Positions 1-34,434 of a stretch of 34,434 bases of DNA are shown piece after piece (position 1 is the first letter of the stretch; each line of letters begins with the position of its first letter). The notes beneath the pieces are model-generated. The model had not been told where the DNA came from. It did no database searches and saw only the letters and a list, made by a program, of their open reading frames with translations. Where the stretch lies: assembly GCA_030604405.1 (NCBI GenBank), contig JAUVVY010000041.1, positions 1 to 34,434 on the forward strand, in the 5' to 3' direction. Origin of the DNA: a bacterium. Lineage in GTDB: Bacteria; Armatimonadota; Zipacnadia; Zipacnadales; UBA11051. The position numbers were made by a program, and so were the translations under genes.

Positions 1-64
1 CATCGGCGGCATCCTTGGCGAGCTCGGCATTGAATGTTGCTGCATTTAAGCCTGTGTTCGCCAT
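1..64 (-). CDS. 5' end of a divergent gene running off the left edge
   Basis: Reading leftward from an ATG at 64, the frame is open to the window edge. It encodes about 21 residues beginning MANTGLNAATFNAELAKD. A purine-rich AGAGGGGG stretch lies just upstream and would serve as a ribosome binding site. Too little is present to name a family. If real, it is divergent from the gene that follows, so that neighbour is unlikely to start as far left as position 34. Inference only. Confidence 0.45.
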   Translation of the reverse strand, partial: MANTGLNAATFNAELAKDAAD

Positions 65-159
65 ATGCCCCCTCTTATCTTGCTTCTACCAACAATTTTT
101 TGCATAACTACAGTTCCAGCCCGACACATTATCATCAGGGAGTGAGCCCTCTGGCAATC

Positions 160-720
160 GTGTCAGTGCATTATTTCGAAAAACCCGGACCAGATAATAC
201 CGAGACAACACTGCAGGCCGCCAGGACGCGCGCGGAGCGGTTGGGCATAAGGCAACTGGTGCTCGCCTCCAACACAGGCAAGACGGCACTAACTGCCGCC
301 GAGATGATGCCGGAGATGGAGCGCATTGTCGGCGTCACCGAGGCTGCCGGGTGGTGGGACATTGACACGCCGCCCGACCCGGAGATAGTAGCACAGGCTG
401 AGGAGAAGGACGTCAAGTTCGTCACGGGCACACACGGGCTGATGGGCGCCGTCGGATGGGCCGTACAGAAATCGTTTGGCGGCCTGCCTCCCGTGGAACT
501 GATCGCGCGGACCTACTACACTTTCTCACCGGGCACCAAGGTCGCCATCGAGTGCATGCTTATGGCCGCCGACGCCGGGCTGCTATACATGGAGGAAGAT
601 GTCATAGCCATCGCCGGCACGGGCAGGGGCGCGGATACGGCGATGGTCGTGAGGCCCACCTTCAGCAACAAGTTCTTCGACCTGCGGATACGTGAGTTCC
701 TGGCAATGCCCAGAGGCTGA
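160..720 (+). CDS. Pyruvate kinase alpha/beta (C-terminal) domain-like protein
   Basis: The product is about 186 residues and resembles stand-alone proteins built from the C-terminal alpha/beta domain of pyruvate kinase. It opens with HYFEKPGPDNTETTL, followed by an ASNTGKTA segment where pyruvate kinase has its fructose-bisphosphate-binding-like loop. It ends with a VIAIAGTGRGADTA loop and a strand-like VRPTFSN. The barrel and catalytic residues of true pyruvate kinase are absent, so glycolytic activity is not expected; such proteins have no settled role. The start is uncertain: the frame is open from ATG 34, but conserved sequence begins near 169, and the putative divergent gene at 1-64 argues for a GTG at 142, 160 or 166. 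An AGGGAG stretch at 137-142 is the only ribosome-binding-like sequence. The stop lies seven bases from the convergent stop of the next gene. Confidence 0.7.
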   Translation: MSVHYFEKPGPDNTETTLQAARTRAERLGIRQLVLASNTGKTALTAAEMMPEMERIVGVTEAAGWWDIDTPPDPEIVAQAEEKDVKFVTGTHGLMGAVGWAVQKSFGGLPPVELIARTYYTFSPGTKVAIECMLMAADAGLLYMEEDVIAIAGTGRGADTAMVVRPTFSNKFFDLRIREFLAMPRG

Positions 721-726
721 GTGCGA

Positions 727-1941
727 TCACTGTTGTGCGAACTGCGGCAGTGAGAGAATGATATCAACCGCCTGGCTCAGGCTTTCTGCTACATAGTCGG
801 GCGGCTGTTCGCATCTCGCCACATGGTCGGCGACCTGGTCCTTAGCCTCACCCTCACCCCCGGCCCCTCTCCCACAGGGAGAGGGGGGTAAAGGCGTGTC
901 GCCGTTTTCTGTTTCCCCTCTCCCTGAGGGAGAGGGGTTAGGGGTGAGGGGCCGTTGGGCCGGAGAGGGGCTAGGGGTGAGGGCATCCACTATTCCAGCC
1001 AGCACACCAGACAGATCGTCAAGCACCTCACTGTTCGTGAATCTCAGAACTGTCAGCCCGCGGTTTTCCAACTCGTGTTGGCGTATCTGGTCGTATTCTT
1101 GAGTCGTGGCATGAACCGCGCCCTCAATCTCTACTACCAGGCCTTTTTCCTCGCAGTAGAAATCGGCAACATATCTTCCCAACGGGTGCTGCCGGCGGAA
1201 CTTAGTCCAAAGTACTCTGCGGTCGCGCAGGTATTCCCAGAGCTTTGCCTCGGCGCGGGTACTTTCAGCGCGAAGCTGGCGGCAAAGCTGTGTCATGTAT
1301 TCAGGCTTGTGCGCCTTTTCGATCGGCTTGTCTGTTGCCCAACGCTTACCCTCACCCCTAACCCCTCTCCCAGGGGGAGAGGGGGGCAAAGACATGTCGC
1401 CGTTTTCTGTTTCCCCTCTCCCCCTGGGAGAGGGGTTAGGGGTGAGGGGTATAGGCGGCAGCTCCCTGCGCGTCGTCAGGAAGATGCTGCTGCAGCCGGC
1501 TGCGTGCGCCGCGTTTATATCACTGCAACTGTCGCCCACAACTAGCGACCTCTGCAAATCAAGGCCGTACTTGGCTGCGGCTGTCAGCAGTTGCCCCGGA
1601 CGGGGCTTGCGGCAATGGCAGCCCTCGTCGGGCCGATGGGGGCAGTAGTGTATGCCGTGAATCAACCCGCCCGCCTCAGCGACCTCCAGGCGCATCCGTG
1701 TGAATGTGTCAAGCAGCGTCCGCTCCGAGAAATAGCCCCGGCCTACTCCCGACTGGTTCGATATCACATACACTTCCACCCCGTGCTCGTGCAGCCGCCT
1801 CAGGGCCGCCAGAGCATCCGCCCGGAAGCGAAACTCATCCCAGCTCTTTACGTAATCGTAGCTGTCCTCATTGATTACGCCGTCTCTATCCAGAAAGACG
1901 GCCGGCTTGCTGCGCAATCTGATACTCCTTAGTTTCACCAT
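727..1941 (-). CDS. GmhB-like HAD phosphatase interrupted in frame by a DUF559 nuclease domain
   Basis: Residues 1-163 are a HAD-IIIA phosphatase of the heptose-bisphosphate (GmhB) or histidinol-phosphate phosphatase type. Visible motifs are nucleophile/acid Asp18 and Asp20 in DRDGVIN, SNQSG at 61-65, a zinc site Cys100/His102/Cys108/Cys110 followed by the motif III Lys112, and GDSCSDI at 136-142. The last strand and helix of the fold appear only at the C-terminus, in DYVAESLSQAVDIIL. Between them, residues 165-364 come from a repeat-flanked cassette holding a DUF559 domain (about 216-318) with Asp260, Glu271, Glu273 and His277 in nuclease motif positions. All four phosphatase motifs precede the insertion, so that activity may survive. 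Normal relatives are 180-200 residues; this one is 404. TTG 1917, seven bases after AAGGAG, is an alternative start. Substrate unknown; heptose or nucleotide-sugar metabolism is a guess from the family. Confidence 0.85.
   Translation of the reverse strand: MVKLRSIRLRSKPAVFLDRDGVINEDSYDYVKSWDEFRFRADALAALRRLHEHGVEVYVISNQSGVGRGYFSERTLLDTFTRMRLEVAEAGGLIHGIHYCPHRPDEGCHCRKPRPGQLLTAAAKYGLDLQRSLVVGDSCSDINAAHAAGCSSIFLTTRRELPPIPLTPNPSPRGRGETENGDMSLPPSPPGRGVRGEGKRWATDKPIEKAHKPEYMTQLCRQLRAESTRAEAKLWEYLRDRRVLWTKFRRQHPLGRYVADFYCEEKGLVVEIEGAVHATTQEYDQIRQHELENRGLTVLRFTNSEVLDDLSGVLAGIVDALTPSPSPAQRPLTPNPSPSGRGETENGDTPLPPSPCGRGAGGEGEAKDQVADHVARCEQPPDYVAESLSQAVDIILSLPQFAQQ
851..950. repeat. 100-nt palindromic unit B
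   Basis: Two 36-nt arms (851-886 and 915-950) are inverted copies with about four mismatches and surround a 28-nt spacer (887-914). The spacer differs at only three positions from that of the unit at 1349-1448, and both lie in the same orientation. Each arm is itself a small hairpin of the CCCTCTCCC...GGGAGAGGG kind. In the minus frame it reads as PLTPNPSPSGRGE and PLPPSPCGRGAGGEG. Confidence 0.95.
962..983. repeat. Orphan half arm of the palindromic unit
   Basis: This 22-nt stretch, GGAGAGGGG-CTAGGGGTGAGGG, repeats the outer end of the right arm of the neighbouring unit with one or two changes. It has no partner arm, so it looks like the remains of a third unit at the nuclease side of the cassette. 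Confidence 0.8.
1349..1448. repeat. 100-nt palindromic unit A (perfect arms)
   Basis: Arms at 1349-1384 and 1413-1448 are perfect reverse complements over 36 nt, with a 28-nt spacer at 1385-1412. The spacer shares CGCCGTTTTCTGTTT exactly with the other unit. Perfect arms here against diverged arms in the other copy suggest this one is younger or maintained. In the minus frame it encodes PLTPNPSPRGRGE and PPSPPGRGVRGEG. Confidence 0.97.
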
Positions 1942-2083
1942 TACTCGTGCAACATTGATATCTTAACCCCAGGCACTTATCTTGGCAAATGTCGTCTGTA
2001 TTGGCTTATACTATCTGCATACCAAAGCGGCGGCCCACCAGGGCTGAAAATGCCGCAACCAGTCTGTAGAGGCACGAGAGATT

Positions 2084-2374
2084 ATGACCATCGCAGAATT
2101 TCAGAAGCTGATCGAGGACATATACTACGAAAAGGACAGCTCTCGCGGCATGGAGGCCACCTTCATGTGGTTTGTGGAGGAAGTCGGCGAGCTTTCGCGG
2201 GCACTGCGCTCGGGTTCGCAAGCTCAACTGCGCGACGAGTTCGCCGACGTTGCAGCCTGGCTGGCCACCCTCGCATCCATCGCCGGAGTGGACCTGCAGG
2301 AGGCTGTGACGGCCAAGTACGGCAACGGCTGCCCCAAGTGCGGCTCAACCCCTTGCGAGTGCGGAGATGGTTAG
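2084..2374 (+). CDS. MazG-like nucleotide pyrophosphohydrolase with C-terminal Cys motif
   Basis: At 96 residues this fits a single MazG-fold domain, the helical all-alpha NTP pyrophosphohydrolases that cleave nucleoside triphosphates to monophosphate and pyrophosphate. The metal-binding signature is visible as EEVGEL near residue 27-32 and DEFADV near 51-56, a spacing normal for the family. The last 20 residues carry GCPKCGSTPCEC, a possible zinc knuckle. The ATG follows a purine-rich ACGAGAGA stretch. The stop is three bases before the mnmA start, so the two genes are almost certainly cotranscribed. Cleansing of non-canonical or damaged nucleotides is the usual role; the actual substrate cannot be read from the sequence. 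Confidence 0.85.
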   Translation: MTIAEFQKLIEDIYYEKDSSRGMEATFMWFVEEVGELSRALRSGSQAQLRDEFADVAAWLATLASIAGVDLQEAVTAKYGNGCPKCGSTPCECGDG

Positions 2375-2377
2375 ACA

Positions 2378-3424
2378 GTGGCCAGGGTGATGGTCGCAGT
2401 CAGCGGAGGAGTAGATTCGGCAGTCGCGGCGCTGCTGCTGAAACAGCAGGGCCACGAGGTCTGCGGTGTGACGATCCAGACAGTCGCGTCTGCTGCCCCT
2501 GAACCGTTGTGGCAGGACGCCCTCGACAGCGCAAAGCAAATCTGCGCCATACTCGACATCCCGCATCAGGCAGTTGATTTTTCTGCCGAGTTTTCCGCTC
2601 ACGTCATAGACCATTTTGTCACCGAATATGCCATTGGGCGCACCCCGAACCCATGTGTGGTCTGCAACCCGGCGATCAAATGGGGCCATCTGCTTGACTA
2701 CGCCATCGCTGGCGGCTACGAGTATCTCGCGACCGGCCATTACGCCCGCATCCGCCAATCCACGGGGCGCTACCAGCTCTTGCGCGGCAACGACCCGGGC
2801 AAGGACCAGTCTTACATGCTCTACCGCCTCAGCCAGGAGCAGCTTGCCCGGACGCTGCTGCCGCTTGGCGAGTACACCAAGGACGCGGTGCGAAAACTTG
2901 CTGCGGCAAGCGACCTGCCGGTCGCCGCTAGGCCGGAGAGCCAGGACTTGTGCTTCATCGCCTCGGAGAATTACACCGATTTCCTGCGGGAGCGGCTGGA
3001 CTTCGCGCCTGGGCCGATACTCGACCTGGCCGGCAATAAGCTGGGCGAGCATCAGGGCCTGGCCGCCTACACTGTCGGTCAGCGTAAAGGTCTGGGGATC
3101 GCCGCCCCGCGGCCGCTTTACGTCATCCGTAAGGACGTGGAGAGCAATGCCCTGATCGTCGGCCCGCGCGAGGCTGTGTTCGTCAAGACTTGCCGTCTGA
3201 GCCGGCTCAATTGGGTGTCGGTGCCGCCGCCGGATTACGGCTGCGAAGTCGCCGGCCAACTGGAAGTCCGCTACCGCAGCAATCCTGTAAATGCCGTACT
3301 GAAGGTCGTAGCGAAAAACGCGGCGGCGAAGCTTGAAACCCCACAGGTCTGCGCGCCGGGCCAGTCAGGCGTGCTATATGACGGCGAGGTACTGCTGGGC
3401 GGCGGCGTCATCGAACCGGATTAA
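2378..3424 (+). CDS. mnmA: tRNA-specific 2-thiouridylase MnmA
   Basis: MnmA adenylates and thiolates U34 in the wobble position of Lys, Glu and Gln tRNAs, taking sulfur from a persulfide relay. The 348-residue protein shows the PP-loop SGGVDS at 9-14. The two catalytic cysteines are Cys93 in TPNPCVVCN and Cys192 in ESQDLCFI. It also has GHYAR and KDQSYML, the signature of ATP- and tRNA-contacting segments. The C-terminal beta-barrel domain follows GQRKGLG. Length is normal (E. coli 368). The GTG start at 2378 lies behind a GGAG inside the end of the MazG-like gene; GTG 2387 and ATG 2390 are alternatives but would cut the first strand. Confidence 0.96.
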   Translation: MARVMVAVSGGVDSAVAALLLKQQGHEVCGVTIQTVASAAPEPLWQDALDSAKQICAILDIPHQAVDFSAEFSAHVIDHFVTEYAIGRTPNPCVVCNPAIKWGHLLDYAIAGGYEYLATGHYARIRQSTGRYQLLRGNDPGKDQSYMLYRLSQEQLARTLLPLGEYTKDAVRKLAAASDLPVAARPESQDLCFIASENYTDFLRERLDFAPGPILDLAGNKLGEHQGLAAYTVGQRKGLGIAAPRPLYVIRKDVESNALIVGPREAVFVKTCRLSRLNWVSVPPPDYGCEVAGQLEVRYRSNPVNAVLKVVAKNAAAKLETPQVCAPGQSGVLYDGEVLLGGGVIEPD

Positions 3425-3460
3425 CCTCTGACCGGCCTCTCAAAGGCTTGGTAGGTTGCT

Positions 3461-4375
3461 ATGAATGCGACTTTCGATGTCTGTGCACTTGGATGTGTAT
3501 GCTGGGACATGCTTGGAACGGTCGAGCATTACCCGGCTCTGGACGAGAAGGTTGCGCTGCTTGAGTTCACTCAGCACGGCGGCGGCAGGGCCGGCACAGC
3601 GGCCGCCGCAGTCGTCGCAATGGGTGGTCAGGTTGCCGTTTTCGGGCGCACCGGCGACGACAGATTCGGCGAATACATACTGGCCGAGTTTGCGACTCTC
3701 GGCGTCAACACCAATGGGCTGGAGATAATTGTCGGCGAGTCTTCACAGTTCGCTTTCTGTGTGGCCCATCGCCAGACCGGCGAGCGCACAATCTTCTACA
3801 AACATGGCTCAATGCCGCGAATCGCCGCGGACGAAATTGACCTGGACGCACTGACCGACTGCCGCTGCCTGCTGGTCGATTCGCACCATCCGGGCGCTTC
3901 TATCGGCGGTGCCAGAGTCGCCAGAGCAAAGGGCGTGCCGGTAGTGCTGGACGCGGAGAGACCGGAGCCGCGGCTCGATGAGCTGTTTGCGGCCAGCGAT
4001 TACATAATTGTGCCTGCCGGCCTGGTTGAGACGCTTGGAGAAGCAGACGAGACCCTCGGGCGACAACAGATGTTGAGGCACGGTCCGGCCGCCCTGGTCG
4101 TCACCCGTGGGGCGGAGGGGGCCGACGTATATCACGGCCAGGACAGCTTCCACCAGCCGGCGTTCTCGGTGCCGGAGGTCATAGACACCACCGGCGCAGG
4201 AGATGTGTTCCACGGGGCGTTTGCGTATTGTGTGGCACTGGGATACGACCTCGCCCGATGCGCCGCTTTCGCTTCAGCAGCCGCTGCGTTGAGCACGACT
4301 GCCCTGGGAGGCCGCGGGCACTTACCGTCCATGGCCGAAGTCAAGGCCCTCGTTCACGGCCTGGACAGTAGCTAG
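3461..4375 (+). CDS. PfkB/ribokinase-family sugar kinase
   Basis: The protein has 304 residues, typical of the ribokinase superfamily that phosphorylates sugars or nucleosides with ATP. The N-terminal signature GGGRAGTAAAAVVAMG and FGRTGDDRFGEYI build the substrate lid region. The C-terminal DTTGAGDVFHGAFAY carries the anion hole and catalytic Asp. Start at ATG 3461 keeps the first strand (FDVCALGCVCWD) intact. It follows mnmA after 36 bases and may be read from the same transcript. The sugar specificity cannot be deduced. It ends convergent with the MscS gene. Confidence 0.9.
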   Translation: MNATFDVCALGCVCWDMLGTVEHYPALDEKVALLEFTQHGGGRAGTAAAAVVAMGGQVAVFGRTGDDRFGEYILAEFATLGVNTNGLEIIVGESSQFAFCVAHRQTGERTIFYKHGSMPRIAADEIDLDALTDCRCLLVDSHHPGASIGGARVARAKGVPVVLDAERPEPRLDELFAASDYIIVPAGLVETLGEADETLGRQQMLRHGPAALVVTRGAEGADVYHGQDSFHQPAFSVPEVIDTTGAGDVFHGAFAYCVALGYDLARCAAFASAAAALSTTALGGRGHLPSMAEVKALVHGLDSS

Positions 4376-4412
4376 CTTTAGCAACATCGCCGGGCCTGTG
4401 CTGCCGCTGACT

Positions 4413-5462
4413 CTAGATCAGGCGCGCGATCGTTTGTGTCTCGTTTTCATCCTCTTCGATCGGTGGCGGCAGGGGCATGCGCGAGAGGTCCGGATAGGTG
4501 CGGATCGTGCGGCCCTCCGGCATCAGGATCTCCGCCCTCGCCAGAGCGTTCTTGACCCGTATCGGCAACTCCTCGGTAGCCAGCCAGTCCTGGGTGGGGA
4601 ATATGGCGACTGGCATGCGCACACAGGCTGAGCCGCCGGGAGCTACTTCTGCTCCGGCCGGCCCCGCCAGCGGCAAATGCCGGGGGAAATCCTCCAACAT
4701 ATCGTCAATAACGGCCTGGATCACGCCGCTGGCCTTCTCGGCGTCCTCCGCGCTGCCCATCGGCACCTCGACTATGTAGTTGACGAAGTGCTCTTCATAG
4801 ACCGTAACGATGGTGATAGTGCCGTTGGGTATGTAGTGCAACTGGTTATCGAGGTCCTTGAGCACCGTCACGCGCAGACCGATCACTTCGACCAGCCCGA
4901 ATTTGCCGCCGACCTCGATGTAGTCGCCCACCACGTACTGGCCCTCCAGCAGCAAGAAGAAGCCACTGATCGTGTCTTTCACCAGTGTCTGAGCGCCGAA
5001 GCCGACCGCGATACCGAGAATCCCTGCGCCAGCCAGGACAGTCGTGAGGGGGACATTCATTACCGACAATATCCCTAGTATAGCGCCGATGCCGATAACC
5101 CATTTGGCGACATTGGCCAACAGCCCAAGCACCGTCACTGCACGCCGGGCCTGCTGCCGCACACGAGCACGCGCCGTCATGGCTTCGGCTTCAAGACGCA
5201 ACACAGCGCGGCGGATTATCAGCATGACTATCCAGTAAACGAAGACCGACAGCAGGAGGATGAACACTATGAGACTCAGCTTCTCATAACTCGATCCCGC
5301 ATCGCTGACGTCGTCGAGGATCTCAAACACAACCCACCTCGCCCTTTCTACTGCTTCGGGCGCTTCCTCGGCGTCCGGCACATCCTCCTGGCAATATCCG
5401 ACAGCCAAAGGTATCAGCACTAGAACAGCGAACCATGCAATGCGCGCCTTGATACTGTTCAT
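4413..5462 (-). CDS. MscS-family small-conductance mechanosensitive channel
   Basis: About 349 residues. The N-terminus (MNSIKARIAWFAVLVLIPLA) is a signal peptide or first membrane helix. A short acidic stretch follows, then a helix (LSLIVFILLLSVFVYWIV), an Arg-rich connector, and the MscS core. The pore-lining helix is the Gly/Ala-rich TTVLAGAGILGIAVGFGAQ, followed by the beta domain with EGQYVVGDYIEVGG and IPNGTI. Such channels open under membrane tension to release solutes during osmotic downshock. The ATG at 5462 is chosen because GGAGGG lies just upstream; the in-frame ATG at 5480 is before that site. The tail ends acidic. It is a lone gene facing the PfkB gene. Confidence 0.92.
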   Translation of the reverse strand: MNSIKARIAWFAVLVLIPLAVGYCQEDVPDAEEAPEAVERARWVVFEILDDVSDAGSSYEKLSLIVFILLLSVFVYWIVMLIIRRAVLRLEAEAMTARARVRQQARRAVTVLGLLANVAKWVIGIGAILGILSVMNVPLTTVLAGAGILGIAVGFGAQTLVKDTISGFFLLLEGQYVVGDYIEVGGKFGLVEVIGLRVTVLKDLDNQLHYIPNGTITIVTVYEEHFVNYIVEVPMGSAEDAEKASGVIQAVIDDMLEDFPRHLPLAGPAGAEVAPGGSACVRMPVAIFPTQDWLATEELPIRVKNALARAEILMPEGRTIRTYPDLSRMPLPPPIEEDENETQTIARLI

Positions 5463-5583
5463 CCATGCACCCTCCAACACTTACGCGGCTAGTTGCACTA
5501 CACTTGCTCTACAGCGGCAATTCTTCAAAGGGCTACTCGAGCCCGACGTCGTCAGTTCACGAATAATAGATTCCATCTGTTCT

Positions 5584-7854
5584 TCAGAAAAACAGTCGCT
5601 CCCACCATCGCGGCCCGCGCTCTTTCGCCGGCAACTCCACCTTGAAGCCTTCGGCCGGAAATATCCCGCGCGTCCAGCCCACATGCGGATCAACCAGCCG
5701 CATTGAGACGCAGGTGATATCGAGCGGATCGAGCCGCAGATAGATGGCGGGCTGTTTCGTCTCCAGCGCCTTCCCAGTCAGCCTGAATATCGGCTGGAAC
5801 TGCTGCTGCACGAACTCACCGTAGTATGCCAGCCGCAAGAGCTTGACCGTAACCGGCTGCGAGCGCAGACCCAGGGCCACTGCTACCGGCTCGTGGGTGT
5901 TATTCCACATCACCACGATGCCCTCATCGCCGCGGAGAAATAGCTTGTACGTTACTTGCCCATCCGGACGCGGCGACATGGTTTCGATAGCGCCCAGTGC
6001 CACCACCGGCGTAGCAGCAGCAAGCTCCGGCACCAGGGCGGCAAATAGCTCCGCGACCGGGTCTGCTTCATCGCCGTCGGCCGCCGCGAGCAGCCCCACC
6101 CGGTCGGCACTGTCGCGCGCACTCAACAGCACGGCCGTGGCCCCCTGATAGAGAGCGTTGACCATGGTCTTGCCGAGTTTCAGGGCATCAATGCGCCTGT
6201 CGCCGCTGCCGGCGAGGTCTGTGGCTAGAACGGTGAACGGCAGGGCTACCCCGGCGGCTCGTGCGGCTTGTCTTATCGGTGCAAGGTCCGTGCGCTGGTT
6301 GAACCGTACCCAGTAGGCCGATGGCGCGGCAAGACTGCGACCGTCTAATTCCGCGTGAAGCACTGTCGCCCCAGGCAGCGGCGGCAGTTGCAGCGCCAGA
6401 CTTTGCACGGCCCAGGTCCCGCTCGTGTTGCCCGCGCACTCCTGCAGGCTGATTGCATCCAGCGGATAGTCGGGAGGCAACTGCAGGGCGCGGTCTTGCT
6501 CATTCCATTGCAGGTGATAGGGGAAAGAAAAGATATTCGGCGAGTGATCCTGTGTGTATAGATACGCCGCAAGCCTCCGCAAGGCCGCCCCGGCCTGTTC
6601 CACAGACGCCGATTCGGCAGTGTACGGCAACCAGCAGTGCCGCCGGCCGGCTTCGTCCGGTTTCGCCAGGTCTGCAGCCAGATCGTCCAGAGCTTCTGCC
6701 TCGGGCGACAGCAGGTATTCGAAGCCGCTTTGATGATTGACCGGTGCCTCCCGCGCGGTTCCAACTGCGAGGTGCTGGATGCCTGCACCGAGCGGAAGTA
6801 GCTTCGCCAAGAGCGAAACAGACGGCGGCTCGTCTTCTCCGGGCCAGCTTGCTCCCAGCACCGGGTAACCCGACTCAGTGTGTAGCAGCAGCGGCACCGA
6901 GGCTTGACTATCCTTGTAGCTGAAAGTTATTTTCAGCCAGCAGTCTTCACCAAGCAGCCGTTGTACCGGAATATAAAAGTGCATAGTCTCTTTCGGCGGC
7001 ACCGGCACCGACCAGTCGGGCACCTTTACGTCTGCAGGGCCCTGGACGGATACTTCGAGCCGCTTTTTCTGGCTGCCACGGTTCGTACAGTACGTATCAA
7101 TGCCCTGCCGAATTCCACGCCGGCAGGATGCTTCCTCGGGGATGCTGATCTGCATTCCGGCCAGGTCAAGCAGCAGGTCGGCCTGCTGTCCGATCTGCCG
7201 CCTGCGAGCATCGAGCAATCCATCGGGAGTCCAATCCGCCGGCAGCGGCTCCGGATAACTGGCCGCATCTGCCATCGCTTCATGTGGCTGCGGCCCTGGC
7301 GGGTTGTGCGCGAACACCTCCACTTCGTCTAGCGCCCATCCGCCGTCGCCTGTCGCTGTTATCGCCAGGCATAAGGGCCGCTGCGGGTCATGGCGCGCGG
7401 CCACCGTCAGCCTCAGCCTGTGCCAGTTGTTGTCCCCTCCGCCAGGCAGCGTCCACAACGGCTCGGGCGGTAGCATCTCGTGCTCTGCTGCTGAGGGCAC
7501 CAGGCCGATGCTCAATTGGGCGGCCGGGGACAGCGCCCGCACCCGCAGTTGCAGCTCAAACGGGTTGCCAATCTCGGTCACGGGAAGCGGTGCCGAGACC
7601 AACATCGCCTCATTGTCCGCCGTGGCGACAAGCTGCGCGCATTTCTGCCCTGCCGCCGGCCGATCGGCAGAGGCGGACACGTTGGCGGCTCCGTCGGCGA
7701 GAGCTTGCCAGCCGGCCAGGCCATCCTCGAAGCCCCCGTTGCCAAGCCCAATGGCGTACCCGCCTACACAAAAGCTCAGTGCCAGCGCGGCCAACAAAAA
7801 CACTCTTTGAGAAATCCTTGCTACTATCCTGTCCGCCTCCCTCACGGCATCCAC
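5584..7854 (-). CDS. Large secreted protein of unknown function with N-terminal CBM-like domain
   Basis: A 756-residue protein with an N-terminal signal sequence (RVFLLAALALSFCVGGYA). It starts at GTG 7854, overlapping the end of the upstream gene by 13 bases. Residues 35-190 resemble a jelly-roll carbohydrate-binding module: GNGGFEDGLAGWQ, then a late WALDEVEVF strand, as in CBM4/9-type folds. The middle (about 340-620) contains blocks such as HLQWNEQD and GATAVLLSAR that could belong to an alpha/beta barrel. I do not recognise catalytic residues. The C-terminal 150 residues look like a beta-sandwich. A role in binding or remodelling extracellular glycans is an inference from the CBM-like start only. 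Overlap with the secretion-type F protein implies coupled translation. Confidence 0.6.
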   Translation of the reverse strand: MDAVREADRIVARISQRVFLLAALALSFCVGGYAIGLGNGGFEDGLAGWQALADGAANVSASADRPAAGQKCAQLVATADNEAMLVSAPLPVTEIGNPFELQLRVRALSPAAQLSIGLVPSAAEHEMLPPEPLWTLPGGGDNNWHRLRLTVAARHDPQRPLCLAITATGDGGWALDEVEVFAHNPPGPQPHEAMADAASYPEPLPADWTPDGLLDARRRQIGQQADLLLDLAGMQISIPEEASCRRGIRQGIDTYCTNRGSQKKRLEVSVQGPADVKVPDWSVPVPPKETMHFYIPVQRLLGEDCWLKITFSYKDSQASVPLLLHTESGYPVLGASWPGEDEPPSVSLLAKLLPLGAGIQHLAVGTAREAPVNHQSGFEYLLSPEAEALDDLAADLAKPDEAGRRHCWLPYTAESASVEQAGAALRRLAAYLYTQDHSPNIFSFPYHLQWNEQDRALQLPPDYPLDAISLQECAGNTSGTWAVQSLALQLPPLPGATVLHAELDGRSLAAPSAYWVRFNQRTDLAPIRQAARAAGVALPFTVLATDLAGSGDRRIDALKLGKTMVNALYQGATAVLLSARDSADRVGLLAAADGDEADPVAELFAALVPELAAATPVVALGAIETMSPRPDGQVTYKLFLRGDEGIVVMWNNTHEPVAVALGLRSQPVTVKLLRLAYYGEFVQQQFQPIFRLTGKALETKQPAIYLRLDPLDITCVSMRLVDPHVGWTRGIFPAEGFKVELPAKERGPRWWERLFF

Positions 7855-8945
7855 TCATCGGCACGATTGAGAACTGCGTGAAAGTAGCTGAAGTGAGAGT
7901 AGCCGACCGCGGCTGCGACGATTATGGCGACCAGCGCCATTACTATACCATACACTCCAATGCCAGCAAATCTCGCAGTGGTGGTCTGCTGCTGCTCGGA
8001 CCATTCCTGCAGGCCTTTGAGCGTCTGGTCGTAGTTGCCGCTGCGTTCTGCAGTTTCCAGTGATTGCCGGATTTCCACAGGCAGCGCCTTCGCAGGGATC
8101 AGCGCCTGGCCGATGGGCATACCGTTGCGCACTCTCTCCGCCGCCTCTGTCAATTGCGCTTGGATGACTGCATTGCCTGCGCATTCGGCGGCCAGCTCCA
8201 TCGCCTGTTGTATCTCCACACCCGCGCCGACTAGCGACTCCAGCGCCAGCAGATAGCGGCGCACTGCCGCCCGGCGTATCAGCAAGCTGGCCAGCGGCAG
8301 CGCGTACAAGAGCCTGTCACGAAACGCACGCAGCGATCGCAAGTTGAAGACCATCTTACTCAGGTAGTACACCACAACGCAGCCAAAGAGAATCGGCAGC
8401 GACACGTGCAGGATGAAATTCACGTACCAGCCTACGCCCAGATCAATGATGCGCGGCAGCGGCACCACGAAAAGCACCAGCACCAACGGTATGCTGAACC
8501 ACACCTGCGCCAGCAATATGGCCCATGCGCTCTTCTGCTTGGCGCGGTAGTCCTCGGCGATCTGGGCGGTGATGATGTCGAGGTGACCGCTATGCTCTGC
8601 GGCCTTGATCAGGCCCCGCACATGCGCCGGGAACAGCTCCGGGTAGCGGGCGAGCTGCTCGGCGAAGCTGTGGCCCTCGGAGATTGCCGGGGCCATCGCC
8701 GCCGCCGCCGCGCCCAGCCGGCGGTCGAGAGCGCCCTTACGCAGCACCAGCAGCGCTTCATAGACGCTCATTCCCGCATGCAGCATCTGCGAAAGCTGGT
8801 CGAAGAAAAAGCTGAAGCGTCCCGGTGAGACTCGCCAGATGTAATAGAGCGGGTTCTCCGCAGACAGACCCTCCACCGCAGATTCTACGTACCCCCGACT
8901 TACGTCCAGAGTCGGGTCTTTCGGCTTTCTGTACTTCCTGGCCAA
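7842..8945 (-). CDS. Type II secretion/type IV pilus assembly F (GspF/PilC) family protein
   Basis: The 367-residue protein has the two-fold repeat of GspF/PilC inner-membrane platform proteins. Repeat one is FFFDQLSQMLHAGMSVYEAL ... GHSFAEQL ... LIKAAEHSGHLD. Repeat two is RYLLALESLVGAGVEIQQAM ... GMPIGQAL ... SLETAERSGNYD. Hydrophobic segments near 145-170, 180-205 and the C-terminus fit the usual three helices. These proteins connect the assembly ATPase to the growing pseudopilus or pilus. No E ATPase or G pseudopilin gene is adjacent, so partners must lie elsewhere; a prepilin-like gene at 33480-34118 is a candidate substrate. Start is TTG 8945, about eight bases after AAGGA. It appears to be the first gene of a two-gene operon. 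Confidence 0.88.
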   Translation of the reverse strand: MARKYRKPKDPTLDVSRGYVESAVEGLSAENPLYYIWRVSPGRFSFFFDQLSQMLHAGMSVYEALLVLRKGALDRRLGAAAAAMAPAISEGHSFAEQLARYPELFPAHVRGLIKAAEHSGHLDIITAQIAEDYRAKQKSAWAILLAQVWFSIPLVLVLFVVPLPRIIDLGVGWYVNFILHVSLPILFGCVVVYYLSKMVFNLRSLRAFRDRLLYALPLASLLIRRAAVRRYLLALESLVGAGVEIQQAMELAAECAGNAVIQAQLTEAAERVRNGMPIGQALIPAKALPVEIRQSLETAERSGNYDQTLKGLQEWSEQQQTTTARFAGIGVYGIVMALVAIIVAAAVGYSHFSYFHAVLNRADEWMP

Positions 8946-8961
8946 GATTTTTTTCCTTGTT

Positions 8962-9050
8962 GGAAATTGGGGACAGTCACCTATTTCTTGTCATTTCTCT
9001 AAGTCGCACTCCTACTCCTCTGCACAAATAGGTGACTGTCCCCAATTTCC
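8962..9050. repeat. 89-bp inverted-repeat element, copy 1
   Basis: Perfect 25-nt inverted arms at 8962-8986 and 9026-9050 (GGAAATTGGGGACAGTCACC...) enclose a 39-nt centre. The same element occurs in opposite orientation at 16660-16749, and its centre (AGAGGAGTAGGAG ... CTTAGAGAAAT) is shared too. A lone arm lies at 31218-31241. This copy fills the divergent spacer between the F-type secretion gene and the nitroreductase gene. The arms resemble REP-like sequences mobilised by Y1/RAYT transposases; that is recollection, not shown here. Confidence 0.93.
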
Positions 9051-9132
9051 TGCGCCTCGATGCAGGAAATCGCTCTCTCCACGTCCAATATGTAAGCTGC
9101 AAATGGGCCCATCGAGAAAGAGGTGAGCGAAA

Positions 9133-9660
9133 TTGGACGTTTTCGAAGCCATACAAAAGCGATACAGCGTGCGCAAGTACCTCGAAGGTCCGGTCCCTGA
9201 GGACAAGCTGATGCGGATAATGGAGGCGGCACGGCTGGCCCCCTCGGCCGGCAACGCCCAGGAGTGGCGCTTTGTCATTGTCACCGACCCTGAGAAACGC
9301 CAGGCGCTCTCGCAGGCCGCCCAGGGCCAGGTATTCGTGGCTGAGGCACCTGTGGTCATCGTTGCCTGCGCTGATACCGATGAGCGGGTCATGGCTTGCG
9401 GGCAATTGGCCTACAGTATTGATGTCGCCATCGCTCTGGAGCACATCGCCTTGCAGGCCACTGCCGAGGGTCTCGGCACCTGCTGGGTAGGCGCCTTCTT
9501 AGAGGGCCAAGCGCGCGAGGTCATCGGCGCACCCGAGCACATTCGCATCGTTCAGCTTATGACTCTGGGCTACCCGGAATTGCCACCAAAGCCGAAAAGC
9601 CGCAGGAATATCGCCGAAATTGTCATGCGCGAGCAATGGGGCAGAACCGGCCCGGGCTAG
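9133..9660 (+). CDS. Nitroreductase-family FMN-dependent oxidoreductase
   Basis: At 175 residues this is a compact nitroreductase-fold protein. These bind FMN at a dimer interface and use NAD(P)H to reduce nitro-compounds, quinones or flavins. Visible signatures are KRYSVRKY near residue 9-16 (phosphate-binding Arg pair), ARLAPSAGNAQEW (34-46), the central SIDVAIALEHIALQATAEGLG, and GTCWVGAF before a C-terminal GYP turn. The TTG at 9133 is used because AGAGGTGA lies about six bases upstream and the first helix begins immediately (DVFEAIQKR). It stands alone after the 89-bp repeat element. True substrate unknown. Confidence 0.9.
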   Translation: MDVFEAIQKRYSVRKYLEGPVPEDKLMRIMEAARLAPSAGNAQEWRFVIVTDPEKRQALSQAAQGQVFVAEAPVVIVACADTDERVMACGQLAYSIDVAIALEHIALQATAEGLGTCWVGAFLEGQAREVIGAPEHIRIVQLMTLGYPELPPKPKSRRNIAEIVMREQWGRTGPG

Positions 9661-9783
9661 CCTCCCCATCTTGTCTCTAGAGTGTCATTTGGTCCTCTGG
9701 CTGCGCGCACCGGTGCCTGCCGGCCGGTCACAGCTACTGGAGCCTCTTTCCCAAAGCACTTTCTCATACAAGGAGTGTAGCAA

Positions 9784-11217
9784 TTGCCTGATAACAGGAA
9801 TATAGATATAGCCCCCGACACCGTTCAGAAGCGTCTTCACCACATCGCCAAACAGATCGGGAATCGCCCCGCCGGCACTGAACAGGAGCAGCAGGCCGCA
9901 CAGTATATGGCCAGTCAGATGGACAAGTACGGCCTCAGCGTCGAGATTGTCAATTTCCCGGCGATCGCCTGGGATCACGACCATGCTGAGTTGCAGGTCA
10001 GCATCGGTGAAAAGTGGCGACAGTCGGCGTGCCAGCCGCTGGCCCATTCGCCATCCACGCCGCCGGACGGCATCGAAGCGCCCGTTATCTCCCTGGGCAC
10101 CGGCACCGAATGTGAGCTGCGCGGCAAGGACCTCGAGGGCAAAATCGGCTTCGTATTGGGCGCCGGTGGCGACGAGCCCAGCACGCTCAAGCGGCTGTGC
10201 AACAGTGGCCTGGTTGCGCTGTTGTTCGTGGACGATCGGCTGCCGATGCCCTGGAGTGTCCACACGGGCCTGGCTGCCGGGTGGATTGACCTGCTCACCA
10301 TCCCGGCGGCGAGCGTCGCCTATACCGAAGGCTGGGAGATCGCCAAGATGCGCGAGCCAATGGCCAGGCTGAATCTGCAGACCCGCACGTGGGAGGCCGA
10401 ATCGCAAAATGTCATCGGCTCGTTCCGCGCCCAGGACGAAAGCCTACCGCCGCTGGTGCTCACCTGTCACCACGACTCGGTGTCGCTGGGCGAGGGCGCG
10501 GAGGATGACGGCAGCGGCATGGCGGTGATGCTGGCCGTGGCCGAGGCGCTGGGCCAGGGCCGGCCGCCCCGACCCGTTAAGATGATAAGCTGCGGCTGGG
10601 AAGAGAACCTCTCGGAGGGCTCCCGCCAGTACGTGGCCTCCGACCTCGACCGCGCCGCCAACACCGCAATGGTCATCAATATTGACAGTGTCGGCTGCTG
10701 GATGGGCCGCAATATCGTCCATGTCGTCGGCGATGACTCGCTCAAAAAATGGACCGAAGGCGAGCTCGACGAGGTCGGATTCTGCACTGAGGTGGTCAAA
10801 AAGGTCAGCCCCTATTCCGACATGTTTCCATTCAACCTCGTCGGGGCCCCGTCGCTGTGGTTCTACCGGTGCAATCTCGGCGAGACCCGCTACTATCACC
10901 ACAGCGCCGAGGACACCCTCGACAAGATATCCTTCGAGGTGCTCGCCGACACCGCCAACGCCGTAGCACACTTCGTCTGGCATGTCGGCGGTTCCAAGGC
11001 GCTGCCCTTCGAGCGCACTATCCCCGAAGACCAGCGGCAGGAGATCGTACGCTACCGCGACCGGCTGCTGAATTCGATTTGCGACTGGCGGACGACCGAA
11101 CTGATGAGGCCCGAAGCTATCTCACAACCGGACACACAGGACGATTCTGACGAGGAAAATGGGCATGAACAAGAGAGCCCCGACGACCCGGAAACTCCGG
11201 ATCAATCGGCCCCGTGA
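9784..11217 (+). CDS. M28-family zinc aminopeptidase-like protein
   Basis: The 477-residue protein has the M28 layout. There is a lid/PA-like segment around residues 90-200 and then a di-zinc peptidase core. Metal ligands seen are His229-x-Asp231 in CHHDSV, the bridging Asp in EDDGSG (240-245), the Glu pair in CGWEENLSEGS, Asp in NIDSVG, and His in YHHSAEDT. No clear signal peptide is present, so it may be cytoplasmic. The last 40 residues are acidic, Pro-rich and probably disordered. Start TTG 9784 follows AAGGAG by eight bases. The C-terminal 50 bases overlap the next ORF. M28 enzymes act on peptides, or in some members on N-acyl and glutaminyl substrates. Confidence 0.88.
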   Translation: MPDNRNIDIAPDTVQKRLHHIAKQIGNRPAGTEQEQQAAQYMASQMDKYGLSVEIVNFPAIAWDHDHAELQVSIGEKWRQSACQPLAHSPSTPPDGIEAPVISLGTGTECELRGKDLEGKIGFVLGAGGDEPSTLKRLCNSGLVALLFVDDRLPMPWSVHTGLAAGWIDLLTIPAASVAYTEGWEIAKMREPMARLNLQTRTWEAESQNVIGSFRAQDESLPPLVLTCHHDSVSLGEGAEDDGSGMAVMLAVAEALGQGRPPRPVKMISCGWEENLSEGSRQYVASDLDRAANTAMVINIDSVGCWMGRNIVHVVGDDSLKKWTEGELDEVGFCTEVVKKVSPYSDMFPFNLVGAPSLWFYRCNLGETRYYHHSAEDTLDKISFEVLADTANAVAHFVWHVGGSKALPFERTIPEDQRQEIVRYRDRLLNSICDWRTTELMRPEAISQPDTQDDSDEENGHEQESPDDPETPDQSAP

Positions 11218-12280
11218 CGGCGCCATACTTTGCCGCCACGATGGCACCATACAGGACGGCAAGCTGCATATCGAAGTGGGCGGCGCTGCGCTCAAAGGCG
11301 GCCAGGTCACGGTCAACGGAGTCCCCGCCCCGATGACCGATGGCTGGTTCTCGGCCCGTATTGCGCTTGAGGCCGGCCCGCAGCTTATCACCACGCAACT
11401 CAAGCTCGGCGGCGCAACCTTCGAGCACCACATCGGCGTGACCGTCAATCTCAACAGTCGCAAGCGCTACCGCTTCTCGATAGATGACAACATAGATTTC
11501 CTGGCCGACATCGGACGCGACCCGGATGCCTATAACTCGCTTTTCGACCACTGGTTCCTGGGCTTCTGGCGCGAGCTACACCACGAGTTCGGCACCAAGG
11601 TCCACATCAACATCTACTACCAGACGATGGCGCGCGATTTCAACATCACCCGCTTTCCCGACAAGTTCAAACACGAGTGGCAGGAGAACTCCGACTGGCT
11701 GCACCTGTCATTCCACGCCCTGCAGAACGAGCCGGATCGCATCTATCGCAACGCCGGCTATGACCTGATCGCCACCCATTTCGAGATGGTCATGGAGCAG
11801 ATTGACCGCTTTGCCGGGGAAGAGGTGTACGGCCGCGTCACCACCGTGCACTGGGCGGAATGCCCGGTGGAGGCAATCCACGCACTACGCGACCGCGGAG
11901 TTGACACCTTTATTATTCTGCCGCGGCCCGAGGGCGGAGAATGTAATACCGTCTATTATCTGGATACGATGCAGGGAGCCTATCTCGCGACCCGCGACGC
12001 CTGGCAGGATACGGCAGAGGACGTGACCTTTGTGACCTGCGACCAGGTGGTCAACGGCAAGGCGCTTGATGAGATCGTTCCACATCTGGAAATGCAAGCC
12101 GCCGATCCGCACACCGGCGAGATGATCGAGCTGCTGATTCACGAGCAGTATTTCCGCCGCGAGTGGCACATATACCAGCACGATGTGATGGACAAGGTCC
12201 GGCGCGCGGTGGGCTGGGTCACTGAGCACGGCTACGAGCCGGTGTTCTGGTGCGATGGCTTCCTCGGCAGCGCGGTGTAG
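11165..12280 (+). CDS. Polysaccharide-deacetylase-like protein with N-terminal Ig-like domain
   Basis: About 371 residues. Residues 10-95 look like a small beta-sandwich (INRPRDGAI ... GGQVTVNGVPAPM ... GWFSARIALEAG). After it comes a barrel-like part that begins YRFSIDDNIDFLADI, includes DWLHLSFHA, and later CPVEAIHALRDRGVDTFI. An Asp-Asp near the first strand and a later His on a strand end are reminiscent of NodB-type deacetylases, but the motifs are divergent and the assignment is tentative. No signal peptide. The ATG at 11165 has GAGGA about eight bases upstream; ATG 11159 is also possible. It overlaps the M28 gene by some 50 bases, so the two are probably translated together. The C-terminal part contains HEQYFRREW and ends WCDGFLGSAV. 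Confidence 0.55.
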   Translation: MNKRAPTTRKLRINRPRDGAILCRHDGTIQDGKLHIEVGGAALKGGQVTVNGVPAPMTDGWFSARIALEAGPQLITTQLKLGGATFEHHIGVTVNLNSRKRYRFSIDDNIDFLADIGRDPDAYNSLFDHWFLGFWRELHHEFGTKVHINIYYQTMARDFNITRFPDKFKHEWQENSDWLHLSFHALQNEPDRIYRNAGYDLIATHFEMVMEQIDRFAGEEVYGRVTTVHWAECPVEAIHALRDRGVDTFIILPRPEGGECNTVYYLDTMQGAYLATRDAWQDTAEDVTFVTCDQVVNGKALDEIVPHLEMQAADPHTGEMIELLIHEQYFRREWHIYQHDVMDKVRRAVGWVTEHGYEPVFWCDGFLGSAV

Positions 12281-12308
12281 GAGGAACACTGCGTAGGGAC
12301 CAGGCGAC

Positions 12309-13097
12309 TCATTGCGGGTTGGCTTGGTCGTCGAGCCGGGCGGCGAAGATGAACTGCAATCCGAAAAACGTCGGGAAGCGGCGTGACAGCCAATAGTCAA
12401 CTCGCTCATCGGCTTTGAATAGCCTCAGGAGCTTGCCAATGGTGTAGTGGTATGGCGCGAAGGCCCCGGCCCCGGGTGTAACGTCCATCTTCACAATACG
12501 AAGCCCACACTCTGTCAACAACTGCCGGGCCGTTTTCAGCGTGAAGAAACGCAGGTGCGAACTGTCCATGATCCCCAGAGCATAGTAGTCCCACCTTCCG
12601 CGCAGCAGCCGAAACCGAACCCACCAGTTTGCCACATTCGGTAGTGTCACAAGAAGCTGCCCCCCTGGTTTGAGATAGCAGCGAAGCAGCTTTAGCGCGC
12701 GGGCCGGGTCCTTGAGGTGCTCCAGTACATCCATACACAGGATGACATCAAAGCTCGCGCCAGACCACGGCAGCTCTTGAGCAACGTCCATATCGGCAAC
12801 CAGCACCTCAGCACAATGCTCCCGAGCCACTTTGGCGCTGTCTTCGTCAATCTCAACTCCGAAAACAGTGCACTCCCTCTTCGCGAGTTTCCTGGCTATG
12901 TGACCTTGGCCGCAACCGATGTCCAATACACGCGAGCCATCCGGCGCCATGGCCAAGACCTTCGCATGTGTGCTATATGACGAAGGGTTGTAACCGTAAC
13001 GCCCTTCCGAAGTATCTGTTGAATTGCCTTCTGTGCTACCGTTTGCCACCTTCATCCTTCCGGGGCCTCGCGACCTACGTTTCGGCGGCCCCTGCAT
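12309..13097 (-). CDS. Class I SAM-dependent methyltransferase (glycan cluster)
   Basis: The product has the Rossmann methyltransferase pattern. Motif I is VLDIGCGQGHIARKL (about residues 58-72), the acidic end of strand two is GVEIDEDSA, and CMDVLEHLKDPARAL marks motif II/III of the Methyltransf_11/23 kind. LLRCYLKPGGQLLVTLPNVANW is typical of sugar or lipid-carrier methyltransferases of surface-polysaccharide clusters. About 246-262 residues depending on start. The listed start has a poor ribosome site, whereas GGAAGGA precedes a GTG 48 bases further in, which may be the true start. Convergent with the deacetylase-like gene. Substrate unknown. Confidence 0.85.
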   Translation of the reverse strand: MQGPPKRRSRGPGRMKVANGSTEGNSTDTSEGRYGYNPSSYSTHAKVLAMAPDGSRVLDIGCGQGHIARKLAKRECTVFGVEIDEDSAKVAREHCAEVLVADMDVAQELPWSGASFDVILCMDVLEHLKDPARALKLLRCYLKPGGQLLVTLPNVANWWVRFRLLRGRWDYYALGIMDSSHLRFFTLKTARQLLTECGLRIVKMDVTPGAGAFAPYHYTIGKLLRLFKADERVDYWLSRRFPTFFGLQFIFAARLDDQANPQ

Positions 13098-13236
13098 CGC
13101 TTGCTGCTTTTTTTTTCATTTGTTGGGAAGATATGCTAAAATCTCGGTTGCAGTATATCACAAATCTGGCTGATGCATGAGTGTTTGAAACGAAGAGCAT
13201 GTTGCCCTAGCCCGCCGAGGAGCAGCGCCGCTCTCC

Positions 13237-13362
13237 TCAGCCGATGTCATCGGCCCGGTATGGCTTCGGCTCGCGCCAGAGGATGTCAACCACGTGGCGA
13301 AGCTGGAAGAGCGGCTCCGTTGCCTCGGGTATCCGTAGGCTGCAGGCCAGGCGCTTGAAGGG
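13237..13362 (-). pseudogene. 3' remnant of a family 2 glycosyltransferase
   Basis: Reading leftward, this stretch encodes LRHVVDILWREPKPYRADDI and then a stop. It matches the end of the intact glycosyltransferase at 14447-15412 (LRHIADILWREPEPYRAQDV). At DNA level the 60 bases from 13251 align without gaps to those from 14461 with about 47 identities. Upstream of that only about 20 unrelated codons remain before an in-frame stop. It is therefore a decayed paralogue 3' end, left between two methyltransferase genes. Confidence 0.85.
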
Positions 13363-13368
13363 CTAACT

Positions 13369-14430
13369 ATGACAGATAGACACGTACAGCAAGCAGCATC
13401 GCATTGGGGTGATGACGAGCGGGCAGCCTTCTACCGCGCAGGCGGTATGATGTGGCAACAGCTCGAAGCCGTACAGCGGCGCATTAATGCCAAGATAAGC
13501 GGCGATCCGCAATGCGACTGGATCGCCCACCTCAAGGCCACTGCACTGGCCGGTCGCGCCCCGGTGGCGGAGTGTCTCAGCCTTTGCTGCTATGAGGGGG
13601 CGGTCGAGCGCGCTCTGGCCGCGCAGGATATTTTCCAACACTGCGTGGCTTACGATGTGTCTGAGGGGGCGCTACGTCGGGCTCGTGAACTTGCGGAGCA
13701 GGCTGGCTATGGTCACATCGAATACGTCCAGCAGGACATCAACGCTATGGTCCTGCCGGATCAACATTACGACCTGGTTGTGGCCAGGGCCGCACTGCAC
13801 CACGTGTCTGCCCTGGAGCATGTTACTGGTCAGATTCACCGCGGCCTGAAGCCGGATGGCATATTGGTCGTCAACGATTACGTCGGCCCGACGCGCTTTG
13901 AGTACTCTGACAGGCACATTCAGATCTGCAACGCCGCCCTGAAACTGCTGCCGGCGCGATTTCGCCGCAGTGTCAGTTGGCAGCGCATCGGCCGAGTCGG
14001 ACCGGGTGCCAAACGTACCAGCATGGCGTGGTTGAAACTGGCCTGGCTCAAGCTGCGCAACGGCACGCTCTTTGAGGCGATCCTGCGACGGCTTCAGCAT
14101 GCAAGCCTGCGTCGGCAAGGCGGAGACTGCATCAAGGAGACGGTGCCAAAGATCGTCGGCTCGGAAATGGCTGTGGACGATCCGACCGAGGCCGTCCGCT
14201 CAGCCGAAATCCTGCCGATCCTCCAGGAGCGCTTCGAGATCGTTGAGCGCCGGCCCTACGGAGGCACCCTTTTGAGGCCGTTGCTGGACGACCTCGCGGG
14301 CAACTTTGAAACCGACGACCCGGTTGCCGTGGAACTGCTGGAGATGCTGTTCGAGATCGAGGATGCACTCCTGGACGCCGGGGAGTTGGACTCCGATTTC
14401 GTGTACCTCGTGGCCCGACCCCGCTCTTAA
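13369..14430 (+). CDS. SAM-dependent methyltransferase
   Basis: A 353-residue protein with a class I methyltransferase core. Motif I is weak (VAECLSLCCYEGAVERAL) in place of the usual Gly-rich loop. It is followed by VAYDVSEGALRRARELA (acidic end of strand two), YVQQDINAMVLPDQHYDLVVARAALHHV (motifs II-III) and GLKPDGILVVNDYVGP. The C-terminal 180 residues, including a basic patch near 200-240, are unlike simple methyltransferases and may bind the acceptor. It lies on the opposite strand from its neighbours and is bracketed by two copies of a glycosyltransferase 3' end. Its job in glycan decoration is inferred from position only. Start ATG 13369 is the first in frame; no strong ribosome site. 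Confidence 0.78.
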   Translation: MTDRHVQQAASHWGDDERAAFYRAGGMMWQQLEAVQRRINAKISGDPQCDWIAHLKATALAGRAPVAECLSLCCYEGAVERALAAQDIFQHCVAYDVSEGALRRARELAEQAGYGHIEYVQQDINAMVLPDQHYDLVVARAALHHVSALEHVTGQIHRGLKPDGILVVNDYVGPTRFEYSDRHIQICNAALKLLPARFRRSVSWQRIGRVGPGAKRTSMAWLKLAWLKLRNGTLFEAILRRLQHASLRRQGGDCIKETVPKIVGSEMAVDDPTEAVRSAEILPILQERFEIVERRPYGGTLLRPLLDDLAGNFETDDPVAVELLEMLFEIEDALLDAGELDSDFVYLVARPRS

Positions 14431-14446
14431 CTGCCACATTACTCTC

Positions 14447-15412
14447 TCAGTCAACGTCTTGCGCCCGGTATGGCTCCGGCTCGCGCCAGAGGATATCGGC
14501 TATGTGCCGCAAGTGGAAGCGCAAGCGGCCCCAGTTGAACCTCAGCAGCTCGTTTACCCTGTGATTGCGCCCCGCCGTAAGCAGCCAGGCAACCCCAAAA
14601 ACGATGACCTTGGCGATACTGTACGTCGTGCGAACGGCCCACAGAATCGCTGTCTTGAGCCGCCCGTGGTGGAGCCGAAAGTAAGCGAATTCGGACATGG
14701 CCATCTGCAAATTGCGGCGCAGCGGCGGAAGTGCCTCTGCCGACTTGCGCGCCTTATGCACGCAGACGGCGTCCACCGCCACTACCCGCCGCCAGCCCAC
14801 CTTCGTCATCCGCAGGCACCAGTCAGCGTCATCGTACCACATGAAGATGCGCTCATCCATCATCCCGACCTGCACCACCGCCTCGGCCCGCACCAGGTGG
14901 CACGCGCCCACCACCCAGTCCACCTCATATAACCCGTCCGACACCTCACAATTGCGCGCAGTGACGCTCTCGACCACTTGTGTCCATTGCGCAGGCAGCA
15001 GGCGCGAGCTGAGCGTTGGGAATGCGTAAGCCGAGGGCTGCTCGGAGCCGTCGGGATACTGCAACTGCGCGCTGGCAGTGCCGATGTCGGGGTAGCAGTC
15101 CATAATCTGCACAAGTTCCTGGAGGCATCCAGCGGTCAACTGCGCATCGCTGTTGAGCATAAGATAGTAGCGCCCGGCCGCCTGCCGCATCCCCTGGTTG
15201 CAAGCCGCTGTGTAGCCGAGATTGTCACTGTTCGCTATCAGCGTCACTTGCGGGAACTGGTCGCGCACCATCTCGACACTGCCGTCGCTGGAGCCGTTAT
15301 CAACGACGATGACTTCAGTCTGGAGTTCGTCGCTGTAATCGTAGCACGACTGCAGCGCCGCCCGCAGGTCGTCTTTGGTGTTCCAGTTGACGATTATGAT
15401 TGATACATCCAT
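14447..15412 (-). CDS. Family 2 glycosyltransferase
   Basis: The protein has the GT-A fold of GT2 rhamnosyl/glycosyl transferases of surface polysaccharides. VSIIIVNWNTKDDL is strand one, VIVVDNGSSDGS carries the nucleotide-binding Asp, NLGYTAACNQG follows, and LMLNSDAQL supplies the DxD-equivalent. WVVGACHLVRAEAV and FMWYDDADWCLRMTKVGW hold the catalytic acidic residues. The C-terminal 90 residues form a hydrophobic/amphipathic tail that may associate with the membrane. About 321 residues from the ATG at 15412. The frame is open 28 codons further upstream, but that part is the palindromic spacer and not conserved. It lies 87 bases downstream of the aminotransferase gene on the same strand, so they are probably cotranscribed. 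Confidence 0.92.
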   Translation of the reverse strand: MDVSIIIVNWNTKDDLRAALQSCYDYSDELQTEVIVVDNGSSDGSVEMVRDQFPQVTLIANSDNLGYTAACNQGMRQAAGRYYLMLNSDAQLTAGCLQELVQIMDCYPDIGTASAQLQYPDGSEQPSAYAFPTLSSRLLPAQWTQVVESVTARNCEVSDGLYEVDWVVGACHLVRAEAVVQVGMMDERIFMWYDDADWCLRMTKVGWRRVVAVDAVCVHKARKSAEALPPLRRNLQMAMSEFAYFRLHHGRLKTAILWAVRTTYSIAKVIVFGVAWLLTAGRNHRVNELLRFNWGRLRFHLRHIADILWREPEPYRAQDVD

Positions 15413-15433
15413 AAGCCGCTCGCAGCAAAAGTA

Positions 15434-15463
15434 GCAAGCTGGCTTGCAGGCAAACCAGCTTGC
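15434..15463. repeat. 14-bp hairpin palindrome between aminotransferase and glycosyltransferase
   Basis: GCAAGCTGGCTTGC (15434-15447) and GCAAACCAGCTTGC (15450-15463) are inverted copies with one mismatch and a two-base loop. There is no T-run on either side, so it is not an ordinary intrinsic terminator. It would form a strong hairpin in the leader of the glycosyltransferase message and could damp read-through from the aminotransferase gene. Confidence 0.85.
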
Positions 15464-15499
15464 ATGCTTGCACGCAATTCCCCGGGGCCGCCGCAAGGC

Positions 15500-16591
15500 C
15501 TAGAAGGAAGCAACTACTTCCGCCAGCTTCTCGGCAGCCTCAACGTGGCCCTCAGGCTCGCCGCCGGTGCCGACCAGAACGATCCGGGGCATCAGATATT
15601 CGGCGACCGGGCAGTTGGGCTCCTCATCCAGAGAATCCGCAATGCACGTGTGCGCATAGGCCGGACGTTCGATATAGCCCATGCCCCAGCCCAGGCCCTT
15701 GTCGGCCAGCGCCTGCTTGAACTGCTCGGCGGATATGCCGTACTTGTCGCCCTCGAAGATCGCGGTCCAGATATGGTAGGTGTTGATGCGGCCAGGGCGG
15801 TCGGCCTGCTCCACCAGCCACTCACAGTCGGCGACCGCCTCATTGTACAGCGCCGCCGCGTCCTGGCACATGTCCACATAGCCACGGGCTCTCTTGAGCT
15901 GCACGCGCCCGATGGCGGCTACCACCTCGTTCATCCGGTAGTTCCAGCCCAGCCTCGGCGGTATCGTGCCGAAGGTGTTCATCTCATTGATTATCTCGCG
16001 GTGCTGCTCGGTTTTCATCACCGTCATGCCGCCGTCGCCGAGGGCCATCTGCTTTGACATCTGGAAGGAATATACGCCGATGTCGCCGAGCGTCCCGGCG
16101 TACTTGCCGTTGTAGGTGGCGTAGATGGCATGAGCGCAGTCTTCGATCACCGTCAGATCGTGCTCCCTGGCGAAGCTGTTGATGGCGTCCATGTCGGCGC
16201 ACAGGCCCCAGACCTGGGTGACAATTATCGCCCTGGTACGGTCGGTGACCACCTCAGGCAGCAGATTGGCGTCCATGAGATGGGTATCCTTTTCGACATC
16301 GCAAAAGACCGGCTTGCAGTTGTGATACAGCGCACCCAGGGAGGCGAAAGTGACCATCGGGTCCACGATGACTTCGTCGCCGTACTCCGCGCCTGAGGCG
16401 ACCACCCCTACATGCAACCCGGCCATGGCATTGACGATCGCGACGGCCAGTGGCGCTCCGAATTCGGCCTTGAATTCCTCCTCGAAGGCAGGGCACTCAG
16501 TTGCGCCGGAGCCGAATGAACACAGTTCCCCGCTGTCCAGTACTCGTTTTACGGCTTGCAGGTCCTCATCATCAAAGTAATGCCATTTCAT
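15500..16591 (-). CDS. DegT/DnrJ/EryC1/StrS-family PLP-dependent aminotransferase
   Basis: A 363-residue fold-type I aminotransferase of the sugar aminotransferase family, which converts nucleotide-linked keto-sugars to amino-sugars using Glu or Gln. The PLP-binding Lys is Lys180 in FQMSKQMALGDGG, preceded by VIEDCAHAIYATYNG with the pyridine-nitrogen Asp. MAGLHVGVVASG near residue 55 is the phosphate-binding turn and WNYRMNEVVAAIGRVQL the substrate-facing loop. Length and motifs are standard and it looks functional. It begins the leftward glycan operon with the glycosyltransferase. The exact amino-sugar, or AHBA-like non-sugar product, cannot be read. Confidence 0.92.
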   Translation of the reverse strand: MKWHYFDDEDLQAVKRVLDSGELCSFGSGATECPAFEEEFKAEFGAPLAVAIVNAMAGLHVGVVASGAEYGDEVIVDPMVTFASLGALYHNCKPVFCDVEKDTHLMDANLLPEVVTDRTRAIIVTQVWGLCADMDAINSFAREHDLTVIEDCAHAIYATYNGKYAGTLGDIGVYSFQMSKQMALGDGGMTVMKTEQHREIINEMNTFGTIPPRLGWNYRMNEVVAAIGRVQLKRARGYVDMCQDAAALYNEAVADCEWLVEQADRPGRINTYHIWTAIFEGDKYGISAEQFKQALADKGLGWGMGYIERPAYAHTCIADSLDEEPNCPVAEYLMPRIVLVGTGGEPEGHVEAAEKLAEVVASF

Positions 16592-16659
16592 GACAGTACC
16601 CCCAAACTAGGGTTTCATACTGTGTGTCCTGTTCGCCGTGTTGTGCCGATTACCTTTGT

Positions 16660-16749
16660 GGAAATTGGGGACAGTCACCTATTTCTGTAGAGGAGTAGGA
16701 GGGGAACTTAGAGAAATTGCAGGAAATGGGTGACTGTCCCCGAATTTCC
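16660..16749. repeat. Inverted-repeat element, copy 2
   Basis: Left arm 16660-16684 is identical to the arm of the element at 8962. The right arm 16724-16749 has one substitution and one inserted G. The 39-nt centre matches the reverse complement of the first copy's centre across most of its length, including AGAGGAGTAGGAG. It fills the divergent gap between the aminotransferase and oxidoreductase genes and ends 25 bases before the latter's start codon. Confidence 0.92.
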
Positions 16750-16774
16750 TGCCGCAGTTGAGGAGGTTGTGGCA

Positions 16775-17776
16775 ATGATTCTGCAGGTGGGTCTTATTGG
16801 CCTCAAGGGACATCAGGGCGTCGCTCTCGGCGCAATAGCAAGGCGCGAGGACTGTCGCCTGGCGGCGGTGTGCGACGATGATGAGAGCAAGCTTTCAGAG
16901 GTAGCGCAATGGCCGGCGGCTGACGAGAACACCCTGACGTTCATTGAGTCGCAGCAGATGTTGGAGGAAGTGGCGCTTGACGTGGTCGTGGAAGCAGGCA
17001 CCGACGATCTGCGCGGGCAGATAATCATGGCCTGTGCAGAGCGGGGGATTCACGTCCTGGCCGAGAAGCCGCTGGCGTTTACGCCTGACGAGCTCGACCA
17101 GGTGCGAGCCGCCGTTGCTAGCAGCGGCAGCCGGCTCTCGATGCTGTTGACCATGCGCTATGAGCCGGCCTATCTCGCGATAAAGCAGGCTGTGGCGGAC
17201 GGGGCTTTGGGGAAAATGTGCCTGGCGACGGTGCAGAAAAGCTACCGCCTGGGGCAGCGGCCCGAATGGCAGAAAAGCAGAGAAACCTTCAGCGGCATCA
17301 TTCCCTTCATCGGGATTCATGCGCTCGATTTGATTCGGTACACCTCGGGACGGCACTTCGTCTCCGGCGGCGGCTATCAGGGCAATATCGGCCATCCGGA
17401 GATCGGCGACATGGAAGACAGTGCGTGTCTGGCCCTGCAGCTTGATAATGGCGCTTCAGCGGCGGTGCGGTTGGACTACTGCCGGCCCGAGGCCGCACCC
17501 ACACACGGCGATGACCGGCTGCGCCTGGCCGGAAGCGAAGGCGTCATCGAGGCGCTGGGCTGCGGCGAAACCGTCACCCTGATAACGCAGCACGAAGGGC
17601 CACGCCAGTTGGAGCTTCCCGCACCGGTTGACCAGTGGGACAACTTCATTGCCTCGATTCATGGCGACGAGGAGTGCCTGGCTCCGGCAGCCGACTGTTT
17701 CTACATTACTGAAGTCGTGCTGCGGCTGAAAGAGGCGGCCGACAAAGGCATTGTCGTGCAACTGCGATCACCGTAA
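16775..17776 (+). CDS. Gfo/Idh/MocA-family NAD(P)-dependent oxidoreductase
   Basis: About 333 residues. The N-terminal Rossmann domain begins LQVGLIGLKGHQG (dinucleotide loop), followed by AAVCDDDESKL (ribose-binding acidic end) and HVLAEKPLAF, in which EKP is the family's active-site lysine motif. The C-terminal alpha/beta domain includes GIHALDLIRYTSG, supplying the His of the catalytic set. The ATG at 16775 is preferred because GAGGAGG lies eight bases upstream. The frame is open to GTG 16730, but those codons belong to the 89-bp repeat. Family members oxidise or reduce sugars or inositols. It lies beside the aminotransferase and immediately upstream of the DUF1284-like pair. Confidence 0.88.
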   Translation: MILQVGLIGLKGHQGVALGAIARREDCRLAAVCDDDESKLSEVAQWPAADENTLTFIESQQMLEEVALDVVVEAGTDDLRGQIIMACAERGIHVLAEKPLAFTPDELDQVRAAVASSGSRLSMLLTMRYEPAYLAIKQAVADGALGKMCLATVQKSYRLGQRPEWQKSRETFSGIIPFIGIHALDLIRYTSGRHFVSGGGYQGNIGHPEIGDMEDSACLALQLDNGASAAVRLDYCRPEAAPTHGDDRLRLAGSEGVIEALGCGETVTLITQHEGPRQLELPAPVDQWDNFIASIHGDEECLAPAADCFYITEVVLRLKEAADKGIVVQLRSP

Positions 17777-17804
17777 GAGTCCGCACGTATAGGAGATGAA
17801 AGAG

Positions 17805-18779
17805 ATGGCGTCCCAGAATTGCAGCAATCCAGAGAGCATCACAATGCGGCCGCATCATCTGATGTGCTTGTTGTGCCTCAAGGGAGGGGGAAATCCGCCG
17901 GACCGCGAGAGCGCGAAGCTGGACGAGAAGCTGAAGGCCATCGAAGATGACCGCAATATCCTCATCACGCTGGAGACCGCTTTTGACTGCATGGGCGGGC
18001 CGAAGACCTTCCCGACGGAGTACGACCCGGCCACGCGGCGCAAAGACTTGCAGGTGCTGCGGGCGCTGAACATGGTGCCCGGCGCCACCCGCAATGCCAG
18101 GGAGCTGTTCCACAGACGCATTCCACAGAATATCGCGAGCCTGGAGGGCATCTGTCAGCTTGGCGGCGAGAGCGGGCCGGCGTGGCAGGAATGTCCGCAA
18201 GCTCACAGCGGAGCATACGAGAAGGGGCTCGAGGCAGGCATCATCATCTTCCGCGATCCGGTTCAGAAGGAGCAGTCCAAGGTGGACTCGTGTGATGAGC
18301 TAATGACCACCGACCGGCTGCGCGTCCGGCCGCATCATCTGCTGTGCATCCTGTGCGCGTATGGCGGCGGCATGAGAGCGCCACTGGTCGAGGATAACCT
18401 GTGGGAGATACTCGTACGAAGCCGGGAGGAGCCGGACGTCGAGATTGAGCTCATCGAGGGTGCCTGCATGGTCTGTCCGCCGTGCCACGGCTATGATCCG
18501 GACAGGGAAATCTGCGACGCGGGCTGCGGCCTGCGGGATCGGCTCAAAGACCTCAACACCTTCCAGAAGCTCGGACTGCAGCACGGCGATGTGCTGCCGG
18601 CCAGGGAGCTTTGGGCTCTGTTGTTTGAAAAGCTCGAAAAGCTCAGCGACATCTGCGACAATCCCGACGGCGTCATCCCGGAATGGAGCACCTGCGGCAG
18701 CGCGCACAGCGGCAAGTACGAAAAGCTGCGCGAAGAGGGCGTGGAGAAGCTGCTGAATCCGGGCCCAGAGGACGAATAA
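17805..18779 (+). CDS. Tandem DUF1284-like Cys/His-rich protein A
   Basis: About 324 residues in two related halves. Each half starts with the family signature: MRPHHLMCLLCLKGGG near residue 15 and VRPHHLLCILCAYGGG near 177. The second half also has EGACMVCPPCHGYDP and ICDAGCGLRDRLKDLN, the Cys cluster and closing helix typical of DUF1284. The first half has instead AFDCMGGPKTFP and a GICQLGGESGPAW block. The HHLxC plus later Cys residues suggest a bound metal or cluster; function is unknown. AGGAG at 17791-17795 abuts ATG 17796, so ATG 17805, nine bases away, is the likelier start. It is 28 bases after the oxidoreductase and 26 before its paralogue. Confidence 0.75.
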   Translation: MASQNCSNPESITMRPHHLMCLLCLKGGGNPPDRESAKLDEKLKAIEDDRNILITLETAFDCMGGPKTFPTEYDPATRRKDLQVLRALNMVPGATRNARELFHRRIPQNIASLEGICQLGGESGPAWQECPQAHSGAYEKGLEAGIIIFRDPVQKEQSKVDSCDELMTTDRLRVRPHHLLCILCAYGGGMRAPLVEDNLWEILVRSREEPDVEIELIEGACMVCPPCHGYDPDREICDAGCGLRDRLKDLNTFQKLGLQHGDVLPARELWALLFEKLEKLSDICDNPDGVIPEWSTCGSAHSGKYEKLREEGVEKLLNPGPEDE

Positions 18780-18805
18780 GCATTTTCAGGGAAGGGGCAC
18801 AAACC

Positions 18806-19756
18806 GTGGCAAACGAGGAACTGTGCAACAAGCAGCCCATTGGAGTGCGGCCGCACCACCTGATGTGTCTGCATTGCCTCAAGGGTGGTGGCGACCCGCC
18901 GGACCGCGAAGAAGCGAACCTCGACGGATTGCTTGCGGAGATCGAAGAGGACCGCAACACGTTGCTTACGCTTCAGACGGCGTTTGACTGCATGGGCGGG
19001 CCGACAACGTTCCCGACCAAGTATGATCCGGCGACGCGGCGCAAGGACCTGCAGGCACTGCGGGCGCTCAACCTGGTCCCCGATGAGACGCGCTGCGCCC
19101 TCTGGATGCTCGGCACGTGGCTTCCGCAGAATATCCCGACAATCGAGGGCATCTGTGAGCTCGGCGGCGAGAGCGGCCCGGCCTGGAAGGAATGCCCGGT
19201 GGCCTACACGGGCGCGTATGAGAAGGGCCTCGAGGCCGGTATCGTGCCCGACCGCCCCAAGGACGAGATGGCCCGGGCTAAGCAGGAATCAGTTGAGGAG
19301 ATGGAAAGAGCCGGACGTCTCCGCATCCGCGCCCACCATCTGCTCTGCATGATGTGCTTCTGGGGCCGCCACCATGACCAGCCGCTGGAGGTGGACAATC
19401 TCTACGAGGCCGTCGAAGCTATCCGCGAGAACCCGGATATCGAAATCGAGCTGATCGAGGGTGCGTGCATGATCTGTCCGCCGTGCACCGGATACGACCC
19501 CCAGCGCGGCATTTGCGACGCCGGGTGCGCGCTCCGCGACCGCCTCAAGGACCTCAATACGTTCTACCTGCTGGGCCTCAAGCCCGGCGATGTCATCACC
19601 GGCCACGACGTCTATGAACTCATCTGGGAACGCATCCCGGACATTAAGATGGTCTGCGAGAACCCGGGTAACCTCATCTCTGAATGGGCCAATTGCGGCG
19701 GTGTCAGCGACGGCCGCTACGAAAGCGCCCGCGAGCGCGGGAAGTTCCACGAGTAG
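18806..19756 (+). CDS. Tandem DUF1284-like Cys/His-rich protein B
   Basis: A 316-residue paralogue of the preceding protein, colinear throughout. The first signature is VRPHHLMCLHCLKGGG, then AFDCMGGPTTFPTKYDP and ICELGGESGPAWKECP. The second signature is IRAHHLLCMMCFWG, followed by EGACMICPPCTGYDP and ICDAGCALRDRLKDLN. One change is notable: Arg-Pro-His-His has become Arg-Ala-His-His in the second half. The start is GTG 18806, with GGGAAGGGG about eight bases upstream. The pair most likely arose by gene duplication after an earlier internal duplication. No transmembrane or signal segment is seen. Confidence 0.75.
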   Translation: MANEELCNKQPIGVRPHHLMCLHCLKGGGDPPDREEANLDGLLAEIEEDRNTLLTLQTAFDCMGGPTTFPTKYDPATRRKDLQALRALNLVPDETRCALWMLGTWLPQNIPTIEGICELGGESGPAWKECPVAYTGAYEKGLEAGIVPDRPKDEMARAKQESVEEMERAGRLRIRAHHLLCMMCFWGRHHDQPLEVDNLYEAVEAIRENPDIEIELIEGACMICPPCTGYDPQRGICDAGCALRDRLKDLNTFYLLGLKPGDVITGHDVYELIWERIPDIKMVCENPGNLISEWANCGGVSDGRYESARERGKFHE

Positions 19757-19916
19757 CCGCAAGCGCACGTATTAGTCCGTGTTCGGCTCTCAGGGGAGCT
19801 GATGTTCTGCAGATTGTGGCCGCAACCGGAGATTTTCCTTGTCCGCGGAAAGTAACGCTTGAAAGGAATCCCCGCAAACAGAAGTTCACAGATTAGACTA
19901 CTTGTGGAGGTGCGAC

Positions 19917-21416
19917 ATGGAACGCTGTGAGCAGTGTGGCGGACCGCTTGGCGACGTGAAGCCGGGCGAAGAGGTGTACGAGCTTCCTTTCAAGATGGCT
20001 CTGGGGAACATGGCGATGCAGCCAGTCTGTAGGCAATGCTATCTGGGGGCGCAGCAGCGAGAGGCCGGGCCCAGCGGAGCCGCGGACGCTGCTGCCAGTG
20101 ACGCTGTCCTGGCACTGTTCCTTTTCGACTCCGACAACCCGCCGCCCGAAGCCGAGGTCGGGTATGGGGCTTTCGCTGAGACCGCATTGCTCAGGCATTT
20201 GTTCGAAGCCTGGGGCCAGTCTTCAGATCAGCCGCTTGCAGACACTGAACTCAAAGCTTGCCACGGTGACCTTTTCGAACAGCACATCCTTGGCGACGAC
20301 GCCTGCACGCTGCGTATCCTCGGCAGAATGATGCAGGCCTCAGACGTTCATACAGGACTGCTTGAGCCTGACTTCTGTGCGGCAGTGGAATCCGGCCAGA
20401 GCGTCGGCCTCATTCCGTATGCGGTCGGACTCAGTCCTCTGCCGGGAGCGGCTGTCAATCGCATTCACGCAGAACTTTCCCGCCAGCTCCCCGGCTTCTA
20501 TGTTGGCGCCGTGGCGTTTTCACCGTCCTATGTATTTGAGGAGACTGCTTCTACCTTGCAGTTGCCGCAGACGATGCGCATCCGCGGCGGCGAGTGCGTT
20601 GGGGACTGGCTGGGAACGGCCCCTGATCTTCCCAGCCCCAAGCAGGAGGCAATCCCACAGCACACTACAAAGGTCGCTCCGGAGACCGTTTCTCAACTCC
20701 AGGCAAAGCCGGCTGCTCCGAAACGCAGAGGCCGGCCTGTGTTCACATTCCGCGACGAGAAGCTCGGTGCGGAGGTGACGCTTGAGAGGGAAGGTGACGG
20801 TGGCATCGCTACCATTATCGAACCGGACGGGGCGGTGCGCGAAGTTGTCCAGTTCCCATCGTTGAACCTCGGTTTTTGGGGGGCATATCGCGCTGGCACG
20901 GGCAAGTTGGTGCTCAAGGACTCCACAGGTCGGAAGTGGACTTTCTCATTACCAACTACCGATTCTGACCTTTTCTGGAAATGGTATGAGGCCCCAGTCT
21001 TCCCCGCACTGCCGGAGCTAATGGATGAGTTCTCGTCCGCTCTGGATGAGTTGGAGGCGGAAGGCGTCCCGCTGGACGAAGCCTATGTCGCGTTGGAAGT
21101 GCCTGGACCTGATGATGACGAAACACGACCTGAGGATCAAGACACGTCAGTATTGCTGATCCTCACCAGGCAGGAATTGATTGTGTTCAGACAGGCCGAG
21201 CCCCCGCACGAATTCTTCGCGCGAGAGTACGCCCGATTTCCCTTTGGCCAGTTCCGCTTTGTCCGGGGAAGCGGATCGGCCGCATACGATATGGGGATTG
21301 CTATGGGCGGGCTGGGCTCGCAGGCAGTATGCAGGATTCTCGACGCCAGAGACCATTGCTATTTCTTCTCGGGACACAAGACAGTTATTCAGGCCGTCCT
21401 TAACCGCGCTGGCTGA
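19917..21416 (+). CDS. Zinc-ribbon-containing protein of unknown function
   Basis: A 499-residue protein I do not recognise. It begins MERCEQCGGPLGD and, after about 30 residues, VCRQCY, which together make a CxxC...CxxC zinc ribbon. An Ala-rich linker follows, then a mixed domain (ALFLFDSDNPPPE ... FVVG-like strands) to about 240. A Pro/Ala/Lys linker leads to AAPKRRGRPVFTF. A C-terminal half with WTFSLPTTDSDLFWKW and an acidic segment near 390 ends in a beta-rich stretch with LLILTRQELIVF. ATG 19917 is chosen because GGAGG lies seven bases upstream; the open frame further left is not needed. No membrane segment. It is separated by 160 bases from the DUF1284-like pair and may be independent. 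Confidence 0.7.
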   Translation: MERCEQCGGPLGDVKPGEEVYELPFKMALGNMAMQPVCRQCYLGAQQREAGPSGAADAAASDAVLALFLFDSDNPPPEAEVGYGAFAETALLRHLFEAWGQSSDQPLADTELKACHGDLFEQHILGDDACTLRILGRMMQASDVHTGLLEPDFCAAVESGQSVGLIPYAVGLSPLPGAAVNRIHAELSRQLPGFYVGAVAFSPSYVFEETASTLQLPQTMRIRGGECVGDWLGTAPDLPSPKQEAIPQHTTKVAPETVSQLQAKPAAPKRRGRPVFTFRDEKLGAEVTLEREGDGGIATIIEPDGAVREVVQFPSLNLGFWGAYRAGTGKLVLKDSTGRKWTFSLPTTDSDLFWKWYEAPVFPALPELMDEFSSALDELEAEGVPLDEAYVALEVPGPDDDETRPEDQDTSVLLILTRQELIVFRQAEPPHEFFAREYARFPFGQFRFVRGSGSAAYDMGIAMGGLGSQAVCRILDARDHCYFFSGHKTVIQAVLNRAG

Positions 21417-21456
21417 GACCTATCTCACGGCCACAGCGCCGGGTGCGAACACGAAA

Positions 21457-21488
21457 AAGCCGCGCAGCCAGAAATGGGCGCGCGGCTT
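21457..21488 (-). terminator. Rho-independent terminator of the leftward hydrolase operon
   Basis: On the minus strand a nine-base stem, AAGCCGCGC/GCGCGGCTT, with a 14-base loop is followed directly by TTTTT. It lies beyond the remnant oxidoreductase 3' end and would stop transcripts from the alpha/beta hydrolase and oxidoreductase genes. It also sits between convergent genes. Confidence 0.85.
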
Positions 21489-21513
21489 GCTCGTTCGCCC
21501 GATGGATTGTGCC

Positions 21514-21659
21514 TTACTGAATGGTCACGGTGTCGCCCGCTTCCGCCGAGGCGTAGATCGCGTCACTGATCTTCTGTACAACGAGAGCCCTCTCCAGGCT
21601 GGTCATCGGCTCGCGGCCCCCGCGGATGGCCGCCACGAAGTCCACAGATGGCGCGCAGG
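21514..21659 (-). pseudogene. 3' remnant of a Gfo/Idh/MocA oxidoreductase
   Basis: Leftward translation gives VDFVAAIRGGREPMTSLERA, then LVVQKISDAIYASAEAGD and a stop at 21514. This is the normal C-terminus of the Gfo/Idh family and matches the end of the intact gene at 22497-23549 (NREPMTSLEKALVVQKITDA). Fifty bases from 21567 match 22547-22596 at about 47 positions. Nothing upstream of the fragment belongs to an oxidoreductase: the alpha/beta hydrolase gene ends directly against it. It is a truncated duplicate. Confidence 0.88.
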
Positions 21660-22466
21660 TCACCTCACTGCCAGAGCATTTGCGATGAAACGTTCGACAA
21701 ACGGCAGGGCGTCTTTCTGCGGCTGGGAAGTGACGCCGTAGAAGGCTCCATGTTCGGCGGCTGAGATGATCTCAAGCTGCGCCGAGCTGCCCTTGGCTTC
21801 GAGGGCATCTCTGAAGGCCTGCTGGGCGGCAATGGGCGTCGTCGTGTCCGCGTCACCGACGACGATCAGAAACGGCGACTCCTCTCCTGTCAGGCGATAC
21901 TCTGGAGATGCCAGCGGCGCACGGTCCGGATCAGATGCCCACTGTTCGCCCAGAAGCTCCGGCAGAAATGCTTCATTGTAGCGCGGGAGCGACAGCACCG
22001 GGCACATGCAGACGGCGGCCTGTGGGCGCGTATCGCGGATTAGTACCTCATCCGTAATGCCAAGCTCATCTTCGGGTGCAATGGTCGCCAACATGCCGAC
22101 CAGGTGCCCACCCGCCGAGGACCCGTAGGCTGCGATACGCGGCGGATCGAAGCCGTATTGCCCGGCGCGCTGTTTCACCCACGACATCGCCACTCGCACA
22201 TCCTGCAGCATTTCCTTCAGATGAACCTGTGGCATCAGGCGATAGTTGACCGAGGTGCAGACATAACCGAGATCACAGAAGTGCTCCATAACCGTGTGCC
22301 AGCCGGCCTTGTCGCCGCCAGACCACCCGCCGCCATGGATGAAAAAGATGCACGCGCCATTGCCTTCGCCAGCGGGCAGGAATACATCTATCGTCTGCAG
22401 TTCATGCCCCGCCGAGCTGTAGGGGATGTCGCAGGTACGCAGCTCATTCTCACCGCTTGTGGCCAT
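21660..22466 (-). CDS. Alpha/beta hydrolase (BD-FAE/hormone-sensitive-lipase type)
   Basis: A 268-residue serine hydrolase resembling feruloyl/carboxyl esterases and kynurenine-formamidase-like enzymes. FFIHGGGWSGGDK supplies the oxyanion hole. AAYGSSAGGHLVGM carries the nucleophile Ser in GxSxG, LIVVGDADTTTP the acid Asp, and SAAEHGAFYG the catalytic His. No signal peptide, so probably cytoplasmic. ATG 22466 has GGAGGAG seven bases upstream. It follows the Gfo/Idh oxidoreductase by 30 bases and is presumably cotranscribed with it. It is bracketed on both sides by copies of an oxidoreductase 3' end, implying insertion between, or retention within, a tandem duplication. Confidence 0.92.
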   Translation of the reverse strand: MATSGENELRTCDIPYSSAGHELQTIDVFLPAGEGNGACIFFIHGGGWSGGDKAGWHTVMEHFCDLGYVCTSVNYRLMPQVHLKEMLQDVRVAMSWVKQRAGQYGFDPPRIAAYGSSAGGHLVGMLATIAPEDELGITDEVLIRDTRPQAAVCMCPVLSLPRYNEAFLPELLGEQWASDPDRAPLASPEYRLTGEESPFLIVVGDADTTTPIAAQQAFRDALEAKGSSAQLEIISAAEHGAFYGVTSQPQKDALPFVERFIANALAVR

Positions 22467-22496
22467 GGTAAGTCTCCTCCGCGTGCATTCGAGCGC

Positions 22497-23549
22497 CTAC
22501 ATCTTGACGCATTCGCCCGAAGCTGCAGACTGATAGACGGCGTCCGTGATCTTCTGCACAACCAGAGCCTTCTCCAGGCTGGTCATCGGCTCGCGGTTCT
22601 CCCGGATTGCCTCCGCGAGGTCGGTCAGCGGGCCGCGGTGAACTACGCTGTATTCTTGTTCACTCTCCCAGATGGTGCGGGAGGCCGTGCCCTGCTCGGT
22701 GGTGGCCTCGTCAAAGACGATCTTGTTGGCTGAACCGGGTATCATCTCAAGCTGCAACGAGCCCCTGGTGCCCACGATCTGCCACGCAATCTCCTCGCCG
22801 GCGGCCATGTACTCGCCGCGCTCCAGCGAGATCATCGTCCCGCCCTCGCACCGAATCAGCGCCACGTAGTGGGTCTCAGCATCGGAGCCCTCTGGGATAT
22901 GGGAGGCCAGTTGTGGCGGAATCGTCCAGGTCTGAGCGAGGACCGTGTGCGGCCTGAGTTCCCAGCCGGTGATGCCCAGCAGGTAGTCGAGGTCATAGCA
23001 GCCCCAGTTCATCAGGAAGCCGCCGCCGTTGAGATGCCGCTTGAGGCGCCACTCCGGCTTGGGTCCGTCGGGCGGAGGCGCTGCCGGGAAGAACGAGCGG
23101 CAGTACACGGTCCGTAATTCGCCCAGCGCCCCGTCCGCAATCAAATCAGCCGCCACTTCAGCGCTCTCCGTGAAGCGGAAGCGCGACGAGCAGCAAGCGG
23201 CACTCAAATCGCCGCGAGCGGCAATCAACTGCTCCGCCTCAGCCGCGTTCATCGCCACCGGCTTTTCGGTCAGCACGTGCTTGCCGTTGGCGAACGCGCC
23301 CAGGGCCAGTTCGGTGCGGCCACAGGCCGGCAGGGCCAGCACAACGGCTTCGACGTCGGGGTCTGCGCACAGCTCGGCACCCTCACAATAGATTGTCTCT
23401 ACACCGAAGCGCTCGGCTGTCTCTTGTGCCCTCTCTTCGATCAGGTCGGCCACGGCCACCAGTTCCATCAACGGCGATTCTTTGGCGACCTCGGCATGTC
23501 TCGGTCCCATTACTCCGCATCCAACAACGCCGACTTTGACAGGTTCCAT
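22497..23549 (-). CDS. Gfo/Idh/MocA-family oxidoreductase, second paralogue
   Basis: About 350 residues. VKVGVVGCGVMGPRHAEVAK is the dinucleotide-binding turn, AVADLIEERAQETAERFG ends strand two, and HVLTEKPVAMN carries the EKP motif. NGGGFLMNWGCYDLDYLLGI lies where relatives place the catalytic Asp/His region; here the usual His appears replaced by Cys-Tyr, so substrate or chemistry may differ. The ATG at 23549 follows AAAGGAGC and starts the first strand at once; an upstream extension of 45 codons is ignored. It is only distantly similar to the oxidoreductase at 16775, but close to the remnant at 21514. Likely acts on sugars or inositol-like compounds. Confidence 0.88.
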   Translation of the reverse strand: MEPVKVGVVGCGVMGPRHAEVAKESPLMELVAVADLIEERAQETAERFGVETIYCEGAELCADPDVEAVVLALPACGRTELALGAFANGKHVLTEKPVAMNAAEAEQLIAARGDLSAACCSSRFRFTESAEVAADLIADGALGELRTVYCRSFFPAAPPPDGPKPEWRLKRHLNGGGFLMNWGCYDLDYLLGITGWELRPHTVLAQTWTIPPQLASHIPEGSDAETHYVALIRCEGGTMISLERGEYMAAGEEIAWQIVGTRGSLQLEMIPGSANKIVFDEATTEQGTASRTIWESEQEYSVVHRGPLTDLAEAIRENREPMTSLEKALVVQKITDAVYQSAASGECVKM

Positions 23550-23661
23550 TTTGCTGCTCCTTTTGGTACACGTTGCAGGTTCAGGCGACATTTCGACGGA
23601 GGTGACGTAAGTTCCTGCGAGGGTCATACAAGCACAAGAAAAAGCCGCCGGGATGTGGAGA

Positions 23662-24507
23662 TTATGCGTCTTCTTCGCTCCCACCCTCGCTCTCCGGGGT
23701 ATCTTCGCCTTTCGATGAATCAGCCTCGAACTGACGAAGACCGGACTTAACTAACTGTGCAACGACCCGTCCAAGCGGAGTGGGATGGTATGCAGGATCC
23801 CCCTCTTCGAATTCTCCAACAACCTGAATCAGTTGCTTGTCCAGAAGGCGCGAAATTGGCAAGTTTGCCACGATCTGCCCAAGCCTCCTCCCCGCCGGTC
23901 GGCCCCATACCGCACCCGGCGGCAAATCTGCAAAAACGTCTCTCAGGAGCGCGGCTTCTTCCGCGCTCAAGCTTGCAATGGCTAAGTGGACACGAGCGTC
24001 ATTGAAGTACTTCCGCTCCTTGAATCGCGCGCTCAGCTCATCGCGCAAGGCCCTTATCGCTGAAGCCTTGTCAGTGAAATCAATAGTCATATGTGGGACA
24101 GTGCTGACGTCGAAGAGGAACTTGTCTCGGTCGTCCCTTATCAATAGAACTTCTGACGGTTGCCGGCAGGCAAGTGCCAGTCCTACCTCATACATTACGT
24201 TCGCGTTGCGGTAGGGCTGGCCCGTCACGGAGTCTTTGCCAATCGAAGACACGTCGGCCAGAAACAACTGGGAGTATGCTATGCCGTCAATGATCTGAGT
24301 GAGGATGCAGTCACCAGATTTGCGTGTATCAACTCGGTGTGGTTCGAGTTGAACGTCATCAACAGTGATAGAGCGAATGGAAGGGGCGATGATCTCATTG
24401 AATCGCGAGTCGTATTGAGCTGCGAAGCTCATGGCTACGAAGACTTGGGGCCGGAGCTCCAACCGCCAAAACGTCTGAAGAAAGAGTTGCGGGTTCACAC
24501 ACAACAC
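23662..24507 (-). CDS. TIR/nucleoside-deoxyribosyltransferase-like protein with C-terminal winged-helix-like region
   Basis: A 281-residue protein with a flavodoxin-like N-terminal domain. QVFVAMSF (21-28) is strand one. The GDCILTQIIDGIAYSQLFLADVS block (65-87) and NVMYEVGLALACRQPSEVLLI (103-123) are the pattern shared by nucleoside 2-deoxyribosyltransferases and TIR-like NAD-cleaving effectors. Glu107 sits where those enzymes have their catalytic Glu. From about 170 on, helices and PISRLLDKQLIQVVGEFE ... YHPTPLGRVVAQLV look like a winged helix, and the tail is acidic. Base composition is visibly less GC-rich than in neighbours. No partner such as a cyclase lies nearby. The start may be GTG 24507 or GTG 24498, which is better spaced from GGAAGGG. 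A defence or signalling role is inference. Confidence 0.6.
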   Translation of the reverse strand: MLCVNPQLFLQTFWRLELRPQVFVAMSFAAQYDSRFNEIIAPSIRSITVDDVQLEPHRVDTRKSGDCILTQIIDGIAYSQLFLADVSSIGKDSVTGQPYRNANVMYEVGLALACRQPSEVLLIRDDRDKFLFDVSTVPHMTIDFTDKASAIRALRDELSARFKERKYFNDARVHLAIASLSAEEAALLRDVFADLPPGAVWGRPAGRRLGQIVANLPISRLLDKQLIQVVGEFEEGDPAYHPTPLGRVVAQLVKSGLRQFEADSSKGEDTPESEGGSEEDA

Positions 24508-24573
24508 ACCCTTCCAGGAAGCTAGAGAGGCGATTCAGATATTCCTACAGCAAGAATTCGGTATAGTGCCTGA

Positions 24574-26445
<1,872 letters not shown>

Positions 26446-26490
26446 TTGAATTATTGCTCCTTACTTTTATTTGATCTGAGCGTTTGCCTT

Positions 26491-26654
26491 TGGAGGGGCC
26501 GCGTCGAGCAGCGCCCTGTTGTATCGGGCACTGAGAGGCCGGCCCACACAGGACGCTGTCCTGGCGAATTCTGCGCACCCAAACGGCCAACGACAACGGC
26601 TGGGCCAGCCTTGCAGGCCTCGACAAGCTCGGCCTGCTGCGACAGGCCCCTCCA
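26491..26654. repeat. Inverted-repeat-bounded element upstream of glmS
   Basis: Ten-base perfect ends, TGGAGGGGCC at 26491-26500 and GGCCCCTCCA at 26645-26654, bound a 164-bp segment. The inverted homology continues imperfectly for another ten bases inward (GTCGAGCAG). Internal short palindromes such as GGCCTG/CAGGCC are also present. No gene with family features is seen in it. It occupies the gap between the clp and glmS genes (26446-26714). It resembles a small non-autonomous element, but only one copy is in the window. Confidence 0.5.
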
Positions 26655-26714
26655 TTACGACTTACGCCTGCAAGCCATCAGTCCGCAACCAACGCGAATT
26701 ATGTCTTGTTGGTA

Positions 26715-29135
<2,421 letters not shown>

Positions 29136-29180
29136 GATCTATCACCTCACTTGCGCCACGGTTCCGTTCGCAGCCTGGGT

Positions 29181-29603
29181 TCAGTGAATCCTCTTTGCGA
29201 TTCCCTTTGCCTCATCCAGCCTCTCACGTTGTACCAGTACGCGCACCTTGTCGCTACGCACCAGGTCCGGCTCCGGCTCGTACGGGAACCGGATGAACTC
29301 AATCCCCAGCGCCTTGAGGCCTGCCATCAGCCGTTCGGCTTGATCCTCGGCGTCCGAACCTTCAAAGCAGGCTGCTTCCATCCAGGGGTCCTCAGCGAGA
29401 ACTGCCCTGGCGACTTCTTCCATCGCAGGCGGCACTAAAATCTTGATCGCAATCCTGGCTGCAATTAGTGCCCCGATGGCTGTCGGGGGGATGCGGACCG
29501 CCTCAATTCCTGCAGCGTGCAACTCGGCAACACAAAGGTCCGCAAGTGCGTCCTCGCATACCCCGTTCAACTGCTTCACTTCCACCCAGTTTTTTTCTGT
29601 CAT
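29181..29603 (-). CDS. DUF2007-like small protein in the heat-shock cluster
   Basis: A 140-residue soluble protein. The pattern LCVAELHAAGIEAVRI ... IKILVPPAMEEVARAVLAED resembles DUF2007, the so-called putative signal-transducing proteins of about 70-80 residues. It seems to be present twice: a second ERLMAGLKALGIEFIRF ... VRVLVQRERLDEAKGIA follows. The internal repetition suggests two beta-alpha-beta units. Function unknown. It lies 33 bases after hspR and 45 before the clp gene, all on one strand, so it should be expressed with them. A link to protein quality control rests on position alone. Confidence 0.65.
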   Translation of the reverse strand: MTEKNWVEVKQLNGVCEDALADLCVAELHAAGIEAVRIPPTAIGALIAARIAIKILVPPAMEEVARAVLAEDPWMEAACFEGSDAEDQAERLMAGLKALGIEFIRFPYEPEPDLVRSDKVRVLVQRERLDEAKGIAKRIH

Positions 29604-29636
29604 CGCATGAGCCTCATTCTCGTTGACGCCGACCGG

Positions 29637-30011
29637 CTAGTCTTCGTCTTCTGCGGAGCTGTCCATGACTCTGACCTCAGCGGCAGGCTGGGCGGGTGGG
29701 TTGAGCTGCCTCGGCCCCAGCTCCAGGTCGCGCCGCAACCGCTCCAGCTCCTCCTGCAAAGATTCAATGCGGTTAAGCAAGTTGAGGACTATCTCCACGC
29801 CGGCCAGATTCACGCCCATGTCCTGCGTCAGGCGCTGGATCTGCCGCAGCAGCTCGATATCTGCATCGGAATAGAGCCGCACGTTATTGTCCGAACGCCT
29901 TGGCGCGATCAGCCCCATCCGCTCGTAAGCGCGCAGCGTCTGCGGATGAGAGTTGACCAGCCTGGCGGCTATGCTGATGACATATAACGGCTCGCCCGAG
30001 TCGCGTCGCAT
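29637..30011 (-). CDS. hspR: HspR, MerR-family heat-shock repressor
   Basis: 124 residues. The N-terminal winged helix reads PLYVISIAARLVNSHPQTLR, then AYERMGLIAPRRSDNNVRLYS. This is the characteristic HspR/MerR sequence, with the turn helix in SHPQTLR and wing Arg in NNVRLYS. A coiled-coil helix (NRIESLQEELERLRRDLEL) follows and mediates dimerisation. The tail is acidic (SSAEDED) and there are no metal-binding Cys, as usual for HspR. In actinobacteria HspR binds HAIR sites (CTTGAGT-N7-ACTCAAG) with DnaK as co-repressor. A matching site covers the dnaK promoter at 33326-33346, so this gene probably autoregulates its operon. Confidence 0.92.
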   Translation of the reverse strand: MRRDSGEPLYVISIAARLVNSHPQTLRAYERMGLIAPRRSDNNVRLYSDADIELLRQIQRLTQDMGVNLAGVEIVLNLLNRIESLQEELERLRRDLELGPRQLNPPAQPAAEVRVMDSSAEDED

Positions 30012-30083
30012 TGGTCAAACCTCCGTTTATGTCTGGCCGTACAGCCCATGCGTGGCGGGAGGTGGTGGCGAATTGCTGGGAGC

Positions 30084-31202
30084 CTAAAGCCCGGTCGGCA
30101 AATCCTTGCGCGGGTCCTCCTGCCAGACCTCTTCCAATTGCTCGACAGCCTTGCGCTGCTTCGCGTTGAGCTTTTTGGGCACGCTGATTTCGACCTGCAC
30201 ATATTCGTCGCCGCGGCCACTGCCTTTCAAACGGGGGAAGCCCTTGCCCTTGAGCCTGAACTTCTGCCCGTTCCTGGTTCCGGCGGGTATCTTCAAATTG
30301 ACGCGGCCGTCGGGCGTCGGTACCGATATCCTGGCCCCGAGCGCCGCCTCGACGAAAGTGACCGGCACCGCAGCGTAGATATCATCGCCCTCGCGCGTGA
30401 AGAACTCATGCGGCTGCATCTTCATAATCAGGTACAGGTCGCCATTGGCCCCGTTTCGAATGCCGCGGCCGCCTTCGCCCGCCATGCGCACCCGCGAGTC
30501 GGTGCTTACGCCGGCAGGGATCTTGACCATTATCCGCCGGTCTCGGGCAACCTCACCCCCGCCTGCGCATTTCGGGCATGAGCCGGTGACGATCTGGCCG
30601 CTGCCCTGGCACTGCGGGCAGGCACTACGCAGGCCGAAGGGCCCGCCGCTGACCTGGCCGCTGCCCCCGCAGTGGGGGCAAGTCTCTGTGGTGCCGCCGA
30701 TGCCGTCACATTCCGGACAGCGGTCGGCTATCCGCAAGCTCAGTGTCTTCTCGACCCCGGTAAAAGCCTCTTTGAACGTGATCTCCATCTCGTGCTCGAT
30801 GTCAGGGCCACGCTGGGGCTGCATCGCGGCGGCATATTGCCGGGCACGTCCGCCACCGGTGTACATGCCGCCGAAGAGGTCGCCGAAGATGTCGGCGAAG
30901 CTGCCAGCACCGTACTGGTTGAATACAAAGCCGGCGAAATCCTCGGCAGCCTGCGGGCCGCCCTGCTGGCGGGCCTGCTGGTAAGCCTGGCCGAAGCGGT
31001 CGTAGTCCTTGCGCTTCTCGGGATTGCTGAGTACCTCGTAGGCCTGGCTGATCTCCTTAAAGCGCTGCTCGGCGGCCGCGTCGCCCGGGTTGACGTCCGG
31101 GTGATGCTTGCGCGCCAGCTTGCGGTATGCTTGTCGAATGTCCTTCTGTGAGGCGCTGCGATCTACCCCCAACACCTCATAGAAATCCAGGGTCGTAGCC
31201 AT
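30084..31202 (-). CDS. dnaJ: Chaperone DnaJ (Hsp40)
   Basis: About 372 residues, standard class A DnaJ. The J-domain has HPD at 34-36 (RKHHPDVNPGD). A Gly/Phe region follows (FGQAYQQARQQGG ... GAGSFADIFGDLFGG). The zinc domain has four CxxCxGxG-type repeats: CPECDGIG, CPHCGGSG, CPQCQGSG and CPKCAGGG; the last has a Gly-Gly variant. The C-terminal client-binding domains follow. It stimulates DnaK ATPase and delivers unfolded proteins. ATG 31202 is supported by GAGGAAAA seven bases upstream and begins MATTLDFYEVLGV; a longer frame start at 31235 lies inside a repeat arm. The repeat arm separates it from dnaK. Confidence 0.96.
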   Translation of the reverse strand: MATTLDFYEVLGVDRSASQKDIRQAYRKLARKHHPDVNPGDAAAEQRFKEISQAYEVLSNPEKRKDYDRFGQAYQQARQQGGPQAAEDFAGFVFNQYGAGSFADIFGDLFGGMYTGGGRARQYAAAMQPQRGPDIEHEMEITFKEAFTGVEKTLSLRIADRCPECDGIGGTTETCPHCGGSGQVSGGPFGLRSACPQCQGSGQIVTGSCPKCAGGGEVARDRRIMVKIPAGVSTDSRVRMAGEGGRGIRNGANGDLYLIMKMQPHEFFTREGDDIYAAVPVTFVEAALGARISVPTPDGRVNLKIPAGTRNGQKFRLKGKGFPRLKGSGRGDEYVQVEISVPKKLNAKQRKAVEQLEEVWQEDPRKDLPTGL

Positions 31203-31217
31203 ATTGCGTTTTCCTCT

Positions 31218-31241
31218 GAAATTGGGGACAGTCACCTATTT
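31218..31241. repeat. Solo arm of the 89-bp inverted-repeat element
   Basis: Twenty-four bases, GAAATTGGGGACAGTCACC plus TATTT, are identical to the left arm of the elements at 8962 and 16660. No second arm or central part is present. It fills most of the 42-base dnaK-dnaJ spacer, ending three bases from the dnaK stop codon. Both genes remain intact around it. Confidence 0.93.
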
Positions 31242-31244
31242 CTA

Positions 31245-33131
31245 TTACTCGTCTTCGGCCTCGAAGTCGGCGTCAATTACGTCATCGTCGCTGGTGTCCC
31301 CGCCGACGCTGCTGTCGGCCGCCGCATCTGCCTGGCCGGTCTCAGTCTGCGCATCGCCGGCAGCCTCCGCAGTAGCCTGCTCGTACAGCCGCTGCGAGAC
31401 GCCGGCAAACGCCTCATTGGCTTCGTCCATGGCGCTGCGGATAGCTGCGACCTCATCGCCTTTGGCCGCCTCGCGAAGCGCCTCGACTTTGGCCTTGATT
31501 GGGTCCTTTTCGGCATCGCTAATCTTGTCGCCGAGGTCGTTGAGCGTCTTTTCGAGTTGATACGCCAACTGCTCCGCCTGGTTGCGGGCCTCGGCCAGCT
31601 CGCGGAACTTCTCGTCCTCCTCGGTGTGAGCGTCCGCCTCATTGACCATTTCCTGGACCTCATCATCGCTCAGCGCGCCGGAGCCGGTGATGGTAATGTC
31701 CTGCTGCTTGCTGGTGGCCTTGTCCTCGGCGGTCACCTTCAGGATGCCGTTGCTGTCGAGGTCGAACTTGACGTCGATGTGCGGCCCACCGCGTGGTGCG
31801 GGCGGAATGCCGGTCAGGTGGAAGCGGCCCAGTGATTTGTTCTGTGAGGCCCTGGAGCGCTCGCCTTGCAACACATTGATCTCGACGGTGTGCTGGAAAT
31901 CGGTGGCTGTTGAGTACGTGCGGGTTTGCTGGGTCGGCACCGAGGTATTGCGCGCGATGACAACATCCATCACGTCGCCCACCGTCTCGACACCCAATGT
32001 CAGCGGCGTCACATCCACCAGCACCATGTCCTGCACGTCCTGGGTCAACACCGCCGCCTGGATGGCGGCGCCCATGGCCACCACCTCATCGGGGTTGATC
32101 CCCTTGCGGGCGTCCTTGCCGCTCAGGCGCTTGACCAGTTCCTGGACGGACGGGATGCGGGTCGAGCCGCCGACCAGTAGCACCTCGTCAACGCCGTCGC
32201 TGTCGAGCTCGGCCTCACGGATGGCCGTAGTCACGGCGTCCTCGGTCTTCTCGATGAGATCGCCGATCAGCTCCTCGAGCTTGGCCCTGGTCAGGGTCAT
32301 CTCCAGGTGCTTGGGCCCCTCGCCGTCAACCGAGGTGACAAACGGCAGGCTGATAGCAGTCTGCACCGTGGTGGAAAGTTCCATCTTGGCCTTCTCAGCG
32401 GCCTCCCGCAGGCGCTGCAAAGCCTGGCGGTCCTTGCGCAGGTCAATGCCGTTTTCTTGCTTGAACTCCTCGGCTATGTAGTCAACAATGCGCTCGTCAA
32501 GGTCATCGCCGCCGAGCTGGGTGTCACCGGAGGTCGCGAGCACTTCATAATAGTCACGCTCCTCGCTGGCCTTATCAACCTCGACATCCAGCACCGAGAC
32601 GTCAAAGGTGCCGCCGCCGAGGTCATAGACCATGATAGTGGCATCCTTCTTGTCCTCGCGATACCCGTAAGCCAGCGCCGCAGCGGTCGGTTCGTTGATG
32701 ATACGCAGCACATTGAGGCCGGCGATCTCGCCGGCATGCTTGGTCGCGGTCCGCTGGGTGTCATCAAAGTACGCCGGCACAGTAATGACAGCGTCCGTGA
32801 CCTCTTCGCCCAGATAGGCCTCGGCGTCGGCCTTGAGCTTCTGCAGGATCAACGCCGATATCTGCTCCGGGCTGTAGTCTTTGCCGTCAATGGTAACAGT
32901 CTCGCGACTGCCCATTTTGCGCTTGATCGAGGAGACTGTGCGTTCCGGGTTGAGAATCGCCTGGCGCTTGGCCTGCTGTCCGACCAGGCGCTCGCCATTT
33001 TTTGAGAAGTGTACTACGGAGGGCGTTGTGCGCCCGCCTTCGGGGTTGACGATAATCGTGGGCTCGCCGGCCTCGACGACAGCGACGCACGAGTTGGTCG
33101 TCCCCAGATCAATACCGATAGCTTTTGCCAT
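31245..33131 (-). CDS. dnaK: Chaperone DnaK (Hsp70)
   Basis: The 628-residue protein is a complete Hsp70. The ATPase domain begins [16 protein letters not shown]. Further motifs are [46 protein letters not shown] and [15 protein letters not shown]. The linker is [11 protein letters not shown], and the substrate domain contains the canonical GIPPAPRG. The C-terminus is the usual acidic lid tail ([14 protein letters not shown]). It is first in the leftward cluster dnaK-dnaJ-hspR-(DUF2007-like)-clp. A sigma-70-type promoter overlapped by an HspR-type operator lies about 190 bases upstream, with a 58-nt palindrome in the leader. No grpE gene follows it, unlike the dnaK-grpE-dnaJ order of many relatives. 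Confidence 0.98.
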
Positions 33132-33174
33132 TACACTTCACCGCCTTGCAGTTTTCCGACACTGTAACTACTCA

Positions 33175-33232
33175 CCTAACCCCCTTTGATTCCCCCTTCC
33201 CTGCAGGGAAGGGGGAATCAAAGGGGGTTAGG
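33175..33232. repeat. 58-nt perfect palindrome in the dnaK leader
   Basis: Bases 33175-33203 and 33204-33232 are perfect reverse complements centred on CTGCAG. Each half contains CCCCCTTTGATTCCCCC or its complement. In the dnaK transcript it would be a hairpin of nearly 29 base pairs, 40-100 bases before the start codon. There is no T-run after it, so it is not a standard terminator. Similar CCCCCTTTGATTCCCCC palindromes are, from memory, dispersed in many bacterial genomes. Confidence 0.97.
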
Positions 33233-33316
33233 CCAAGCCGCAACCTGAGTACTTGCCGAACACTTATGTCAAATAGATCATTGGATGGTCCGTTCTAGTG
33301 TCATAACATCGTCTGC

Positions 33317-33346
33317 ATTATAAACCTTGAGTGCATTATTGTCAAG
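33317..33346 (-). promoter_or_regulatory. dnaK promoter with overlapping HspR (HAIR-like) operator
   Basis: On the minus strand TTGACA (33345-33340) and TATAAT (33322-33317) are separated by exactly 17 bases, a consensus sigma-70-type promoter. The sequence CTTGACA-N7-ACTCAAG (33346-33326) matches the HAIR consensus CTTGAGT-N7-ACTCAAG at 12 of 14 positions and covers the -35 box and most of the spacer. A bound HspR would block polymerase. Transcription would begin near 33310, giving a leader of about 180 bases to dnaK. The hspR gene is in the same cluster, so autorepression is expected. Confidence 0.85.
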
Positions 33347-33408
33347 GTCTTTGACAATGTTTTCTCATGCCACTGCAATCCCTCTGCCAATACCGCCAAA
33401 ACGCACAG

Positions 33409-33438
33409 AAAAACACCACCCGCAGCATTGCGGGTGGT
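33409..33438 (-). terminator. Rho-independent terminator of the prepilin-like gene
   Basis: On the minus strand ACCACCCGCA, loop ATGC, TGCGGGTGGT forms a perfect ten-base stem followed by G and five T. It lies 42-71 bases after the prepilin-like gene's stop and before the dnaK promoter, isolating the heat-shock cluster from read-through. Confidence 0.9.
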
Positions 33439-33479
33439 ATGAATCAGCAGGGCCTGTGTCCTGGCGCGTTGAGGCTGTG

Positions 33480-34118
33480 TTAGTGCTCATGCCCCCAGAG
33501 GCGTTGGCCAAACGTATCGGTGCGCCTGAACTGATTGATGGCCAGCCACTTGGCGTGCCCGTCCAGGTACCCTATATTGCTGCCATTGTTGTGCACGATG
33601 CCGACGTGTCCGGTATAGGGGTCAGGCCAATGACTGGCGGCATAACTGATGAAGGAGTAGGTGTACGTGGAGCCGCCAGGTCCATCGGTTCGGGTACAGC
33701 CGAAGATCATCACCTCGGCGGGATAATTCCACCAGGCGAGAGCCGCCACGCGCTGGCTGGAGTGGCACCAGTAAGGCATGCACGGGTAACTCCAGCCGTA
33801 GCCGACGGCCGCGTCGGGTTTGCTGGGGCAGACCCACACCTGGGTGTTCTTGATGTAAGGGGCGGTGGCGTCCCACCACCAGTAGAAGGGGCCCCCAGTG
33901 GGGGGGTAATCGTAGTAGGTTGCATTCGCCACTATCTTGTCGTCATAGTCCTGAGCATACATCAGGATTGCGAGAACGATCTGCTTCGTGTTATTCAGAC
34001 AGCTTGCCTGCCGCGCCTTCTCTCGCGCTCTGGCAAAGACGGGGAAGAGGATTGCTGCCAGGATCGCGATTATCGCGATCACCACCAACAGTTCAATCAA
34101 CGTGAAGCCGCGTTTCAT
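33480..34118 (-). CDS. Prepilin-like secreted protein with H-x9-DG motif
   Basis: About 212 residues. The N-terminus is a class III prepilin leader, [20 protein letters not shown], cleaved after Gly4 with Glu at position 5 of the mature protein. The helix continues with [19 protein letters not shown], diagnostic of the large pseudopilin families of Armatimonadota and Planctomycetes. The C-terminal domain is Trp/Tyr-rich ([17 protein letters not shown]) and has His followed after nine residues by Asp-Gly ([18 protein letters not shown]), the processing-associated H-x9-DG motif. It should be exported and assembled or retained by a type II/type IV pilus-type machine. ATG 34118 follows GGAGGTG; an upstream extension is not conserved. 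It is single, with its own terminator. Confidence 0.92.
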
Positions 34119-34231
34119 CTCGACACCTCCAGTAGTCTCCTCAGTTGAACACGCCATCACTATGTATGTTCTTTTCCACGCCGACCTGCTTGAGACCTGC
34201 CGATACGACATTTTTTTCTTAATTACTCATC

Positions 34232-34318
34232 TTGTGGCCTGCAAAGGAAATGCACTTGTTGTAGGGCGCGGGCTTGTACCGCGCCGGTCGTGTAGCGCAA
34301 TATCTTTGCAGGCCACAA
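34232..34318. repeat. 15-bp inverted repeat upstream of the prepilin-like gene
   Basis: TTGTGGCCTGCAAAG (34232-34246) and CTTTGCAGGCCACAA (34304-34318) are perfect inverted copies around 57 bases. The inner part contains GTAGGGCGCGGGCTTGTACC. The span 34119-34434 has no gene apart from such repeats. Confidence 0.9.
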
Positions 34319-34434
34319 CCTATCCGATGTCACTTTCTAGCCTGTTAATGCCGTTGCCGTTGTAGGGGCGCAATTGATTGCGCCCACTCAGCGGGAGCGT
34401 GGAGGGAGTAGGGCCGGCGCGGTACAAGCCCGCG
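34267..34434. repeat. 21-bp inverted repeat ending at the right edge
   Basis: Bases 34267-34287 (CGCGGGCTTGTACCGCGCC plus GG) and 34414-34434 are perfect inverted copies. The right copy reaches the last base of the window, so the homology may continue outside. It overlaps the preceding repeat. Both ends look like parts of a dispersed GTAGGG...-type repeat. Confidence 0.88.
34366..34385. repeat. Short hairpin GGGCGCAAT/ATTGCGCCC
   Basis: A perfect nine-base stem with a TG loop. It is preceded by GTTGTAGG, which also precedes the unit at 34261. This is a common form of dispersed palindrome; no T-run follows, so it is not a clear terminator. Confidence 0.85.

Follow-up and report, generated by a model that had tools for sequence, protein, structure and literature searches.

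A DUF559 nuclease cassette within a HAD phosphatase gene and the association of DUF559 genes with BoxC/TM repeats in bacteria

An interrupted phosphatase gene and its repeats

The locus considered here lies in a window of 34,434 nucleotides (the whole stretch of DNA that was analysed) and consists of a HAD-type phosphatase gene whose reading frame takes in a small nuclease domain and, on either side of it, a copy of a palindromic repeat. The features on which the argument relies are the following:

727-1941, minus strand: open reading frame of 404 codons, a HAD phosphatase with an in-frame DUF559 cassette (ORF reading, Pfam/NCBIfam matches, AlphaFold2 model)
1450-1941, minus strand: HAD phosphatase core, residues 1-164 (family matches; homologues 91-47% identical, from the same genus to the same order)
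1345-1449, unstranded: TM/BoxC doublet 2, two inverted hairpins, both with type A (TAA) loops, and a 28-nt spacer; encodes disordered linker 1
979-1302, minus strand: predicted DUF559 Vsr-like PD-(D/E)XK domain, residues 214-321 (PF04480 match, alignments, structure)
962-983, unstranded: lone TM arm, half of a unit, with 95% identity to the other arms
847-951, unstranded: TM/BoxC doublet 1, a type B (CGG) and a type A (TAA) hairpin with a 28-nt spacer; encodes disordered linker 2
727-855, minus strand: HAD C-terminal helices after the interruption, about residues 363-404 (alignment with the 11 uninterrupted homologues; model)
33175-33232, unstranded: perfect palindrome of 2 x 29 nt, a copy of the genome's second TM family, which brackets the DUF559 gene of contig C44

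On ORF reading the frame runs without interruption through all 404 codons, in agreement with the original prediction of a single surviving frame. Residues 11-157 match the histidinol-phosphatase/GmhB domain of NCBIfam (TIGR01656, E 1.8e-42), and the host part is a GmhB/HisB-type HAD phosphatase with the cassette in its linker. In the AlphaFold2 model of the frame (mean pLDDT 79.9) the HAD core, the nuclease (207-321) and the HAD C-terminal helices are folded with good confidence, and the repeat-encoded stretches, 172-206 and 329-361, are disordered. Eleven HAD homologues, 83-47% identical over the core, align continuously across this place with no nuclease and no TM at the insertion site; one of them, in genome G002, reads TTRRELPRHQGFPEGDAQVTDH where the window reads TTRRELPP, the cassette and then EAKDQVADH. 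Judged by this comparison the cassette is a real insertion, and both the eleven homologues, of the kind that the prediction had proposed to look for in relatives, and the model bear out a phosphatase that is split and then resumes. The span originally given, 851-1448, took in both repeat units and the nuclease and left out the host gene. The family search had offered a further homologue, in genome G001 (91% identical), as insert-free; it was rejected as such, since its contig terminates within the cassette and the repeat is present. In G003, of the same genus, the phosphatase gene has a decayed DUF559, without the second acidic motif, in frame at the corresponding position (about 4542-5501 of locus L113, contig G003:C210). 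Given the repeat in G001 and the decayed copy in G003, the insertion would either predate some of the genus splits or have occurred more than once. Among the Pfam and NCBIfam families matched by the window frame there is no Hint or intein model.

The two direct palindromic units of about 100 nt that had been described around the nuclease are indeed there, at 847-951 and 1345-1449; they are 105 nt each and 89% identical, and each consists of two 36-nt arms in inverted orientation (89% and 100% complementary). Both are open in the phosphatase frame, as described, and encode linkers; they are not a new repeat. Read on the other strand, the arms at 851-886 and 1349-1384 match types B and A of TM_ECO (PMC4666352, Table 1): the window has CCCCTCTCCCTGTGGGAGAGGGGCCGGGGGTGAGGG and its TAA variant, and the E. 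coli K-12 forms in the table are CCCTCTCCCTGTGGGAGAGGGCCGGGGTGAGGGC for type B and, for type A, one with TTA. By their sequence, the units are thus the known BoxC/PIT/TM intrastrand triplex motif, nearly identical to the TM copies of K-12. They share with it the hairpin CCCTCTCCC-loop-GGGAGAGGG, the third strand GGGTGAGGG, a second loop of 3 nt of type A (TTA) or B (CCG), and occurrence both as singles and as inverted A+B pairs. Inverted pairs in PMC4666352 always join A with B, whereas in the window unit 1 is a B+A pair and unit 2 is A+A; the K-12 copies of that survey are only intergenic, whereas those of the window stand on either side of a nuclease gene and are read as protein within a host gene. 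Knowledge of BoxC/TM repeats goes back to the 1990s and extends to more than 260 genomes, and triplex formation in vitro was shown for TM_ECO (PMC4666352); the present analysis reads the mirror grammar alone. That mapping survey reports no mobility gene near TM sites.

Between the units lies a protein domain that matches PF04480 at residues 216-321 with an E value of 1.8e-33 (115.1 bits against a Pfam cut-off of 20.6). Alignment places E231, D260, E271, E273 and H277 at conserved positions of the family, so that the residues originally proposed as catalytic, D260, E271 and E273, fall on its conserved D, E and D columns; the column of residue 273 is D in more than 90% of relatives and E in the window. 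Invariant across 58 DUF559 sequences are R11, E18, W22, R37, Q38, D47, F48, E58, G61, H64, D71 and R74. The closest folds to the DUF559 model (pLDDT 88) are NGO0050 of Neisseria (3hrl, Z 16.0), I-Bth0305I (3r3p, 11.8) and Vsr (1cw0, 9.1). Sequence and model agree that the window DUF559 is a predicted Vsr-like PD-(D/E)XK nuclease, sharing its family or fold with Vsr, YcjD, NGO0050 and Caulobacter VsrA. By 2005 YcjD was already assigned to the PD-(D/E)XK superfamily, in the neighbourhood of Vsr (PMC1189080). A member of the family probably breaks DNA in vivo, because VsrA, the Caulobacter DUF559 protein, drives the SOS response in cells without ScmA (PMC12907096).

Association of DUF559 genes with dispersed repeats

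The genome from which the window derives has two DUF559 genes, and both (2/2, which answers the question raised at the outset of whether such genes are flanked genome-wide) are bracketed by repeats of this kind, each by a different family; the second gene, on contig C44, lies between copies of the palindrome CCTATCCCCCTTTGATTCCCCCTTCCCTGCAGGGAAGGGGGCTAGGGGGTTAGG. Pattern searches across the genome returned 55 matches to the first arm when up to 2 mismatches were allowed and 41 to the second-family repeat with up to 3, so that each family has roughly 40-55 dispersed copies. A reversed pattern is a poor control for the count of 55, the motif being nearly mirror-symmetric; a clean control was used for the TM counts in relatives. 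Units that stand apart from any DUF559 gene, for which a search had also been suggested, exist as well: lone repeats lie in frame inside MtaB-like and PFL-like genes (names from sequence reading only). The second-family palindrome of the window, 33175-33232, is placed just upstream of the apparent start of a dnaK-type gene on the minus strand.

Other repeated sequence also occurs in the window. A different palindromic family, AAATTGGGGACAGTCACCTATTT and its inverse, is found at 8952-9050, 16650-16746 and 31207-31243, twice as doublets, and its GGGGACAG core fits the GGGGWSAS motif of TIRYT-type RAYT repeats (PMC3733652). There is, moreover, a diverged tandem duplication of about 1 kb with a spacing of 1001, which pairs 17845-18144 with 18846-19145 and 18380-18592 with 19381-19593 (73% and 71% identity).

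Two sets of loci extend the association beyond this genome. The first comprises 52 loci from relatives (61 genomes, DUF559 being found in 29) and the second 80 loci in named genomes of many phyla, selected by the FRRQH motif; one locus, which G033, of the window's order, has in common with a Candidatus Zipacnadia MAG, is counted in both, and this identity makes Armatimonadota the probable phylum of the window. When the left and right 500-bp flanks were compared, with a shared repeat called at a score of at least 20 and control positions taken in the same loci, a shared repeat was present at 38/50 DUF559 loci of the relatives against 2.5% of 976 control positions, and at 52/76 named loci against 1.2% of 847. 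C-rich hairpins are about twentyfold denser near DUF559 (2.24 and 2.57 per kb) than more than 1 kb away (0.09 and 0.14), and they stand on both sides of the gene at 26/50 loci of the relatives (0/957 control positions) and at 53/73 named loci (0.25% of 791); in about 27% of the named loci the hairpins of one side were undetected. The two-sided cases come from 13 named phyla and Armatimonadota, that is, at least 14 phyla. DUF559 is also present in 11/14 genomes with at least 5 TM matches versus 18/47 of the others (Fisher p 0.009). The association that had been predicted for this genome therefore holds across phyla; the outcome named as telling against it, a lack of association between DUF559 genes and the unit, was not observed, and the remark that DUF559 is usually a stand-alone gene needs amending, given that the gene is not normally free of repeats. 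DUF559 was also considered as the enzyme of CGTC-type REPs, which are without a known transposase (PMC3733652), and the idea is unsupported, the alphaproteobacterial loci with readable repeats showing heads of the TM type.

The same pairing can be recognised in E. coli K-12, which has a DUF559 protein in YcjD. The gene, ycjD, occupies 1,351,407-1,351,760; the TM numbered 9 by Holder et al. is at 1,351,204-1,351,239, a distance of 167 bp from the 3' end of the gene, and the end itself is overlapped by another TM copy, which is broken. Both are on the 3' side, where alone K-12 ycjD has TMs. By our own arithmetic, with 23 copies in 4.64 Mb, a given gene would have a TM within such a distance with a chance of roughly 0.4%. 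The ycjD-side element is dispersed, with a median of 19 places per E. coli genome, and in 3,362/5,426 genomes one place covers at least 80% of the ycjD region. TM repeats persist in strains in which the ycjD locus has been replaced; such strains do not offer a clean empty site, the one examined having TetR/RND genes there. At the start region of K-12 ycjD (about 2762-2815 of locus L114) there is also a long palindrome, CACCTCATTCTGACAAGATTTAATCTTTTGTCAGAATGAGGTG, which is not of the TM type.

The repeats follow a grammar in which head and stem correspond. In 144/183 repeats, a set picked for good mirroring, the head ends 3 nt before the stem, and within the well-mirrored set a stem C goes with a head C and a stem T with a head T or A; on the G-rich strand a stem G thus has a head G, and a stem A has A or T in the head, which are the triads of a purine-motif triplex, the class named for TM_ECO. 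In the unpicked set of 118 loci, heads fit their own stem (0.812) better than the stems of other loci (0.708) or than shuffled heads do (0.569), with a p of 9e-12 that serves as a guide only because related loci are not independent. Vsr is an enzyme of T:G mismatches. A single stem mismatch (T.C or G.A, near the seventh position counted from the base) recurs in L157, L170, L186 and the K-12 type 'mm', and it may matter for recognition, given that Vsr relatives act on mismatches. The variant of the repeat, moreover, follows the variant of the nuclease: flank similarity climbs with nuclease identity from 12.5 below 35% to 21.3 at 60-70%, and flank and protein similarity are correlated (Mantel 0.31, 0/300 permutations). 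This correlation may derive in part from genome kinship; DUF559 pairs of the same genome have flanks slightly more alike than other pairs of equal identity. Within one genome, DUF559 paralogues are at most 77% identical; the gene, then, is not multiplied in the manner of the repeats.

Two alternatives can be weighed against these observations. The repeats could be fragile sites spread by another agent, between which DUF559 genes were merely captured, a view in keeping with the rearrangement-prone character of TM loci in E. coli (PMC4666352) and with the persistence of repeats in genomes without a detected DUF559, such as G026 and G038, where the gene was looked for and not found. Capture of this passive sort should not discriminate between small nucleases, but the HNH genes of the same relatives have C-rich hairpins on both sides in 0/21 cases; nor does it account for a repeat variant that tracks the nuclease variant across genomes, or for divergent nucleases of one genome that have different repeats, and we consider it quite improbable. 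Alternatively, DUF559 could be a repair or restriction nuclease in whose chemistry the repeats, as terminators or regulatory elements, have no part, as might be thought from the mismatch or very-short-patch repair role proposed for VsrA (PMC12907096), the protein that triggers the SOS response noted above. The bare flanks of the HNH genes argue against this too, as do the dispersal of TM copies, also into open reading frames, and earlier work that found no promoter or terminator activity of BoxC/TM elements (as cited in PMC4666352); we regard it as the least probable of the explanations considered, after homing and passive capture.

In-frame insertion in other genes

The phosphatase is not an isolated host. 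Stop-to-stop frames of at least 230 aa run through DUF559 at 39/132 loci, and at 15/57 named loci the DUF559 frame is open for at least 590 bp on both sides. By their Pfam domains, from which all host names derive, the interrupted genes encode an HrpA-type helicase, UvrC, MetH, LeuS, MetG, PriA, HsdM, HsdS and HisF, together with MmeI, Eco57I-type and Mod methylases. For MetH, UvrC and MmeI, a single Pfam domain is matched in two separate parts, as though an insert had divided it. The hosts include genes of the isolates Methylococcus capsulatus Texas, Microcystis wesenbergii and Spirulina sp. CS-785/01. These recurrences inside many essential genes lend support, at the level of sequence, to the predicted tolerance of in-frame insertion without splicing. 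The C-rich units are free of stops in the frames used and encode disordered linkers rich in Pro, Ser and Gly, so that insertions into surface loops would be kept and translated unspliced. At three loci (L093, L150 and L152) DUF559 was seen in intein-like frames of CcrM/Mod-type methylases, with an intein C-terminal splicing region matched at L093 (intein_Cterm, E 2.2e-5) and L150 (0.0054).

It is here that homing has to be considered, whereby DUF559 would cut an unoccupied allele, in the host gene or at a TM standing alone, and recombination would then copy in the cassette, the TMs acting as landing sites or flanking homology rather than being products. The second-best structural match to the nuclease, I-Bth0305I (Z 11.8), is a homing endonuclease, the intein-like frames at L093 and L150 point the same way, and in each of HrpA, UvrC, MetG and the Eco57I-type genes of cyanobacteria the insertion recurs at a single site, with nucleases that are most closely related. 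These nucleases, however, are mutual nearest neighbours, so that same-site insertion is explained just as well by simple inheritance; HsdM, conversely, is interrupted at a similar position in members of two phyla by DUF559s that are not nearest neighbours. Some 50 TM sites should moreover have multiplied the cassette, but paralogues are few and diverged, and the eleven uninterrupted phosphatases carry no TM on which an incoming cassette could have landed. Neither a target-site duplication nor a strain pair with a fresh insertion was found among the loci examined. Homing is, on balance, an unlikely account. Of the homing-like element first proposed, the translatable palindromes and the tolerated insertions stand, and in place of homing itself the evidence, multicopy repeats with a low-copy nuclease, leans toward an arrangement like that of RAYT and REPIN.

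DUF559 as a candidate enzyme of BoxC/TM repeats

The reading that we consider probable is that the window holds a TM-DUF559-TM cassette in a HAD linker, and that DUF559 is the dedicated nuclease of BoxC/TM repeats, playing with an unrelated enzyme the part that RAYTs play for REPs. It is favoured because the repeats are multicopy, the nuclease is low-copy with diverged paralogues, and lone repeats too are found in frame; that the nuclease acts on the repeat we infer from the association, the cognate variation and the copy-number pattern. The nuclease would recognise the hairpin or triplex form of its own repeat, in a strand that is single or extruded, and might cut within or next to it, and the ensuing repair could copy repeats, and occasionally a whole cassette, to new places. 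DUF559 is thus the first good candidate for the enzyme that spreads BoxC/TM repeats. More tentatively, and with our doubts slightly outweighing our belief, DUF559 and BoxC/TM may represent a second pan-bacterial class of enzyme-driven palindromes, in which the enzyme recognises structure and the repeats are shaped as readable linkers with no need of splicing.

The BoxC/TM repeat itself is already known, and what is likely to be new is its link with DUF559. No connection between DUF559 and a dispersed repeat appears in the titles, abstracts or passages of open papers that name DUF559 or ycjD, and neither name occurs in the TM survey (PMC4666352); because the search covered the open literature, novelty is likely rather than proven. 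As DUF559 also lies beside BoxC/TM at ycjD of K-12, the origin of the repeats becomes testable in the best-studied bacterium. That nuclease-bearing insertions can persist in frame in essential enzymes bears, in turn, on gene annotation and on the gain of protein domains.

Among known systems, the Rickettsia palindromic elements (PMC2229807) likewise interrupt conserved proteins in frame, as palindromes of about 100-146 bp, and in the one case tested, gmk, the element was translated and tolerated (reviewed in PMC2229807); the window agrees with them in having a palindrome in frame in a conserved gene of which 11 homologues lack it. Those elements, however, are described as small and enzyme-free and are reported in Rickettsia, whereas the insertions described here include a nuclease and occur in many phyla. 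The EDxHD homing endonucleases, represented by I-Bth0305I, have a related catalytic fold (3r3p, Z 11.8) and genes that invade host genes, but the window cassette has no separate DNA-binding region, intron or splicing domain and bears TM repeats at its ends. The closest likeness is to REP/REPIN sequences and their RAYTs (REPtrons; PMC3733652), which are also dispersed palindromes with an unpaired head, occurring as singles and inverted doublets, and in which, as found here, a low-copy enzyme gene is flanked by its own dispersed type of repeat. The two systems differ in the head, which is GTAG or CGTC in REPs and CCCTCAYCCC here (in the window CCCTCACCCC), and in the enzyme, which is an HUH tyrosine transposase in the one and the Vsr-like PD-(D/E)XK protein DUF559 in the other.
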